DNA of 64,000 nt from Paucisalibacillus globulus (lineage in GTDB: Bacteria > Bacillota > Bacilli > Bacillales > Amphibacillaceae), in contig NZ_LT855405.1 in the NCBI RefSeq assembly GCF_900184735.1, positions 124,001 to 188,000 of the forward strand, in the 5' to 3' direction. The translations under genes and the position numbers were made by a program. The notes beneath the pieces were generated by a model that saw only the letters and a program-made list of their open reading frames with translations, had not been told where the DNA came from and searched no databases. This document shows, piece after piece, positions 1 through 64,000 of the stretch (positions are counted from its first letter, which is position 1; each line of letters begins with the position of its first letter).

Positions 1-1
1 G

Positions 2-604
2 ATATTAATACCAATCGGATTTATCTTATCCATGCCACCCTATGTAATAAGCTTATTTTTGGTACTACTTTCATTGGTCATTGGAGTATTTTTCTCTGAG
101 CATCACTCATCTGTAAACCGCTTCATGGTCAGTTTACCCATAGATAAAAGCAAACTAGCATCTAGTAGATACTTATCCATATTCATTTTCTGGATAGGTA
201 CCATCACGTATCAATTCCTACTCGGATATTTCTTTGATTACTTTGTACCATATTCTGTTTTTGTATTTGGTTGGAAAGAACTGATTACATTACTAAATTT
301 GGGATTAATTACTCTAGCTATTTATGTCCCACTGTACTACTTATTTAACTCTTTTGTTTTACCGACGATGATTATATTTATTTGTTACTTTGTAGTATTT
401 CTTTTCGCTATTGATGCTTTAGTTACCATATCAGGTATGAAAACAGAAATTATTTTTAATAATTTAGATCAGTGGGTTGTTCCACTGGTTGAATCTAGCA
501 TATCCTTTCAACCATTTTTCCTATTAACCCTTCTTGGATTTGGTTTATATTTTTTATCCATGAAGTTTTCTATGAAAATAATAAAAAGAAAGAGTATGAT
601 ATAA
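2..604 (+). CDS. ABC-2-type transporter permease, C-terminal part (cut by window edge)
   Basis: The frame is open to the first base of the window, so the protein probably begins upstream; an internal ATG at 32 has no clear ribosome binding site. The visible part is almost wholly hydrophobic with about five membrane segments, and a cytoplasmic stretch (VSLPIDKSKLASSRY-like) matches the ABC-2 family of small Bacillus permeases in which a loop reading LPI(D/S)R/K lies after the second helix. That family forms the membrane half of ABC exporters whose ATPase is normally encoded just upstream, outside this window. A strong hairpin terminator follows at 623. Family assignment is by hydropathy and the loop motif only; substrate unknown. 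Confidence 0.6.
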   Translation: MLIPIGFILSMPPYVISLFLVLLSLVIGVFFSEHHSSVNRFMVSLPIDKSKLASSRYLSIFIFWIGTITYQFLLGYFFDYFVPYSVFVFGWKELITLLNLGLITLAIYVPLYYLFNSFVLPTMIIFICYFVVFLFAIDALVTISGMKTEIIFNNLDQWVVPLVESSISFQPFFLLTLLGFGLYFLSMKFSMKIIKRKSMI

Positions 605-622
605 ATTGATATTCTGATATAT

Positions 623-656
623 TGTGAGTCACATTTCCGTGACTCACACTTTTTCA
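623..656 (+). terminator. Rho-independent terminator after the permease
   Basis: TGTGAGTCAC and GTGACTCACA form a perfect 10-bp stem with a 6-nt loop, followed by a T-rich tract (CTTTTTC). It ends the plus-strand permease transcript. Confidence 0.85.
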
Positions 657-660
657 TAAT

Positions 661-694
661 AGAAAAAACGAGCCTCTTATAATAGACTCGCTTC
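661..694 (-). terminator. Terminator of the kdg operon
   Basis: On the minus strand a GC-rich hairpin (GCGAGTCT...AGGCTCGT) is followed by TTTTTT immediately after the last gene of the ten-gene minus-strand operon. Confidence 0.75.
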
Positions 695-701
695 AGTGAT
701 A

Positions 702-1685
702 CTACCTCTCACAACCATAAATAATACCATTCTGTCTTCTTGCTTCTTCCGTAATGGAAAGTGTTAGTAAACTTAGTTCCTTTAATTCTTGATATTCTTC
801 CTTATTATTACTGGATATGATTCGCATAAAATTATTGATTTCAAACTTCATATCATCATCCATATTATAGGTCTCAATAAGTGTCACTTGGCCTGTTTCA
901 TTATCAACCCATCTTAAGTCTTTAATAGTCCCAGCATCTTCAAATACTACAGTGCCTTTTTCACCTTGAATTTCACATGGGATATAAGAAGTGGAGATTT
1001 TCGAACACATGATTGTCGAGATAAAACCATCGTATCCTAATGTTAGTGTTCCACTTCCATCAATTCCTGAGTCCAACACATTCGCAGAATAATCGATTTG
1101 TGTAGGGTTACCAAACAATCCTGTGGAAATGTATAAGGGATATATCCCCAAATCTGTTAATGCTCCGCCTGAGAACTCTGGAGAGAATACATTTGGTCTA
1201 CCACCAGATAAGTATTCATTATACTTAGACGAATAGCGGCTTCTGTGTAAATTAGCAGCCCTTACTGGTCCGATTTTTTCAATTACATTCTTTAATGCTT
1301 TAAAATTTGGTGAATGCAGATTGCGGATAGCTTCGAATAAATAGACCCCGTTTTCCTCTGCCACTTGGAATGCCTCTTTTAGCTCTTCCATGTTCGAAAA
1401 AATAGGCTTTTCACAAATGACATGCTTCTTATTTTTTAAAAATAACAGAGCATGTTCAAAATGTAAGGAGTTTGGTGAAGCTATATAAACGCAGTCAATC
1501 TCTTCACTCTTCGCCATTTCTTCTAGTTCAGTATAAATAAATGCTGCCTGATGTTTTTCAGCAAATGCTTTTGCCTTCATTTCTGATCGGGAATAAACTG
1601 CTTTGAGTATAAAATCAGTTGCTTTACGTGATGCATCAATAAATGATGATGTTATCCAACTTGTTCCAATTGTACCGAATCTCAT
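702..1685 (-). CDS. Gfo/Idh/MocA family NAD(P)-dependent oxidoreductase
   Basis: 327 aa, the usual length for this family. The N-terminus carries a Rossmann nucleotide-binding motif (GTIGTSW, residues 4-10) and the family signature CEKPI lies at 91-95; the C-terminal half has the mixed beta-sheet substrate domain. These enzymes oxidise or epimerise sugars and polyols (inositol, glucose, uronate derivatives) with NAD(P). It is the last gene of the kdg operon, so it probably acts on the imported sugar acid or a derivative, feeding KdgK/KdgA. The annotated start has a GAGG-type site. The exact substrate cannot be read from sequence. Confidence 0.85.
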   Translation of the reverse strand: MRFGTIGTSWITSSFIDASRKATDFILKAVYSRSEMKAKAFAEKHQAAFIYTELEEMAKSEEIDCVYIASPNSLHFEHALLFLKNKKHVICEKPIFSNMEELKEAFQVAEENGVYLFEAIRNLHSPNFKALKNVIEKIGPVRAANLHRSRYSSKYNEYLSGGRPNVFSPEFSGGALTDLGIYPLYISTGLFGNPTQIDYSANVLDSGIDGSGTLTLGYDGFISTIMCSKISTSYIPCEIQGEKGTVVFEDAGTIKDLRWVDNETGQVTLIETYNMDDDMKFEINNFMRIISSNNKEEYQELKELSLLTLSITEEARRQNGIIYGCER

Positions 1686-1749
1686 TTTTCATCCTCACTT
1701 CCAAGACTACCTGTTCTCTACAAAATATGGAAAGCCGCTTACTTTTGGT

Positions 1750-2385
1750 TTAATTATTCCCTACAGCATCATTCATTATTTTCTTCATTTCCGCTGCTAC
1801 TTCTGCTGGATGATCAGCCTTAGAAATTGCACTTCCAATAATTAGTGTATCTGGTCCTTTTTCTACGACATCTGAAATAGTATTTAAATCAATTCCACCA
1901 GCAACGGTTACTTCAACATTACTATCTTCAACAAGGGAGAAGTATTTTACATCAAACTTTCCTTCTCGTTGTTTATCTTTTCCAATATGAATACTTACCA
2001 AGTCTACGCCAAGTGCTTCCAGTTCCTTTACTCGTTCCTTGTTAGACACTTCAAGGAGGTCTACCATAATACGTCCACCGTATTCTTTAGCTACTTTTAA
2101 GGAATCCACAATCGTTAAATCAGATGCTAAAGCCATTACCGTAGTAATATCTGCACCTGCTTTAAAAGCCTGGATGGCCTCATGACCACCAGCATCCATG
2201 GTCTTCATGTCAGTAACAATAACTTTTTCAGGATATTTCTCTTTTATTTCACGTACGATAGCCATTCCATATTCTTTAATAACACTAGTTCCAACTTCAA
2301 TCCAATCAATAGATTCCCTTGTTTCATCTATAATTCTAAAGCATTCTTCTCTCGTTAGTCGATCTAAAGCTAATTGTAAATTCAT
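1750..2385 (-). CDS. hxlA: 3-hexulose-6-phosphate synthase-like (HxlA) OMP-decarboxylase-superfamily enzyme
   Basis: 211 aa. HxlA condenses ribulose-5-phosphate with formaldehyde to D-arabino-3-hexulose-6-phosphate; the reaction is reversible. The superfamily catalytic motif D-x-K-T-x-D is at 59-64 (DMKTMD) in the HPS-type form, unlike the DAKIAD of ketogulonate-phosphate decarboxylases, and a phosphate-binding AGGID lies near 175. I chose ATG 2385 over a TTG two codons upstream because the AGAGGTG site sits 8 nt before it. It is in the same operon as an HxlB-like isomerase and RpiA, which supports an HPS/PHI pair; a 3-keto-6-phospho-sugar decarboxylase on another substrate remains possible. 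Confidence 0.8.
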   Translation of the reverse strand: MNLQLALDRLTREECFRIIDETRESIDWIEVGTSVIKEYGMAIVREIKEKYPEKVIVTDMKTMDAGGHEAIQAFKAGADITTVMALASDLTIVDSLKVAKEYGGRIMVDLLEVSNKERVKELEALGVDLVSIHIGKDKQREGKFDVKYFSLVEDSNVEVTVAGGIDLNTISDVVEKGPDTLIIGSAISKADHPAEVAAEMKKIMNDAVGNN

Positions 2386-2400
2386 GAACAAACACCTCTA

Positions 2401-3351
2401 TTATCTTTCTATATTTTCCTTTTCACCTAAACGAATTTTCACATCGTCCATGTAAGGCAGTCCTTCGTTATCACCTTTTACACTGACAACCATGGAACCC
2501 ACCGTATTACCTAGTTCAAGTGATTTTCGTAAAGACCAGCCATTTACTAATCCATAAATAAAACCGGCATTAAAACCGTCTCCAGCACCTACCGTGTCAA
2601 CTACTTTTCTTGCTTTGAAGGCTTCGACTGTGACAACTTCACCATTATGATAGCCAACCGAACCTTTTTCCCCTTGTTTAATGGCTACATATGGAATACC
2701 AATTTCCTTTGCTTTATTAATGATGGCTTCTGGGTCTTTTAAGCCCCAGATGATTTCCATCTCTTCATCACCTGCAAGCAATATATCAACCTGTGGCAGG
2801 ATTTCAGATAAGTAGTTTCGCGCCTCTTCTTTGCTCCATAACTTCAAGCGAATATTTGGATCCAATGAGATTTTTACCCCGTGCTTTTTAGCCAGACTAA
2901 TTGCCTTTTCAAACACTTGTCTATTTACAGGGTCTATTGCTGGGTATATTCCAGTCAAATGCAATATCTTGGCATGTTTAAAATAAGACTCATCCAAGTC
3001 ATCTGGTTTGATAGTTAATGTCGGTGATTTGTCTCGATAGTAAAACGTTCGGACAGAACCATCTTCCATAATTTCTTTAAAGTTTAACGAGGTCGGGTAG
3101 CCATCAATGAAGTCAACCTGTGATACATCAACTCCCTCACCTCTAGCAAAATTGCGAATATGTTTACCAAACTCATCGTTTCCCAATCGACTAATCCAAC
3201 CTGCATTCAGACCAAGTCTTGTACAACCTATTGCAAAGTTTAACTCTGCTCCACCAACTTTTTTCTCGAAGTTATTAACAAATCTCATCGGCCCTGTTGC
3301 TGATGGGTCGAAAACAATCATAGCCTCGCCGATCGTAATGATATCATTCAT
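2401..3351 (-). CDS. kdgK: 2-keto-3-deoxygluconate kinase (PfkB family)
   Basis: 316 aa. PfkB sugar kinase with the N-terminal GGAELNFA substrate motif (33-40) and the C-terminal signature DTVGAGDGF (252-260), in which D258 is the expected catalytic base. KdgK phosphorylates 2-keto-3-deoxygluconate to KDPG, the substrate of the KdgA aldolase encoded upstream in the same operon. A GGGGGAAG ribosome binding site supports the ATG. The neighbourhood (KdgR-type regulator, KdgA, TRAP importer) supports KDG over fructose or ribose as substrate. Confidence 0.88.
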   Translation of the reverse strand: MNDIITIGEAMIVFDPSATGPMRFVNNFEKKVGGAELNFAIGCTRLGLNAGWISRLGNDEFGKHIRNFARGEGVDVSQVDFIDGYPTSLNFKEIMEDGSVRTFYYRDKSPTLTIKPDDLDESYFKHAKILHLTGIYPAIDPVNRQVFEKAISLAKKHGVKISLDPNIRLKLWSKEEARNYLSEILPQVDILLAGDEEMEIIWGLKDPEAIINKAKEIGIPYVAIKQGEKGSVGYHNGEVVTVEAFKARKVVDTVGAGDGFNAGFIYGLVNGWSLRKSLELGNTVGSMVVSVKGDNEGLPYMDDVKIRLGEKENIER

Positions 3352-3387
3352 TATTCTTCCCCCAATTATACTTCTTAGGTGTTATAG

Positions 3388-4068
3388 CTATTTCTTAGTT
3401 ATGATTTCTGTACCTTTTTCATTGCCTATAATGACAGTATCAACCATATTGACAAACAATCCCGTTTCAACAACACCAACAAGGGCTTTGATTTTTTCAT
3501 GGAGCTGTTCTGGATTGTTAATGGACGTAAATTGACAATCCAGAATATAATTTCCGTTGTTGGATACAAAAACATCTCCATCTTTAATCCTTAGAGTTGG
3601 AATTGCTCCTAATTTTTCAATACGTTTCGCAGTAGCTTGATACCCAAACGGAACAACCTCCACCGGTAATGGAAATGTGCCAAGTGTTTCTACCACTTTG
3701 GTTTTATCTGCAATGATAATAAGTTTTTCTGCTAAAGCATCGACTATTTTTTCTCGAACAAGAGAACCCCCACCGCCTTTGGTAAGTTGAAATTCAGGAT
3801 CAATCTCATCTGCACCGTCAATAGCTAGATCAATCTTATCTACTTGGGAAAAATCTACTAATGGAATTCCGAATTCCTTCGCCCATCCCTCAGTACGTTT
3901 TGATGACGGTACCCCTTTTATATCCATTCCCTGTTGCACAAGTTCCGCTAGTCTTTTCATCATCCAATAAACCGTGGACCCTGACCCTAAGCCAAGTATC
4001 ATACCATTTTCAATAAAATCCACAGCCTTTTCACCAGCTGCTCTTTTATAACGTTCTAATTTGTCCAT
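3388..4068 (-). CDS. rpiA: Ribose-5-phosphate isomerase A
   Basis: 226 aa, full length. Interconverts ribose-5-phosphate and ribulose-5-phosphate. The family motifs are present: GLGSGST near residue 26, the DGADEIDP active-site segment near residue 85, and a KGGGGSLVREKI stretch just after it. The ATG follows GAAAGGAG. Its place in a KDG operon between the TRAP transporter and kdgK is unusual and links it to the HxlA/HxlB pair: it would interconvert the ribulose-5-phosphate used or released by HxlA. Confidence 0.93.
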   Translation of the reverse strand: MDKLERYKRAAGEKAVDFIENGMILGLGSGSTVYWMMKRLAELVQQGMDIKGVPSSKRTEGWAKEFGIPLVDFSQVDKIDLAIDGADEIDPEFQLTKGGGGSLVREKIVDALAEKLIIIADKTKVVETLGTFPLPVEVVPFGYQATAKRIEKLGAIPTLRIKDGDVFVSNNGNYILDCQFTSINNPEQLHEKIKALVGVVETGLFVNMVDTVIIGNEKGTEIITKK

Positions 4069-4100
4069 TTTAAATCTCCTTTCATCTCTACTAAGTAAAC

Positions 4101-4124
4101 GACTCCAGCATTTCTACTGGAGTC
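4101..4124 (-). terminator. Intercistronic stem-loop between dctM and rpiA
   Basis: GACTCCAG and CTGGAGTC form a perfect 8-bp stem with an 8-nt loop. Only a short T tract follows on the minus strand, so it is more likely a partial terminator or an RNA 3'-end stabiliser separating transporter from enzyme messages than a full stop. Confidence 0.5.
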
Positions 4125-4144
4125 ATCTATATCACATTTCCTAT

Positions 4145-5431
4145 CTAAAATAGACTTGGATTAATTAATTTTGGAATATAGAATGCGATGTCCGGGAAGA
4201 AAGCGATAAATAACAGGACAACTAGGATAATAGCAATATATGGAATAACAGCTATAAACGATCTCTCTATTGACATTTCACCAATCTTGGATGCTAGTAA
4301 TAAACATAAGCCGTATGGTGGTGTAATTAGACCAATTGCCAGAGTAATAACTACGATTAATCCTAAGTGAACTGGATCGATACCAAACGCTGTTGCAGTC
4401 GGTAAGATAACCGGAACGAATAGAATCATAGCAGGTATTGCATCCATAAATGTACCAATAAATAGGAAGAATACGATAATGATAATTAAGAATACTGCTG
4501 TTGAACCAATATTGTTAGCAAAGAAGTTCTGAGCAATAGTACTTAATTGGTAATAACTCATTAATTCCCCAAGTGCACTAGCTGCTGCCAATGCGAATAG
4601 AGATAACGAACTAAGTGCTAACGTATCAAATAGTATTTTCGGTAAGTCTTTTAGTTTTAATGTTCTATAGTAAAACATGCTAATTAATAATGTGTAAAGT
4701 GAAGCAATTGCTGCTGCTTCTGTAGCAGTGAAAAATCCGGTAGTGATCCCACCAATAATGATGATAATGGTAAATAGTGCCGGAGCAGATTCAAGGATTA
4801 ACTTGATCAGTTTCTTGAACTCTGTACGCTTGGATTTTGGATAATTTCGTTTTAATGAAATAATATAAATGAAAAGCATCATCCCTAAACCTATTAGAAT
4901 ACCAGGAACAATTCCGCCTAGGAATAGTGCACCCACAGACGCATTCGCGATACCTGCAAAGATAATCATTGGAATACTCGGTGGTATAACAACACCAATT
5001 GTGGATGATGCTGCCGTTACAGCAACTGCCGTTTCCGTATCATAACCATTCTTCTTCATGCTTGGGATTAATATTTTACCTACACCAGCAGTGTCTGCTT
5101 GGGATGCACCGGATACACCAGCAAAAAGCATGGAAACAAGAATGTTTGCGTGAGCTAAGCCACCACGAATAGGGCCAACAAGCGCAAGGGCTAGTTCAAT
5201 TAGTTTGGTAGAAATTTTACCAGAATTCATGAGATTAGCTGCCAATATAAACAATGGCACGGCTAGTAGTACGAAGGAGTCTAGTCCATTTAACATCTTC
5301 ATCGGAACGGTTACTTCTGGTACATACGGAATATTCATGATACCAAGTAACGCAACAATTCCAATAACAAAGGCAATCGGAATCCCGATAAGCATTAATA
5401 TGACGAATAATGCTAATAAAATAAAGCCCAT
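4145..5431 (-). CDS. dctM: TRAP transporter large permease (DctM)
   Basis: 428 aa, strongly hydrophobic with about 12 membrane segments, the size of DctM subunits. It contains the family features GVSGASQADTAGVG and SSTIGVVIPPSIPMI in the first half and LGLIVVITLAIGLITPPYG in the second. It forms the sodium-driven channel of a tripartite ATP-independent importer with DctQ and DctP encoded upstream. I place the start at ATG 5431, which overlaps the dctQ stop as TAATG and follows AAAGGGGG; an in-frame start 7 codons upstream lies inside dctQ. The overlap implies translational coupling. Likely cargo is a sugar acid. Confidence 0.92.
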   Translation of the reverse strand: MGFILLALFVILMLIGIPIAFVIGIVALLGIMNIPYVPEVTVPMKMLNGLDSFVLLAVPLFILAANLMNSGKISTKLIELALALVGPIRGGLAHANILVSMLFAGVSGASQADTAGVGKILIPSMKKNGYDTETAVAVTAASSTIGVVIPPSIPMIIFAGIANASVGALFLGGIVPGILIGLGMMLFIYIISLKRNYPKSKRTEFKKLIKLILESAPALFTIIIIIGGITTGFFTATEAAAIASLYTLLISMFYYRTLKLKDLPKILFDTLALSSLSLFALAAASALGELMSYYQLSTIAQNFFANNIGSTAVFLIIIIVFFLFIGTFMDAIPAMILFVPVILPTATAFGIDPVHLGLIVVITLAIGLITPPYGLCLLLASKIGEMSIERSFIAVIPYIAIILVVLLFIAFFPDIAFYIPKLINPSLF

Positions 5432-5910
5432 TATGCTTGTCCCCCTTTCCATGCTTTTAGATGGTTGATAATATGGTTAACAGAATAAATAATCATGGTT
5501 CCTCCCATTATGGGAATGGCAATCCAAACATAGCCCATCTTTAGATCTGGAAGGGATGTCCAATTGTAATCCCAGAACTGTTGACATACTTGAATACCAT
5601 AAATAAAAATAGCAATATTGAAAAGTATGAGGACTAAATCATTAAAGATGTTTAACATAAATCTCTTTTTACCTGTAAGTTTTTTCAGAAGGATATCAAA
5701 ATTGAAGTGTTCTTTACGGTTCACCATAACGGCTGCCCCCATAAACATTGCCCAAATAAATGAATTGGAAGCCATTTCTACTGTCCAAATAGCTGAGATG
5801 CCTAAATGCCTCGTGATTATTTGGTACAAAATAACTAGAAAGAAGATGGATAAAAATGCTATCCCTATCGTAATTTGTATTTTCTCAAGTACTTTAACAA
5901 AGCGGTTCAT
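5431..5910 (-). CDS. dctQ: TRAP transporter small permease (DctQ)
   Basis: 159 aa with four predicted membrane helices and a conserved W-x-x-E-x-(A/x)-x(6)-W segment (IWTVEMASNSFIW) typical of DctQ. It connects the periplasm-equivalent binding protein DctP to the DctM channel. GGAGG precedes the ATG; the stop overlaps the dctM start by one base. Confidence 0.9.
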   Translation of the reverse strand: MNRFVKVLEKIQITIGIAFLSIFFLVILYQIITRHLGISAIWTVEMASNSFIWAMFMGAAVMVNRKEHFNFDILLKKLTGKKRFMLNIFNDLVLILFNIAIFIYGIQVCQQFWDYNWTSLPDLKMGYVWIAIPIMGGTMIIYSVNHIINHLKAWKGGQA

Positions 5911-5941
5911 AGTAATCCTCCTATATAAAAGCTAAAGAGAG

Positions 5942-5957
5942 GGGGCAGATTTGCCCC
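5942..5957 (-). other. Stem-loop between dctP and dctQ
   Basis: GGGGCA and TGCCCC form a compact 6-bp GC stem with a 4-nt loop directly after the dctP stop. Such structures after binding-protein genes commonly protect the upstream message or thin out readthrough, giving more binding protein than permease. Confidence 0.5.
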
Positions 5958-5985
5958 AACTCACTAGCCAAATAATCATAACTGA

Positions 5986-7017
5986 TTATTCTGTTTCTCT
6001 AATCTGTTTTAATAGATCTTCTGCACCCATATCTTTAGCAGCTTGATCTTGTAATGGTTTTGCTAACTCAATGAATGGAGCTCTGTCAATTTCATTCACT
6101 TCTGCACCTTCATCAAGTGCTTTTTGTTTATATTCTTCCTCTTGCTTATAAACTGCTTCTCTTTCCGCTTCAACAGATGCTTCCGCTGCTGCTAGAAGTA
6201 CTTCTTGTTGTTCTTTTGTGAAAGAATCAAACTTCTTACCATTTACAAGTAGGAATCTAGTTGTATAGTCATGACCTGTTTCTGTAATATATTTACCATT
6301 TTTCGTTGTATGGTGATTTTGTTGCACAAAGTAAGGGTAAGCGTTTTCAGCTGATGCAACAACGTCTTGTTGTAGTGCTTGATACAATTCACCCCATGCT
6401 ACGTCAGTTGGAACAGCACCTGCTTGTTTCCAATAATCAGCAACAACACCAGATGTTTGTGTTCTAATTGTTAAACCTTTTAAGTCATCCATTGATTCAA
6501 GTGGCTTGTTTCCGTAGAAATGACGAACACCAGCAGACCAGTAACCAAGTAATTTAAAGTCGTTATTAGATCCTTCATTGATCATGTCAGCCATTTTTTG
6601 ACCAACTTCTCCATCTACAACGGTTTCCCAATGGTCATAGCTTTCAAACAAATAAGGTAGTGCAAATAGGTCAACTTCTTTAATTCCTGTAGAAGACATG
6701 AAACCAGGTGATACAAGAACGACATCAGCAGCACCAAGTTTTAGCTTTTCAACAAGCTCTGATTCTTCAGTACCAATTGTACCTGCATGAACCTCTACTT
6801 CAATGCTTCCGTTAGACTCCGCTTCAGCAACTTCTTTAAACTTTAATAAACCTGCTTGATATGGATTTTCTTGGTCAGTTTGGTTATGTGCAGCGATAAT
6901 CTTGATTTTCCCATCTTCACTTCCAGATTTATTACCTTCATCATTTCCACATGCTGCTAATAAGGTAAATGCTATAAATACTAATGCTAATGATAGAAAT
7001 TTCAACTTCTTTGTCAT
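5986..7017 (-). CDS. dctP: TRAP transporter substrate-binding lipoprotein (DctP)
   Basis: 343 aa. A lipoprotein signal peptide ends in LLAAC with the lipidated Cys at residue 23, followed by a GNDEGNKSGSEDG linker. The mature part is a DctP-family solute-binding domain with the conserved RTQTSGV segment (an Arg that binds the carboxylate of the ligand in this family). The start is ATG 7017: GGGGGATAACCAA precedes it, while the longer frame starts at a TTG inside that site. The operon context suggests 2-keto-3-deoxygluconate, a hexuronate or an aldonate as ligand. Confidence 0.9.
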   Translation of the reverse strand: MTKKLKFLSLALVFIAFTLLAACGNDEGNKSGSEDGKIKIIAAHNQTDQENPYQAGLLKFKEVAEAESNGSIEVEVHAGTIGTEESELVEKLKLGAADVVLVSPGFMSSTGIKEVDLFALPYLFESYDHWETVVDGEVGQKMADMINEGSNNDFKLLGYWSAGVRHFYGNKPLESMDDLKGLTIRTQTSGVVADYWKQAGAVPTDVAWGELYQALQQDVVASAENAYPYFVQQNHHTTKNGKYITETGHDYTTRFLLVNGKKFDSFTKEQQEVLLAAAEASVEAEREAVYKQEEEYKQKALDEGAEVNEIDRAPFIELAKPLQDQAAKDMGAEDLLKQIRETE

Positions 7018-7047
7018 TTGGTTATCCCCCAATATTGTTTTCTTAAT

Positions 7048-7683
7048 TTAGTTTAATTCCCTATATTTGTTTACATATTGTCTTGCTGTATTGGTCAATT
7101 GCTGATAATCTTCATCATTGTTTAATTTACTTACATTAACCAAATTACTACCTATACCTACTGCGACACCTCCTTTAGTGAAATATTCATTCATGTTCTC
7201 CAGTGTAATCCCGCCTGTTACCATTAATGGGATATGTGGTAGTGGACCATGTACACTCTTAATATAATCAGGGCCAAATACATTTGCTGGAAATACTTTC
7301 ACCATCTGGGCGCCGTTTTCATAAGCAGTTAAGATTTCTGTCGGAGTAAGTGCTCCCGAAACATTTAATACTCCGTATCTACTAGTTAGACGGATGGTAT
7401 CCACATTGACCGTTGGTGAAACAATGAATTTCGCTCCCGCAATAATAGTAGCTCGTGCAGTTTCAGGATCTAAGACGGTACCAACTCCGATTAACACGTC
7501 TCCCTCAAATTCACCCACCGCCATCTCTATTAAGTTGGTTACTCTTGGTGTTTCAGCGGTAATCTCAACAGCCTTCACCCCACCTTCAGATAACGCTTTT
7601 ATTATCGGGATAATATTCGTTTCATCTGCTTTTCGTATTACTGCTACTATTGGATTTTTCTTTAATTGATCTAGTGCATTCAT
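7048..7683 (-). CDS. kdgA: 2-dehydro-3-deoxy-6-phosphogluconate (KDPG) aldolase
   Basis: 211 aa class I aldolase. The Schiff-base lysine is in VKVFPA (K129) and the catalytic glutamate in AVEIT (E40); GVGTV and AKFIVSP are also present. It splits KDPG to pyruvate and glyceraldehyde-3-phosphate, completing the pathway begun by KdgK. AGAAGGA precedes the ATG. The pairing with kdgK in one operon makes the assignment firm. Confidence 0.92.
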   Translation of the reverse strand: MNALDQLKKNPIVAVIRKADETNIIPIIKALSEGGVKAVEITAETPRVTNLIEMAVGEFEGDVLIGVGTVLDPETARATIIAGAKFIVSPTVNVDTIRLTSRYGVLNVSGALTPTEILTAYENGAQMVKVFPANVFGPDYIKSVHGPLPHIPLMVTGGITLENMNEYFTKGGVAVGIGSNLVNVSKLNNDEDYQQLTNTARQYVNKYRELN

Positions 7684-7703
7684 CTACAATCCTTCTTTCT
7701 GAT

Positions 7704-8258
7704 CTATTCCAAATTGGCATGTCTACTCTTTAGTTCTTCATGATCTTTCTCTCCACTAGTTTTCATGTTGTAGACGATTAATGCGTCTAATAATAAATGA
7801 GCGGACTGATCAAATTGGCTACCAAGTGGCTGGATAGTTTTTGGTTCCTCTGGGTTACGTTTCTTAGTCGCTGCCGGAATAGTTACTACACAATCACTCA
7901 TTTCTGCTATAGCTGACTGTGGATTAGTTGTGACCAAAGCAAGCTTAGCTCCCACTTCATTTGCCTTCTTTGCAAAGTTGACAAGTGTGGCTGTATTTCC
8001 TGAACCAGAAATAAGTAGTAAAGTGTCCCCGTTCTGAATACTTGGAGTTGTTGTTTCACCGACAATAAACACATTAAAACCATTGTGCATTAATCGCATA
8101 CCGAATACTTTTCCAATCAGCCCCGAACGGCCTGTACCAGCGATAAATACACGATTGGAAGTTGTGATTACATCATGTAATTGAACGACTTCCTCTTCTT
8201 TTATCCGGTCCAACACCTCGGAAATTTCATTTGAAACCGTTTTAATTATTGTTTTCAT
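7704..8258 (-). CDS. hxlB: 6-phospho-3-hexuloisomerase-like SIS-domain protein (HxlB)
   Basis: 184 aa, equal to B. subtilis HxlB length. A single SIS domain binds the sugar phosphate through GTGRSG (41-46); a conserved GE (E68) and the C-terminal HANLE (His181) match the catalytic residues and end of HxlB proteins. It isomerises arabino-3-hexulose-6-phosphate to fructose-6-phosphate. Separated from hxlA by seven genes but in the same operon, next to kdgA. GGAG precedes the ATG. Confidence 0.85.
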   Translation of the reverse strand: MKTIIKTVSNEISEVLDRIKEEEVVQLHDVITTSNRVFIAGTGRSGLIGKVFGMRLMHNGFNVFIVGETTTPSIQNGDTLLLISGSGNTATLVNFAKKANEVGAKLALVTTNPQSAIAEMSDCVVTIPAATKKRNPEEPKTIQPLGSQFDQSAHLLLDALIVYNMKTSGEKDHEELKSRHANLE

Positions 8259-8299
8259 AACACTAACTCCTTCTATCTTTATAGATATAAATTCTAGGA

Positions 8300-9301
8300 T
8301 TAACTGGATGTACGAATAATTAGTTTTGGTTCAAAACGAAATATCTCCTCACTTGGACTCGTTTTGTTTTTGATTTTCTCAAATAAAAGATTGGCTGCTT
8401 TCGTTCCCATTTCAAAAGCTGGTTGAGCGATCGATGTAATGGTTGGATAGTAAATATTTGCAAAGGGTACATCATCTATTGCAACTAGAGCCAAGTCTTC
8501 TGGAATTCGTATCCCTTGTTGTTTCGTATACTTAAGTACTTCATATAAAGTCAAGTCATTTCCTGCTATAATTGCGTTAGGAGGTTCAGGTAATGTCAAC
8601 ATTTCTTTAAGTCCCTCTTGCATCCCTTGAACTTCTACACTCCTGATATATTCCGGATAAAAGGTTAGCCCATTTTCTTGTAAAGCACTTTTATATCCTT
8701 CAATACGCTCTTTCCGAGGTGTAATACTTTCAGCTTTTTCCGGCATCATTACCCCAATCCGGTCATATCCCTTACTTACTAATTCATCCACAGCAAGTGT
8801 AGCCGCTTTCACATTATCTAATAAGATAGCACTTGCCTTAATCCCCGGAACATGACGGTCAACAAAGACGATTGGAAAATTCTCTTTAATCATTTGTTGA
8901 TAAGACTGGACGTTACTACCTGTTGGAAAAATAATAATTCCATCAACTTGTTTAGCTCGAAGCATATCAATGTATTTTTTTTCTTTTTCAGGATCGTCAT
9001 CTGCATTACAGAGAATGACATGGAAATCTTGCTGATTGCAAAAATCCTCGATAGCACGGATGACTTGGGTTGAAAATACATGTAGTATGTTCGCCGTAAT
9101 GACCCCAATGGTTGTAGTCGACTTTTGCTTTAAACTTCTAGCAATATAATTTGGATGATAACCTAGTTCATCAATTGCCTGTTCTATCTTTTTTTTCGTC
9201 TTATCAGCCATATAATCATAACGTTTATTTAAATACTGGGAAACGGTACTTTTGGAAACCCCAGCCTGCCTTGCTACATCTGTGATTGTCACCGTTTTCA
9301 T
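8300..9301 (-). CDS. kdgR: LacI-family transcriptional regulator, KdgR-like
   Basis: 333 aa. The N-terminus has the LacI helix-turn-helix (TITDVARQAGVSKSTVSQYL) and hinge, followed by a periplasmic-binding-protein-like effector domain. First gene of the operon and therefore probably autoregulating. I take ATG 9301 (AGGAG 11 nt upstream) as the start; an upstream in-frame ATG at 9331 would put codons into the operator array. Expected effector by analogy with B. subtilis KdgR is 2-keto-3-deoxygluconate. Confidence 0.85.
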   Translation of the reverse strand: MKTVTITDVARQAGVSKSTVSQYLNKRYDYMADKTKKKIEQAIDELGYHPNYIARSLKQKSTTTIGVITANILHVFSTQVIRAIEDFCNQQDFHVILCNADDDPEKEKKYIDMLRAKQVDGIIIFPTGSNVQSYQQMIKENFPIVFVDRHVPGIKASAILLDNVKAATLAVDELVSKGYDRIGVMMPEKAESITPRKERIEGYKSALQENGLTFYPEYIRSVEVQGMQEGLKEMLTLPEPPNAIIAGNDLTLYEVLKYTKQQGIRIPEDLALVAIDDVPFANIYYPTITSIAQPAFEMGTKAANLLFEKIKNKTSPSEEIFRFEPKLIIRTSS

Positions 9302-9331
9302 AACTTCTATTACTCCTACGCGGTTTATCAC

Positions 9332-9369
9332 TAAACCGATTTACTAAACCGGTTTACTAAACCGATTTA
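9332..9369 (-). promoter_or_regulatory. Three tandem LacI-type operators for the kdg operon
   Basis: Three 12-bp palindromes of the form TAAACCGRTTTA occupy 9332-9343, 9345-9356 (perfect TAAACCGGTTTA) and 9358-9369, exactly 13 bp apart, with a further half-site CGGTTTA at 9321-9327. They overlap and follow the predicted transcription start. The central CG palindrome is typical of LacI-family regulators, so KdgR is the likely ligand. Confidence 0.75.
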
Positions 9370-9374
9370 GTGTA

Positions 9375-9403
9375 AGTATAAAACAAATGTAAACGCTTTA
9401 CAA
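9375..9403 (-). promoter_or_regulatory. Sigma-A promoter of the kdg operon
   Basis: On the minus strand TTGTAA (9403-9398) and TATACT (9380-9375) are 17 bp apart. The expected start site falls at the first operator. Confidence 0.65.
9387..9403. promoter_or_regulatory. Catabolite-responsive element (cre) for CcpA
   Basis: ATGTAAACGCTTTACAA fits the Bacillus cre consensus WTGNAARCGNWWWNCAW at every position. It lies between the -35 and -10 boxes of the kdg promoter, a position expected to give CcpA repression when preferred sugars are available. Confidence 0.8.
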
Positions 9404-9497
9404 TAGTTTTTTTTATTTTTTTATTTCGTTTTATTTTTTCAAATTTACACTTACACTATTGGTATCGATAACTCAAGAAAGCGGATACTTAATAATC

Positions 9498-9526
9498 TTG
9501 ACAAAATCATCTCCACATGCGATAAT
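9498..9526 (+). promoter_or_regulatory. Strong sigma-A promoter for a structured RNA
   Basis: TTGACA (9498-9503), a 17-bp spacer and GATAAT (9521-9526). Transcription should begin near 9533. The preceding 9404-9497 is T-rich with no other element seen. Confidence 0.75.
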
Positions 9527-9532
9527 CATAAA

Positions 9533-9868
9533 GTTACCTAAAGTAACATACGAATCTGGCAGTCTACAATGTTTTTGTTGATGCTTATTCACACTGGCGC
9601 GACTAAGGGGTCGCAAGGACGTAAGAGAAGGTTGGGCTTGCGTTGCTTAAGTTAGAAGACATCGGATTAATTTCAGTAACTTCCTTTCACCACTGAGATC
9701 GGAATGATATTAATCAAGGTGGAAAGTTTACCGCGGTTAAAGTGAAATTCTAGAAAGAACTCGGGAAGCGTTACCGAGATAACAACTTTTGATAAATAAA
9801 ATTAATTTGAATTTCCCACCCGAATTATATCGGGATATATATAAACGATGTGTTACTTTAGAAATATA
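9533..9868 (+). ncRNA. Uncharacterised structured RNA or leader upstream of cvfB
   Basis: No credible reading frame exists here. CTAAAGTAACA (9538-9548) pairs perfectly over 11 bp with TGTTACTTTAG (9851-9861), closing a domain of about 325 nt. Inside are GCGAC/GTCGC (9599-9614), CGCAAG/CTTGCG, GATTAAT/ATTAATC (9665-9671 with 9710-9716) enclosing TCAGT/ACTGA, CTCGG/CCGAG (about 9760-9777) and CCCGA/TCGGG (about 9819-9834). The first bases can also form a local hairpin GTTAC/GTAAC that competes with the closing helix. A promoter lies just upstream and a terminator-like hairpin just downstream. I recognise no match to RNase P, tmRNA, SRP RNA, glmS, lysine, c-di-AMP or cobalamin RNAs. Confidence 0.55.
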
Positions 9869-9900
9869 AGGGGTACCCTAAATACTAGGGTATCCCTTTT
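9869..9900 (+). terminator. Terminator-like hairpin between the structured RNA and cvfB
   Basis: GGGGTACCCTA and TAGGGTATCCC pair around AATAC, followed by CTTTTCC. It lies after the closing helix of the RNA and 28 nt before the cvfB start, so it could end an independent RNA or act as an attenuator. Confidence 0.7.
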
Positions 9901-9927
9901 CCAATACATAAGAAATGAGGGTTAAGT

Positions 9928-10776
9928 ATGAACGAATTAGGTACAATTCAATCGATGTCAGTTGATCGTAAAATTGATAATGGATATGTGTTAAAAAAGG
10001 ATACAACAGAAGCATTACTTCATTATAATGAGGCTGATGGTGAGTTAGAGATTGAACAGGAAGTTGACGTGTTTTTATACCAAGATAAAAAAGGAAATTT
10101 AACAGCTACTATGAAACTCCCTAATGCGATGATGGATCACTATGGTTGGGGAACAGTTGTGAATGTACTTCCGCACTTAGGAGCATTTGTAGACATTGGA
10201 ACTACAAAAGAATTCTTAGTTTCCAAAGATGATTTACCATTATTTGAAGATGTTTGGCCAAAAGAAAATGATATGCTTTATGTAACATTAGGCAAGGATC
10301 GCAAAGGTAGACTACTTGCTATCCCTGCTACTGAAGGCGTCATTGCTCGAGAAATTGAACTTGCTCCTGATTCTTTATTAAATCAAACCGTTTCCGGACG
10401 CGTTTACCATACGAGCAGGGAAGGTACTGCAATCATTTCAGATGAGAATTATCGCGGATTTATTCACCATACTGAAAGAAAAACAGAGCCCCGTTTAGGC
10501 GAGCTAGTCCAAGGCCGAGTTATAGAAGTTAAATATGACGGGACATTAAATATTTCCCTTCGTCCATTAAAGCAACACGGTATGGTTGAGGATTCGGATA
10601 TGATATTAGAACATTTAGAAGATCATGATGGGATGATACCTTTTAGTGATAAAAGCGACCCTGAAGATATCCGCGGAACATTTAATATAAGTAAGGCCGC
10701 ATTTAAACGGGCTTTAGGGAAACTGATGAAAGAAGGAAAAATCGAGCAGCGTGATGGAAATACGTATTTAAAATAA
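9928..10776 (+). CDS. cvfB: CvfB-family S1-domain RNA-binding protein
   Basis: 282 aa, the length of CvfB/YitL. Successive S1-like beta-barrels (around residues 65-125 and 145-215) are followed by a C-terminal winged helix (about 225-280, ending in FNISKAAFKRALGKLMKEGKI). In Staphylococcus CvfB affects virulence gene expression and binds RNA; the biochemical role in bacilli is open. ATGAGGG precedes the ATG. It follows a structured leader, so its own expression may depend on an RNA switch. A terminator follows. Confidence 0.85.
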   Translation: MNELGTIQSMSVDRKIDNGYVLKKDTTEALLHYNEADGELEIEQEVDVFLYQDKKGNLTATMKLPNAMMDHYGWGTVVNVLPHLGAFVDIGTTKEFLVSKDDLPLFEDVWPKENDMLYVTLGKDRKGRLLAIPATEGVIAREIELAPDSLLNQTVSGRVYHTSREGTAIISDENYRGFIHHTERKTEPRLGELVQGRVIEVKYDGTLNISLRPLKQHGMVEDSDMILEHLEDHDGMIPFSDKSDPEDIRGTFNISKAAFKRALGKLMKEGKIEQRDGNTYLK

Positions 10777-10784
10777 GCTAAAAC

Positions 10785-10824
10785 AAAAACATCGCACAGT
10801 GTAACAACTGTACGATGTTTTTTT
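10785..10824 (+). terminator. Terminator after cvfB
   Basis: AAACATCG.ACAGT pairs with ACTGT.CGATGTTT, followed by a run of T; near-perfect stem of about 13 bp. Confidence 0.9.
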
Positions 10825-10857
10825 ACTATGTGGAAAAAGTTCCAAATCATTTTTTGC

Positions 10858-11154
10858 TTATGCCTTTGCTTTATCATCATGGACTTGATATGCATGACTA
10901 ATACTAGTCACTAAGAAACTGATACCAGCAGCGAATAGGCATGCAATTCCCCATCCACCTAGTCCAGCTTCCCAAATCATGATCTTCTGTGGAGTAGCTG
11001 CGCAAACAACGATGATACCGCCAAAGAATAGAATAGCACTTGGGAAATATGCTAAATAACCATTGCCACCCGAAGCTTTCAAGAAAATAAATCCTAAGAT
11101 AATAGCTACTACTGCTAAGACGGCAGCTATTGTTATAACCGCTTGAACTAACAT
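10858..11154 (-). CDS. Small membrane protein, function unknown
   Basis: 98 aa with three hydrophobic helices (about 4-26, 33-52, 64-85) and a short charged C-terminus. The GAGGTG site ahead of the ATG and codon use support a real gene. It is transcribed alone, convergent with cvfB. I do not recognise the family. Confidence 0.7.
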   Translation of the reverse strand: MLVQAVITIAAVLAVVAIILGFIFLKASGGNGYLAYFPSAILFFGGIIVVCAATPQKIMIWEAGLGGWGIACLFAAGISFLVTSISHAYQVHDDKAKA

Positions 11155-11353
11155 GCTTACACCTCACTTTTATGATGTATTTATAGTAAATATCAAAAGT
11201 TTTTTTGATATACTAATATAATTTCTGAATTGTTTGAATACAAATTAACAAACACTTTTTAAGAAAGTGCTTCCATCCCTATTATAGAAAGGATGTGACT
11301 ATGATTTTATGACATAATTATTTTTATCATACCAAAAGAAAGGAGAATTATCT

Positions 11354-12556
11354 ATGAAAAAGAGTTTTTTATGGCAAATACTTGCCGCTTTTGTATTAGC
11401 TATTATTGTTGGTTTAATTTTCGGAGAACGCGCAACGTTTGTTCAGCCACTTGGAGATTTGTTTCTACGATTAATTAAGTTTATTATTGTACCTTTAATT
11501 TTAGCAACCATAGTCGTTGGTGTTACCAGTGCTGGTGATCTTAAAAAACTTGGAAGACTCGGTGGAAAAACAATTATATTTTACTTAGCTACCAGTTTCC
11601 TTGCTGTTGCAATCGGATTAACGGTTGCATCCATACTTTCACCAGGCACAGGTGTTGATGTACAGTTGAATGAAGAAAACATTCCATCAGGTGAAACACA
11701 AAGTGTTGTTGATACCCTACTCAACATAGTACCTACAAATCCTATTGAATCCCTCGCAACGGCAAATGTACTACAAATTATCTTTTTTGCTATTTTCCTT
11801 GGACTTGGAATTACGATGGTAGGAGAAAAAGCAGCACCTGTCCAACGTTTCTTTGATGGACTGGCTGAAATAATGTATAAAATTACATCTGTCGTCATGA
11901 CACTTGTCCCGCTTGGGATCTTCGGATTACTAGCACCGATAGTCGGTCAATATGGATTGGACGTACTAATGCCATTAATGAAATTAATTCTAGCCGTACT
12001 AATTGCTTGTCTAATTCAAGTACTAGTCGTTTACTCCATTGCACTAAAGTCCCTCGGAAAAATGAGCCCAATGCACTTCTTTAAAGGTATCTTACCCGCA
12101 GCAACCGTTGCATTCACAACCTGTAGTAGTTCTGGAACACTACCAGTAACCATGAAAAACACACAAGAGAATCTTGGTGTCTCCAAAGAAACTTCCAGTT
12201 TTGTTTTACCATTAGGCGCAACCATTAACATGGACGGAACAGCAATCTATCAGGGAATAGCTGTTATGTTTACCGCACAATACTTTGGCCAATCCCTGTC
12301 CATTAGCCAACTCATCATTGTTGCCCTGGTTGCAACCTTAGCATCCATTGGTGCAGCAGGCGTACCAGGCGCAGGAATGGTAATGCTTACCATGACATTA
12401 GCAGCAGTTAATTTACCTCTTGAAGCAATTGCCTTGATTGCTGGAATTGACCGTATATTAGATATGATGCGTACTTCGGTTAATATTATGGGAGATGCTG
12501 CAGCAAGTGTTGTGATTGAAAGATCTGAGAGGAAAGCTGATGTAAAGGCGGCTTGA
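11354..12556 (+). CDS. Dicarboxylate/amino acid:cation symporter (DAACS family)
   Basis: 400 aa with the glutamate-transporter-homologue fold: the serine-rich hairpin tip TTCSSSGTLP (255-264), the NMDGTA motif (292-297) and a second GAAGVPGAG hairpin near 335. These residues bind the substrate carboxylate and sodium/proton ions. Likely imports glutamate, aspartate or C4-dicarboxylates (GltP/GltT/DctA-like); sequence alone does not decide. AAAGGAG precedes the ATG, and a strong terminator overlaps the region just after the stop. Confidence 0.9.
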   Translation: MKKSFLWQILAAFVLAIIVGLIFGERATFVQPLGDLFLRLIKFIIVPLILATIVVGVTSAGDLKKLGRLGGKTIIFYLATSFLAVAIGLTVASILSPGTGVDVQLNEENIPSGETQSVVDTLLNIVPTNPIESLATANVLQIIFFAIFLGLGITMVGEKAAPVQRFFDGLAEIMYKITSVVMTLVPLGIFGLLAPIVGQYGLDVLMPLMKLILAVLIACLIQVLVVYSIALKSLGKMSPMHFFKGILPAATVAFTTCSSSGTLPVTMKNTQENLGVSKETSSFVLPLGATINMDGTAIYQGIAVMFTAQYFGQSLSISQLIIVALVATLASIGAAGVPGAGMVMLTMTLAAVNLPLEAIALIAGIDRILDMMRTSVNIMGDAAASVVIERSERKADVKAA

Positions 12557-12567
12557 TTTATGGTGTA

Positions 12568-12598
12568 GAGAACCGACCTTGGGGAGGTCGGTTCTTTT
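12568..12598 (+). terminator. Terminator after the DAACS symporter
   Basis: AGAACCGACCT pairs with AGGTCGGTTCT around a short G-rich loop, followed by TTTTA. A reading frame that opens inside this hairpin and runs into the minisatellite is therefore unlikely to be a gene. Confidence 0.88.
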
Positions 12599-12611
12599 AT
12601 TTAATTGTGTG

Positions 12612-13063
12612 CTTGTGAACTTGGGGGTGCACCTTGTGACCGCGGATGGGAATCTTGGGACCATTGGAGTACACCTTGTGACCGCGGATGGGATACTTGT
12701 GACCATGGGACTGCATCTTGTAACCGCAGATGGGAATCTTGGGACCATTGGAGTACACCTTGTGACCTTGGATGGGATACTTGTGACCGCGGATGGGAAT
12801 CTTGTGACCATTGGAGTACACCTTGTGACCTTGGATGGGATACTTGTGACCATGGGCGTGCACCTTGTGACCGCGGATGGGATACTTGTACCCATTGGAG
12901 TGGACCTTGTGACCTTGAATGGGTTACTTGTGCCCATGGGCGTGCACCTTGTGTCCTTAATTGAGAACCTTGAGCCCGGGGTGAAACACCTTGTACCCTT
13001 AATTGAGAACCTTGAGCCCGAGTGAAACACCTTGTACCCTTAGTTGAGAACCTTGGGCCCGGG
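12612..13063. repeat. 21-bp minisatellite, about 22 units
   Basis: Units start with CTTG and alternate between two types, e.g. CTTGTGACCGCGGATGGGA(TA) and CTTGGGACCATTGGAGTA(CAC), so there is also a 42-bp period. All full units are 21 bp except one of 20 bp at 13011-13030; the last five diverge toward CTTGTACCC(T)TAATTGAGAAC. Because 21 is a multiple of three, several frames on both strands stay open (heptapeptides such as LVTADGN or GHKYPIR), but they start in a terminator or lack a ribosome binding site. The array fills the gap between the symporter and pepF. GC content is clearly above the surroundings. Confidence 0.93.
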
Positions 13064-13173
13064 AATTCTGAAGGCCATAGAATGTCGATAAAATGTGAAT
13101 TAAAAATATCTTATTTTTCCCAAAAATAGTGTACACTAGAAAAGTAAGAATTTTTCATTTAGGGGGAACAGTC

Positions 13174-14871
13174 ATGCAGACATTTGAAAATTATACATAC
13201 GAGCGTCCTGATCTTGAACAGAGTAAAGAAAAATTTGCAGTATTGCTTGATGCTTTTAAAAATGCTACGTCAGCGGATGAGCAAAATGAGGCAATTGAAC
13301 AGATTAATGCGTTTCGTGCTCATTTTTCAACATTATTCAACCTAGTGTATATTCGTGCTTCCATTGATACTAATGATGAGTATTATCAAAAAGAACGTGA
13401 TTACATGGATGAGATTGCTCCTGAGGTACAAAAGCTAGATACTGATTTTTATAAGGAATTAATCAAAACCCCATTTCGTTCTGAATTAGAGAAAAAATGG
13501 GGAACACAACTATTTGAGATTGCAGATTACTCCATTAAAGCATTTGCTCCAGAGGTAATTGGATTACTTCAAAAAGAGAACAAGCTTACTTCTGAGTACT
13601 CTAGATTGGTTGCATCTGCTCAAGTTGAGTTTAATGGGGAAACATATACATTAGCACAACTTGGACCTTTCATGCAGGATAAAGACCGTGATGTTCGTAA
13701 AAAAGCTGCTTCTGCTGCTTCTGGATTCTTTGAAGCAAACGCAGAAAAGTTTGATGCTATCTACGATCAATTAGTGAAATTACGTCATGAAATTGCAACA
13801 ACACTTGGATATAAGAATTTTGTTGAACTAGGTTATATTCGTATGATGCGAATTGATTATAATGCGGATATGGTTGCTAACTACCGAAAACAAGTTCAGG
13901 AATCCATTGTTCCATTAGTATCGAAACTTTATAAGAAACAAGCGGAGCGTATTGGTATTGATTCCTTGAAGTTTTACGATGAAAGCATTGAATATAAAAC
14001 TGGTAATGCAACTCCAAAAGGTTCACCAGAGTGGATTATTGAAAATGGTAAGAAGATGTATGAAGAACTTTCACCAGAAACAAATGAATTCTTCCATTAC
14101 ATGCTGGATCGTAATTTGATGGATTTAGAAGCGAAAAAAGGTAAAGAATCCGGTGGATATTGCACCTTTATCGAGGATTATCAGTCTCCATTTATTTTCT
14201 CTAATTTCAATGGTACTTCAGACGATATTGACGTGCTTACCCATGAAGCTGGTCATGCTTTCCAAGTGTATCAAAGCCGTGGTATTGGAATTCCAGAATA
14301 TATTTGGCCAACACATGAAGCCGCAGAAATTCATTCCATGAGTATGGAATTCTTAACATGGCCATGGATGGAGTTATTCTTCCAGGAGGATACGGATAAA
14401 TATAAGTATTCTCACTTAGCAAGTGGACTTCGATTCCTACCATATGGCGTAGCTGTTGACGAGTTTCAGCATCTGGTTTATGAAAATCCTGAATGGTCTC
14501 CTGAAGAGCGTAAAGCTGCATGGAAACAATTAGAAGAGAAATATTTACCACATCGTGATTATGGTGATATGCCATATTGGGGAACTGGTGCCATCTGGCA
14601 ACGTCAAGGTCATATTTATGAATCACCATTCTATTATATTGATTATACACTTGCACAAATTTGTGCATTCCAGTTCTGGAAACGTTCTAGGGAAGATCGA
14701 GAAGCTGCATGGAATGATTATTTAAATCTATGTAAACTTGGAGGTTCTAAATCCTTCCTAGGCTTAGTAGAAGCAGCTAATCTTCAGTCACCATTTGAAG
14801 ATGGCACAGTAGAATCAACTGTTCAAGCTATTGAAGAATGGCTTGAATCTGTGGATGACAAATCATTATAA
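13174..14871 (+). CDS. pepF: M3-family oligoendopeptidase F
   Basis: 565 aa cytoplasmic zinc peptidase that trims oligopeptides. The M3 zinc motif HEAGH is at 357-361, with a downstream Glu-containing EAAEIHSMSMEF segment providing the third ligand. The start is ATG 13174, preceded by TTAGGGGGAAC; a GTG 15 codons upstream lies before that site. Full length for the PepF family. Single-gene unit ending in a bidirectional terminator. Confidence 0.93.
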   Translation: MQTFENYTYERPDLEQSKEKFAVLLDAFKNATSADEQNEAIEQINAFRAHFSTLFNLVYIRASIDTNDEYYQKERDYMDEIAPEVQKLDTDFYKELIKTPFRSELEKKWGTQLFEIADYSIKAFAPEVIGLLQKENKLTSEYSRLVASAQVEFNGETYTLAQLGPFMQDKDRDVRKKAASAASGFFEANAEKFDAIYDQLVKLRHEIATTLGYKNFVELGYIRMMRIDYNADMVANYRKQVQESIVPLVSKLYKKQAERIGIDSLKFYDESIEYKTGNATPKGSPEWIIENGKKMYEELSPETNEFFHYMLDRNLMDLEAKKGKESGGYCTFIEDYQSPFIFSNFNGTSDDIDVLTHEAGHAFQVYQSRGIGIPEYIWPTHEAAEIHSMSMEFLTWPWMELFFQEDTDKYKYSHLASGLRFLPYGVAVDEFQHLVYENPEWSPEERKAAWKQLEEKYLPHRDYGDMPYWGTGAIWQRQGHIYESPFYYIDYTLAQICAFQFWKRSREDREAAWNDYLNLCKLGGSKSFLGLVEAANLQSPFEDGTVESTVQAIEEWLESVDDKSL

Positions 14872-14880
14872 AGACAATAT

Positions 14881-14919
14881 AAAAAGGATTAGGGCGCAAA
14901 TACCCTAATCCTTTTTTTT
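14881..14919. terminator. Bidirectional terminator between pepF and vanZ-like gene
   Basis: AAAAAGGATTAGGG pairs with CCCTAATCCTTTTT, with A and T runs on both sides, serving the two convergent genes. Confidence 0.9.
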
Positions 14920-15529
14920 ATGCTACTAACTTTTGTAGTATCTTTATATTTAGTTTACAAATCAGATAAATAAACCCTTTATATAGATAAAATCCCAATG
15001 CAGTACCTATAACATTACAAATTAGGTCATCAATGTCAGTAATCCTTCCTACCGTACCCAAGGAGGATTCTAGTAGTTGTAAGGACTCTATTCCTAAAGA
15101 AATAATGAATCCGGCAAGTAAAGTATATCGGAGCGACCTTAATTTCCCCCATAATATCGGAGCTAAAAAACCAAAAGGCAGTAATAATAAAATATTACCA
15201 AGTACATTCCTGGCGATTAGGCCAATCATGAAAAGTGTATCCCCACCATATGCAATACCTATCTGACTTATATCCATCACTATCGACTTGAATGGGATCA
15301 CATTTACATTTCTAAAAATACTTTCCACGGTATAAAACTGCCCCAAAGGTAAAGGAAATAAGGTTACGGATATTACCATGGACATATATAACACAAAGAG
15401 AAAATAAATAATCTCTCTCGTCCAATTTATGTGTATGGGTTTCTTTCTAATGGCAACTATGAATCGAAGAGCTACATAAATTACCATTGCTAGTACTACG
15501 AATACATTTCCATCAATATAATAATACAC
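14918..15529 (-). CDS. VanZ-family membrane protein
   Basis: 203 aa with five or so membrane helices. The VanZ-type pattern is visible: an LFPLPLGQ loop, NVIPFKSI, NILLLLPFGFLAP, then a late ESLQLL...RITDIDDLICNVIGTALGF segment with the conserved DIDDLI acidic cluster. VanZ relatives give low-level teicoplanin resistance in enterococci; most Bacillus members have no known role. The start is probably GTG 15529 after AAGGGTGTGG. It lies 23 bp after the zinc-ribbon gene, likely co-transcribed. Confidence 0.85.
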   Translation of the reverse strand: MYYYIDGNVFVVLAMVIYVALRFIVAIRKKPIHINWTREIIYFLFVLYMSMVISVTLFPLPLGQFYTVESIFRNVNVIPFKSIVMDISQIGIAYGGDTLFMIGLIARNVLGNILLLLPFGFLAPILWGKLRSLRYTLLAGFIISLGIESLQLLESSLGTVGRITDIDDLICNVIGTALGFYLYKGFIYLICKLNIKILQKLVA

Positions 15530-15552
15530 GGATCCACACCCTTACTTTCGAC

Positions 15553-15840
15553 TCACCAAAAAGGTTCTTGTTCATTAGAAAGTTTCATGACAAATGGATA
15601 GTAACTGAATACAAGTAGATATAGCACAAGGAGTATGATGATTGCGGGTAATATAGAAGTGTCCGTAAACCAATACAACGGTAATAGAACAGCTGGGAGT
15701 GCTGATATCACCCATGTCTTTTTCCTAGATGCTGCAGACTCATATTGCTTAACTCCACAATATGGGCACTTTAGGCGAAACATCGTTCTCATTGTTTGTT
15801 TCCATGTCCATTGACGATTACAATTTTGACAAGTTGGCAA
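15553..15840 (-). CDS. CXXC-20-CXXC zinc-ribbon membrane protein (TIGR04104 type)
   Basis: 95 aa. Two cysteine pairs, CQNC at 4-7 and CPYC at 28-31 with 20 residues between, give the zinc ribbon characteristic of this small Bacillales family, followed by two membrane helices (about 44-60 and 63-85). Starts at TTG with GAGGGGG upstream. Function unknown; probably in one transcript with the VanZ-like gene downstream. Confidence 0.82.
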   Translation of the reverse strand: MPTCQNCNRQWTWKQTMRTMFRLKCPYCGVKQYESAASRKKTWVISALPAVLLPLYWFTDTSILPAIIILLVLYLLVFSYYPFVMKLSNEQEPFW

Positions 15841-15909
15841 TTGTCTTCCCCCTCACTAAAATTATTTCCTCTTAGATGAAGGCTGTTTTTTTAGTCAACA
15901 TACAATTAA

Positions 15910-16402
15910 TAGAAACTGTGCGGTAATTCTTATTAGATCAGGTGAGGATTTATGCTACCGCTCCGGCAGAATACTCCGCTTTCCACGGGCACGGCCTCAG
16001 CCTCCTCGAGGAAAAACCGCCTCTGCGGGGTCTTCGGACACGTGCAATTCCCGTAGGACAAGGAATGCTTCGTCAGCGTAATCATCGCACGAAGAAAATT
16101 GTTCTTTATTTTCGAGGAGTCTCCGTATTCTGCCTGCGCTAGTTTAGTTTTCTAATCAAAGTTAGAGTTTAAATTATGTTTAATAATAATTAGTTGCCAT
16201 GAATTTTATTCATTTACTTCTTACTAGCGAAGGAAATACACGGAGACACATGCGGGAGGCTCACCAGCCGCCCGCGGCAAGGTAGACACTGCGACGGTTC
16301 TTTCGAGCAGATGTCGCCCCTGTGCTAGCAGTAAAAGCGGAGTGTATTTCCGTAGCGGGTATGTTGCGCTATCCATAATACTTAGTTACCGCACAGTTTC
16401 TA
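15910..16402 (-). mobile_element. TIR-flanked composite repeat, copy 1 (inverted orientation)
   Basis: The ends are perfect 17-bp inverted repeats, TAGAAACTGTGCGGTAA at 15910-15926 and its complement at 16386-16402. Inside are two GC-rich foldback halves separated by an AT-rich linker: one bounded by CAGAATACTCC/GTATTCTG (about 15968-16135), the other by GGAAATACACGGAG/GTGTATTTCC (about 16229-16350). This copy is inverted relative to the other four. No transposase is encoded; the structure is MITE-like. Short frames inside are shared with other copies and look spurious. It fills the gap between the zinc-ribbon gene and the GNAT gene. Confidence 0.8.
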
Positions 16403-16433
16403 TCCAAAATGCAGAAGAAAAACTTCTAATCAA

Positions 16434-16886
16434 TTACAAATCTAGTTTCAATCGAATCATATCCCTACATGGAATACCAAATTCAATAATCTCTTCTGAG
16501 TAATTTCGAATGAAGAAGTCTGTATCTATTCCAATAATTCTAAAGCCACATTTCTGATAAAGTGCTAGTTGATTAATACTAGAATTACCTGTACCAATCT
16601 CGATGGCATTGTATCCACCCAACCTTGCTTTGCGAATGGCATCAGAAACTAGCTTTTTACCAATCCCTTTACCGCGGTGGTCATCTGCCACGGCTACATT
16701 CACAATTTCCATCGTTCCTGGTCTTGTTGGGAGTAATACATAGACGCCAACAATCTCATTATTCAATTCACCAACATAACAATCTCCGCGTTGAAGATAA
16801 CCCATAATCATCTCTTCTGAAGGATCTGCTAATAACAATAATTCAATTGGTGGTACTTCCTCTTTGCTAAGTTTTCTTATGTCCAT
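16434..16886 (-). CDS. GNAT-family N-acetyltransferase
   Basis: 150 aa. The acetyl-CoA binding signature is VADDHRGKGIGKKLV (R/Q-x-x-G-x-G/A form, about residues 66-80), followed by the C-terminal LYQKCGFR strand-helix typical of GNATs. Acyl acceptor unknown. GGAG precedes the ATG. Confidence 0.88.
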   Translation of the reverse strand: MDIRKLSKEEVPPIELLLLADPSEEMIMGYLQRGDCYVGELNNEIVGVYVLLPTRPGTMEIVNVAVADDHRGKGIGKKLVSDAIRKARLGGYNAIEIGTGNSSINQLALYQKCGFRIIGIDTDFFIRNYSEEIIEFGIPCRDMIRLKLDL

Positions 16887-17109
16887 ATATTTCTCCTGCC
16901 TTATCAGTAAATAGAGTGAATACGATTACTTTTTTACTTTAGTATAAATTCAAAAATCTATAAATATTATACTACCTCTTCCCTTATCTTAACATAAATA
17001 TATACCGTTTTTACTACTGTTTTCGGTTAATTTGTATAATCCATCTTGTTCGATTACTTTTGTTTTCTATGATAAACTAGCTTCATCATGAGATGTTGAG
17101 GAGATGCAT

Positions 17110-17901
17110 ATGACATACAAGATTTTATTCTTAGATATTGATGGCACTATTTTAAAACCAGATCATACATACCACCCGAAAACAAAGGAAGCTATTAAAC
17201 AGATTCAGGAACAGGGTATGGAAGTTTTCTTAGCTACTGGGAGACCTGCCCATGAACTAAGTGAACTAGCGGAGGATCTAAACATTCAATCTTACATAGG
17301 TTATAATGGCGCTTATGCTGTTTACCAAGGTAGCAATATATTGGATGCACCAATGAAAAAAGACATCGTATTAGATTATATAAAAATAGCTAAAGAGCAT
17401 AACCATGAACTAATCCTTTATACTAGCGAAAGTAATTATACAATAAATGTCGATTCTCCAATTGTTAAGCATTTTACAGAACTATTTCAAGTAACAAATA
17501 AGGCTCTTTACGCTATTCAGGAAGAGATGACCAACTATGTACTTGGAGCTTCATTGATTAATGTACGTCCAGAAGAAGCTTATTTATATCAAATAGATGA
17601 TGATATTCGACTTGCTGATGTAAATGTTAATGGGTTAAATAACTGTTATGATGTTATTCGATTGTCCGCCAACAAGGGGGAGGCAGTTAAAGTTGCACTA
17701 AAACACTTAGATATTTCACCTCAAGAGGCAATTGCTTTTGGAGATGGAATGAATGATAAAGAAATGTTCGAGACAGTCGGTGCGAGTTTTGCTATGGGAA
17801 ATGCTCATCCAGATGTATTTCAATTTGCGAAGTATACCACAACCAATGTGGAAGAGGCTGGAGTTTATCAGGGATTGAAGCAGCTCGGGTTAGTTAAGTA
17901 A
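17110..17901 (+). CDS. Cof-type HAD-superfamily phosphatase
   Basis: 263 aa. HAD motifs: DIDGTI near the N-terminus (nucleophile Asp), ATGRP (motif II), a cap domain of the Cof type in the middle, then NKGEAV and FGDGMNDKEM (motifs III/IV). Such enzymes remove phosphate from sugar phosphates or flavin intermediates. ATG 17110 is preferred over ATG 17104 because the TTGAGGAG site directly abuts the earlier codon. Confidence 0.9.
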   Translation: MTYKILFLDIDGTILKPDHTYHPKTKEAIKQIQEQGMEVFLATGRPAHELSELAEDLNIQSYIGYNGAYAVYQGSNILDAPMKKDIVLDYIKIAKEHNHELILYTSESNYTINVDSPIVKHFTELFQVTNKALYAIQEEMTNYVLGASLINVRPEEAYLYQIDDDIRLADVNVNGLNNCYDVIRLSANKGEAVKVALKHLDISPQEAIAFGDGMNDKEMFETVGASFAMGNAHPDVFQFAKYTTTNVEEAGVYQGLKQLGLVK

Positions 17902-17926
17902 TTGGTTACATTTAAAATGCTATACC

Positions 17927-17963
17927 AAAAATGCTACGTACCCACCAGATACGTAGCATTTTT
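17927..17963. terminator. Bidirectional terminator between HAD and ywrA genes
   Basis: AAAAATGCTACGTA and TACGTAGCATTTTT form a 14-bp perfect stem between convergent genes. Confidence 0.92.
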
Positions 17964-17964
17964 A

Positions 17965-18495
17965 TTATAATAATAATCCACCATATACAAATGCACCTAA
18001 AATTACAAATGCTGGATGTACCTTAATCCGTTCAATTAATACATAGCTTAGAACGCCAATAATTGCGGTGTGTAATAGTCCTATCCCTACATAAGATTCT
18101 GAGAAAAATCTCCAAGCCATTAGTCCTAACAGGATTGCTATTACCGGACGAACAAATAATGTGATTCGTTTTACTTTCGGAGATTCCTTATATTTGTATA
18201 ACAGTCCAAGTAATGCAATCAGAATAATTAGTGATGGTGCAACGGTTGCAAATACTCCGATTATCGCTCCTGGAATTCCTCCTACTTCGAACCCAATGTA
18301 ACCTGCCATTTTAGTAGCGATTGGTCCTGGAAGGGAGTTTGCTACTGCTAATACTTCACTAAATTCTTGAACAGACATCCAACCATATCTACCTACTACC
18401 TCATTTTCAACTAGTGGAATCGAGGCAGGTCCACCACCATAGCCAAGTATCCCTGGAATGAAAAAGGCCAAGAATATTTCCCAATACGTTAGCAT
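17965..18495 (-). CDS. Half-size chromate transporter (ChrA domain), YwrA/YwrB-like
   Basis: 176 aa, one ChrA domain with about six membrane helices. N-terminal family motif FFIPGILGYGGGPASIPLVE and the later LPGPIATKMAGYIG are shared with the gene just upstream, so the two are paralogues forming a split chromate transporter pair. Start overlaps the previous stop as TAATG, implying coupling. ChrA pairs export chromate in some bacteria, though other anions are possible. Same gene set as B. subtilis ywrA/ywrB. Confidence 0.88.
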   Translation of the reverse strand: MLTYWEIFLAFFIPGILGYGGGPASIPLVENEVVGRYGWMSVQEFSEVLAVANSLPGPIATKMAGYIGFEVGGIPGAIIGVFATVAPSLIILIALLGLLYKYKESPKVKRITLFVRPVIAILLGLMAWRFFSESYVGIGLLHTAIIGVLSYVLIERIKVHPAFVILGAFVYGGLLL

Positions 18496-19055
18496 TAGGC
18501 TTTCACTCCTTTTTCACGTTTTTTATCCCGGATTACGAGTGCAGAAGTGATTAAGACAGCTATTATGATTCCAGGATGTATATCCAAGAAGAAAAGGAAT
18601 ATAAAGACAGCAGCTGTCATGATAATCGTTTGGAGCCATCCCATCCCTTTTCTTGCTTTATCAAAAAACTGCCAGGTCAAGGTGGCCATCATCATCCCTA
18701 CAACAGGGATTACTGCTGCTGTCATTCCCTTCACCCAATCAATATCTTTAAAAGAGGCAAGCGTCGAAAGTAAGATAATTAATAATACAATAGTAGGTAG
18801 AATTGTTGCTAATACAGCATTAATCAAACCAAGTACACCAGATACTCGATACCCTATATAACCCGCTAGTTTAGTGGCGATTGGACCTGGAAGGGTGTTA
18901 GCTAGTGCTAGCATGTCACCAAATTCTTCGTCTTTCATCCACTTATACGTTGAAACCACTTCTTTATGAATGAGAGGAATCGAAGCAGGGCCACCACCGT
19001 AGCCCAAGATTCCTACCCGAAAGAAAGCTAAGAATAAATTCCATTGTGTTCTCAT
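18495..19055 (-). CDS. Half-size chromate transporter (ChrA domain), YwrA/YwrB-like
   Basis: 186 aa, one ChrA domain carrying RVGILGYGGGPASIPLIHKE and LPGPIATKLAGYIGYR. Partner of the 17965-18495 protein. Lies 30 bp after the gamma-glutamyltransferase gene, so the three genes probably share a transcript, with the divergent Lrp-family regulator as candidate controller. Confidence 0.88.
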   Translation of the reverse strand: MRTQWNLFLAFFRVGILGYGGGPASIPLIHKEVVSTYKWMKDEEFGDMLALANTLPGPIATKLAGYIGYRVSGVLGLINAVLATILPTIVLLIILLSTLASFKDIDWVKGMTAAVIPVVGMMMATLTWQFFDKARKGMGWLQTIIMTAAVFIFLFFLDIHPGIIIAVLITSALVIRDKKREKGVKA

Positions 19056-19085
19056 AAATGTATATTCACCTTTCAGTTAGACGTC

Positions 19086-20699
19086 TTACCAAGCTGCAAC
19101 AGTACCATCCGTTCTTGATTCCGTCCCACCAACTAATACACCTGTTTCGGGATTCCGCCAGATAATTTGTCCCCGACCAAAGCTATTTGGCTCTAATGCT
19201 ATTTTTATATGATGCCCTTTTTCAGCTAAACCTTGTGCTAAATGGTGTGGAAAGCGATTTTCTACCTCCACAACTTTCTCCTTCATCCATTGCCAACGTG
19301 GTGCATCCAGAGCTGCTTGTGGATTCATTCCAAAATCAATCGTATTCATCACGACTTGGACATGTCCCTGTGGTTGCATAAAACCTCCCATGACACCAAA
19401 TGGACCAACTGGTTGATCTCCCTTTGTCATAAATCCAGGGATAATGGTATGATACGTACGCTTTCCACCAGCTAGTGCATTGACGTGTTCTGGGTCCATT
19501 GAAAAGTTATGCCCACGGTTTTGTAAAGCAATTCCAGTGCCAGGAACTACTAGACCAGAACCAAATCCCATGTAGTTACTCTGAATATAGGAAATCATAT
19601 TGCCTTCACCATCAGCAGCTGCTAAATATACTGTTCCACTTAATGACGGGTCACCCGCTTCAGGTAATAATGCTTCCTCTCCAATAAGTTTTCTGCGCAG
19701 CTCACCATAGTCATCACTAAGTAGTTGTTCAGCTTTTACCTTCATATGCCCTTCATCGGTTACATGTTTTCCAGCGTCAGCAAATGCTAATTTTAATGCT
19801 TCTATCTGCTTATGGAATGTATTTACAGAGTCACGCTCTGGAAATTCAAAACCTTTTAGGATGTTTAAAGCTTGTAGTGCAACAATACCTTGACCATTTG
19901 GTGGTATTTCCCAAACATCATAACCACGATAATTGACGTTGATTGGCTTCACCCATTCTGGTTGAAACTCTGCTAGGTCCTCTGCCGTTAAATAGCCACC
20001 CGTTTCATTTGAGAATTGAGAAATTTTTTCTGCTAATTCCCCATGATAAAAGGATTTCGCATTTGTTTTGCCAATGGACCTTAGGGTTTCTGCATGGCCT
20101 TTTGATGACCATACTTCCCCTACCTTAGGTGCTCTTCCATTTGGTGCAAAAGTATCAAACCAGTGCTTGAACACATCGTCCGTTAATTTTTCCTTAAAAG
20201 ATTTATAGGCAAAGTTCCAGTACTTCCCTAACGTTGGAGAAACCGGATACCCCTCTTGAGCATACTGAATAGCAGGCTCTAACACTTCTTCAAGTGGTAG
20301 TCTCCCAAACTTCTCTGAAAGCTCCGCCCATGCACCAGGGACACCTGGTACGGTAACAGGGATCCAACCATGAGTTGGAATTTCATCATGTCCGGCTTCT
20401 TTGACTGCATCAATTGAAATAGCCTTTGGCGCTTTCCCACTGGAGTTTAATCCATGTAATTCATCTTTTGTCCAAACCAATGCAAATGCATCTCCACCAA
20501 TGCCATTAGATGTTGGTTCTACAACGGTTAAGCATGCAGCTGTTGCAATTGCTGCATCAATAGCATTTCCGCCTTTTTTTAAGATTTCTAGCCCAGCTTG
20601 TGCTGCTAGTGGTTGGGATGTGGCTACCATACCCTTTTTTCCATATGTAGAATGTCTAGTATTAGAATGTGGATAAGATTGATGATTAAACGTAAGCAT
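19086..20699 (-). CDS. ywrD: Gamma-glutamyltransferase family protein (YwrD-like)
   Basis: 537 aa, full length for the class, without a clear signal peptide, as in YwrD. The autocatalytic nucleophile Thr is predicted in SGTVYLAAAD at T356, where the proenzyme is cut into large and small subunits. GNMISYIQSNYMGFGSG follows. It transfers or hydrolyses gamma-glutamyl groups of glutathione-like compounds. The conserved linkage with two ChrA halves and an Lrp regulator reproduces the ywrABCD arrangement. GGGAGG precedes the ATG. Confidence 0.88.
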   Translation of the reverse strand: MLTFNHQSYPHSNTRHSTYGKKGMVATSQPLAAQAGLEILKKGGNAIDAAIATAACLTVVEPTSNGIGGDAFALVWTKDELHGLNSSGKAPKAISIDAVKEAGHDEIPTHGWIPVTVPGVPGAWAELSEKFGRLPLEEVLEPAIQYAQEGYPVSPTLGKYWNFAYKSFKEKLTDDVFKHWFDTFAPNGRAPKVGEVWSSKGHAETLRSIGKTNAKSFYHGELAEKISQFSNETGGYLTAEDLAEFQPEWVKPINVNYRGYDVWEIPPNGQGIVALQALNILKGFEFPERDSVNTFHKQIEALKLAFADAGKHVTDEGHMKVKAEQLLSDDYGELRRKLIGEEALLPEAGDPSLSGTVYLAAADGEGNMISYIQSNYMGFGSGLVVPGTGIALQNRGHNFSMDPEHVNALAGGKRTYHTIIPGFMTKGDQPVGPFGVMGGFMQPQGHVQVVMNTIDFGMNPQAALDAPRWQWMKEKVVEVENRFPHHLAQGLAEKGHHIKIALEPNSFGRGQIIWRNPETGVLVGGTESRTDGTVAAW

Positions 20700-20891
20700 T
20701 TAATACCCTCCCTAAGAATCTTCGAAATTATATATCATATTACGAAAGATATAGTATTCTGTCAATCTAATATTCTTCAAAAATTAAGCATATACGAATA
20801 CACCCTTAACTTTTAAAGCCATTTTCTTTCAATTACTTTCTTTTTGGTCATATTTAACCTATAATAATACCAATATATGACATGGAGATGA

Positions 20892-21347
20892 ATGAATATG
20901 AAAATCGATGAAATTGATAAACAGTTACTATCGCTTTTATCAGAAGATGGTCGGTTATCCTATGTGGAACTAGCAGAAAAAGTTGGACTTTCACGCGTTG
21001 CAGTAAAGGATCGCGTTAAAAACCTGAAAGATAAAGGAATCATAGAGAAGTTTTCTGTTGTTATTAATTCTGAAAAAATAGGAATGAAGGTGTCCGCATT
21101 TTTTGAAGTCGATGTGGAACCTAGACAATTACAAAAGGTAGCACAGAATTTAGCTAACAATCCAAATGTCGCAAGTATCTATCAAATGACAGGACCTAGT
21201 ACACTCCATACCCATGTATTGGTGGAGGATTTTCAAAAGCTTGAAACCTTTATTAATGATCAACTTTACTCTGTTGAGGGAATAACAAGAGTTGAGAGTT
21301 CGGTTATTTTGAAGCGATTTAAGAGTAGGACAGGTTATAAATTGTAG
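20892..21347 (+). CDS. ywrC: Lrp/AsnC-family transcriptional regulator (YwrC-like)
   Basis: 151 aa. N-terminal winged helix (IDEIDKQLLSLLSEDGRLSY... with AEKVGLSRVAVKDRVKNL as recognition helix) followed by a RAM ligand-binding domain (about 70-145). Divergent from ywrD and the chromate transporter genes, which it probably controls. Either ATG 20892 or ATG 20898 fits the GGAG site at 20884-20887. Confidence 0.87.
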   Translation: MNMKIDEIDKQLLSLLSEDGRLSYVELAEKVGLSRVAVKDRVKNLKDKGIIEKFSVVINSEKIGMKVSAFFEVDVEPRQLQKVAQNLANNPNVASIYQMTGPSTLHTHVLVEDFQKLETFINDQLYSVEGITRVESSVILKRFKSRTGYKL

Positions 21348-21362
21348 TTGACTTTCATAGGT

Positions 21363-21399
21363 TTGTAGGGTTGGGACGGATTGTTCCCCACCCTACAAG
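21363..21399 (+). terminator. Hairpin after ywrC
   Basis: TTGTAGGGT pairs with ACCCTACAA with further G-C pairing inside; the T tract after it is poor, so termination may be partial. Confidence 0.6.
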
Positions 21400-21514
21400 T
21401 TAAACTAGTATATTACCAACCTAAAAACCTACCACAAAATCCGTTACACCACGCTTAAAACTAGACTTTTCGTGCTATAATTATAGTACTTACTACATGG
21501 AAAGAGGTTCGATT

Positions 21515-22861
21515 ATGTTCTGTCAATCGTGTGGAAGAGAGCGGCGGCCTAATTCAAATTTTTGTCCTCATTGTGGAGCTAAACAGAAAATTAAGCAGAA
21601 GTTGAATCCATTTACTATTATATTCTTATCCCTTTTATTAGTCGGTTCCATAGCACTAAGTGTTTTTGTTGTGACTACTTTTTATTCAAACGTACCGGAA
21701 AACTTGGCATCAGAGAACGTTACTTCTCAGGTACCTGAACCAGAACAAGAGCCTGAAGTTGTGGAAACTACTGCACCTACTACGGAGAAACAAGAATTAC
21801 AAGATGAGCAAAAACGAGAACTAACGGATATTATCGCAACTGCACAGGAAACCGTCTATACCGTTTTTACACAGTACAGCCAAGGGTCTGGTTTTCTATA
21901 TAATGATAATGGTGCCGTTGTTACGAATGCTCATGTAGTCGAGGGGGAAACCAAGGTATTCATCAAAACCATTAACGGTACCGAGTATCCTGGAACGGTT
22001 ATTGGTTATTCGAACGAAACTGATGTTGCCGTTATACATGTTCCAGACTTAGTAGGTATTGAACCTTTCGAACTAGAAATCTCGGACTCTTCTAAAATAG
22101 GTGAAGAAATCATTGCTCTTGGTAGCCCGCTTGGACTAGAAAACACTGCCACAATGGGTTACATTACCGGGAAGAATCGTAGCTTTGTAATTGATCCTTA
22201 CGTTTATGAAAACTTGTATCAAATTTCGGCTCCAATATCACCCGGAAGTAGTGGTGGTCCCTTAATAAATAAGGTGTCGGAAAAAATTGTGGCTATTAAC
22301 TCAGCAGAAAGTATTGAGGAAGCTTCCATCGGATTTAGCATTCCACTCTATACCGTCCATTCTCTAATTGAGTCCTGGATTAATCAACCGATGAATGAAG
22401 AGGATATTCTCGCACAATTTTATGGAGATACGTACAACGAGGAATCATGGAGTGAAGGCTACTTTGATGGTGGTGAGTATTCCGAGGATGAGGATTACTA
22501 TAATTACTGGGAGTATGATTATGAGGACTTCTGGGCAGAGTTTGGTGATGCGCTTTGGGAATACTTTGAAGATGAAAATTCTAACTATGACAACTGGTAT
22601 GACGAGGGAAATGAGTACCATGAAGAATATTGGTCTGAGGAAGAGAGTATAGATTCCTTTACTGATGAAGGGTATGTTGATCCAAATACTGACCCTAATA
22701 TGCATTACGATGAGGAAACCGGGGAATGGAGTTATTATGACGAAGTCGAGGACCAGTGGTATTACTATGATGAGTATTTACAGGCTTGGACATACTTTGA
22801 TGAATACGATGGTCTATGGTACTACTATGATGAAGAACTAGAAGAATATTTCCCATTTTAA
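21515..22861 (+). CDS. Membrane-anchored HtrA-like trypsin protease with zinc ribbon and acidic aromatic tail
   Basis: 448 aa from ATG 21515 (AGAGG upstream). Order: N-terminal zinc ribbon (C3, C6, C17, C20), one membrane helix (about 33-56), a Pro/Glu-rich linker, a trypsin-like domain with catalytic His140 (TNAHVVEG), Asp170 (ETDVAVIH) and Ser246 (PGSSGGP), and no PDZ domain. The last ~150 residues are dense in Asp, Glu, Tyr and Trp, with repeats such as YDEVEDQWYYYDEYLQAW and FDEYDGLWYYYDEELEEYF. The zinc ribbon is cytoplasmic and protease outside by topology. HtrA relatives degrade misfolded secreted proteins; the role of the tail is unknown. Confidence 0.85.
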   Translation: MFCQSCGRERRPNSNFCPHCGAKQKIKQKLNPFTIIFLSLLLVGSIALSVFVVTTFYSNVPENLASENVTSQVPEPEQEPEVVETTAPTTEKQELQDEQKRELTDIIATAQETVYTVFTQYSQGSGFLYNDNGAVVTNAHVVEGETKVFIKTINGTEYPGTVIGYSNETDVAVIHVPDLVGIEPFELEISDSSKIGEEIIALGSPLGLENTATMGYITGKNRSFVIDPYVYENLYQISAPISPGSSGGPLINKVSEKIVAINSAESIEEASIGFSIPLYTVHSLIESWINQPMNEEDILAQFYGDTYNEESWSEGYFDGGEYSEDEDYYNYWEYDYEDFWAEFGDALWEYFEDENSNYDNWYDEGNEYHEEYWSEEESIDSFTDEGYVDPNTDPNMHYDEETGEWSYYDEVEDQWYYYDEYLQAWTYFDEYDGLWYYYDEELEEYFPF

Positions 22862-22884
22862 CTTTCGTACAATTTGTTGCTAAT

Positions 22885-23353
22885 TACAAAGTGCACTGAT
22901 AATATTTGGGAGCATCATACTCGCTTCGGAAATACACTCCGCTTTCCGCGGGCGGCTGGTGAGCCTCCTCGTGCTTACTTCTTTAGGGGTCTCACCGATG
23001 CCTTTCCTCCCGCAGGACAAGGAACGCTACGAAGCGATACATCGCACGCAGAAAAAGTGATTTTCTTTTTCAAGGAGTCTCCGTGTATTTCCTTCGCTAG
23101 TATGAAGTAAAAGAATAAAATTAATGGCATCTAATTATGTAATTACATAATTTTACTTCTAACATTAATTAGAAAACTAAACTAGCGCAGGCAGAATACG
23201 GAGACTCCTACGGGAATAGCACGTGTCCGAAGACCCCGCAGAGGCGATCTTTCCTCGAGGAGGCTGAGGCCGTGCCCGTGGAAAGCGGAGTATTCTGCCG
23301 GAGCGGTAGCATCGAGCTTCACCATATCTAATAATGTTACCACACAGTTTCTA
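22885..23353 (+). mobile_element. TIR-flanked composite repeat, copy 2 (left end degraded)
   Basis: The right end keeps the terminal repeat with one mismatch (TTACCACACAGTTTCTA, 23337-23353). The left end is eroded to TTACAAAGTGC-like sequence, so the left boundary is approximate. Both foldback halves are present: GGAAATACACTCC...GTGTATTTCC (about 22928-23094) and CAGAATACGGAG...GTATTCTG (about 23190-23300). It lies between the convergent protease and dhaM genes. Confidence 0.75.
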
Positions 23354-23402
23354 TCAACTATTCGCTAGATTAACTAACGGGACGTATTAAATATTGGAGT
23401 TA

Positions 23403-23443
23403 TAAAGGGTCTAGCGTCCTTAGATAAGGACGCTAACCCTTTT
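23403..23443 (-). terminator. Terminator of the glp/dha genes
   Basis: On the minus strand AAAAGGGTTAGCGTCC pairs with GGACGCTAGACCCTTT around TTATCTAA. Confidence 0.85.
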
Positions 23444-23445
23444 GA

Positions 23446-23817
23446 TTAAAATTCTTTTATAACCGCTTCATAAACTTCATCAAGTGTCTTGCCCATGTTA
23501 GACTCGACTGCAGCAACATACGCTCCTTCTATTAATGGAGCATCTACTATTTTTATCTCTATTGAATCTAGCATTTCTCCTGCAATTTCAGCATTCATTT
23601 TGGCACTGCCAAGGTCATAGAATACGAGAACTCCCTTACCAGTGTTAGCGGTTGTTATGGCGGACATGATCATTTCAACGTTTGTACCGATCTCATATTC
23701 ATCTGTTCCACCTGCTATTGCTATTGGTACATCATGAATTACTTGCCTAATGATTTCGGATAATCCCTCGACTATTTTTGAACTATGTGACACTAGTACA
23801 ATCCCTACATAATCCAT
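23446..23817 (-). CDS. dhaM: Dihydroxyacetone kinase phosphotransfer subunit DhaM
   Basis: 123 aa: only the PTS-EIIA-like mannose-type domain, as in Gram-positive DhaM. The phosphorylated His is in LVSHSSKI (H11). It passes phosphate from PEP via HPr to DhaL-bound ADP. One base separates it from dhaL. Confidence 0.9.
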   Translation of the reverse strand: MDYVGIVLVSHSSKIVEGLSEIIRQVIHDVPIAIAGGTDEYEIGTNVEMIMSAITTANTGKGVLVFYDLGSAKMNAEIAGEMLDSIEIKIVDAPLIEGAYVAAVESNMGKTLDEVYEAVIKEF

Positions 23818-23818
23818 C

Positions 23819-24436
23819 TTATTCTTTCTCCTTCATCACTTCAGCTAGAGCCTCGAAAATATAGAAGGAAGATGCTGATCCAGGGTCTATATGACCAATG
23901 GACTTTTCCTTGAAATATGCTGCCCTACCTTTTGTTGCCATCGTATCTTTTGATGACTCTAAAGCTTCCCTGATAATTTCAATTAAACCATCTGAACGGA
24001 ACTCTTCTCCGGTTATATACTCAACCACTGGATTCCAAACATCTACTAGTGTTTTTTCCCCAACATCAGATTTCCCACGTTGTTTTAATCCTGTAAGACC
24101 TGCTTCTACCCCCTTTGCAAGTGTAGCCAAACTAAGTACCTCATGCCCCTTCACCGCTACTGACATTTTCAAGAAAGCTGTTCCATATAATGGTCCGGAA
24201 GCTCCGCCAACCTTTGCTAATAATGCCATAGATGCATCTTTTAATACCTCTGATGGCTCGGTATAACTCTTGGCCATAATTTTATTCACTGCTTCTTGGT
24301 AGCCTCTAGCCATGTTAATCCCATGATCACCATCCCCAATTGGTCGGTCGAGTGCAGTTAAATAATCCTTATGATGTTGAATTTTTTCGTTTGCCAACTC
24401 AAACCACTTTATGATATCTGGAACGCCTAATTCCAT
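23819..24436 (-). CDS. dhaL: Dihydroxyacetone kinase nucleotide-binding subunit DhaL
   Basis: 205 aa all-helical DhaL domain. The Mg-ADP binding aspartates are in IGDGDHG near the N-terminus (residues 31-37), with GGASGPLYGTAF about residue 75. ADP stays bound and is re-phosphorylated by DhaM. GGGGAGATTTC precedes the ATG; 15 bp after dhaK. Confidence 0.92.
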   Translation of the reverse strand: MELGVPDIIKWFELANEKIQHHKDYLTALDRPIGDGDHGINMARGYQEAVNKIMAKSYTEPSEVLKDASMALLAKVGGASGPLYGTAFLKMSVAVKGHEVLSLATLAKGVEAGLTGLKQRGKSDVGEKTLVDVWNPVVEYITGEEFRSDGLIEIIREALESSKDTMATKGRAAYFKEKSIGHIDPGSASSFYIFEALAEVMKEKE

Positions 24437-24451
24437 GAAATCTCCCCTTCT

Positions 24452-25441
24452 CTATATACGAAATGCTGGAGCAGCTGATTCTCTGTCTAATAATTCCTTT
24501 AGTTCATCATCTAACTGAAGGATGGTGACGGAACATCCTGCCATTTCGAGAGATGTCATATATTCGCCAACGAATGTTTTATAGACATTAATCCCCTTGT
24601 TAGTTAACAATTCATGAACCTTTTTATTCATGATATATAATTCCATCTCAGGAGTAGCCCCTAACCCATTGACTAATACAGCAACATCCCCAGTGAAATC
24701 ACGGTCTTCCAATATTTTTTCTGTTAACGTAGTGGCTATTTCATCAGCGGTTGCAATTGTCCCTCGATTAATACCTGGTTCTCCATGGATTCCCATGCCA
24801 ATTTCCATTTCATTCTCTGCAAGTTCAAAGCTTGGTTCACCTGCTGCCGGAACAGTACATGGTGTGAGTGCCATTCCCATTGAGCGCACATTAGTAACTA
24901 CTTTTTCCGCGACTGCTTTTACTTCTTCTAAACTTGCACCGCTATCTGCCATTGCACCTGCAATTTTATGGACAAATACTGTCCCAGCAATTCCACGGCG
25001 TCCAGTTGTAAAGGAGCTATCCTCTACCGCTACATCATCATTGACAATAACAGTCTCAACTTGAATCCCATCTGCTTCAGCAAGCTCTCTAGCCATTTCA
25101 AAGTTCATTACATCCCCAGTATAATTCTTGATTACAAGGAATACACCTGCACCACCGTCTACAGCTTTAATAGCTTCATAGACTTGGTCAGGAGTTGGCG
25201 ATGTAAAAACCTCTCCACAAACCGCTGCATCAAGCATTCCTTTTCCAATATAGCCTGCATGTGCTGGTTCATGTCCACTTCCACCACCACTTATCAGTGC
25301 AACCTTTCCGCTTACTGGTGCATCTTTTCGCGCTACTACAAATGTGTCCGGTACTTGTTTTATGTGCTTAGGATTTGCTGCAACCAAGCCATCAATCATG
25401 TCCTGTACTACTTGATTTGGATCATTAATAATTTTTTTCAT
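24452..25441 (-). CDS. dhaK: Dihydroxyacetone kinase substrate-binding subunit DhaK
   Basis: 329 aa. GGGSGHEPAHAG (about 52-63) and GMGIHGEPG (about residue 217), the latter containing the His that binds dihydroxyacetone covalently. Together with DhaL and DhaM it makes dihydroxyacetone phosphate at the expense of PEP. Placed after glpF and glpK, so this locus offers two entries of C3 polyols into glycolysis. A terminator separates it from glpK, so it may have its own promoter or depend on readthrough. Confidence 0.93.
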   Translation of the reverse strand: MKKIINDPNQVVQDMIDGLVAANPKHIKQVPDTFVVARKDAPVSGKVALISGGGSGHEPAHAGYIGKGMLDAAVCGEVFTSPTPDQVYEAIKAVDGGAGVFLVIKNYTGDVMNFEMARELAEADGIQVETVIVNDDVAVEDSSFTTGRRGIAGTVFVHKIAGAMADSGASLEEVKAVAEKVVTNVRSMGMALTPCTVPAAGEPSFELAENEMEIGMGIHGEPGINRGTIATADEIATTLTEKILEDRDFTGDVAVLVNGLGATPEMELYIMNKKVHELLTNKGINVYKTFVGEYMTSLEMAGCSVTILQLDDELKELLDRESAAPAFRI

Positions 25442-25464
25442 CCAAAATCCCCCCGATTTATTTT

Positions 25465-25500
25465 AAAAAGGACCCTAGCGTCATCTTGTCGTTAGGGTCC
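25465..25500 (-). terminator. Terminator between glpK and dhaK
   Basis: GGACCCTAACG pairs with CGCTAGGGTCC on the minus strand, followed by TTTTTA. Confidence 0.88.
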
Positions 25501-25525
25501 ATTGGTCTCTGTTTGATATATTTAA

Positions 25526-27052
<1,527 letters not shown>

Positions 27053-27065
27053 TTATTAATACTTG

Positions 27066-27872
27066 TTATGCACTTACACCTTGTTTTTTAAAATCTTCAT
27101 TAACTGCTCCAATAATAACTAATAACACCAACACACTCATAATCCAGAATAATGCCGAAAAATTACCTTCGAAAAATGCCTTAAAGAATACCGCACCATA
27201 AATTCCACCAAAGATAGGTCCAGCAACTGGTATCCATGAGTACCCCCAGTCATTTCCGCCTTTACCTGGAATCGGTAGCAATGCATGTGCAATTCTTGGT
27301 CCTAAATCACGAGCAGGGTTAATTGCATACCCAGTAGGTCCACCTAAAGAAACCCCAATAGCTACAATAAGTAAACCGACAATTAAGGGATTTAGGCCTT
27401 CTGTAAATTCATTTGTTCCAATAAACATTAGACCTAGTAATAACACGAAAGTCCCAATTGTCTCCGTCAAGAAATTTGCAAACGTGCTGCGCTCTGCTGG
27501 AGCAGTTGAAAATACGGCAAGCTTTGTGGCTGGGTCATCAGTCTTACGCCAATGGGCTAAGTAGGTTAAGTATACTACTGCTCCCCCAATTATAGCACCA
27601 AGCATTTGTGCCGCAATATATAATGGTACTTTTGCCCATGCAAACTCACCTACTGCAGCAAAACCGACCGTAACCGCTGGGTTAACATGCGCTCCAGAAA
27701 TCCCACCTACAGCATAAACTGCCATTGCCACCGCGAGACCCCATCCGACGGTAATTACAATCCATCCGGCCCCTTCTGCTTTGGAGTTCTTCAACACAAC
27801 TCCACCTACCACACCGCCACCAAAGATAATCAAAATCATTGTGCCAACCAATTCTGCCATAAATTCAGACAT
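27066..27872 (-). CDS. glpF: Glycerol uptake facilitator (MIP family)
   Basis: 268 aa from ATG 27872, preceded by AAAAGGGGTG; the frame extends upstream but the site decides the start. Six membrane helices and two NPA half-helices (HVNPAVTVGF and AINPARDLGPR); the Asp after the second NPAR marks a glycerol- rather than water-selective channel. First gene of glpF-glpK. Confidence 0.93.
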   Translation of the reverse strand: MSEFMAELVGTMILIIFGGGVVGGVVLKNSKAEGAGWIVITVGWGLAVAMAVYAVGGISGAHVNPAVTVGFAAVGEFAWAKVPLYIAAQMLGAIIGGAVVYLTYLAHWRKTDDPATKLAVFSTAPAERSTFANFLTETIGTFVLLLGLMFIGTNEFTEGLNPLIVGLLIVAIGVSLGGPTGYAINPARDLGPRIAHALLPIPGKGGNDWGYSWIPVAGPIFGGIYGAVFFKAFFEGNFSALFWIMSVLVLLVIIGAVNEDFKKQGVSA

Positions 27873-27908
27873 CTTAACAACACCCCTTTTCATAGAATAT
27901 GAATTAGG

Positions 27909-27942
27909 AAAATTGGCATATCGATGCATGTACCAATTTTTC
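27909..27942 (-). promoter_or_regulatory. Possible GlpP-type leader terminator of glpF
   Basis: In the glpF leader AAAATTGG and CCAATTTT flank a weakly paired 16-nt interior, followed by CC and T-poor sequence. In B. subtilis glp leaders hold a terminator relieved by GlpP with glycerol-3-phosphate; position and shape fit, but a GlpP site itself is not proven and no glpP gene is in the window. Confidence 0.4.
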
Positions 27943-28062
27943 TATTACAATATATTCATATGAAACTAATACATGCCTATTTTGTTAGTTGCTTTATAAT
28001 TTTTTTGCTAACATCTAAAAGACTGTTGTTTTTCAGCTCACATTAATTTAACAATTAGTAGA

Positions 28063-28610
28063 TAGAAACTATGCGGTAAATAAGCATTTTTGTATAGCGC
28101 ATCATACCCGCTACGGAAATACACTCCGCTTTCCGCGGGCGGCTGGTGAGCCTCCTCGCGCTATCGCACTGCGGGGTCTCACCGATGCCTATCCTCCCGC
28201 AGGAGTCTCCGTGTATTTCCTGCGCTAGTGTTGAGTGAAATAAATTAAAACAAATGAAATTAAAACCAATACAAAAATCATTTGCTACCTTCAATTAGAA
28301 AGCTTAAACTAGCGCAGGCAGAATACGGAGACTCCTCGAAAATAAAGAACAATTTTCTTCGTGCGATGATTACGCTGCCGTAGACTTCCTTGTCCTGCGG
28401 GATTAGCACGTGTCCGAAGACCCCTAGAGAGGCGAACTTTCCTCGAGGAGGCTGAGGCCGGGCCCGCGGCAAGGTAGACACTGCGACGGTCTTTTCGAGC
28501 AGATGTCGCCACTGTGCTGACAGTAAAAGCGGAGTATTCTGCCGGAGCGGTAACATACCACTATCCCGACTTAATTATGGGGGTTAACAGTATGTACTGC
28601 GCAGTTTCTA
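28063..28610 (+). mobile_element. TIR-flanked composite repeat, copy 3
   Basis: Left end TAGAAACTATGCGGTAA (one mismatch to the family), right end TACTGCGCAGTTTCTA. Left half GGAAATACACTCC...GTGTATTTCC (about 28112-28220), AT-rich linker, right half CAGAATACGG...GTATTCTG (about 28319-28546). The right half carries both optional modules (AAAATAAAGAACAATTTTC and AGGTAGACACTGCGACGG...). It sits upstream of glpF. Short frames inside repeat those of other copies and are not genes. Confidence 0.8.
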
Positions 28611-28688
28611 TTAAAAAAGCGACAAACTCTTCGAATACAACCAATTTTTAAGTATATTCCTAGAGATATGTTCATTCGAATTCATTAT

Positions 28689-28721
28689 AAAAAGCAGTGG
28701 TTACGATGCCACTGCTTTTTC
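28689..28721. terminator. Terminator after the glutaminase-like gene
   Basis: AAAAAGCAGTGG pairs with CCACTGCTTTTT around TTACGATG; works for the minus-strand gene. Confidence 0.88.
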
Positions 28722-28728
28722 ATGTTTT

Positions 28729-29307
28729 TCAATATTTCCTGAGCTTAGTATGACCTCCTGAGAAAAGCAAGGAATGACCTTGTGGTAATTCTTTTATATT
28801 GTTGCTTTCTTCTTGAAGATAGTTAACGATTGGATCTACCTTGGTCCCAAAAATGATAAACTGGGAGTCATGCACATAAAAAACAGGTTCATCAGCAGAT
28901 GGACTACGTGTAATAAATAACTGTTGGTAAGCCTCATCCCATATCGCAAAAATAAAACTGCCATTTAGTACTTCCAGGCATTTTTCTCTCCATTCTATAA
29001 ATGCATGTAACACCATCTCAGCCTCGGACGGCGTTTGAAATGAGTGCCCTTTTTCGAAAAGCAAAGATTGAACACGCCCCATATCAGATAAAAAACCACC
29101 AAAAACGATTGAATACATATCTCCATTTGCTTTTGTTTGCATGATCCGTTGATCTTTACCAGCATATTTACTTCCAAACCCTACGAATGTACTAAACCAT
29201 ACATTTGATGTTCCGTTTGTTGTTAATGAATCCGTTAATTCTAAAAATGCTTTCCGATTTTTTCTTACATAATTATTCAAATCAACAATACCGGTTATTC
29301 CACACAT
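28729..29307 (-). CDS. Stand-alone class II glutamine amidotransferase-like domain protein
   Basis: 192 aa from ATG 29307 (GAGGAGG upstream), so Cys2 in MCGITGIVD becomes the N-terminal nucleophile after Met removal. The domain matches the glutaminase half of AsnB-type asparagine synthetases, including LNGSFIFAIWDE and the late HSLLFSGG strand, but the ATP/synthetase domain is absent. The RHRGPD motif is missing and NGEIYN is replaced by FGGFLSD, so the oxyanion and glutamine-binding residues are altered. It could be a catalytically changed or regulatory domain. A full asparagine synthetase lies 10 kb downstream. Confidence 0.75.
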   Translation of the reverse strand: MCGITGIVDLNNYVRKNRKAFLELTDSLTTNGTSNVWFSTFVGFGSKYAGKDQRIMQTKANGDMYSIVFGGFLSDMGRVQSLLFEKGHSFQTPSEAEMVLHAFIEWREKCLEVLNGSFIFAIWDEAYQQLFITRSPSADEPVFYVHDSQFIIFGTKVDPIVNYLQEESNNIKELPQGHSLLFSGGHTKLRKY

Positions 29308-29502
29308 GATTGCATAATCCTCCTCACACAAGTTGTGAAATGACTTTACCGGCATTCCCCTGTATAGGAAAAAATGCTTTATTCATCATATGCAACTTAG
29401 TGAGTAGGCATTCCAAATAACATAACAGTATATGACTGGAAACTTTTTCTATGCATTTTTTTATGGACTTGATAGCAATAAATACATCTCTAATCTCAAC
29501 AA

Positions 29503-30453
29503 TTACGATTTTACATAGTGATTGATAAAATTCTGATGTGCAAATCCTTTAACTTCTTCTTCTGAGTAATGTTTAAGAAGTTGATTAATCAGATTTTGAT
29601 ACTTGGAAGCATTCTCTAAATCCGTAACAAAGGAAGAAATTCCATCAAAGTCTGATCCAAGTCCAATATGGCGAACTCCACCAAGCTCACATAAATAATC
29701 AATATGGCGAATTAAGTCATTGATAGTAGCATCATTTCGCTCATGATTAATAAAAGGTGGCCAGAAGACCACGTGAATCATAGCATTACGTTCAAACATT
29801 GCTTTTATTTGTTCGTCGTTCAAATTACGGGGATGTTCGCACAATGTAAATGCATTGGAGTGACTTGCAATTGGATATTTTGCAATTTCCATTACATCCC
29901 AAAAGGCTTTTACGGAAAGATGGGAAACATCTGTTAGAACGCCATGTTCATTATTTAGTTGGACGACTTCTTTACCAAACGACGTTAAACCAGCACCTCT
30001 CGGCTCTTCCACACCATCTGCACATAGATTTGCGTTATTCCATGTTAACCCAATAGAAAGAACACCAAGTTGATATAACATACGTAACTTTGCTAGGTCA
30101 TTCCCAAATGCATCTGCACCTTCCAACGTTAATACGGCACCTATTTCCCCTTCTTTTAAATCTTTAATATCCTGCCACTTTTTGATATGCTTCATCTCAG
30201 GATTCTTTCTGATAATCTCATGATAAAAAATATCGATTTGTTCTAGGGCATGTTGCCATTTTTCATTAGTTGGGACATCGGGCATCATAAAAATCGCAAA
30301 GAACTGTACGTTGATGTTTCCTTTTTTTAAGAATTGAAGATTGGTATTTAGCTCTGGTGAATCGTTGAATCGGAGTTGTGTTTTATTAAATGGAATGCGT
30401 TTTGAATATTGAAGTTTCAATAGGGCGTCACAGTGTGTATCAATTATTTTCAA
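29503..30453 (-). CDS. Membrane dipeptidase (M19, renal dipeptidase family)
   Basis: 316 aa. Zinc-site signatures of the family: DTHCDAL (HxD) at the N-terminus, the bridging Glu in TLEGADAFG, HSNAF, and GLGSDFDG near the end. These enzymes cut dipeptides, including those with D-residues. No signal peptide, as in Bacillus homologues. Followed upstream by a gamma-glutamyl hydrolase gene 51 bp away on the same strand, so both may process unusual peptide bonds. Confidence 0.9.
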   Translation of the reverse strand: MKIIDTHCDALLKLQYSKRIPFNKTQLRFNDSPELNTNLQFLKKGNINVQFFAIFMMPDVPTNEKWQHALEQIDIFYHEIIRKNPEMKHIKKWQDIKDLKEGEIGAVLTLEGADAFGNDLAKLRMLYQLGVLSIGLTWNNANLCADGVEEPRGAGLTSFGKEVVQLNNEHGVLTDVSHLSVKAFWDVMEIAKYPIASHSNAFTLCEHPRNLNDEQIKAMFERNAMIHVVFWPPFINHERNDATINDLIRHIDYLCELGGVRHIGLGSDFDGISSFVTDLENASKYQNLINQLLKHYSEEEVKGFAHQNFINHYVKS

Positions 30454-30504
30454 CTTAAAGATCCTTTCTTTTATGGGATTAGAAGTTATGAGCCTCTCTA
30501 TTAT

Positions 30505-31215
30505 CTATCGCGTACAAGCTTTGATAAAACCGTTGAAGATGGCTTCAGAATCTTCGTCTTTTACTTCTAGCATATTTTCCGGGTGCCATTGAAGAGCCAA
30601 TACAAACCGATGTGCAGTACTTTCAATTGCTTCAATTACCCCATCACTTGCCTGTGCACATATTTGAAGTGGTTCTATAACACTGCGATTTGCTTGATGA
30701 TGGCGACTATTTACTCTAAGTCTAGCTTTTCCGGTTAGTTGATTCAATAGGGAACCTTCTTTTACAGCCACAAAATGAGATCCATGTTTATTCGGGGCTT
30801 TTTGTTGATGTTGCAATAGTTGGTTCGGAATTTGCGCATATATGTCCTGATACATATCTCCACCAAGTGCAATATTCAAGGTCTGACTCCCTCGACAAAC
30901 ACCTAAAAGTGGTTTATCCAACTCCAATACTTTTCTCATCAAAGCAATTTCAAATTGATCTCTCTCCGGAATAATCGTCCCTAATTTAGGATGTGGTTCC
31001 TCTCCAAACAAAGTTGGATCAATATCATATCCACCCGTTGCATATAGACCATCTATTTTTCTAGCAATCTCTTCCACTGTCTCTTGATCTTGGTAATAAG
31101 GTAATAGTACAGGTATTCCACCCGCCATTATAATCGCGTTTACATTATCAGTAGATGTAAAATAATAATCCTGTTCTAACTCGGTTGAGGTTACAATACC
31201 AATTAACGGTTTCAT
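30505..31215 (-). CDS. Class I glutamine amidotransferase-like gamma-glutamyl hydrolase (peptidase C26, PuuD-like)
   Basis: 236 aa. Catalytic Cys in LLGVCRGSQTLNIALGG, catalytic His and Glu in LQWHPENM, GGYDIDP oxyanion region before. PuuD-type enzymes hydrolyse gamma-glutamyl-GABA and similar amides. ATG 31215 with GGAGG 7 nt upstream is chosen over an overlapping TTG. Substrate in this organism not decided by sequence. Confidence 0.88.
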   Translation of the reverse strand: MKPLIGIVTSTELEQDYYFTSTDNVNAIIMAGGIPVLLPYYQDQETVEEIARKIDGLYATGGYDIDPTLFGEEPHPKLGTIIPERDQFEIALMRKVLELDKPLLGVCRGSQTLNIALGGDMYQDIYAQIPNQLLQHQQKAPNKHGSHFVAVKEGSLLNQLTGKARLRVNSRHHQANRSVIEPLQICAQASDGVIEAIESTAHRFVLALQWHPENMLEVKDEDSEAIFNGFIKACTR

Positions 31216-31350
31216 CAAGAATCCTCCTCAGAATATTCTTTACTCTCTTTAGATTATGATACACTTTTTACAATCAATATGGGAAGGTTTTATGATAAAG
31301 ACATTATGTTTTCTCTATTTGAATTTTGATTCAGGAACTAAACCCAGTAT

Positions 31351-31384
31351 AGAAAAGAGGAGCCCTAAAAATGAGCTCCTCCCT
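31351..31384 (-). terminator. Terminator of the SASP gene
   Basis: GGGAGGAGCTC pairs with GGGCTCCTC around ATTTTTA, followed by TTTTC on the minus strand. Confidence 0.85.
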
Positions 31385-31394
31385 TCTGAGCATG

Positions 31395-31595
31395 CTACTT
31401 TTTACCATTTTGCATGCTTTGTTCGGCGATTCTGATCATTCGTTTAACCATCTCGCCACCCACAGACCCGTTCTCACGTGCAGTTGTGTCAGCTCCTGGC
31501 TGAACACCAAGTTCATTTGCAATTTCTTCTTTCATTTGATTCATTGCACTCTTTGCACCTGGCACTAACAACTTATTTCTATTGTTATTCGCCAC
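31395..31595 (-). CDS. Alpha/beta-type small acid-soluble spore protein
   Basis: 66 aa. Contains the GPR protease site region EIANELGV and the DNA-binding block GADTTARENGSVGGEMVKRM that define alpha/beta SASPs, which coat and protect spore DNA. Starts with GTG after AGGAGTG. Its presence shows the organism makes endospores. Single-gene unit, expected to be forespore (sigma-G) expressed, though I did not identify the promoter with confidence. Confidence 0.95.
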   Translation of the reverse strand: MANNNRNKLLVPGAKSAMNQMKEEIANELGVQPGADTTARENGSVGGEMVKRMIRIAEQSMQNGKK

Positions 31596-31812
31596 AGCTG
31601 ATCACTCCTAGTGGGTATTGAACAGATTTATCTGTTCTCTCGTAGGTTGCGAATTCTATATGTTTTCTATTCAATTGAAATAATAACTTAATAATATATT
31701 GCTAAAAATCCCCAATAGTATTATTAACTTGTGTCTTGACAGGTCTTAAGTACTAATTTATATTTTAAATGATAGGATTTTTCAGAATTTTTTAATGTTA
31801 GGGGGTAAGTAG

Positions 31813-33825
31813 TTGAAGTTATTCAGATCAGATAAGCGTATTAATCAGGTTATACAAGAAGTAGAAGAATCATCTTTCTATGGTAGGAATAACGAATTAA
31901 TGTTGTTTTACAATCTCATTCAAGATGAAAATCCAGCGTATAAAGTAATTCATTTTCATGGCAAAGGTGGTATTGGTAAGACCTATTTACTATATGAGTT
32001 TACCATCATTGCTGAAAAGCAAAATATCCCTTTTCTCCATTTGGATACGCAGGATTTCAACCAAACTATTACAGGATTCACAGACTACTTACATTCCATG
32101 CTATCTACTCATATAGATAGCGGTGTAACCATACCAAAAACGTTACAGGATTGTATTCAACTCATTAATAATCTTGGGAAAAAGAATAAAGTGATTATTG
32201 CTGTTGATACCTATGAACAAATGGATAATCTTGATCGGTGGTTCCGCAATGTATTTATTCGCAAACTCCACCCCAGAGTTTCCATTATACTTGCTGGAAG
32301 GAAAGAATTAACAGGGGAATGGCAAGAGGCACCAGCCTGGAGGACCGTTACAAAACAAATAGAGGTTACGTCTTTTAATTTTCAGGATACATATGATTTC
32401 TTACATAAAAATGGAATAACAAGTGAAGCTTCCATTCAAAAAATATGGCAATTCACAAAAGGACATCCCTTGTTGCTATCACTAGCAACGATAAGTAATG
32501 GTCTGGTAGAGGAAGATAGTTCATGCTTCAAGGGTAACACAGAAGTATTAAGTGCTTTAACCAGTAGATGGTTAAGTGAAGTAAAGAATGAAAGATTAAT
32601 CAATTTAATTGAGGTTGCTGCTCTATTAAATCATTTTGATCAACATACGATATCCGAAATACTTAATATAGAAATCTCAACTAATACATTTCATGAATTA
32701 ACTTCCTTCTCTTTCATTCGAAAAACTCAGGAGGGATGGAGTATTCATGAACTAATTCGAGACGCAATTCGAATTGAACTAAAGCAAAGAAACTATGAAC
32801 GATATCAATCATTAACTAACCAAATCACACATTACTATTATACTCGAATCATTACTCAACCGAACAAAGAAGATATTGCTTCTTTCTTCTACCACCTTGG
32901 TGACGAGGTTATTCAGTCTGTTTTCTTTCAAGATACCTCAATCGATCATTCTATGTATCTTGAGCCAATAGAAGAATATAATTACCATGAGGTAGAAGAA
33001 TTTTTCAAATATCTAATAGACAATCCAAGCATAAGCAGAACTAATTTTTACAGCCGAACTAGCAATACATCCATTACATTGAATGCATCATTAGAACATA
33101 ATCTACTAGAATATGAATTAATAGGACCTGATTACATTAAAAAGATGGGCTACCAAGGTTCAAGTCTGCTTAAAAAGAATGGGGAAGCGATTGGGATATC
33201 TGTTAATGTTCCTATTAACGAAAAGACACTTCCACTCCTTGAGAGTGAGCCTGTTTCGAGGGCATATTTTTCTAATCTATCCAAAGAAGAAAAACAATAC
33301 TATAATGTCCCTGTTGAGGAAACAGCAGGCTACTTTATACGCTACCAAGAGTACAAAGATCCAACCGATAACGCAGCACGTGCTTATATATTGTATAGTT
33401 TATTTCCTTTAATTTTCTCTGGTGGAAAATTAGTTGCCTCAACACCATTAAAGTTGTTCCAAGATTTGTTATATAAGTTTGGGTTCCAGACCGTAGACGG
33501 GGCGTCACACCATGATTATCATGAGGAAGTACCTACACCTACTTTTCTATTAGACTTAAGCGGCCCTAAACTAATACCTTACTTGAAACAATTTATAGCT
33601 GGTCTAAACACAGATAAAATGGAAATATTGACGAAAGAATTTTCTCTAACACCAAGAGAGCAAGATATCATCACTCTGTTAATAGAAGATAAACCAATCC
33701 TTGATATTGCCAAAGAATTGTATATCGCTGAGATTACGGTTAAAAAAGCTCTAAGTCGTATCTATCAAAAGGCAAACGTTAAAAATAGAATTCAGTTGAT
33801 GAAACGAATAATGGAAATTACGTGA
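31813..33825 (+). CDS. STAND-type ATPase with C-terminal LuxR helix-turn-helix
   Basis: 670 aa. TTG start with AGGGGGT upstream. Order: short lead (FYGRNNEL box), P-loop HGKGGIGKT (Lys56), Walker B-like KVIIAVDTYEQM near residue 135, arginine-rich sensor region ILAGRKELTG, winged-helix part to about 330, a middle region of about 280 residues of no recognised fold, then LuxR-type HTH LTPREQDIITLL...IAEITVKKALSRIYQKANV (about 615-668). The plan resembles MalT/LAL regulators but without a visible TPR sensor. Probably an ATP-gated transcription activator with unknown ligand. Convergent with a flavin oxidase gene. Confidence 0.82.
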   Translation: MKLFRSDKRINQVIQEVEESSFYGRNNELMLFYNLIQDENPAYKVIHFHGKGGIGKTYLLYEFTIIAEKQNIPFLHLDTQDFNQTITGFTDYLHSMLSTHIDSGVTIPKTLQDCIQLINNLGKKNKVIIAVDTYEQMDNLDRWFRNVFIRKLHPRVSIILAGRKELTGEWQEAPAWRTVTKQIEVTSFNFQDTYDFLHKNGITSEASIQKIWQFTKGHPLLLSLATISNGLVEEDSSCFKGNTEVLSALTSRWLSEVKNERLINLIEVAALLNHFDQHTISEILNIEISTNTFHELTSFSFIRKTQEGWSIHELIRDAIRIELKQRNYERYQSLTNQITHYYYTRIITQPNKEDIASFFYHLGDEVIQSVFFQDTSIDHSMYLEPIEEYNYHEVEEFFKYLIDNPSISRTNFYSRTSNTSITLNASLEHNLLEYELIGPDYIKKMGYQGSSLLKKNGEAIGISVNVPINEKTLPLLESEPVSRAYFSNLSKEEKQYYNVPVEETAGYFIRYQEYKDPTDNAARAYILYSLFPLIFSGGKLVASTPLKLFQDLLYKFGFQTVDGASHHDYHEEVPTPTFLLDLSGPKLIPYLKQFIAGLNTDKMEILTKEFSLTPREQDIITLLIEDKPILDIAKELYIAEITVKKALSRIYQKANVKNRIQLMKRIMEIT

Positions 33826-33826
33826 G

Positions 33827-33855
33827 AAAGGTAAGCTTTAAGAGCTTACCTTTTT
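33827..33855. terminator. Bidirectional terminator between LuxR-ATPase and flavin oxidase genes
   Basis: AAAGGTAAGCT pairs with AGCTTACCTTT. It overlaps the 3' end of the minus-strand gene. Confidence 0.85.
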
Positions 33856-35186
33856 CTATCTAGTAATTTATGTTCAGAACAGAAAAGATTATCTGGATCA
33901 TATTCTAATTTTAGTTTTACTAATTGACTGATAATACAACTGTAAGAGTTTTGAATAACCTCTTCCGAGACTTTAGAACTGTTTAAATAGGAAACTTGTT
34001 TATAAGAATAAGGTAGAAGCATATCATACATCTCTTGTACCCATAGCTTTGTATGAACTGGATCACTTCCAATATCAGCATCAATGACTAATAAATAGCT
34101 AGCATCACGAATAGCAAAAGCTGTTTCATATTTCGAAATTCGATTAACTTTACCATGAATTTCTAGTAAATGAACAACGACATTCCCATTTGCTTTCTCC
34201 AACCCACTAATTAACATCTGTACAACTTCGTCACCTAACTCTTCAAAGAAAAGCGAGATTCCTTCAATTGCAAAACTGTTACCAACTAAGGAGTCGAACT
34301 TTTTCTGCATATCGGTGTATAACAATATTTCTGTGTTATCAATAATTGGCGTAGCGAATTCTAGCAATGGTTGAATAATTTCCCGCTCTACAAGCAAATT
34401 CAATTCCCCGACATACATTCCAATGAGACGAATATGTACTTCACCGTTATCCCCTTTAGAAATGGCAATGTTAAAGGATACTTCATCAACTGCAGATTGA
34501 CGGTACTCCTCAACCCTTTTTATAATTTTCTGTAAATCTTTGAAATCATATAGGACATCAATGCCTAAAACATGGCGACCAACAGGATGCAAGTTCATCT
34601 CTAATTTGGTTACAATTCCAAAGTTTTCACCTGCACCACGTATGGACCAGAATAATTCTGCATGTTCAAAACGGTTAACATAGAGTAACTTCCCTTCTCC
34701 TGTTACCACATGAACTCCGACTACATTTTCACATGTTAGTCCATATTTTCCTCGTAGATAACCTAAACCACCACCCAGAGCAAGTCCTGAAACGCCAATA
34801 TTAGAAACCATTCCTAATGGAACAGCTAATCCATACTCCTGTGTAATGGTATCTACTTCATATATTTTCGCTCCTGCACCTACTGTTACAGTCTTACTTA
34901 TCTCATCCACATGAACATCATTCATTTGGGATAAGTCGATGAGAACTGCCCCATCTTTAACAGACTTCCCTGCAGGATGAAATCCTCCACCACGTACAGT
35001 AATCTTTAATCCATTCTTATTAGCATAATGAACAGCTCTTATGACATCTTCATCATTCTTACATTCAAATATAACAGCTGGATCCCTGTCCACATTTGAA
35101 TTCCATACCTGCCGTTTAAAATGATACAACGGATGATTACATTCAATTTTCTGGCCATACATTTGACGTTTTACCTCATGACCCAT
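33846..35186 (-). CDS. FAD-linked oxidoreductase, berberine-bridge-enzyme type
   Basis: 446 aa. PCMH FAD-binding domain (about 35-205) with TVRGGGFHPAG, NIGVSGLALGGGLGYLRGKYGLTCENV and FWSIRGAGENFGIVT, then a substrate domain and the C-terminal YDPDNLF berberine-bridge motif. Oxidises alcohols, sugars or alkaloid-like compounds with oxygen. The residue normally carrying 8-alpha-histidyl FAD (RGGGH) is Phe here with His one place later, and the usual Cys is absent. No signal peptide. GGAGG precedes the ATG. Confidence 0.87.
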   Translation of the reverse strand: MGHEVKRQMYGQKIECNHPLYHFKRQVWNSNVDRDPAVIFECKNDEDVIRAVHYANKNGLKITVRGGGFHPAGKSVKDGAVLIDLSQMNDVHVDEISKTVTVGAGAKIYEVDTITQEYGLAVPLGMVSNIGVSGLALGGGLGYLRGKYGLTCENVVGVHVVTGEGKLLYVNRFEHAELFWSIRGAGENFGIVTKLEMNLHPVGRHVLGIDVLYDFKDLQKIIKRVEEYRQSAVDEVSFNIAISKGDNGEVHIRLIGMYVGELNLLVEREIIQPLLEFATPIIDNTEILLYTDMQKKFDSLVGNSFAIEGISLFFEELGDEVVQMLISGLEKANGNVVVHLLEIHGKVNRISKYETAFAIRDASYLLVIDADIGSDPVHTKLWVQEMYDMLLPYSYKQVSYLNSSKVSEEVIQNSYSCIISQLVKLKLEYDPDNLFCSEHKLLDRKR

Positions 35187-35300
35187 GAAAATCCCTCCAT
35201 TATTAAGAAATTGGTGGGGAACAACTAACCTTTCTATTTTTTCACTATTTAATCTACCATCTGAATTATAGTAAGTTTATCATAGGCTAGGCATTTTGTA

Positions 35301-35320
35301 ATGTATACGTAGGTATACAT
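35301..35320. promoter_or_regulatory. Perfect inverted repeat upstream of the flavin oxidase
   Basis: ATGTATAC and GTATACAT, 8 bp each with a 4-bp spacer, 115 bp before the oxidase start. Looks like a dimeric operator; the LuxR-type ATPase encoded at the other end of the oxidase gene is one candidate binder (inference). Confidence 0.4.
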
Positions 35321-35384
35321 CTATCAGTATCTTTCCTTTTAAATATGGTATCTTTTCTTGCTATGCGCTATTTTGAGAAAAGCA

Positions 35385-35416
35385 AAAAAAGATCATAATT
35401 TCTCATGATCTTTTTA
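35385..35416. terminator. Terminator after the alpha/beta hydrolase gene
   Basis: AAAAAGATCAT pairs with ATGATCTTTTT around AATTTCTC. Confidence 0.85.
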
Positions 35417-35433
35417 TTCCTTATTAGTAACAC

Positions 35434-36300
35434 TTATCGTTGCCCGACTGAATTAATAGTTTTCCAGGTTCGTTCTATCCCATCTACAATCGGTTTAATA
35501 ACTTCCTTATCTGTATCATACTTTAGATGGGAAAGTGGGTTCCAGCTCGTAACCATACCACCTGCATTCACCTCAATATCTTCTGTAACAGCCTCTTGAT
35601 AGGCATTATTTATACCTTGTAATGGGAATGCTAGCACATCATCCTTGTCATAAAAGTTTAACCATTCACCTTCCAGATTAGGATACAGGGTTTGTAAGGA
35701 TGGAGATGGGACATCTATTGGGGATCCAAAATCAATATAGCGAAGAGACCACATCGCCATTGGGCTACCCAACGTATAAAAGAGTGTAAGGGTCTTACCT
35801 TGTTCAATTGGACTATTACTCTTACACGCAAGAGTCTCGGTACCAATATTCTCCTGTTTATATTGTAAGTCATAAAAGTAATTACTCGCTATGATGGTGC
35901 CAAGGCTATGGCTAATCACACAAAGTGGCGCATCTTCCCCTGCCTTTACCCGTAATTCTTGAATGGATTTTGCTACAAGAGAATGTACTTTATCATAATT
36001 TTGGTTTCCAATTCTAGTAGGTTGATAGGCAACCGCATCTGCGAGAAACTCTAGCACAAAACGTCTCAATCTACCAAAATCCAGATCTCTATATTCCCGA
36101 AGCTGTTCCCATAATTTAACCTGTTCGGGAGCAAAAACAGTTGACCAGAATACAGGCTCAAAAACAAGCTCTGTTTCTGATTTTCCCTTTGATAACTTTT
36201 TATCAAAACCCACTTTAACCCTATCAATCAACTTATCTGCAAAATCTTCCTCAGGAGTACCCGCACCATGTAGAATCAAAATTGCAATTTTTTGACTCAT
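35434..36300 (-). CDS. Predicted alpha/beta-hydrolase, function unknown
   Basis: 288 aa from ATG 36300 with GGGGGAAGGG upstream. ILILHGAGTPEEDF near the N-terminus looks like the oxyanion-hole strand, and CVISHSLGTIIASNYF fits a nucleophile elbow (Ser in SHSLG). Later, SPMAMWSL and a late His in a WNPLSHLKYD segment could complete the triad. No signal peptide. Lipase/esterase-like in fold; substrate unknown. Confidence 0.65.
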   Translation of the reverse strand: MSQKIAILILHGAGTPEEDFADKLIDRVKVGFDKKLSKGKSETELVFEPVFWSTVFAPEQVKLWEQLREYRDLDFGRLRRFVLEFLADAVAYQPTRIGNQNYDKVHSLVAKSIQELRVKAGEDAPLCVISHSLGTIIASNYFYDLQYKQENIGTETLACKSNSPIEQGKTLTLFYTLGSPMAMWSLRYIDFGSPIDVPSPSLQTLYPNLEGEWLNFYDKDDVLAFPLQGINNAYQEAVTEDIEVNAGGMVTSWNPLSHLKYDTDKEVIKPIVDGIERTWKTINSVGQR

Positions 36301-36391
36301 GACCCTTCCCCCTTCATTAATAATCGATCTTATGGACAAGTGTTGTCATTATCATACGGGAAAGTCGATAGAAATATAAGGTGAAGATTAC

Positions 36392-36889
36392 CTAATTTTC
36401 TTCTAATTCTAGTGAAGTTTCTGATTTTTTATAATCCCAAAGTATGGTCCATTCCTCATCTAAGTTGGTTACATAAACATCTTGCACAATGGAAAAATTT
36501 CCATACTTTCCTTGGTAATACTGTGTAACCGGAATGTGATAAACTTCATCTATGGTTTCAGCATCCTCTTCAATTTGCCAATCATGGACTACTTCCGCAT
36601 CCTCAATTGAAAATGTAAATGTATTAACACCAAAATGGTTTAAGAACACATGAGCACGATCCTGTAAATAATGTCCTTTTTCAAAACGTTCCTTCATGAA
36701 CGGGTGGAACATTTCCCATGAGTCGGAAAAGGCACCTTCCTGTTCATAGGAATAAAACTCCTCTACCGCGTTCTCTGCTTGATTGGAAGGTGTATTAAGG
36801 AAAAAGGTATAAAACAAATAACAGCTTAGTAAACTAATAATTATTAGAATAAGTAATATAAACATTGGCCTACGATTTGTTCGTTTCAT
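36392..36889 (-). CDS. Membrane-anchored extracytoplasmic protein, unknown
   Basis: 165 aa: positively charged start MKRTNRRP, a membrane helix (about 9-30), then an acidic domain with AVEEFYSYEQEGAFSDSWEMF and a WTILWDY end, a pattern seen in NTF2-like folds with an N-terminal helix bundle. GGAGG precedes the ATG. Lies 91 bp upstream of the hydrolase gene, on the same strand. No function assigned. Confidence 0.6.
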   Translation of the reverse strand: MKRTNRRPMFILLILIIISLLSCYLFYTFFLNTPSNQAENAVEEFYSYEQEGAFSDSWEMFHPFMKERFEKGHYLQDRAHVFLNHFGVNTFTFSIEDAEVVHDWQIEEDAETIDEVYHIPVTQYYQGKYGNFSIVQDVYVTNLDEEWTILWDYKKSETSLELEEN

Positions 36890-37112
36890 GGAGTAATCCT
36901 CCTCCTAAATAGTTGGACTACTATATAAATATTCATAAATCTTATAAATATAATAAAATCACTCCATCTGTCAAATTTAAACTCACAAAATTAGACACCT
37001 TCCACAGAATTTTTACAAAATTATGTCGATATAGGTCAAAAGTTGCGCCATTATTTTAATGCAATAATATTTTATTTCAACATACATATATGTAATGCCG
37101 GAGGTGAAATTA

Positions 37113-37424
37113 ATGTCAACTTCAAGAATTCTGAAGTGGGTAACTGGTGCTTTAGAAGCATTATTAGGTATTCCTGTCTTAGGTGGAATGATTATCGTAG
37201 GTTTACTTTGGACTCCACTTTTAATTATGCTTATCTTACATATTATTACTTTAGTCCTAACTAAAAAAGATGGTGGAGCATCTACAGGAAGTATTCTAGG
37301 TATCGTTACTTCATGTATTGGCTGGATTCCAGTTGTAGGTATGATTATGCATATTCTTTCTGCAGTCTTCCTAATGGTAAATGCTGCAAAAGAAGATAAT
37401 CCTTCAAACGGTGTTGTAGCTTAA
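37113..37424 (+). CDS. Small membrane protein, unknown
   Basis: 103 aa from ATG 37113, preceded by a perfect GGAGGTGA. Three hydrophobic segments separated by a KKDGGAS loop and glycine-rich turns; ends in a hydrophilic AAKEDNPSNGVVA. No family recognised. Confidence 0.7.
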   Translation: MSTSRILKWVTGALEALLGIPVLGGMIIVGLLWTPLLIMLILHIITLVLTKKDGGASTGSILGIVTSCIGWIPVVGMIMHILSAVFLMVNAAKEDNPSNGVVA

Positions 37425-37438
37425 TAATTATTTCATGA

Positions 37439-37468
37439 AAAAAGACTTCAATAGGAGTCTTTTTTCTT
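37439..37468 (+). terminator. Terminator after the 103-aa membrane protein
   Basis: AAAAGACT pairs with AGTCTTTT around TCAATAGG, with a T run. Confidence 0.8.
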
Positions 37469-37504
37469 TTGGGCTATTTTTTGTATTGCTTGTCGCTAAT
37501 TTAA

Positions 37505-37919
37505 TAGAAACTGTGCGGCTAGTATTCTTTTTGGGGAGCACCATACCCGCTACGGAAATACACTCCGCTTTCCGCGGGCGGCTGGTGAGCCTCCTCGCGC
37601 TTACGCACTGCGGGGTCTCACCGATGCCTATCCTCCCGCAGGAGTCTCCGTGTATTTCCTTCGCTAGTATAGAGTGAAAGAATAATTTAAACACCACTTA
37701 TCTCAAAAACATAGATTATTCCTTATAATAATTAGAAATAAAAACCAGCGCAGGCAGAATACGGAGACTCCTGCGGGAATAGCGCGTGTCCGAAGACCCC
37801 GCAGAGGCGAACTTTCCTCGAGGAGGCTGAGGCCGGGCCCGCGGAAAGCGGAGTATTCTGCCGGAGCGGTATATTAATACTACACTCATTATTTGACAGT
37901 GGTTACCGTACAGTTTCTA
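37505..37919 (+). mobile_element. TIR-flanked composite repeat, copy 4
   Basis: Ends TAGAAACTGTGCGGCTA (37505-37521) and TTACCGTACAGTTTCTA (37903-37919). Shortest copy: both foldback halves (GGAAATACACTCC...GTGTATTTCC, 37554-37663; CAGAATACGGAG...GTATTCTG, 37755-37862) without the optional modules, so it may be closest to the basic form. The flank after it (TATCAACTATT...CTAACC) resembles that of copy 2, hinting that the element or its target extends further. Lies between convergent genes. Confidence 0.82.
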
Positions 37920-37987
37920 TCAACTATTTGTAAGATTAAACTAACCAAACCAACAACAACCTTTTAGCAAACAACCCTAATTACAAA

Positions 37988-38031
37988 GACAAAAAAACCA
38001 CAAACAAGAAAATTTTCCTGTTTGTGGTTTA
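37988..38031 (-). terminator. Terminator of the C39 protease/asnB transcript
   Basis: AAACCACAAACAGGAAAA pairs with TTTTCTTGTTTGTGGTTT, with a T run on the minus strand. Confidence 0.88.
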
Positions 38032-38032
38032 A

Positions 38033-39097
38033 TTATTGAACAATCATAGCATGACTGCCGGCTTTTTCATATATTTCGAAGAATCTTTCCTTAGGATATG
38101 CAACATTCCCTTTTAAAGGGTCCATAACATAAACCTCATTCTCGCTAAAGCCAGTTAAGACTACTGTGTGTGAGTTTCTAATAATATCTAATTTTTCTTC
38201 TGAACCGGTCACGATCCAAGAATAATTAAAATTCGGTTCTTGTTGATCAATGGTTGTCCAAATAATTACCGGTATACCTTCACGCACATAATCTAATAGT
38301 TCTGTTGGTGAACTCCCCGTTAAATCTTTGGGTGTTAGACTTCCACTTACTTCATCCAGATACTTATTAGCAGCCTCTATTATTGGTGGGACATAACTGA
38401 AAAATCCTTGATTTTTGCTTCTAGGATCCCCAGCATATGCTTTGCTTGGATCGGCACCGTATAGATTACCATTAATAACCTCAAATGGTACTTTACTTAG
38501 ATACTTATCTGCAAGTACCGTCTTCTCAACATCATACCCATTATAGTGTAAAACAGAAGCCAGAGCCGTTACCTCACAACCGTTCGGTAACTCAGGCTTC
38601 TGCATGACGGCTTCCACCGGAAGATTCATTTCTGTCGCAAATACACCATGTTCATCTGTTCTCTTATAAGTCATGATCGATGGATACACAGTATTTTCAA
38701 ATGTAACTTGCTCATGTTCTGCAAGTAACTCAATTGTTTTAGGTTCAGTTGTAACTTGGTAGGGTGTTTTTATACCCTTTTGAATAACCTGATACGTTTT
38801 ATTTCGTGGAATGCTTTCAACTTGAACCATTCCATCTTGATTTGTAACAAGATTATCTTGAACTATCTCATTCGTTTCCATATCAATCAACTGATATGTT
38901 GCCTCACTAATAGGATATCCGGCTTTTGCGTCAACACTAACAATAGAAAGTACACCTTCATTCTTTTCGAACATTTCATAAACAAACGCATAGATTCTAT
39001 CATGATTTGTTGTAATAAGAATGGTGGTAATGAATATAAGGGAAAATAATATTGAGTTTCGTATAATTAATTTCACCTTTGAGCTACTCCCTATCAT
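38033..39097 (-). CDS. Membrane-anchored C39-family cysteine protease with N-terminal beta-sandwich domain
   Basis: 354 aa. An uncleaved-looking N-terminal helix (about 9-30), a Cna-B/transthyretin-like module (about 43-132; GVLSIVSVDAKAGYPISEATYQL), and a C39-like papain fold with Cys in LPNGCEVTALA, His in NSHTVVLTGF and Asp in YVMDPLKG. C39-like proteins of this kind are exported and cut cell-surface or peptide substrates; no ABC transporter is fused or adjacent. The ribosome binding site is weak. The asparagine synthetase ends 42 bp upstream, so it may be read from that promoter. Confidence 0.78.
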   Translation of the reverse strand: MIGSSSKVKLIIRNSILFSLIFITTILITTNHDRIYAFVYEMFEKNEGVLSIVSVDAKAGYPISEATYQLIDMETNEIVQDNLVTNQDGMVQVESIPRNKTYQVIQKGIKTPYQVTTEPKTIELLAEHEQVTFENTVYPSIMTYKRTDEHGVFATEMNLPVEAVMQKPELPNGCEVTALASVLHYNGYDVEKTVLADKYLSKVPFEVINGNLYGADPSKAYAGDPRSKNQGFFSYVPPIIEAANKYLDEVSGSLTPKDLTGSSPTELLDYVREGIPVIIWTTIDQQEPNFNYSWIVTGSEEKLDIIRNSHTVVLTGFSENEVYVMDPLKGNVAYPKERFFEIYEKAGSHAMIVQ

Positions 39098-39139
39098 GAT
39101 TCACTTACATCTTATAAGAGAATCGTATAATGGCAATAC

Positions 39140-40993
39140 CTAGTCTTCCATATCCACAAAGAAACGTTTATACCAAACTAAGAACACGTAAACTGTCCAA
39201 ACATAACGGGCATGGTTTGCTTGTCCTTGATAATGTTCTTCTAAATACTTTAGAAGCTCATCTACGTTGAAGAATTCTTTCGCAATATCAGATTCAAAGA
39301 CTTCACGAACTAAAGTATAATATTTTTCCTTTTTGATCCAATCACGGAATGGAACAGGAAAACCAACTTTCGGACGATTTGCCCATTCATCTGGTAATAC
39401 TTCATTTGCTGCTTTACGTAGTACATATTTTGTGTCAATATCATTCACTTTTAAATGAGCTGGAATTTTGCCAGCCATTTCCATTACTTCTTTATCCAAG
39501 AATGGGACACGAAGTTCGATGGAATGCGCAGAACTCATTTTATCTGCCTTCAACAGGATATCCCCTGGTAACCAATGCTTCATATCTACGTATTGCATTT
39601 TAGAAACATTATCTTTGCCAGCAACCCTATCGTAGGATTCCCTAACAATTTCCTCAGGTGTTGGCGCATCTTGGTATTCATCTTTCAATACTTTTGTAGC
39701 ATCTTTCAAATCAAAGATTTTCGCCTGACCAATAAACTTCTCTTCTACCTTTTGACCACCTTTTACAAAGAAAGTCGTGATACGATTTTCAGGAAGTTTC
39801 TTCGCTACATTAGAAACGATCCGACGCATGAAAAATGGAGCTTTCTCATATATACGCATCTCTTTTGATGTTTCATACCATGCATATCCACCAAAGATTT
39901 CATCCGCACCTTCACCGGAAAGAAGTACAGTTGCATGTTTACTCGCAAGTTCTGCTAAGAAGTATAGTGGTACAGATGAAAGGTTTGATTGTGGTTCATC
40001 CATATGGTATTGAACTGTTGGAATGACATTAAAGAATTCATCTGCACTAATAATTTTCTTGTGGTTCTCAATTCCAAGTTGTTTGGAAAGATCCGCAGCA
40101 ATGTTAGTTTCATTGAAAATACCTTCATAATCTTCAAAACCAACTGAGAATGTCTTATCTGGCTTCAACAACGCAGTAATATAACTAGAGTCAACACCGC
40201 CTGATAAGAAAGAACCAACTTTCACATCACTAATTCGGTGGTATTTTACAGACTCTTCCATGGTTTCTTTAATTTTTTGCACATAAAATTCCAGGCTATT
40301 TTCTTCTGTATCAAATTGAACATCCCAATATTGTTTGATGTCAATCTCACCATTTTTGTAAATCATATAGTGCCCTGGTCTTAACTTATAAACACCTTTA
40401 AAGAATGTTTCATCTAAAGCAGAATATTGGAAGGTTAAATATGGCTTAAGTGCCTTCTTATTTAATTCTTTTTGGAATCCAGGAAATTGTAAGAATGATT
40501 TTATTTCAGATCCAAAAAGGAATGAATTGTCAGTCGTATTATGTGTATAGTAAAGTGGTTTGATACCAAAGAAATCTCTTGCGATAAATAACGACTCTTC
40601 TTTTTTATCCCACAGTGCAAATGCAAACATTCCACGAAGTTTCTGTAAAATGTCAACGCCATATTCTTCGTAGCCGTGAATGATTACTTCTGTATCACTT
40701 TGACTTTTAAATACATGGCCCTTTTCCTTTAAATCATCCATTAAGGATTGATAATTATAAATTTCACCATTGAAAATCAAGGAAATATTATGATCCTCAT
40801 TGAACATTGGCTGACTAGCATCTGTTGTTAAATCGATAATTTGTAGTCTTCTAAATCCTAGTGTGACATTATCATCAACAAAATAACCGTCACTATCAGG
40901 TCCCCTATGACCAATTGTATTCATCATTTCTTGTATTACACTCTGTTTATCTATATCAATTGAATTTGTTGAAAAGCCAACAAAACCACACAT
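39140..40993 (-). CDS. asnB: Glutamine-hydrolysing asparagine synthetase (AsnB/AsnO family)
   Basis: 617 aa. Class II glutaminase half with Cys2 (MCGFVGF), HRGPDSDG and FNGEIYNY intact; synthetase half with the PP-loop SFLSGGVDSSY and LSGEGADEIFGGYAWY. Converts aspartate, ATP and glutamine to asparagine. Bacillus has three paralogues; length and GHRGPDSDGYF are close to the AsnO/AsnB type but I do not separate them. GAGGAG precedes the ATG. Confidence 0.93.
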   Translation of the reverse strand: MCGFVGFSTNSIDIDKQSVIQEMMNTIGHRGPDSDGYFVDDNVTLGFRRLQIIDLTTDASQPMFNEDHNISLIFNGEIYNYQSLMDDLKEKGHVFKSQSDTEVIIHGYEEYGVDILQKLRGMFAFALWDKKEESLFIARDFFGIKPLYYTHNTTDNSFLFGSEIKSFLQFPGFQKELNKKALKPYLTFQYSALDETFFKGVYKLRPGHYMIYKNGEIDIKQYWDVQFDTEENSLEFYVQKIKETMEESVKYHRISDVKVGSFLSGGVDSSYITALLKPDKTFSVGFEDYEGIFNETNIAADLSKQLGIENHKKIISADEFFNVIPTVQYHMDEPQSNLSSVPLYFLAELASKHATVLLSGEGADEIFGGYAWYETSKEMRIYEKAPFFMRRIVSNVAKKLPENRITTFFVKGGQKVEEKFIGQAKIFDLKDATKVLKDEYQDAPTPEEIVRESYDRVAGKDNVSKMQYVDMKHWLPGDILLKADKMSSAHSIELRVPFLDKEVMEMAGKIPAHLKVNDIDTKYVLRKAANEVLPDEWANRPKVGFPVPFRDWIKKEKYYTLVREVFESDIAKEFFNVDELLKYLEEHYQGQANHARYVWTVYVFLVWYKRFFVDMED

Positions 40994-41147
40994 AGCATGA
41001 TCTCCTCTTAATTAGGTTTAAATTACAATTCTATTAACTTACTATAAAAATTCATACTTACTAATTTTATCAATTTAATAGAACAATCACAAGAAGAAAT
41101 CACGACAACATTCATCAATTTTCAACTTTTTTCTTTAAAAGTGGAAT

Positions 41148-41177
41148 AAGGATCTGTCCGGGGATGAACAGATCCTT
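41148..41177 (-). terminator. Terminator after the small coiled-coil gene
   Basis: AAGGATCTGT pairs with ACAGATCCTT around a G-rich loop. Confidence 0.82.
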
Positions 41178-41184
41178 ATATTTG

Positions 41185-41376
41185 TTAACGGGGAGAGGAC
41201 GCCTTACGAGGAAACTTGAGGGATTTTGTTGTTATATGTAGGGTAGGAGGTTCAGTAGTTGATTTCATGTCTGATAATAAACGGTTAGTAGCAGCTAATA
41301 TTTCCATAAGTTGAACAATCGTCTTCTCATGTTGATCCACCTTCCTTTTTAATTCCATTATTTCATTTTTATTCAA
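41185..41376 (-). CDS. Small coiled-coil protein, unknown
   Basis: 63 aa, TTG start with AAGGAGGG upstream. Residues 3-40 form a charged heptad-like helix (NEIMELKRKVDQHEKTIVQ), the rest is basic and proline-containing. A dedicated terminator follows, which supports expression. Confidence 0.5.
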   Translation of the reverse strand: MNKNEIMELKRKVDQHEKTIVQLMEILAATNRLLSDMKSTTEPPTLHITTKSLKFPRKASSPR

Positions 41377-41725
41377 TAATTTTTCCCTCCTTCTTACTAG
41401 TTGCTTCTATCATAATCGCATAGAACGATTAAATCCAATCCACATTTTTATGATTTTAGACCAAATTCGACATGAAAAATGAGCAATAATAGAAAAAACG
41501 GAACATTTTTTATATAAAAGCGCTAATATTAAGCAAAATACAAGGACAAAAGGCAATAACTTTCTTTTGTTCGACAATTTTCAACATCTCTTCAAAAAGA
41601 CGTGAATAGTAATATGAATTTAATACAAAGTACTGGTACTTTTCATACGAAATTCATCAATTATTAACGTATAAAGAATGATTTCCCTAATATACTTTTT
41701 AACATGAGTAAAAGGAGGTTTTTGC
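41377..41725. other. 349-bp intergenic region with one nested palindrome
   Basis: AT-rich divergent promoter region between the small coiled-coil gene and coxG-like gene. Apart from the nested inverted repeat at 41614-41657 I see no RNA, repeat or frame worth naming. Confidence 0.6.
41614..41657. promoter_or_regulatory. Nested inverted repeat upstream of the CoxG-like gene
   Basis: ATGAATTT (41614-41621) pairs with AAATTCAT (41650-41657), enclosing AAAGTAC (41627-41633) and GTACTTT (41636-41642). The symmetry continues across 44 bp. It could be a double operator or a hairpin; it lies 69 bp before the start codon. Confidence 0.45.
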
Positions 41726-42190
41726 ATGCCTGGAGGTACATTTTCAAAAGAAGTGGATTTACCGATTGAGACCATTTGGAATTTTGTTAGTGATATGAAC
41801 AATTGGGCACCACTAGTCCCTGGATATCTAGATCATCAAATTCTAAATGACAGACAATCCACCTGGAAATTTAAAGGAGATGTAGGAAAAATTCAAAAGA
41901 CAATTAATATGCGAATCGATATTACCGAATGGAAAGAACCAACCAGTGTGAGGTTTACCTTAACAGGTATTAGTGAAAAGGTTTCCGGGAAAGGTTCTTT
42001 TGAAGCGAAAAGCATTACTGACTATCAAACGAAAATGACCGGAAACCTGGATATGACGGCAAGAGGAATTATGGGTCCAGTTGTTAATCCAGTGTTAAAG
42101 ACAGTCCTTCCAAAAACAGCCAAACGTTTAACGGAGGCAGTGGTTTCTAAAATAATAGAGAATCAGCGTGTTATCGCGAGGGGATATTAA
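41726..42190 (+). CDS. CoxG/SRPBCC-family protein
   Basis: 154 aa, one START-like ligand-binding domain of the CoxG type (LPIETIWNFVSDMNNWAPLVPGY near the N-terminus, GKGSFEAKS and a C-terminal amphipathic helix). CoxG proteins bind membranes and hydrophobic ligands; no CO dehydrogenase genes are nearby, so that role is unlikely. AAAGGAGG precedes the ATG. Confidence 0.8.
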   Translation: MPGGTFSKEVDLPIETIWNFVSDMNNWAPLVPGYLDHQILNDRQSTWKFKGDVGKIQKTINMRIDITEWKEPTSVRFTLTGISEKVSGKGSFEAKSITDYQTKMTGNLDMTARGIMGPVVNPVLKTVLPKTAKRLTEAVVSKIIENQRVIARGY

Positions 42191-42219
42191 CTGAGAAAAT
42201 TTTATATATATAAAAGAGA

Positions 42220-42252
42220 AAAGGACCATAAGCTCCTCAGCTTTGGTCCTTT
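42220..42252. terminator. Bidirectional terminator between CoxG-like and YciI-like genes
   Basis: AAAGGACCA.AAGC pairs with GCTT.TGGTCCTTT. Confidence 0.88.
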
Positions 42253-42256
42253 CTTC

Positions 42257-42520
42257 TTACCCTACTGTCATTCCCCATTCGTGAATCTCATAACCCCTAG
42301 CACCATTTATGACATACGGATCCTGCCTTACCATTGTCTCTACTTGTTCAAAATTGTTAGCAGTATAAATAACTAACCCTCCAGATCCATCCACAAATGG
42401 ACCTTTTGCAAAAATATATCCATCTTCTAGCTTTTCTTGTAAAAACGATAGATGTTCCGGACGATATTTTTTGCTTTTCTCTTCATCCTTCATTGGTAAA
42501 AATACGGCAAAGTACTTCAT
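42257..42520 (-). CDS. YciI-family protein
   Basis: 87 aa. The family's RPEHLSFLQEKLEDGYIFAKGPFVDGSGG run is present, with the conserved His-Asp pair thought to form a small active site, and a final IHEWGMTVG strand. Ferredoxin-like fold; enzymatic role in Bacillus unknown. Confidence 0.85.
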   Translation of the reverse strand: MKYFAVFLPMKDEEKSKKYRPEHLSFLQEKLEDGYIFAKGPFVDGSGGLVIYTANNFEQVETMVRQDPYVINGARGYEIHEWGMTVG

Positions 42521-42624
42521 AAGCCCAACCCCTTATTAATTTGTCCAATGTATAAATATCATATTTTACAAGGAATAACAAATACTAAGGAAAATGGTCT
42601 TCTCTGAAAGGATGAATAATAAGC

Positions 42625-43086
42625 ATGAACCTAAAAGCACTTGGCATAAAGTTTATTGCCACCACCATTATTATCTTCTCTATTTTTGGTATTTTCTATG
42701 ATGTTTCCTTTTTCAATTTATTCTTAGTCAGTATCTTAACCACTGCCATTTCCTATGTTATTGGTGACTTATTTATTTTAGGTCGCTTCGGAAATGTAGT
42801 TGCTAGTATTTCTGATTTCTTTTTAGCATTTATAACTGTCGCAACACTTGGTTACTTTTTCATTGAAACAACCATGCCAATTATTGTGGCGTCATTGTTT
42901 TCCGCATTTTTCATGTCGTTAGTAGAACCTTTCTTACACGCTTATATGCAGGAACAAGATGTATCTAGTGGTCATAAGGAATATCGTACACCTCCTATTG
43001 GTGATCTCCAGTTTGAAATTTCTGAGGAAACAGAAGCACAATCGATTAATAGGAAAAATGATCCGAAAAGGGATAATACAAAATAA
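42625..43086 (+). CDS. YndM-family (DUF2512) membrane protein
   Basis: 153 aa with four membrane helices in the first 110 residues (including SYVIGDLFILGRFGNVVASI, a YndM signature) and a hydrophilic tail with EYRTPPIGDLQFEISEE. Function unknown; common in spore-forming Bacillaceae. Confidence 0.82.
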   Translation: MNLKALGIKFIATTIIIFSIFGIFYDVSFFNLFLVSILTTAISYVIGDLFILGRFGNVVASISDFFLAFITVATLGYFFIETTMPIIVASLFSAFFMSLVEPFLHAYMQEQDVSSGHKEYRTPPIGDLQFEISEETEAQSINRKNDPKRDNTK

Positions 43087-43208
43087 ATGCACACATAGCT
43101 AATAATGTAAAAATTAACAAAGGCATTTCACTATGAAGTGATAGCCTTTCTTTTATCATTACGTAATTGTTTTCCTGGCAATCCAAATCCAGGATGAATA
43201 GTATCCAT

Positions 43209-43250
43209 AAAAAATACTACCTAGGAAGTCCAACTCCAGGTAGTATTTTT
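43209..43250 (-). terminator. Terminator after the secreted 111-aa protein gene
   Basis: AAAAATACTACCT pairs with AGGTAGTATTTTT. Confidence 0.88.
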
Positions 43251-43253
43251 AGA

Positions 43254-43589
43254 TTAATCATGGTCGTGTTTTACACTATGAATAATCTCATCTAATATCG
43301 TTTCTGATTTCGTATGGCCATGAATATCACAGTAATAAACTACTGTCTTAACTCGGTGAGATATATGACAAGTACGAGAGTGTTTCATAAAATTCTTCCA
43401 GTAACTAAATTCATGTTCTCCTACTTCAATAATATGGTAATCTATGCTTGTTTGCTTCCAATTGTGTTCCTCAGTGGTGGATGGTGTTCTTTCCATGCTA
43501 TCTGTTGTTGCAAAAGCTATTCCACTTCCAAGGAGAGTGGTTATAAGGAATATCCCCAAAATTCTACTAATTGATTTAATCTTAATCAC
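43254..43589 (-). CDS. Predicted secreted small protein, unknown
   Basis: 111 aa with a signal peptide (cleavage probably after GIAFA, about residue 27). The mature part has two cysteines (HSRTCHIS and VVYYCDIHGH) and ten or so histidines, including HSVKHDHD at the end, so metal binding is possible. No recognised family. Confidence 0.6.
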   Translation of the reverse strand: MIKIKSISRILGIFLITTLLGSGIAFATTDSMERTPSTTEEHNWKQTSIDYHIIEVGEHEFSYWKNFMKHSRTCHISHRVKTVVYYCDIHGHTKSETILDEIIHSVKHDHD

Positions 43590-43671
43590 CAGACCTTATG
43601 TAGTTTTAATTAAATCATTACCTAAATTCGGAAGATTATTCTTGAGGGAGAAATTTACTTTACTTAACTAA

Positions 43672-43713
43672 ACAAAAAAAGTAACAGGATATCTAACAAA
43701 ATATCCTGCTACT
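43672..43713 (-). terminator. Terminator of ptsG
   Basis: AGTAGCAGGATAT pairs with ATATCCTGTTACT, followed by TTTTTTTG on the minus strand. Confidence 0.88.
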
Positions 43714-43736
43714 CTTGCCATAGAAACTAATACATA

Positions 43737-45791
43737 TTATTGAATCTCAACAATGCTTTTCTCTTCTCGTTCAACCAAACCTTGCTTTTGAATTACGATC
43801 TTCTCATCAGCCTGAAGGTTAGTAAACACAACCGGTGTAATAGTTGACTTCGCATGCTTACCAATATAATCTAGGTCTACTTTCAACAAGGTCTGGCCAA
43901 CTTTAACTTCATCACCTTCATCGACGAATAACTCGAAACCTTCTCCCTTTAGGTTAACGGTATCTAGTCCCACATGGATTAGGATTTCTCTTCCACTTTC
44001 AGACTTAATACCAAGTGCATGCTTCGTTGGGAATGCATTAATGATTGTACCATTAACCGGTGAAACAACTAGCCCGTCTTTTGGCTTAATGGCAAACCCG
44101 TCACCCATCATTTTCTCTGAGAAAACTTGGTCAGGCACTTCAGCTATTGGAACAACTTCACCCTTCATTGGAGCAAAGATATCTTCTTTGATGATTTCAT
44201 TTTGTAAAACTTCTGGATTTACTTCCTCAATTTGTTGTTTTACTTCTGCATCTTGATCGACACTTTTCACTGGACGTGGTTTTTTACCAGCTATAATATC
44301 CTGCATCTGCCCTTTAATAATCTCTGAACGTGGACCGAAGATAGCTTGAATATTATTACCAACCTCCAGTACACCTGCAGCTCCTAACTGCTTCAATTCC
44401 TGTTTATTTACACTTTTAATATCATTAACGGACACACGAAGTCTCGTGATACAAGCATCTAAGTGAGCAATGTTTTCTTGTCCACCCATTGCATCTAAAA
44501 CATTATACGCTAAGTCTCCAGCTTGTCCTTTTCCTTGTGTTTCCTCTTCTTTAACTTCCTCCCGACCTGGAGTCATTAAGTTAAATTTCTTAATAAAGAA
44601 TCTAAATAAGAAGTAATAAAGAACTCCAAATGCAAGTCCTACTAGAATTGCAAGCCACCAAGGTTCTTTACCAGGAAGAATTCCAAATAAAGCAAAGTCA
44701 ATAAACCCTCCAGAGAATGTGTAACCAATATTAACACTTAAGAATGTCATGATCATAAATGATAATCCATCTAAGATTGCATGGATTAAGAATAGTAATG
44801 GTGAGATAAACATAAATGAGAACTCAAGTGGTTCGGTAATACCAGTTAAAAATGATGTTAGTGCACCAGATGCTAATAATCCTGCAACTAACTTTTTCCG
44901 TTCTGGTCTAGCAGCATGGTACATTGCTAATGCTGCTGCTGGAAGACCAAACATCATAATTGGATATTCCCCTGCCATAAAGTTACCAGCAGTGATTTCA
45001 ACATTATCACGTAGCTGGGCAAAGAAAATCGTCATATCTCCACGTACAATTTCTCCAGCAACAGTAGTATAAGTACCAAATTCATACCAGAATGGTGCAT
45101 GGAAAATATGATGTAATCCAAATGGTATTAATAATCGTTTAATGAACCCGAACATAAATACCGCTAAGTACGTACCTTCTTCAATTAACCAATAAGATGC
45201 ACTGTTCATTGCGGATTGAACAGGTGGCCAGATAAACATTAATAATAAACCAGCAATAAATGAAAATACTGCTGTTGCAATTGGTACAAATCGTTTACCA
45301 GCAAAGAATCCAAGGAATGAAGGCATCTCTATATCATGGTACCGATTATAGGCAAAGGCGGCAATCAGGCCGACAATAATACCCCCGAATACCCCAGTTT
45401 GTAATGTCGGAATCCCAAGCACATTAGCAAAACCTGGATCTGATGCAACCATGTCGGCATTAACACCCATCCAAGAACCCATTACCTGATTCAATACTAA
45501 ATAACCAACAAGAGCAGCAAGTCCTGCAGCCCCATCAGCAGCTAATCCAATAGCGACACCAACAGCAAAGATGAGTGCTAAGTTACTAAAAATAATATTA
45601 CCAGCATCTTCCATAACAGATGCAGTAAGTTGAATCCAATCAGCACTTAGGAAAGGTAAGTATTCTAACGTTGTTTCCTGTTGTGCTGCATTTCCTAGCC
45701 CAAGTAATAACCCTGCAGCAGGCAGTAATGCAACTGGAAGCATTAAAGCTTTACCAATCTTTTGTAAAACACCAAAAGCCTTCTTGAACAT
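43737..45791 (-). CDS. ptsG: Glucose PTS permease EIICBA
   Basis: 684 aa from ATG 45791 (GAGGAGG upstream). EIIC membrane domain (about 1-400), EIIB with the phospho-cysteine in HLDACITRLRVSV, and EIIA with the phospho-histidine in ILIHVGLDTVNLKG, the domain order C-B-A of PtsG. Imports and phosphorylates glucose. Control by antitermination is indicated by glcT just upstream and a RAT/terminator in the leader. Confidence 0.94.
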   Translation of the reverse strand: MFKKAFGVLQKIGKALMLPVALLPAAGLLLGLGNAAQQETTLEYLPFLSADWIQLTASVMEDAGNIIFSNLALIFAVGVAIGLAADGAAGLAALVGYLVLNQVMGSWMGVNADMVASDPGFANVLGIPTLQTGVFGGIIVGLIAAFAYNRYHDIEMPSFLGFFAGKRFVPIATAVFSFIAGLLLMFIWPPVQSAMNSASYWLIEEGTYLAVFMFGFIKRLLIPFGLHHIFHAPFWYEFGTYTTVAGEIVRGDMTIFFAQLRDNVEITAGNFMAGEYPIMMFGLPAAALAMYHAARPERKKLVAGLLASGALTSFLTGITEPLEFSFMFISPLLFLIHAILDGLSFMIMTFLSVNIGYTFSGGFIDFALFGILPGKEPWWLAILVGLAFGVLYYFLFRFFIKKFNLMTPGREEVKEEETQGKGQAGDLAYNVLDAMGGQENIAHLDACITRLRVSVNDIKSVNKQELKQLGAAGVLEVGNNIQAIFGPRSEIIKGQMQDIIAGKKPRPVKSVDQDAEVKQQIEEVNPEVLQNEIIKEDIFAPMKGEVVPIAEVPDQVFSEKMMGDGFAIKPKDGLVVSPVNGTIINAFPTKHALGIKSESGREILIHVGLDTVNLKGEGFELFVDEGDEVKVGQTLLKVDLDYIGKHAKSTITPVVFTNLQADEKIVIQKQGLVEREEKSIVEIQ

Positions 45792-45937
45792 AAAAATCCT
45801 CCTCTGAAAATGTATTTCTTGCAGCAAGTTCAAAAAGAAACATTAGAAAACTTGCATTTACCAATCTCATTGGCAAATGAGCCTGTTCTCTTTATCTTGT
45901 TACGTACGTATAAAAAGACAATTACGTTTAAATAACG

Positions 45938-46020
45938 CAAAAAAGGCATGAATAGAGTAATGAAAAGGATGTGGGTTATTTTTCCCCCATTCTCACATTT
46001 TCATTAACCTCTACTCATGC
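45938..46020 (-). terminator. Leader terminator of ptsG (GlcT-controlled)
   Basis: A long hairpin on the minus strand: GGCATGA.TAGAG and TTAATGAAAA pair with TTTTCATTA and CTCTA.TCATGCC, loop GGGGGAAAAATAACCC, then TTTTTTG. Its 5' strand overlaps the RAT, so bound GlcT would prevent it. Confidence 0.85.
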
Positions 46021-46041
46021 CTGATCGAATCAGTAACACGT
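46013..46041 (-). promoter_or_regulatory. Ribonucleic antiterminator (RAT) for GlcT
   Basis: On the minus strand the segment reads ACGTGTTACTGATTCGATCA followed by GGCATGAGT, which is, from memory, near-identical to the B. subtilis ptsG RAT. It overlaps the 5' strand of the downstream terminator, as required. Confidence 0.8.
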
Positions 46042-46048
46042 AGTTTAT

Positions 46049-46891
46049 TTAATTAAATTTAACAAGTAATCGCTGTAAGTGCATCGTCAGGTAAACTGCT
46101 TCCGCATCATATACAGGTTTCCTTAATGTTTGCTGCATTATTTTTATCAGTTTCCAAGCAAGATTATAGCACACTGGATATTCTTTTTTCAATAGAATTG
46201 CAAATTTCGCTGGTTCTTCCATTTTTTCTTCCTTTAGAACACGCTCAATCGTAAATCGCATATGGCGGATCAAACGAATATAATCAATACCTTCACGGTC
46301 TATCACAATCTGTAGTTGTTCTTCAATTGTATCTACCAATCTAGAAAGTAAATTTGAATAAGAACTAATCTCAGACATAGTTGTATGGCTAATAGCACTA
46401 TGGACATGGAGGGCGATAAATCCAACTTCCCCTACCGGCATTTGTATGGCTAATGTTTGATTCATATAATCTACAACTTCTTCAGCTATTTCATATTCTT
46501 TTGGATATAATGCTTTTGTTTCTGACAAAAAAGGGTTCTTAATTTCCATTCCTCGCTGAAGTCTTGTAATCGCAAACAAAATATGATCCGTTAAAGCAAC
46601 ATGGACCTTTTCGTCTAATAATGTATTTGAGTTCTTCTTGATTATTTCTATAGCCGTAATAATTGTTGCAAGGGTTGTTTCATCAATATTCGGAAGTAAT
46701 TTGATATAACTCTCTTGTTCCTTCTTATCCCGAAGCACAAAAAGCTTTTCTACCGTATCTTCCTGTATGACATCCTTACGCTTTTTATTAAAACCGATAC
46801 CCTTTCCAATTAACACTACTTCTTCTTGTTCCTCATTAACAGCAATAATGACATTATTGTTTAATGCCTTTAATACGCTAAACTTCTTCAA
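46049..46891 (-). CDS. glcT: PRD-containing transcriptional antiterminator GlcT
   Basis: 280 aa. N-terminal CAT RNA-binding domain (KALNNNVIIAVNEEQEEVVLIGKGIGF), then two PTS regulation domains with conserved histidines (DHILFAITRL, FIALHVHSAI, RLIRHMRFTIERV, YLTMHLQRL). Phosphorylation by HPr/EIIB sets its activity. TTG start with AAGGAG. Encoded just upstream of ptsG, whose leader holds its target. Confidence 0.92.
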   Translation of the reverse strand: MKKFSVLKALNNNVIIAVNEEQEEVVLIGKGIGFNKKRKDVIQEDTVEKLFVLRDKKEQESYIKLLPNIDETTLATIITAIEIIKKNSNTLLDEKVHVALTDHILFAITRLQRGMEIKNPFLSETKALYPKEYEIAEEVVDYMNQTLAIQMPVGEVGFIALHVHSAISHTTMSEISSYSNLLSRLVDTIEEQLQIVIDREGIDYIRLIRHMRFTIERVLKEEKMEEPAKFAILLKKEYPVCYNLAWKLIKIMQQTLRKPVYDAEAVYLTMHLQRLLVKFN

Positions 46892-47161
46892 ACCTGACGA
46901 CTCCTTTTACTCCTACCATGTATCCCATTCTAAAAAAGTACTTCAAACATTATATCACCGTCCAAAAAGAAAACCTACTTGATAATTTAATGTAGCGTCT
47001 TAAAAATGCGACTAATTATATGGTTTTGTGCTTAGACATCATATTATCCTTATGTTTGTATTACTTTTGAACGATTTTTAAACTTTCCCAATCTCATTTC
47101 CACATGAAAACTATTATACCCGAATAAAATCGGAAGGACTAAAAATGAGGAGGAAGAGAAC

Positions 47162-48751
47162 TTGAAAAAAATATGGATGATATTTTTGTTTACCTTACTG
47201 GTATTTGTTTCGGCTATCCCGTTGTCTGTAACAGCAAAAGATAATGATTCCACATCGATTCCAGATCCTATTCCATTTAAGCAATCTGGACCCATCTTTT
47301 CAATAACAGGTAAAGTAGGAAACGGTAATACTGAAACTCCCGGAGAATGGTATATTGGCACCACACCTTCTAATTTAATTCCTAATGCACCAGTACTACT
47401 TTTTGTTCCCGGCTTAAATAATGTTGCACAAATTTTTTGGGAAGATAATGATATGTATCAAACAGCTGTTAATGCAGGGTATCAAACGGCTTTTGTTCAG
47501 TTATACGATGCCGGTGGTGCCTCTAGAGACATGTGGGATAATGGGGCATTACTTGCTGATAAGATTCGAGAAATTTCCAACCATTTTGGAAAACCTGTTA
47601 CGGTTGTTGCCTATAGTAAAGGTGGAGTAGATACCCAAACAGCACTAACCTATTATGGAGCATGGTCCTATGTACAAAACGTCATCACCTTATCTAGTCC
47701 ACATCATGGATCACAATTAGCTGATTTGGCTTATAGTTCCTCCGCTGGTTGGCTTGCTGATTTAATTGGCGCACAGGGAGACGGAACCTATTCGATGCAA
47801 ATGGCTAATATGGCAAATTATCGTTCTCAAACTGACACACAACCTAGAGCTTATTATAATGATTACTATACTTTAGGTGGCACCGACTGGGGTAGTGCAT
47901 TTTCCTCGACCTGGTTTGGGGGCATGTATTTGTCGCAATATGGTTCCAATGATGGTGTGGTGACAACTGCTAGTAGTAGATTACCAGGCGGATACCAGCT
48001 TGCTATTGGAGACTGGAACCATACGTCGATTCGAAGTGGCATTACGTTTTCTGTTTTTGATGACTATTTATCGGATAATACTTTTTATGGCAATAAATTA
48101 ATGAATACAAGAGAGGAACCTATAGTTCAAAACAACCCCATCCATAATCAATGGGTCGATGGTGGACCATTATTTGCTGAAAAAGAATCTGTAATAAATG
48201 TGACAGTGGAGGATCATGTTCAAGAACTTAACCTTAACCTAATGACAACTAGTGATGTAAAAGAAATAAAACTAATTTCCCCCAAAGGAAAAATGGTTAA
48301 ACCAAAAGTCTCTTCACATAAAATTGATGAAGGCGTTTTTATTGGAGCACTGAATCATTCCATTACATTCGACGCTCCTCAAGAGGGTGAATGGAAATTA
48401 AAACTAACCCCTGATGAAGATGATGCCTACTTATTAATTACAAACTATCAATCCCCTATTACACTACATAGTACAAAATCAGCAACCAAAGATGCTGCAA
48501 AAATCACGTACAACATTACCCCGGATAAAAACGTTGTTCAGGAGAATTCCCTTAAGGCTACCTATACGATTACACAATCTCGAAATCCAACTAATACCAA
48601 GACCACTACTGCAGAAGGTAAACTATCACAAGTATTAACTTTTGATTACTCCAACGAAGTATATAATATCACCATCCAAATAGAAGGATTGACAAAAAAC
48701 GGTCATCCATTTAAACGAACGATTATTGATTCTATTCTCATCCCGGAATAG
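47162..48751 (+). CDS. Secreted lipase/esterase-like alpha/beta hydrolase with C-terminal beta domains
   Basis: 529 aa, TTG start with GAGGAGG. Signal peptide cleaved near SVTAKD (about residue 27). Hydrolase domain (about 60-305) with FVPGLNN oxyanion loop, nucleophile in VVAYSKGGVD (AYSKG in place of GHSxG), SPHHGSQLA next, Asp in SNDGVVTT and His in GDWNHTSIRSG. The remaining ~220 residues are beta-rich, with proprotein-convertase-like and bacterial Ig-like features. Likely acts on extracellular lipids or esters. Terminator follows. Confidence 0.8.
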   Translation: MKKIWMIFLFTLLVFVSAIPLSVTAKDNDSTSIPDPIPFKQSGPIFSITGKVGNGNTETPGEWYIGTTPSNLIPNAPVLLFVPGLNNVAQIFWEDNDMYQTAVNAGYQTAFVQLYDAGGASRDMWDNGALLADKIREISNHFGKPVTVVAYSKGGVDTQTALTYYGAWSYVQNVITLSSPHHGSQLADLAYSSSAGWLADLIGAQGDGTYSMQMANMANYRSQTDTQPRAYYNDYYTLGGTDWGSAFSSTWFGGMYLSQYGSNDGVVTTASSRLPGGYQLAIGDWNHTSIRSGITFSVFDDYLSDNTFYGNKLMNTREEPIVQNNPIHNQWVDGGPLFAEKESVINVTVEDHVQELNLNLMTTSDVKEIKLISPKGKMVKPKVSSHKIDEGVFIGALNHSITFDAPQEGEWKLKLTPDEDDAYLLITNYQSPITLHSTKSATKDAAKITYNITPDKNVVQENSLKATYTITQSRNPTNTKTTTAEGKLSQVLTFDYSNEVYNITIQIEGLTKNGHPFKRTIIDSILIPE

Positions 48752-48772
48752 GAACATCAACAAACACCCTCA

Positions 48773-48830
48773 AGGTACTAGGCCCGAAATTCCAAAATAA
48801 TATAAATTGGTGCTTGGTACCTTTTTTTCT
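48773..48830 (+). terminator. Terminator after the lipase gene
   Basis: AAGGTACTAGGCC pairs, with G-U wobbles, with GGTGCTTGGTACCTT, followed by TTTTTTT. Confidence 0.75.
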
Positions 48831-48892
48831 ATATTGACTATGGTGCTAGGACCTTTGACCGATTATAATACTACCATGGGGGTGTTTTTTCT

Positions 48893-51367
48893 ATGCCAAT
48901 TCAACCAAAGTTTCAGATTGGACGAAAAGAACGTCGGTATTTTGCAACCAAAACTTTTACCGACCGTGAATTACCGAGAGAAGTCTTCTTTAATCATTTA
49001 AACAGTATTAATCAACGACCTAGTCACACGGAGGAATATGATGTGATCGTATATTATGGTGTGGGAGGAATTGGAAAAACTAGTTTACAAAAGCAACTTA
49101 AATTAGAGCTTTCAGACTACGATTCTCATGCACTTTATACGTCGATTGATTTTAGAGATACAACATTTCATTCTCCAGCACGGGCACTACTTGAGTTAGT
49201 TAGAGAGATAAAGTATCAAAAGAAGATTTCATTTCCACATTTTGAGCTTGCCTATTCTCTATATTTTTACAAAAGAAATCCGGATACTACATACAATGAG
49301 AAAAAATTTCGCTTTGCAAATGAACTTTCCATCCTTGGAAATATTATTGGTACGTTAGATGGTTTAGGAATCGCAGGCTCCCTCACAGGCATTGTTGGGA
49401 AGCTATATGACTCAGGGAAAAGATGGAATCTTAAAAAGGAAGTAAAAGAACAACTGATAGAATTAGAGAATTGCTCTATTCAAGAAATCGAAGAGAGACT
49501 TATTGCATTTTTTGCCTATGATATACAACAAGCAATAGAGAAATACAACATAAAAAACACGGTCATTTTCTTAGATACGTTCGAAGCATTGTGGGCTAGC
49601 GTGACCAATAAAATAACTGTCCATTCAAAAGACAAATGGGTACGCGAACTAATTGGCTCATTACCAAATGTACTATTTGTTATCTGTGGAAGAGAGTATT
49701 TAGAATGGGAAAAATACGATTCTGATTGGAAGGATATTTTGGATCACCATATTATAGAAAACCTTTCCTCAAAAGACGCTGAGAGTTTTCTAGTAAACTG
49801 TGGAATTGAAGAAAAAGATATTAGAAGTAAAATCATTTCTTCAAGTGTTGGACATCCGTATCATCTTGATTTATCAGTAGATACATACTTTGAAATAAAA
49901 AACCGCGGGGAAACGATGGAAGTTAGTAAATTTGGTTCCAATCAACGGGAAATATTAGATCGGTTCCTTCAATATTTAACAGACGAAGAAATCGAGACAT
50001 TAAAAATAATGACCATTCCAAGATATTATACGGAAGAATTGTTTAGCTATTTACTTAACGAACATCCAACTGGTTATGCGGTGACAAGATACCATGATTT
50101 TAATAAATTCTCTTTTATATCAAAAGAAGAGGAGAAGCTCTTTATCCATGCATTGATGCGTCAAGGCATATTGGAATATTCTAATCAAGCACTAGTAACC
50201 AAAGTTCACCAGTCTCTTGCCGTATATTTTGACGGACTTGTGCAGAAATATTCTACAGCTAACCTGAATACTGAAAAGGAAATTCAAGCACTTGAAGAAT
50301 CGATATTTCACCATCAGGCTTATATGGATAAAGAAGAATTTCTCCATTGGCTTTCTTCTACCTGTTTACCAACACTTAGGAAACTACAACTACGTGGAGA
50401 AACAAATTTCCTTCGACAAGTACTAGAACAACTATATCTTGAGCATGGTGCTAGTTCTCTCGGAATTCATTTAATGCAAATATTAATAGATATGGTTCAC
50501 CTAAATGGGGAGTACGGTTCTGCTATTACGATGATTGAGGAATTGTTCGCTAATCAAGATATAAAAGAAATTTTAGCTTCCAAAGAAAAAGCACATTTGA
50601 TCATTCGCAAAGTTCATCATAAAATGTTTTCATTGCCTGTTAAACCATTAATTAACGAACTACTAAGCTACGAAAATATAGTAAGAGAGAAAAAATGGCC
50701 TGAAGAATATAATGAGTTATTGTTTATGCTTGGTGGTAATTTAGGAGTTCTATCTGGGGATTTAACATTTAGTAGAGAATGGTTAGTACGCTCTATCTGT
50801 TATGCAAACGAAACAGGGTTGAATAATTATTTGATACGGGCACTTAGAAAGTATGCAGATATTCTTAAAGTAAATGGACATCTGAAATGGGCAATAGACT
50901 GTTGTGAAATTGGTATTGATATTGCTCGTAAAGGTGGATATGACAGGTACGAAGCTATACTCGTTTGTACATTAGCTGATATTCATCGTATGAAAGAAGA
51001 CTACACATTAGCTGAAGATTTGCTAAGTGAAGCAATGAAGCAGATTAAGAAAGTTGGCATCAAAGGATGGGAGGCACATGTCTACCTATCAAAAGGTGAA
51101 CTTAACCTGCAAAGAGGAATGTTAGAAGAAGCCGGTCATTACTTTAACTTGGCAATTGATATCTATCAAACCATTAAACAAGAATGGGGACTAATTCAAG
51201 CTAACATTGGACTAGAGCGGTGCCGAATCAAAGGAGGCACAGGTTCAGTACAGCCAATCAGCCACTGGGCGGAGCAAGCTAACCGTTTAAATTATACGTT
51301 ACAAGAAAAACAAGCTGCACAAACAAGTCTAGGAAAAGCAGATATCATTGCATTACCATTTTTATAA
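48893..51367 (+). CDS. STAND-type NTPase with C-terminal TPR-like repeats
   Basis: 824 aa. A FTDRELPREVFFNHL box precedes the P-loop YGVGGIGKTSL (Lys62). Between it and Walker B (TVIFLDTFEALW, about 225) is a glycine-rich hydrophobic stretch (about 143-168). ICGREYLEWE is the sensor segment, followed by a winged-helix part and, after about 550, helical hairpins with TPR character (KYADILKVNGHLKWAIDCC, LADIHRMKEDYTLAEDLL). No DNA-binding or enzymatic effector domain is visible. Own TATAAT -10 box at 48864 and GGGGGTG site. Likely a ligand-gated oligomerising ATPase; role unknown. Confidence 0.78.
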   Translation: MPIQPKFQIGRKERRYFATKTFTDRELPREVFFNHLNSINQRPSHTEEYDVIVYYGVGGIGKTSLQKQLKLELSDYDSHALYTSIDFRDTTFHSPARALLELVREIKYQKKISFPHFELAYSLYFYKRNPDTTYNEKKFRFANELSILGNIIGTLDGLGIAGSLTGIVGKLYDSGKRWNLKKEVKEQLIELENCSIQEIEERLIAFFAYDIQQAIEKYNIKNTVIFLDTFEALWASVTNKITVHSKDKWVRELIGSLPNVLFVICGREYLEWEKYDSDWKDILDHHIIENLSSKDAESFLVNCGIEEKDIRSKIISSSVGHPYHLDLSVDTYFEIKNRGETMEVSKFGSNQREILDRFLQYLTDEEIETLKIMTIPRYYTEELFSYLLNEHPTGYAVTRYHDFNKFSFISKEEEKLFIHALMRQGILEYSNQALVTKVHQSLAVYFDGLVQKYSTANLNTEKEIQALEESIFHHQAYMDKEEFLHWLSSTCLPTLRKLQLRGETNFLRQVLEQLYLEHGASSLGIHLMQILIDMVHLNGEYGSAITMIEELFANQDIKEILASKEKAHLIIRKVHHKMFSLPVKPLINELLSYENIVREKKWPEEYNELLFMLGGNLGVLSGDLTFSREWLVRSICYANETGLNNYLIRALRKYADILKVNGHLKWAIDCCEIGIDIARKGGYDRYEAILVCTLADIHRMKEDYTLAEDLLSEAMKQIKKVGIKGWEAHVYLSKGELNLQRGMLEEAGHYFNLAIDIYQTIKQEWGLIQANIGLERCRIKGGTGSVQPISHWAEQANRLNYTLQEKQAAQTSLGKADIIALPFL

Positions 51368-51463
51368 AAAACTTAAGGTGTTAGAGCTAATCTATTTAGC
51401 TTTAGCACCTTTTTCTTTAAGCTAATATTGTTTAATTTATGATTGTTGTTATTACATAATTGA

Positions 51464-52047
51464 TAGAAACTGTGCGGCGGCTAATAATTTATTTTGGGAG
51501 CATCATACCCGCTACGGAATTACACTCCGCACTCGCTGAGCGGCTGGTGAGCCTCCTCGCGCTTACTTCTTTAGGGGTCTCACCTATGCCTATCCTCCCG
51601 CAGGAGTCTCCGTGTATTTCCTTCGCTAGTATTGAGTAAATGAATAAATTTAATGGCATTTAATTATAAAAAACGTAATGTAACCTCTAACATTAATTAG
51701 AAAACTAAACCAGCGCAGGCAGAATACGGAGACTCCTCGAAAATAGAGAACAATTTTCTTCGTGCGATGATTACGCTGCCGAAGCCTTCCTTGGGACTGC
51801 GATTACTCGCCCCACCGAAAACAATTGTCCTGCGGGAATAGCACGTGTCCGAAGACCCCTAGAGAGGCGATCTTTCCTCGAGGAGGCTGAGGCCGGGCCC
51901 GCGGCAAGGTAGACACTGCGACGGTCTTTTCGAGCAGATGTCGCCCCTGTGCTGACAGTAAAAGCGGAGTATTCTGCCGGAGCGGGGTCGACAGCTATAT
52001 CCAATAACTAATCTGTTGTAATTAAACTAGTTACCGCACAGTTACTA
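51464..52047 (+). mobile_element. TIR-flanked composite repeat, copy 5 (longest)
   Basis: Ends TAGAAACTGTGCGG (51464 on) and TTACCGCACAGTTACTA (52031-52047). The left half is partly mutated (GGAATTACACTCCGCACTCG instead of the usual GGAAATACACTCCGC). The right half carries both optional modules plus a further insertion after CCGAAGCCTTCC. The region on either side (51368-51463, 52048-52221) holds nothing else that I can name. Confidence 0.8.
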
Positions 52048-52221
52048 TCCTCTATTTGTTAATTCAGCTAACTGGTGAAGCAAACACTCTCTTAGAAAAC
52101 TACCTTTCCTTTTAATGAAACCACACTTACAATGGTACATCATTACAAACATATAACAATGGCATAGGACAATTCACTTTCATCATACCCTTTAGAAACC
52201 AAGCGGAAAGGACTGAGAAGA

Positions 52222-52998
52222 TTGGATTTTATTAGAATTGAATGGGTTCCTCTTCGAAAAATAAAAGCCCCACACACTACTACCGAATACTTTACTCGAA
52301 ATTCCTTCCACAAATATACAACTGCAAACATTCCCTATATCCATGTCATACGAAATAAACACGGAGAATTGCTTTTACATAAGGGCATTGAGGCATATAA
52401 CAAGTTACAATTAAATTATCCTAATAAAGTCATTCCCGTCTATATTTCCAATCGAGAACATATTTCGAATCTTGAATGGATGTTTCAATTATTTCAGTCC
52501 TGCATGAAAGAAAGGGTAAATCTCGAATTAAAGTACGAATACGTATCATTATTATTTAAGGAAACAAAACGCGATATAGCAATGATTTGTAAACACACTG
52601 GTTGTACGAAACAAGATATTTTCAGCCTAATATTTGATCAAACAATACCCGAGAAATATATGAATCTTGCATTGAAACATAATCGCATCCAAATCGTGAA
52701 CGAAATAGCCAAAAACCCATTATTGCAACAATATAGGTCTGTACTTTATCCTGCTGTTTTCCAAAGAAAAGAGCGGCTGACCTTTCAAAAACTAAGACTC
52801 TTCTTAGCTTATCTAGACGCTGGCTATGATCTCAACGTTAACTCTATTCTCGCCCTTGATAACTTTAACAAGATAGTAGATCATGAAGAAGCGTTGAGAT
52901 TTTACTGGGATCACTTACAATTCCCGGACACACAAATTATGGAAGGCGTTTTTTATTATAAAGGTGATAGAAACTCAAAGATAAATGTACGTTTGTAA
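52222..52998 (+). CDS. ParB-like nuclease-domain orphan protein
   Basis: 258 aa, TTG start with AAAGGA upstream. The first 85 residues fit a ParB N-terminal fold: IEWVPLRKIKAP, then YIHVIRNKHGELLLHKGIEAYNKL and VIPVYI. Residues about 115-160 (ICKHTGCTKQDIFSLIFDQTIPEKYMNLAL) resemble the ParB central helix-turn-helix. There is no partner ParA and no parS-like palindrome that I noticed. The conserved arginines of the CTP-binding box are not clear, so a different DNA- or nucleotide-related role is possible. Confidence 0.6.
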   Translation: MDFIRIEWVPLRKIKAPHTTTEYFTRNSFHKYTTANIPYIHVIRNKHGELLLHKGIEAYNKLQLNYPNKVIPVYISNREHISNLEWMFQLFQSCMKERVNLELKYEYVSLLFKETKRDIAMICKHTGCTKQDIFSLIFDQTIPEKYMNLALKHNRIQIVNEIAKNPLLQQYRSVLYPAVFQRKERLTFQKLRLFLAYLDAGYDLNVNSILALDNFNKIVDHEEALRFYWDHLQFPDTQIMEGVFYYKGDRNSKINVRL

Positions 52999-52999
52999 A

Positions 53000-53033
53000 A
53001 AAAGGAGTTTGGAATAATTTCCAAACTCCTTCC
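53000..53033. terminator. Bidirectional terminator
   Basis: AAGGAGTTTGGAA pairs with TTCCAAACTCCTT around TAAT. Confidence 0.9.
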
Positions 53034-53040
53034 ATCCTTT

Positions 53041-53298
53041 CTAGTATAACCTCGGAACTAAGATTATTAATAAAACTAATATAATACTAGCATCTGCCAC
53101 AATACTTTTGTTTTCTTTTCTTTTTTGAATGAGAGATAAGACTTTACCTACTAAAAGCAACCCAATTGCGATGTTAGTATATAATAAATGCCATGATAAA
53201 CCATAACTCTCATCCGTCCCTAAAGTAATAAGTATAGGAACAACAAGCAATAGCAGTGCAAGAGTGTAAAGTATTAGACTGTATCTACCTAAATTCAT
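53041..53298 (-). CDS. Small three-helix membrane protein, unknown
   Basis: 85 aa, hydrophobic helices at about 8-26, 37-54 and 67-83 with a KRKENK loop. GGGGG precedes the ATG. Lies 19 bp after the cyclotransferase-like gene on the same strand. No family recognised. Confidence 0.6.
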   Translation of the reverse strand: MNLGRYSLILYTLALLLLVVPILITLGTDESYGLSWHLLYTNIAIGLLLVGKVLSLIQKRKENKSIVADASIILVLLIILVPRLY

Positions 53299-53317
53299 TA
53301 TAAATCCCCCTTATTGA

Positions 53318-53935
53318 CTAGGATTCTATCAGATAATTCCTCAATGATTCACTAGTAAAGTTCCCTTCGATACCCTTCTTCCTTAGAAAATACTCCATTG
53401 CCTCTGCCTTAGTCAGACCCAGTTCCATTAATCCCTTTGTAATAACGGACAAGTATGCGGTTGAAGGCTTCGTAAACAAAATAGAGTTGATAGAAGAACT
53501 ACTTGTAAACGTAAAAATTGGTGCACCATTCTTTCTCCCTAGAAATACCACTCGGTTATACCATCCATTATGTATATCAATATATCCTTCTTTTTCTACT
53601 ACATCCAGGTCAATATTAACATCCATCCCACTGTTTTCTTGAGATACGACATCACGGAATTGTTCTCCTGAAATTAAGTACATTCTTCCAATTGTGTTTT
53701 CTGCTTCTGTTCTCTCAGTTCCAATAAAAGCAACTCCTCCTTGCCCCCATTTGGATTTCACTTTAGAAAAATAAAGGGGATACGAAATATCAAATCGTTC
53801 ACTCTTCTTAGGAGCAGTTTTTTCACGACATCCACGCTCCGGTTGGTTAGAACCTGGTACTGTTCCTCCTTCGATATATGCCATAAATCGTTTTTCCATT
53901 ATATTAGAACCATAACTTGCATACCAGACATCCAT
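53318..53935 (-). CDS. Gamma-glutamylcyclotransferase-like protein
   Basis: 205 aa. The N-terminal WYASYGSNI fits the YGSN glycine-rich loop of the GGCT fold; the expected catalytic Glu is less clear. It keeps a distinct C-terminal part (KGLMELGLTKAEAMEYFLRKKGI). Enzyme activity should not be assumed. AAGGAG precedes the ATG. In one transcript with the NUDIX gene upstream (28 bp) is likely. Confidence 0.6.
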   Translation of the reverse strand: MDVWYASYGSNIMEKRFMAYIEGGTVPGSNQPERGCREKTAPKKSERFDISYPLYFSKVKSKWGQGGVAFIGTERTEAENTIGRMYLISGEQFRDVVSQENSGMDVNIDLDVVEKEGYIDIHNGWYNRVVFLGRKNGAPIFTFTSSSSINSILFTKPSTAYLSVITKGLMELGLTKAEAMEYFLRKKGIEGNFTSESLRNYLIES

Positions 53936-53963
53936 TTGACAAGCTCCTTCCTAAATTAGTGAA

Positions 53964-54452
53964 TTATCCAAACTCTTTCATTTGATTAATCGTTAAGAAC
54001 ACCGGATGTTCAGGTAAATCTCTTAAATCTTTTCTTAAAAATTTCGGATATAGTTCCGTTTCTGGAAGGTCTAATATATTTACCCACTTATAGATCAGTA
54101 CTTCATCACCTTCCACACCTTTAAATTCCCCTTCCCCACGATAAATGGAATGAGAATCTTGTAATCTCACTAAATAATAATCTGCTACTTCATGAAATTT
54201 CTTCTCTCCAAAAGGAAAAAAGTTCTCCGTATGCCATAGCAACCGTTCTACAACCACATCCACACCTATCTCTTCTTTCAACTCACGCACAGCCGTCTCA
54301 GAACTACTTTCAAACATCGAGACCCTTCCACCAGGTAGTGCCCAAAAAGTGTCATGTTCCTTTTTATGTAATAACACTCGATTTTCGTCAATCAAAATTA
54401 CCCCTGAACGAAAATTAAATATGCCATTCCCAATAGGTACCGAAATATCCAC
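53964..54452 (-). CDS. NUDIX hydrolase
   Basis: 162 aa. The Nudix box runs GGRVSMFESSSETAVREL then KEEIGV (GX5EX7REUXEEXGU complete). Cleaves nucleoside diphosphates linked to another group. Starts with GTG after AAGGTGGG, as ATGs just upstream are out of frame. Confidence 0.88.
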   Translation of the reverse strand: MDISVPIGNGIFNFRSGVILIDENRVLLHKKEHDTFWALPGGRVSMFESSSETAVRELKEEIGVDVVVERLLWHTENFFPFGEKKFHEVADYYLVRLQDSHSIYRGEGEFKGVEGDEVLIYKWVNILDLPETELYPKFLRKDLRDLPEHPVFLTINQMKEFG

Positions 54453-54597
54453 TTCATCATCCCACCTTTATATTCTCTGGAAGTCTTACTAAAAAAAGTA
54501 TGATAATAGCTAGATTAACACAACATAGAATAACCATTTTCATGTATAATCTAAAAGTACCATTATTTTCATTTTTTTCAAGAGAAGGTGTATTTAT

Positions 54598-55464
54598 ATG
54601 GGAAAACAGCATAAAAAGGAACCTATTCGAAGTATTATTACACGTTACATTATGATGCTCATTGGGGCAACACTAGCAGCAATTGCGTTAGAACTATTCT
54701 TAATACCTAATACCATTATTGATGGAGGAATTATTGGAGTATCCTTACTTACCAATAATCTTACAGGACTAAACTTTGGTATTTTAATCTTCATCTTTAA
54801 CATTCCGTTTTTAGTTGCCGGGTACAAGTATATTGGAAAGAGCTTTGTACTAGCATCACTTTTCAGTATTGTTGCACTGGCACTTATTGAACCAACTCTT
54901 CACGACTTATTACCTGCAACAGACGAGCCATTATTAGCCACAGTCTTCGGTGGATTAATTTTAGGTATTGGGGTAGGGATCGTTATACGTAATGGTGGTG
55001 CTTTAGATGGAACGGAAATCTTAGGTATTCTTCTTTCAAGAAAATTACCTTTTTCCGTGGGAGAATTCGTAATGTTCATCAACATATTTATCTTCGCCTG
55101 GGCAGGATTTGTGCTTGGATGGGAACAAGCTATGTTATCCATCATTACTTATTTCATTGCAGCCAAAGCAATTGACTTTGTTGGACAAGGACTAACCGGT
55201 GATACCAAGGCAGCCCTTATCGTTACAGATGAGTATGAAGAAGTAGGGGAAGCCATCCAGCATAGGCTTGGACGTATGATTACCAATCTTTATGGAAAAG
55301 GCGGATTTGCAGAAAATGACAAGGAAGTTATTTTCGTTGTTTTAACTCGTTTAGAAATCGCAAAATTAAAATCCATTGTCCACGAAACTGATCCGAAAGC
55401 ATTTATCACCATTGTCGATGCTCAAGAAGCACACGGCGGGAAATTTAAAAACGCTATACATTAA
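54598..55464 (+). CDS. YitT-family membrane protein (DUF161/DUF2179)
   Basis: 288 aa with about five membrane helices carrying two YitT repeats ([17 protein letters not shown] and [18 protein letters not shown]), then a C-terminal cytoplasmic DUF2179 domain (about 200-280; GYGGF-like [22 protein letters not shown]). Function unknown in Bacillus. AAGGTG precedes the ATG. Confidence 0.9.
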
Positions 55465-55468
55465 AATT

Positions 55469-55497
55469 GCAGCTCCAAGTTTGGGGCTGTTTTTTTG
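55469..55497 (+). terminator. Terminator after the YitT-family gene
   Basis: CAGCTCCAA pairs with TTGGGGCTG, then TTTTTTT. Confidence 0.85.
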
Positions 55498-55519
55498 AAC
55501 GTAACATCATAAGGGGATT

Positions 55520-55885
55520 TCAATCCATGTCTTGCTTCAACTCTTCCATTAGTTCCTTAATTTCCTTCCCCCTCTCCTGGGTCTTTTCCTGATTAATAGT
55601 TAACTCCTTAATCTCGTTTCTAACTATGATGAGATCGACCCAATCATACTGGGCTAATTTCTCCGTGAAGTCGCTTTTCTTCACTACAAATTCTAACTCC
55701 AATTCTTCTACTAATATGATAGCTAACTCATCATTCTCTATACGATCAACAACACCTGTCACGCTAAGAAAATCTATGGAGCTTCCCTCCTTTTCCAGTG
55801 TAGTTTTTTCGGCAAAGATGGTAACCAAGCTACTACAAGCCATTAACAAGAATAAGAAGAATATAATTAGGTTTCTTATATACAT
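55520..55885 (-). CDS. DUF3006-like lipoprotein
   Basis: 121 aa. Signal peptide with a lipobox-like LLMAC (Cys17). Residues about 40-95 (VTGVVDRIENDELAIILVEELELEFVVKK) match the pattern of DUF3006 proteins, such as the one encoded at 57469, followed by a charged helix (about 97-121). Divergent from the ComEC-like gene. An alternative is an ordinary signal peptide. Confidence 0.6.
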   Translation of the reverse strand: MYIRNLIIFFLFLLMACSSLVTIFAEKTTLEKEGSSIDFLSVTGVVDRIENDELAIILVEELELEFVVKKSDFTEKLAQYDWVDLIIVRNEIKELTINQEKTQERGKEIKELMEELKQDMD

Positions 55886-56178
55886 ACTTACCGGTCCTCT
55901 CCCATTTTTGTCTAGTATGGCGATATTTTAATCACAAGTCATCTTTACAAAATGAACTTTTACTAGTAGAAACTTTGGAAAAAATAGATATTCTGCGTGG
56001 AAAGATTAGTATTTACTTAACATTCTTCTATGGAAAATGAAATTTTGATTAAAATTAACCAAATTTAAATTCTATTACCTCATCCCCTTCAACTTTAAAG
56101 GATGATTCATATAGCTATCCTCTTGCTAATTTGATACGATTAATAAAGAATTTATATACAACTTATGGGGGAATATAC

Positions 56179-57450
56179 ATGTTTAAAAGACTCATACTAC
56201 CCATGTTAATGGCCATATTCTTAGTCGCATGCGGCCAAGGAGTGGAACAGGAAAGCAGTGACCATTTAACGAATAAGGTAGAGATAGAGCAAAAGGAATC
56301 GGTAGTATCACTTGAGGAAGAAAACGCTGAAGATAACACGGAAGAACAAAGTGAATCAGGTAACGAAGAAAGCTCACAAAAAACAAATCAGATAGAAAAT
56401 CTTGGAGACCTTCAAGTTCACTATATTGATGTAGGGCAGGCAGATGCAACCTTACTTCAGTATGGAGAACATACTATTCTATTCGATGCTGGTGATTGGC
56501 GTGGAAATGAAGTTGTAAATTATCTTCAATCACAAGGAATTACAAATCTAGACTTAGTCATCGGAAGTCATCCTGATGCAGACCATATTGGACAGTTAGC
56601 TGATGTTATTAACCAGTTTTCTGTTACAGAAGTTTGGCTTTCGGGTAATGAAAGTACATCCAACACATTCCAACGTGCTTTAGAAGCAGTTCTAACAAGT
56701 GGAGCAAACTATCACGAGCCAAGAGCTGGTGAAGAATATGATATTGGACCAATGAATATTAAAGTGTTGTACCCGAACTCCATTACTGGTGCTTCCAACG
56801 AAGAATCCATCTCGTTACTTTTCACATATGGAGAAGTAACATTCCTATTTACAGGAGATGCTGACCAGAGTGCTGAAAAAAGGATGATGAGTTCCGGAAA
56901 CAGTGTGGATGCGGACATTCTACAGTTAGGACATCATGGGTCTAGTACATCCAGTAATCAGGCTTTTATAGAAGCAGTAAGTCCTGAAGTTGCCATTTAT
57001 AGTGCTGGTTCAGGAAATAGTTACGGACATCCACATCGCGAGGTTGTTTCTCTAATACAGAATCTAGGAATTCAATTATATGGTACCGATGTACATGGAA
57101 CGATTATTGTTACAACAGATGGTAAAGACTATTCGATAAAGACAAAAAAAGACGGTACCGTAACACCAAAAAATACAGCATCTAATCAATCTGATTCCAA
57201 TGAAAGTTCAGATTCAAATTCAAGTTCTAATGCTGACACATCAACTAACCAATCAAATGGTAGCTGTGTCAATATTAATACCGCTTCATTGGAAGAAGTT
57301 CAACGAATTAAACATATTGGCCCTGAACGGGCACATGATTTAATCGACTTACGACCATTTAGCTCTGTAGAAGATTTGGACCGAATCAAGGGAATCGGTC
57401 CAGCTAGAATAAAAGATATCGTTGCAGAAGGTATTGCTTGTGTTAACTAA
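56179..57450 (+). CDS. ComEC-like metallo-beta-lactamase lipoprotein with ComEA-type HhH domain
   Basis: 423 aa from ATG 56179 (GGGGGAA upstream). Lipobox FLVAC (Cys14), an acidic linker to about 77, then a beta-lactamase fold of the ComEC/Rec2 type: YIDVGQADATLLQ, SHPDADHIGQ (H131, D133, D135, H136), FTGDAD and LGHHGS. After a Ser/Asn-rich linker come two helix-hairpin-helix motifs (VNINTASLEEVQRI and IKGIGPARIKDIVAEGI) of ComEA type. The parts suggest DNA binding and hydrolysis outside the cell, in uptake or scavenging. There is no comE operon here. Confidence 0.85.
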   Translation: MFKRLILPMLMAIFLVACGQGVEQESSDHLTNKVEIEQKESVVSLEEENAEDNTEEQSESGNEESSQKTNQIENLGDLQVHYIDVGQADATLLQYGEHTILFDAGDWRGNEVVNYLQSQGITNLDLVIGSHPDADHIGQLADVINQFSVTEVWLSGNESTSNTFQRALEAVLTSGANYHEPRAGEEYDIGPMNIKVLYPNSITGASNEESISLLFTYGEVTFLFTGDADQSAEKRMMSSGNSVDADILQLGHHGSSTSSNQAFIEAVSPEVAIYSAGSGNSYGHPHREVVSLIQNLGIQLYGTDVHGTIIVTTDGKDYSIKTKKDGTVTPKNTASNQSDSNESSDSNSSSNADTSTNQSNGSCVNINTASLEEVQRIKHIGPERAHDLIDLRPFSSVEDLDRIKGIGPARIKDIVAEGIACVN

Positions 57451-57468
57451 TTGTTCGGAGGGATAACC

Positions 57469-57729
57469 ATGAAAGGTGTACTAGATAGATTTGAAGGCAA
57501 TCAGGCAGTAATTTTAATTGAAGCAGATAAAGCAGAACTGATTATCTCAAAAGAAAAACTTCCTGAGGGAAGTGAGATCAATACTGTATTTAAAATAGCA
57601 AAAGAAAAAGACGATTATCAAATCCTAGCCATTGACCAGGAAGCCGAAAAGGATGCAAAAGAAACTACCGCAGATCTACTTGCTAAACTTAGGGCGAAAA
57701 GTAATGGAAGTAAATTTAAGAAGAATTAA
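57469..57729 (+). CDS. DUF3006-family protein
   Basis: 86 aa from ATG 57469, after CGGAGGG. The N-terminal MKGVLDRFEGNQAVILIEAD pattern is typical of DUF3006. Only 18 bp after the ComEC-like gene, a common pairing, so they may work together. Function unknown. Confidence 0.85.
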   Translation: MKGVLDRFEGNQAVILIEADKAELIISKEKLPEGSEINTVFKIAKEKDDYQILAIDQEAEKDAKETTADLLAKLRAKSNGSKFKKN

Positions 57730-57734
57730 TAGAA

Positions 57735-57769
57735 ATGCCAGACAGCCAATACAGGTTGTCTGGCTTTTT
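57735..57769 (+). terminator. Terminator after the DUF3006 gene
   Basis: TGCCAGACA pairs with TGTCTGGC, followed by TTTTTC. Confidence 0.88.
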
Positions 57770-57853
57770 CGTCTCTGTAAATTACATTTTTTTCTGACTA
57801 TTGTGATAGTATGTTATAATCTTCTTAGTGGAAATCTTAAGGAGGTAATACAT

Positions 57854-58645
57854 ATGGATCTAGGATTAAAAGGCAAATCAGTAATTGTTATGGCTGCAAG
57901 TAAAGGTTTAGGTAAAGCAACAGCGGAACAATTTGCAAAAGAAGGCGCAAATGTTGTTGTTTCTAGCCGTAATGAAGAGGATTTAAAAGTGGTAGTTGCG
58001 GAAATCACAGAAAGCACATCCAATGATAATGTGACGTATAAGACCTGTGATGTAACCAATCCAAATGATATAAAAGAACTTGTTCAATTTGCTGCAGATA
58101 AATACGGAACAGTCGATGTTCTTGTCAACAATGCAGGCGGACCTCCAGCTGGTGGCTTTGAAAATTTCGATGATGCAGCATGGCAAAATGCGTTTGAACT
58201 GAATTTACTTAGTTTTGTCAGAGCTATTCGTGAAGTCCTTCCATATATGCAAAAGCAAAAAAGCGGACACATCATTAACTTTACTTCATCATCAATCAAA
58301 CAAACCTTAGATAACCTAATTTTATCCAATACATTTCGTGCAGGTGTAGTCGGACTAGCCAAGAGTCTTTCTCAAGAGCTTGCAAAGGATAATATCCTAA
58401 TCAATACCATAGGACCAGGAAGAATTGACACTGAACGGGTTAGACACCTAGACAGTATACGCGCAGATAAATTAGGTGTCTCCTATGAGGAAATAAAATC
58501 ATCAACTGAAGCTAGTATTCCAATGGGGCGTTACGGATTGCCAGAAGAATTTGCTAAGCAGGCTGTTTTCCTTTGCTCAAGCGCCAATACTTATGTAACT
58601 GGACAGACATTGTTGGTTGATGGAGGGCTAGTGAAGGCTTTATAG
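57854..58645 (+). CDS. Short-chain dehydrogenase/reductase (SDR)
   Basis: 263 aa from ATG 57854 with AAGGAGG upstream; the frame continues to 57632 but that part overlaps the previous gene and its terminator. Cofactor motif AASKGLGKATA (TGxxxGxG variant), NNAG at about 91, and a Ser-x(n)-Lys pair in which the usual Tyr of YxxxK is replaced: SSSIKQTLDNLILSNTFRAG, so the catalytic Tyr is missing or shifted. Closest to FabG-like enzymes; substrate unknown. Confidence 0.82.
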   Translation: MDLGLKGKSVIVMAASKGLGKATAEQFAKEGANVVVSSRNEEDLKVVVAEITESTSNDNVTYKTCDVTNPNDIKELVQFAADKYGTVDVLVNNAGGPPAGGFENFDDAAWQNAFELNLLSFVRAIREVLPYMQKQKSGHIINFTSSSIKQTLDNLILSNTFRAGVVGLAKSLSQELAKDNILINTIGPGRIDTERVRHLDSIRADKLGVSYEEIKSSTEASIPMGRYGLPEEFAKQAVFLCSSANTYVTGQTLLVDGGLVKAL

Positions 58646-58668
58646 GAGAAATATTATAGTCATATATT

Positions 58669-58705
58669 GCGGGATAAGGGAAGGACTCCCTTATTCCGCT
58701 AAAAA
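58669..58705 (+). terminator. Terminator after the SDR gene
   Basis: GCGGGATAAGGG pairs with CCCTTATTCCGC around AAGGACT, followed by an A/T-rich tail. Confidence 0.75.
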
Positions 58706-58739
58706 TATTTATTACTTAAACTTGTAAAGGAAGTGGAAA

Positions 58740-59666
58740 ATGGAAGTGAAAAAAAGAACTCCATCCAGGGAGTTACAGATTTTAGAAATTCTATATCTTC
58801 GCGGCAACTTATCTGAGGAAGTTAAACAGCACTATTTCAAGCTAAAAAAAGGATATGAAGGAGAGTTATTATTTGATAATATCCTAGATAATCAACTTCA
58901 AAATGATTGTCTCATCATAAAAGATTTACTACTCACGATGAATAACACTACCTTTCAGATTGATACCCTAATCATCTTTCAAGCGCTTATAAAATTATTT
59001 GAAGTAAAAAATTTCGAAGGGGAATACATTTACGAAAAAGATAACTTTTATAAGTACCCCAATTACAAAATAACAAACCCAGAACACCAATTAGATCGAG
59101 CAGAAACATTATTTCGGCAGCTACTCAGTAATCACGGTCTCCATCATGCTATAGATTCTTCTATTGTGTTTGTCAATCCAGAATTCACTTTATACAATGC
59201 CCCTGTAAATAAACCTTTCGTCCTCCCTAGTCAAATAAATACCTTACTCAAAAAGCTAAATACCAATCAATCTAACATCACGAATCGAAATAAATTAATT
59301 GCAGACAAGCTTATCTCCCTCCACCAGAAAGACTCTCCTTACTCTAAATTACCACCCTATTCATTTAGTCAATTAAAAAAGGGAATTACATGCAAAAGTT
59401 GTGATTCTATCTCCATTAACGTACAGGGTCATTACTGTTATTGCACAACTTGTGGAAAAAGAGAAAAAATAGCTGATGCCGTTATACGAAGTACTAGAGA
59501 ATTAATTCTTTTATTTCCGAAAGAAAAAATAACAACAAGTATGGTACATGAGTGGTGTGCATGCATATCTTCCACACAAAGATTACAGAGAATACTAATG
59601 AAACAGTTCAGATTTATCAGTAATAAACGTTGGTCTTATTTTGAGTACAATGGGCCTGGTAAGTGA
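58740..59666 (+). CDS. NERD (nuclease-related) domain protein with zinc-ribbon
   Basis: 308 aa. NERD core: KGYEGELLFDNIL, FQIDTLIIF and LFEVKNFEGEY (residues 37-98), with the D...E-x-K residues of the endonuclease-like fold intact. Near residue 220, CKSCDSI...CYCTTCGK provides four cysteines for a zinc ribbon. Proteins of this kind may cut or bind DNA; Bacillus NERD proteins have no settled role. GGAAGTGG precedes the ATG. Confidence 0.8.
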   Translation: MEVKKRTPSRELQILEILYLRGNLSEEVKQHYFKLKKGYEGELLFDNILDNQLQNDCLIIKDLLLTMNNTTFQIDTLIIFQALIKLFEVKNFEGEYIYEKDNFYKYPNYKITNPEHQLDRAETLFRQLLSNHGLHHAIDSSIVFVNPEFTLYNAPVNKPFVLPSQINTLLKKLNTNQSNITNRNKLIADKLISLHQKDSPYSKLPPYSFSQLKKGITCKSCDSISINVQGHYCYCTTCGKREKIADAVIRSTRELILLFPKEKITTSMVHEWCACISSTQRLQRILMKQFRFISNKRWSYFEYNGPGK

Positions 59667-59773
59667 TAGCTTACTAGGTCTTTTTCTGTTGTTAATCTAT
59701 TAGCTAGTATACCTTATCTACATTATGTCTTTTTACTATGATTAAAATGAAAATTACTGTTGGTCCTGTACAC

Positions 59774-60103
59774 CTATTCTGCATTTTAATCTGGCTCCTC
59801 CGTTAAAATGTAGATTAGGACTCTTCTATTCTGCATTTCAACCTGCTTGCTCTACTGAAATGAGGATTAGAGTACTTCTATTCTGCATTTCATACTGCTT
59901 ACTCTACTGAAATGAGGATTAGAGCACTTCTATTCTGCTTTTCAACTTGCTTGCTTCTCTGAAATGAAGATTAGAGCACTTCTATTCTGCATTTCAACTT
60001 GCTTGCCTCTCTTGAAATGAAGATTAGAGCACTTCTATTCTGCATTACATACTGCTCTTCTCCCCAAAATGAAGATTAGAGCACTCCTATTCTGCATTTC
60101 AAC
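59774..60103. repeat. 52-bp tandem repeat array, about 6.5 units, each hairpin-forming
   Basis: Units start CTATTCTGCATTTCA and end GATTAGAGCACTT; each contains CATTTCA/TGAAATG, able to form a stem with a 16-nt loop. Units run from 59774, the first one diverged (CATTTTA/TAAAATG, where both arms changed together), and the last is incomplete at about 60103. The array separates the convergent NERD and lhgO genes. No frame of note runs through it. Confidence 0.85.
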
Positions 60104-60152
60104 CATCTCCCCCGCCCCGAAAATAAAAATTACCTCCCCTCATCATCATAAT

Positions 60153-60182
60153 TAAAAAAAGGACCACATCTGGCCCTTTTTC
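60153..60182. terminator. Terminator of lhgO
   Basis: AAAAAGGGCCAGA pairs with the TCTGG.CC strand on the minus side (GGGCCAGATGTGGTCC), followed by TTTTTTT. Confidence 0.8.
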
Positions 60183-60188
60183 AAACTG

Positions 60189-61385
60189 CTACACACCCAA
60201 TCTAATCCCAATTCTCCCTGCAATCTCTTTTCCAATCTCAAGACTTGCTGTTGCTGCTGGGGAAGGTGCATTGCATACATGAACACTATTCCGTCCATTG
60301 ATAATAAAGAAATCATCGAACAATTCTCCGTTACTTCCCAATGCTTGCGCACGGACCCCTGCGGGCGCTGGCATCAAGTCATCCTCCTCGATACTTGGAA
60401 TAAGTTGCCTTAGGTTTTCTGTAAACCGCTTCTTACTAAAAGAACGACTCATTTCGTCCAGTCCTTCTTTTGCGTATGTAATCCCAAGTTTCCAAAATCC
60501 CGGATAGGATATGATTTCACTAAAATCTTTCCAATTAAAGGAAGTCTTCCAATATGCTTCTCGCTTAAATCCCGGAACTGCATTTGGACCTACTTCTACT
60601 TTCCCATCGATCATTCTAGTTGCATGAACACCTAAGAAAGGAAAGTTAGGATTAGGAACTGGATATATCAAGTTATTCACCAGATGTCTCTTTTCTGGTC
60701 GCAATTCATAGTATTCGCCACGGAATGGGAAAATCTTAACATCAACATGGTATCCTGCCATTCTAGCAATTCGATCACTATATAGTCCCGCGCAATTCAC
60801 CAGAAACTTAGTAGCATATGTTTTATCTTTTGTATCAACGATGACCGCATCCTCACGTTCATCTATTGCCGTTACCTCTGAATTAGTAAGAACGGTACCA
60901 CCCAAAGACCGAATCTTCCATGCCATGACACTGGAAACTGTCTTATAATCTACTATTCCAGTAGAAGGTAAATAAATAGCTTCGAGTCCATTGACAAATG
61001 GTTCTTTTTCCATTAGTTCTTCCCGCGATAACCAGGTTGCCTTCAGTCCATTTTGATATGCTCGTTTAAATAACTTTTCTAGCTCTGATATCTCTTCCTC
61101 ATTTGTGGCAACAATCACTTTCCCGCAAATATCATGAGGAATCTCATGTTCCTCACAAAATCTCCGCATACTTTCATTGCCTGCCTTAGCGAATCGCGCC
61201 TTATAGCTACCAGGGTTATAATAGATTCCAGAATGAATGACCCCACTATTGTGTCCAGTCTGATGCTGTGCTATATCTTCCTCTTTCTCCAAGATGGCGA
61301 GTTTTGCCCCTGGATGCTTCTCAAGTAATGTCATTCCAACTGATAATCCAACGATTCCCCCACCAATAATTAAATAATCATACAT
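60189..61385 (-). CDS. lhgO: L-2-hydroxyglutarate oxidase
   Basis: 398 aa FAD-dependent oxidoreductase (DAO fold). N-terminal DYLIIGGGIVGLSVG dinucleotide site, ARFAKAGNESM and HQTGHNSGVIHSGIYY, the latter characteristic of LhgO, and a C-terminal PAPAGVRAQAL...NAPSPAATASLEIG. Oxidises L-2-hydroxyglutarate to 2-oxoglutarate, passing electrons to quinones at the membrane in E. coli. Last gene of a run with SLC13 and TRAP transporter genes, probably one transcript. Confidence 0.92.
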   Translation of the reverse strand: MYDYLIIGGGIVGLSVGMTLLEKHPGAKLAILEKEEDIAQHQTGHNSGVIHSGIYYNPGSYKARFAKAGNESMRRFCEEHEIPHDICGKVIVATNEEEISELEKLFKRAYQNGLKATWLSREELMEKEPFVNGLEAIYLPSTGIVDYKTVSSVMAWKIRSLGGTVLTNSEVTAIDEREDAVIVDTKDKTYATKFLVNCAGLYSDRIARMAGYHVDVKIFPFRGEYYELRPEKRHLVNNLIYPVPNPNFPFLGVHATRMIDGKVEVGPNAVPGFKREAYWKTSFNWKDFSEIISYPGFWKLGITYAKEGLDEMSRSFSKKRFTENLRQLIPSIEEDDLMPAPAGVRAQALGSNGELFDDFFIINGRNSVHVCNAPSPAATASLEIGKEIAGRIGIRLGV

Positions 61386-61403
61386 GTACTAATCCCCCCA
61401 ACA

Positions 61404-62849
61404 TCAGATAAACCCAATTAATTGCCACCAGGTTAGAGCCACGATTATAGTAGCGACCACTGTTACCAAAGTAGCAAGTATTCCTGGAACTAAGAAATCT
61501 CGCTGCCCTATAAGGCCTGTACTGTGTACTAATAAATTAGGCATGGTTTCTACCACTAACAAGAATCCATATAAACTTGTTACCCCAGCAATAAATGCAA
61601 GTGGCAATGGATCAACCCCTGCATTATTCGCGACACTAATCATAACTGGTATTAAGGTCACAACTGCTGCCGATACATTAGAAAGTAGTTTATGAAAAAT
61701 TTGCGTTAAGATGATGACTAAAACTGCTGCGAGTATGGGGTTCTGTATACTTGCTAGGAACCATCCAACACTTAAATAATCTCCTATTCTATCTACTGCA
61801 CCTGAATCGATTAGCCCATAACCCATTGATAATGTCACACTGATTAGAAGTACCGTATTATAATTGATTTTGACCACGTTTTCCCACTTTGCAAAGCCAA
61901 CACCTGGTAATGTCATGATAAGTGCTCCAATCAATCCAGGAACACTTGGATGCATCCCGTGATATGGCTCGGTAATCCATAATCCTACAATAGCAAGTAA
62001 AATAAGTAGACAACGAATCTCCTTGTTACTTACTGATCCTAATTCCTTCATTTTTTTATTCATTTCACCCTTAATATTTGGAAAACTCTTCTGTTCATCT
62101 TTTAATGGGTAATATTTATATAGAAGAACCCATATTGCCGGAATCAAAATTAACCATAATGGGAATGTATACAAGAACCATTCAAAATAAGTAATATTAA
62201 TACCTGCATACCGATTCAATAATTCTACTGTTAATATATTTCCAACCGCAGCTGGTAAAATCGCTGTACCACTGATATTTCCACCAAATGCAACCCCCAT
62301 CATAATCATTTTTCGTAGATTACTATTAGGTTTTGCACCGACTGTTTTAACAATTAAGGATGAGATTGGTAGGACTAATGTTGTGCGTACTGCAGTAGAA
62401 GGGATAAATAAAGCTTGAATCTGTTGCACGATGATAACACTTCCAAGTAACCCCTTCGCAGTTGCACCCCACTTTCTTACAATAAAATAACTGACTCGTT
62501 TGACTAAAGATGTTTCATTAACTGCTTGAGCAATCATCATTCCTCCCACAACGAGATGTGTTGCAGGGGAGGCAAAGCCACTATAAACAATGGATGTATC
62601 AAAAATATTAAACACTAATATGAGGACCAAGATGAGTAGGGAAGTTAAACCAATTGGAATCGGTTCAAACGCCCATAGGATAACACCAAAGGTAACAATC
62701 GCTGTCATTAGTTTAGCCTCATAAGAGAAGGTATCAGGTAAACCAAACAACAGTATGAAGAACACAGCAGTTGCTGCAAGAAAGCTAACGAACTTTCTAA
62801 TTTTCTCTTGGTCTATATGTAAAGAACGATGAATCTCTGATTCTTTCAT
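61404..62849 (-). CDS. SLC13/DASS-family dicarboxylate permease
   Basis: 481 aa with about 12 membrane helices. AFEPIPIGLTSLLILVL, GFASPATHLVVGGMMIA, and SNVSAAVVTLIPVM (the SNT-like site of DASS carriers, here SNVSA) are visible. These carriers take up C4/C5 dicarboxylates with sodium or by exchange. Placed 18 bp before lhgO, so 2-hydroxyglutarate or 2-oxoglutarate is a sensible guess. GGAG precedes the ATG. Confidence 0.85.
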   Translation of the reverse strand: MKESEIHRSLHIDQEKIRKFVSFLAATAVFFILLFGLPDTFSYEAKLMTAIVTFGVILWAFEPIPIGLTSLLILVLILVFNIFDTSIVYSGFASPATHLVVGGMMIAQAVNETSLVKRVSYFIVRKWGATAKGLLGSVIIVQQIQALFIPSTAVRTTLVLPISSLIVKTVGAKPNSNLRKMIMMGVAFGGNISGTAILPAAVGNILTVELLNRYAGINITYFEWFLYTFPLWLILIPAIWVLLYKYYPLKDEQKSFPNIKGEMNKKMKELGSVSNKEIRCLLILLAIVGLWITEPYHGMHPSVPGLIGALIMTLPGVGFAKWENVVKINYNTVLLISVTLSMGYGLIDSGAVDRIGDYLSVGWFLASIQNPILAAVLVIILTQIFHKLLSNVSAAVVTLIPVMISVANNAGVDPLPLAFIAGVTSLYGFLLVVETMPNLLVHSTGLIGQRDFLVPGILATLVTVVATIIVALTWWQLIGFI

Positions 62850-62898
62850 TGCTGACTCTACTCCTTATTCAGTCAAACCATATATTCAAAATAGGAAA

Positions 62899-62919
62899 GG
62901 ATGCCTAAAAGGCACCCCA
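62899..62919 (-). other. Hairpin between TRAP and SLC13 genes
   Basis: GGTGCC and GGCATCC pair around TTTTA on the minus strand, followed by TTTCC; a partial terminator or processing site. Confidence 0.5.
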
Positions 62920-62937
62920 TCATTTTTTTACCTCAAA

Positions 62938-64000
62938 CTACCCATTAACAATCTTTTCATGCTCATAGGAATTTTTGTTACGTTTTTTCGCCAAAAATTG
63001 AATGATCAATACAACAGACAGTAGTCCAATACCAATCGCATCGGTTATGGTTCCAGGAATTACTAGTGTGATGGCACTAGCCATGGAAATAATTCGTATT
63101 GGCCAAGCCATATCAGTAAATAAATATCCTTCTAATCCAGAACCGAGTGCGATTACTCCAATTGCAGCTGTTGTAGCTATCCATATAATCTCCCCTGCAC
63201 TTGCATTTTGCATTAAAAGTTCTGGCGAGTATACGAATATATACGGAACCAACACCCCTGCTGCTGCAAGTTTGAGGGATATAAACCCAGTTCGATTTGG
63301 ATTCCCTCCTGATATTCCCGCCCCAGCAAAAGCTGCAAGCGCAACAGGAGGTGTTAAGTTTGCTAGAATACCAAAGTAGAATACAAACATATGAGAAACA
63401 AATGGTTCAATTCCAAATTGAACCAGTGCAGGTGCAGCCATGGAAGATGTAATGATATATGTCGGGATAGATGGTAGTCCCATACCTAAAATAATGGAAG
63501 CAATCATCGTAAAGAATAGGGTTAAGATTAACGTATCTTGACCCAATACTAAAATTGCCGTAGTCATTTTTAAACCGAATCCAGTTAACGAGGCAACTCC
63601 GACAATAATTCCAACCATTGCACAAGCCATTGCCACCCCAACGGCACTTCTCGTTCCATCTTCAAGTGCTTGAATGATTCCTTTTAAATTCAGTCGAGTT
63701 TTTTTCCGTAACATGGCAACAACAACCGTAGAAATGATTGCCCATGCCGCAGCATAGATAGGTGTAAAGCCACCAAATAGCATGTAAATTAACACAACTA
63801 ATGGAATTAGTAGGTGTCCTCTTTCCTTTAATACATCTAAAATATTAGGCAGTTCTTTTCGCGAAAGACCTTTTAATCCACGCTTTTTAGCCCGTAAATG
63901 AACAACGGTAATTACTCCCATATAATAAAGGATACCTGGTAGAATTGCTGCTATCGCAATATCTTTATATGGCATTCCCAAGGTCTCAGCCATGATAAAT
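62938..64000 (-). CDS. TRAP transporter fused permease, C-terminal part (cut by window edge)
   Basis: The frame is open through the last base. At least 353 aa, whereas fused 4TM/12TM permeases are about 640 or more, and the visible start FIMAETLGMPYKDI is an interior motif of the family, so the beginning is beyond the window. It includes GMGLPSIPTYIITSSMAAPAL and NLTPPVALAAFAGAGISGGNPNRTG typical of the fused DctM half. Works with an unseen TAXI-type binding protein. Upstream of the SLC13 and lhgO genes on the same strand. Confidence 0.88.
   Translation of the reverse strand, partial: FIMAETLGMPYKDIAIAAILPGILYYMGVITVVHLRAKKRGLKGLSRKELPNILDVLKERGHLLIPLVVLIYMLFGGFTPIYAAAWAIISTVVVAMLRKKTRLNLKGIIQALEDGTRSAVGVAMACAMVGIIVGVASLTGFGLKMTTAILVLGQDTLILTLFFTMIASIILGMGLPSIPTYIITSSMAAPALVQFGIEPFVSHMFVFYFGILANLTPPVALAAFAGAGISGGNPNRTGFISLKLAAAGVLVPYIFVYSPELLMQNASAGEIIWIATTAAIGVIALGSGLEGYLFTDMAWPIRIISMASAITLVIPGTITDAIGIGLLSVVLIIQFLAKKRNKNSYEHEKIVNG

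Follow-up and report, generated by a model that had tools for sequence, protein, structure and literature searches.

A BsrC-type RNA ahead of cvfB

The gene-free interval upstream of cvfB in Paucisalibacillus globulus almost certainly encodes an RNA of the BsrC family that is transcribed from the plus strand, as judged from comparative sequence analysis. We analyzed a window of 64,000 nucleotides (contig NZ_LT855405.1), in which the single match to Rfam release 15 at curated cut-offs is RF01410 (BsrC), with 73.2 bits against a cut-off of 38. The match lies at 9569–9656 on the minus strand (model positions 1–87), antisense to the RNA. The initial annotation of this DNA could place the RNA in no known class, a statement that does not hold given RF01410, and it had named a clean Rfam match as a possible refutation of its reading; the match is indeed well above the cut-off, but it is antisense and spans only 88 of about 370 nt. 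It gives a family name yet does not describe the whole RNA. The BsrC class is already known, bsrC reportedly having been described by Saito et al. in Gene in 2009; new here are the full-length form, the breadth of its distribution and its gene neighborhood.

The interval separates a LacI-type regulator gene (8300–9331, minus strand) from cvfB (9928–10776, plus strand), and the open-reading-frame list contains no frame of at least 60 amino acids in 9332–9927, in agreement with the gene-free stretch described initially. The consensus promoter reported there is also present: a sigma-A type site (TTGACA-17-GATAAT, 9498–9526, plus strand) has its −35 element at 9498–9503 and its −10 element at 9521–9526, matches the consensus at 11 of 12 positions with a 17-nt spacer, and carries a TG ahead of the −10. 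We infer that transcription starts near 9533 and that the RNA, about 370 nt long, ends near 9901 (9533–9901, plus strand), the feature being recognized by the Rfam match, the fold, the alignment and a sense-strand model. It is the only copy in its genome. The plus strand of 9530–9900 folds at −102.3 kcal/mol, whereas shuffled sequences average −80.5 (z −3.72), and none of 100 dinucleotide shuffles folds as well, which rejects a chance fold and agrees with the several internal helices that had been proposed. Three 13-bp direct repeats (ACTAAACCGATTT, 9330–9369) are spread over the start of the divergent LacI-type regulator gene and the DNA immediately ahead of it, and may be operators of the regulator itself.

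Predicted fold of the core

The core is predicted to form a small junction of three helices, all on the plus strand. Helix A pairs GCUUA (9583–9587) with UAAGU (9648–9652) and, in the alignment, has 90.5% of its cells paired, with changes on both sides at five of five pairs. Hairpin P3 (GCGAC-UAAGGG-GUCGC, 9599–9614) is paired in 94.4% of cells and hairpin P4 (9618–9644) in 97.2%. The P4 loop is purine-rich and nearly invariant; it reads AGAAGGUUGGG in the window and most commonly AGAGAGGUAGGG in the family. These values come from an alignment (A2) of the 93 distinct cores that remained from 98 loci once identical cores were dropped. Overall, 94.6% of its 1674 cells pair and 17 of the 18 pairs show both-side changes. 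The covariation score is 0.556; shuffled alignments give 0.253, with none of 500 reaching the observed value, and slid versions of the structure give no more than 0.134. Nearly identical helices were returned unaided by RNAalifold on 56 sequences (A1), with double changes in 16 of 18 pairs. Covariation in relatives had been set as a check at the outset, and the proposal of a structured RNA with its own plus-strand promoter and conserved helices stands up to it. Aligning 56 loci in a single step over 460 nt gave 1200 columns and a result that was usable within the close set of relatives only, and core alignments were substituted. Two loci (L058 and L059) were missed by the first nhmmer search and recovered with a later profile.

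A covariance model of the sense-strand core (R1) gives 84.6 bits in the window, which is a training member. It detects 13 of 13 further loci at 71–90 bits, although ten of these come from six genomes and some of the cores resemble or equal training cores. Three copies located between ydaG- and amj-type genes score 73.5 bits with R1, and carry the variant CACCGG, which is absent from the alignment.

Closing helix, 3′ domain and terminator

The layout beyond the core differs among the 159 loci. In 57 (type A) a CCGCGG lies 82–149 nt past the core start, 95 are without it and seven are unclear. The window copy is of type A, with a closing helix (P1), the hallmark palindrome ACCGCGGU (9730–9737, plus strand; from the alignment and layout scan) and a 3′ domain.

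The initial annotation had joined the two ends of the RNA by an 11-bp helix, and the pairing of CTAAAGTAACA (9538–9548) with TGTTACTTTAG (9851–9861) is exact. It falls inside the best 5′/3′ helix of the window copy, with z 4.3 and p 0.02 (the minimum attainable with 60 shuffles). On the combined evidence of the sequence, a strict helix search and a P1 pattern search, the P1 strands are placed at 9538–9550 and 9849–9861 (plus strand). The close set comprises 25 of the 37 loci in family f1, the window included. In 24 of these P1 is recognizable by the pattern search, with at least seven unbroken pairs in 23; L037 fails. The pattern requires GUAAC- and GUUAC-like motifs, so that five P1 pairs are fixed by the search itself, and the pairs beyond these five are mostly conserved and show no covariation. 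The strict search reaches significance at 15 of 24 close loci and at five of 32 other type-A loci, a group that includes further f1 members. Three of those five (L017, L126 and L159) are P1-like and the remaining two are unlike P1; altered yet paired versions of P1 occur in these three and, at p 0.07, in L051. Duplex energies between 5′ and 3′ regions are lower for matched than for mismatched ends (means −23.0 and −21.6, permutation p 0.002), but the pairing often lies away from P1 and the measure is too permissive to demonstrate it. A local 5′ hairpin that could compete (GUUAC-CUAAA-GUAAC, 9533–9547, plus strand) exists in the window as annotated, and a loose pattern for it is present in 21 of the 25 close loci, the window counted. 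This hairpin and P1 use a common strand, so alternative pairing is possible, and the 5′ end could switch between the two.

A conserved single strand, CACACUGG (9590–9597, plus strand), may form a pseudoknot with a downstream CCAG(G)UGG. Three of the 59 loci scanned were without the motif, and among the remaining 56 type-A loci the pairing reaches p ≤ 0.05 in 31. In the window the proposed partner, CAAGGUGG (9715–9722, plus strand), is imperfect and the signal weak (p 0.51). Since CACACUGG hardly varies, the case for this pseudoknot rests on conservation. Within the 3′ domain, GAAAUUC (9744–9750) is complementary to GAAUUUC (9809–9815), both on the plus strand and both identified from the sequence and the alignment.

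The terminator-like hairpin that had been noted just ahead of cvfB was located at about 9868–9898, where AAGGGGTACCCT pairs with AGGGTATCCCTT and is followed by the tail TTTTCCAAT, which falls short of a full U tract; the hairpin is absent from the output of the strict terminator scan. Together with its conserved tail UUUUCCAAU, the element extends over 9868–9905 (plus strand). A scan of 97 loci found an end hairpin with a UUYCYAAU-like tail in 38 (28 of family f1; nine families), compared with seven of 485 shuffles and five of 284 control windows. The hairpin sequence varies freely, and the tail is conserved.

Strand of the RNA and of the Rfam model

Several lines of evidence favor the plus strand. 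The best promoter-like site scores at least 10 of 13 in 57 of 97 loci in the sense direction and in five of 97 antisense, with 6% of mononucleotide shuffles reaching this score. Rule-based terminators occur in 38 of 94 loci in sense, 11 of 94 in antisense and five of 94 when shuffled. Across the three core helices of A2 there are 1375 Watson-Crick, 208 G-U, 10 A-C and 81 other cells, so that 94.6% of cells pair when read as plus and 82.7% when read as minus, a comparison that is somewhat biased toward plus because the structure was derived from that strand.

The bsrC locus itself points the same way. Bacillus spizizenii has two copies of the RNA, one of which (L169) lies between a ydaG-like gene for a PNPOx protein and a gene for an Amj protein, as assigned with Pfam, and runs in the same direction as both. 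This copy is outside the R1 training set and scores 73.5 bits. We take the two flanking genes to be ydaG and ydaH, the Amj-protein gene being the latter. In B. subtilis, bsrC was mapped between ydaG and ydaH (PMC2784878, PMC3574147), and strand-specific arrays joined the bsrC segment to the upstream gene (PMC2784878), which on our reading is ydaG. Elsewhere, a 322-nt BsrC transcript was found by RNA-seq in Paenibacillus riograndensis (PMC5670726), and dRNA-seq of B. amyloliquefaciens FZB42 did not detect BsrC, for which the authors point to growth phase (PMC4634765). BSGatlas groups BsrC with toxin-antitoxin small RNAs and has an Rfam BsrC match between cspC and ydeB (PMC8208703).

Because promoters, terminators, pairing and the bsrC locus all favor the plus strand, RF01410 would model the complement of the core. 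The window RNA is homologous to it across all 87 model positions; the Rfam model, however, is antisense and restricted to the core, whereas the window copy is of type A and stands ahead of cvfB. The Rfam entry therefore seems to be an antisense fragment, 87 nt long, from an RNA of roughly 300–400 nt. That the model is correctly oriented and the minus strand is the one transcribed, a reading favored by the model alone, is extremely improbable, and we rejected it on these four grounds. Annotations based on RF01410 would carry the wrong strand, and work trusting that strand would study the wrong RNA; the corrected strand and fold make it possible to design suitable probes and mutants.

Distribution and gene neighborhood

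RF01410 matches 56 of 61 genomes of relatives, the window's own included, and R1 adds one more (G057), giving 57. In a sample of the class Bacilli, 123 of 250 genomes have a match, with up to three copies per genome. Among 25 genomes that are blank with RF01410, R1 picks up two. A sample of 249 genomes across the phylum gave matches in nine, each labeled as own, same order or same class, and none labeled outside the class. BLAST of 9530–9870 found no match among phages and one 72-nt match among plasmids, on a 2.7-Mb Paenibacillus replicon; these two collections thus give no indication that the RNA is mobile. A structured RNA that is widespread in Bacilli, including the model organism B. subtilis, and has no known role is worth explaining.

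Neighboring genes were scored by tblastn within 1 kb at 98 loci, which comprise all 58 matches from relatives and 40 from the class sample that were picked for family diversity before neighbors were inspected; at six of them the sequence extends for less than 1 kb on one side. Genes for cold-shock proteins (csp) occur at 17 loci in 14 of 41 families, cvfB at 23, the CarD-like ydeB at six and DEAD-box helicases at three. At least one of csp, cvfB and a DEAD-box helicase is near the RNA at 41 loci, and none of the three at 57. From csp density (69 matches across 21 genomes, most of them close relatives), about 0.2% of positions would fall within this distance of a csp, so that 0.2 loci would be expected where 17 were found, although the families have common ancestry and are not independent. 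No locus of family f1, the window included, has a csp nearby, and the three csp genes of the window's genome are on other contigs. In one locus of another family (L005, f9) a csp is nearby and cvfB is 1.16 kb away on the opposite strand. The order csp-RNA-helicase on one strand occurs in L132 and in L105, from a MAG, and csp-RNA-CarD-helicase on one strand in L143, which was checked with Pfam, unlike the other two. At 61 additional loci, obtained with a search pattern that favored the ydeB/csp type over the cvfB type, ydeB lies within 1 kb in 45, csp in 18 and cvfB in none.

In eight of the 17 csp-linked loci the RNA precedes csp by no more than 300 nt and has the same orientation, and a hairpin separates the two in all seven of these that were inspected by eye. 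A similar hairpin with a right arm ending in about AUAUGUGAAUUUUUAUUU was seen by eye between core and csp in L010, L021, L044, L072, L130, L140 and L156; it may be a terminator of the RNA or a csp leader element. The E. coli cspA thermosensor, or cold box, is a csp leader RNA. BsrC resembles such leaders, and the csp boxes of B. subtilis, in that it adjoins csp in 14 of 41 families, but it differs in often having its own promoter and hairpin end and in lying on either side of csp or on the opposite strand. The cspA family is not among the matches to 9300–10000 up to E 5. Cold-shock boxes have been described for csp genes of B. subtilis (PMC8307031). The occurrence of the RNA beside many different genes argues that it is a free-standing RNA gene.

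Relation to cvfB

The cvfB gene of the window encodes S1-type domains (Pfam S1_2, CvfB_1st, CvfB_2nd and CvfB_WH); the CvfB protein of B. subtilis is YitL. All 23 loci with cvfB within 1 kb belong to f1, where they make up 23 of the 37 loci. In this family cvfB starts a median of 31 nt past the last terminator-like tail and, at 20 of 23 loci, 27–62 nt past it; L015, L022 and L042 have a longer spacer between cvfB and the hairpin that belongs to the RNA. A promoter-like site (score of at least 10) between core and cvfB occurs in one of 23 f1 loci, compared with 10% of shuffles. Given the short spacer and the lack of a standout promoter, cvfB is probably transcribed by read-through, and the RNA of f1 probably doubles as its leader. 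The feedback of CvfB on its own RNA that had been suggested initially is conceivable for f1, but not elsewhere.

Within the window, a gene on the minus strand and convergent to cvfB (10858–11154) encodes a 98-amino-acid protein without a Pfam or NCBIfam match. By eye, similar open reading frames were seen downstream of cvfB at many loci of f1; L055, which has no cvfB match, has one after the RNA.

Proposed function and alternatives

By sequence comparison, the locus almost certainly specifies a free-standing, highly structured plus-strand RNA of about 370 nt, transcribed from a sigma-A promoter, closed by P1 and ended by the terminator hairpin. Judging from this anatomy, some polymerases in f1 would probably terminate at the hairpin, which frees the RNA, and the remainder would continue into cvfB. 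Conserved unpaired stretches (CACACUGG, the AGAGAGGUAGGG loop and the U run) could bind or titrate Csp and CvfB, and such titration would tie the supply of RNA chaperones to RNA state. The gene neighborhood is what suggests, tentatively, a structured partner of cold-shock-type single-strand RNA-binding proteins (Csp, CvfB), and it offers a concrete hypothesis that can be tested. The proposal draws on the finding that loss of CspB and CspD alters terminator read-through in B. subtilis, with responses reported for the manR-manP, liaH-liaG and pyr terminators (PMC8307031), and on a table of small RNAs enriched with Hfq whose first row is bsrC, at 53.6-fold (PMC3574147), although strand information was lost in those data and the bsrC peak is not in itself strand-resolved. 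Counting against it are the 57 loci with none of the three genes nearby and the lack of csp near any f1 locus, and the link of bsrC may instead be to Hfq. For the explanation as a whole, with a free-standing BsrC RNA that acts as cvfB leader in f1 and as partner of Csp or CvfB, we consider the chances to be even. A broader and speculative version, which we regard as rather improbable, is that BsrC serves the cold-shock machinery throughout the class Bacilli as its RNA arm, derived from an old csp-RNA-ydeB-helicase cluster. It would bind and titrate cold-shock-domain and S1 proteins, set terminator read-through and, in f1, meter cvfB directly, and would have been overlooked because its only catalogue entry is antisense and truncated. 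The excerpts of the BsrC literature that we searched assign it no function.

A purely cis-acting cvfB leader, or riboswitch-like attenuator in which a ligand or CvfB alters the 5′ fold and the terminator, would account for the position of the terminator ahead of cvfB, for the competing 5′ hairpin in the close loci and for conserved unpaired core nucleotides that resemble an aptamer. It is unlikely, and was rejected as the sole role, because the RNA is not consistently upstream of cvfB: 75 of the 98 loci lie elsewhere, as do all of the additional loci (found with a pattern favoring another type), and two members of the close set, L049 and L055, carry the RNA in 5-kb loci that yield no cvfB match. 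Away from cvfB the core is often equipped with a promoter and a hairpin of its own, beside neighbors that are unrelated or on the opposite strand. The main rival is a base-pairing regulatory RNA, in which Hfq and the G-rich P4 loop would bind C-rich sites in mRNAs. The Hfq table and the near invariance of the loop speak for this reading, but the Hfq peak has the strand limitation given above, and we consider it possible though doubtful; co-occurrence with hfq, which could be counted in its favor, is uninformative because 61 of 61 relatives have that gene. A Shine-Dalgarno mimic formed by the G-rich loop was considered by eye and set aside.

CsrA binds AAGGA motifs, and CsrB and RsmY are sponge RNAs that sequester such proteins. 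Most members of the BsrC family have AAGGA beside hairpins, a likeness to the GGA motifs close to hairpins in those sponges, and csrA is found in 59 of 61 relatives. However, the RNA occurs in both genomes without a CsrA match, G016 (a single contig, matched by RF01410 at L037) and G057 (a weaker R1 match of 37.8 bits), one GGA is at the base of the P4 stem, and members of the window's clade have GGG in place of the P3-loop GGA. We therefore rejected a CsrB-type CsrA-sequestering RNA as very unlikely. Among other large RNAs, OLE is likewise a conserved structured RNA of Bacillota that is not known to have a settled role. The OLE and raiA-motif families are not among the matches to 9300–10000 up to E 5. 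To our knowledge, raiA-motif RNA is also large, conserved and structured in Bacillota, with no settled role.

Other repeats

An array of units of about 21 bp (with periods of 42, 63 and 84 bp as well) occupies 12612–13063, flanked by genes for a transporter and an M3 peptidase, and is open in several frames on both strands. A 52-bp tandem repeat is present in about six copies at 59774–60103. In L049, a repetitive open reading frame directly follows the BsrC RNA.
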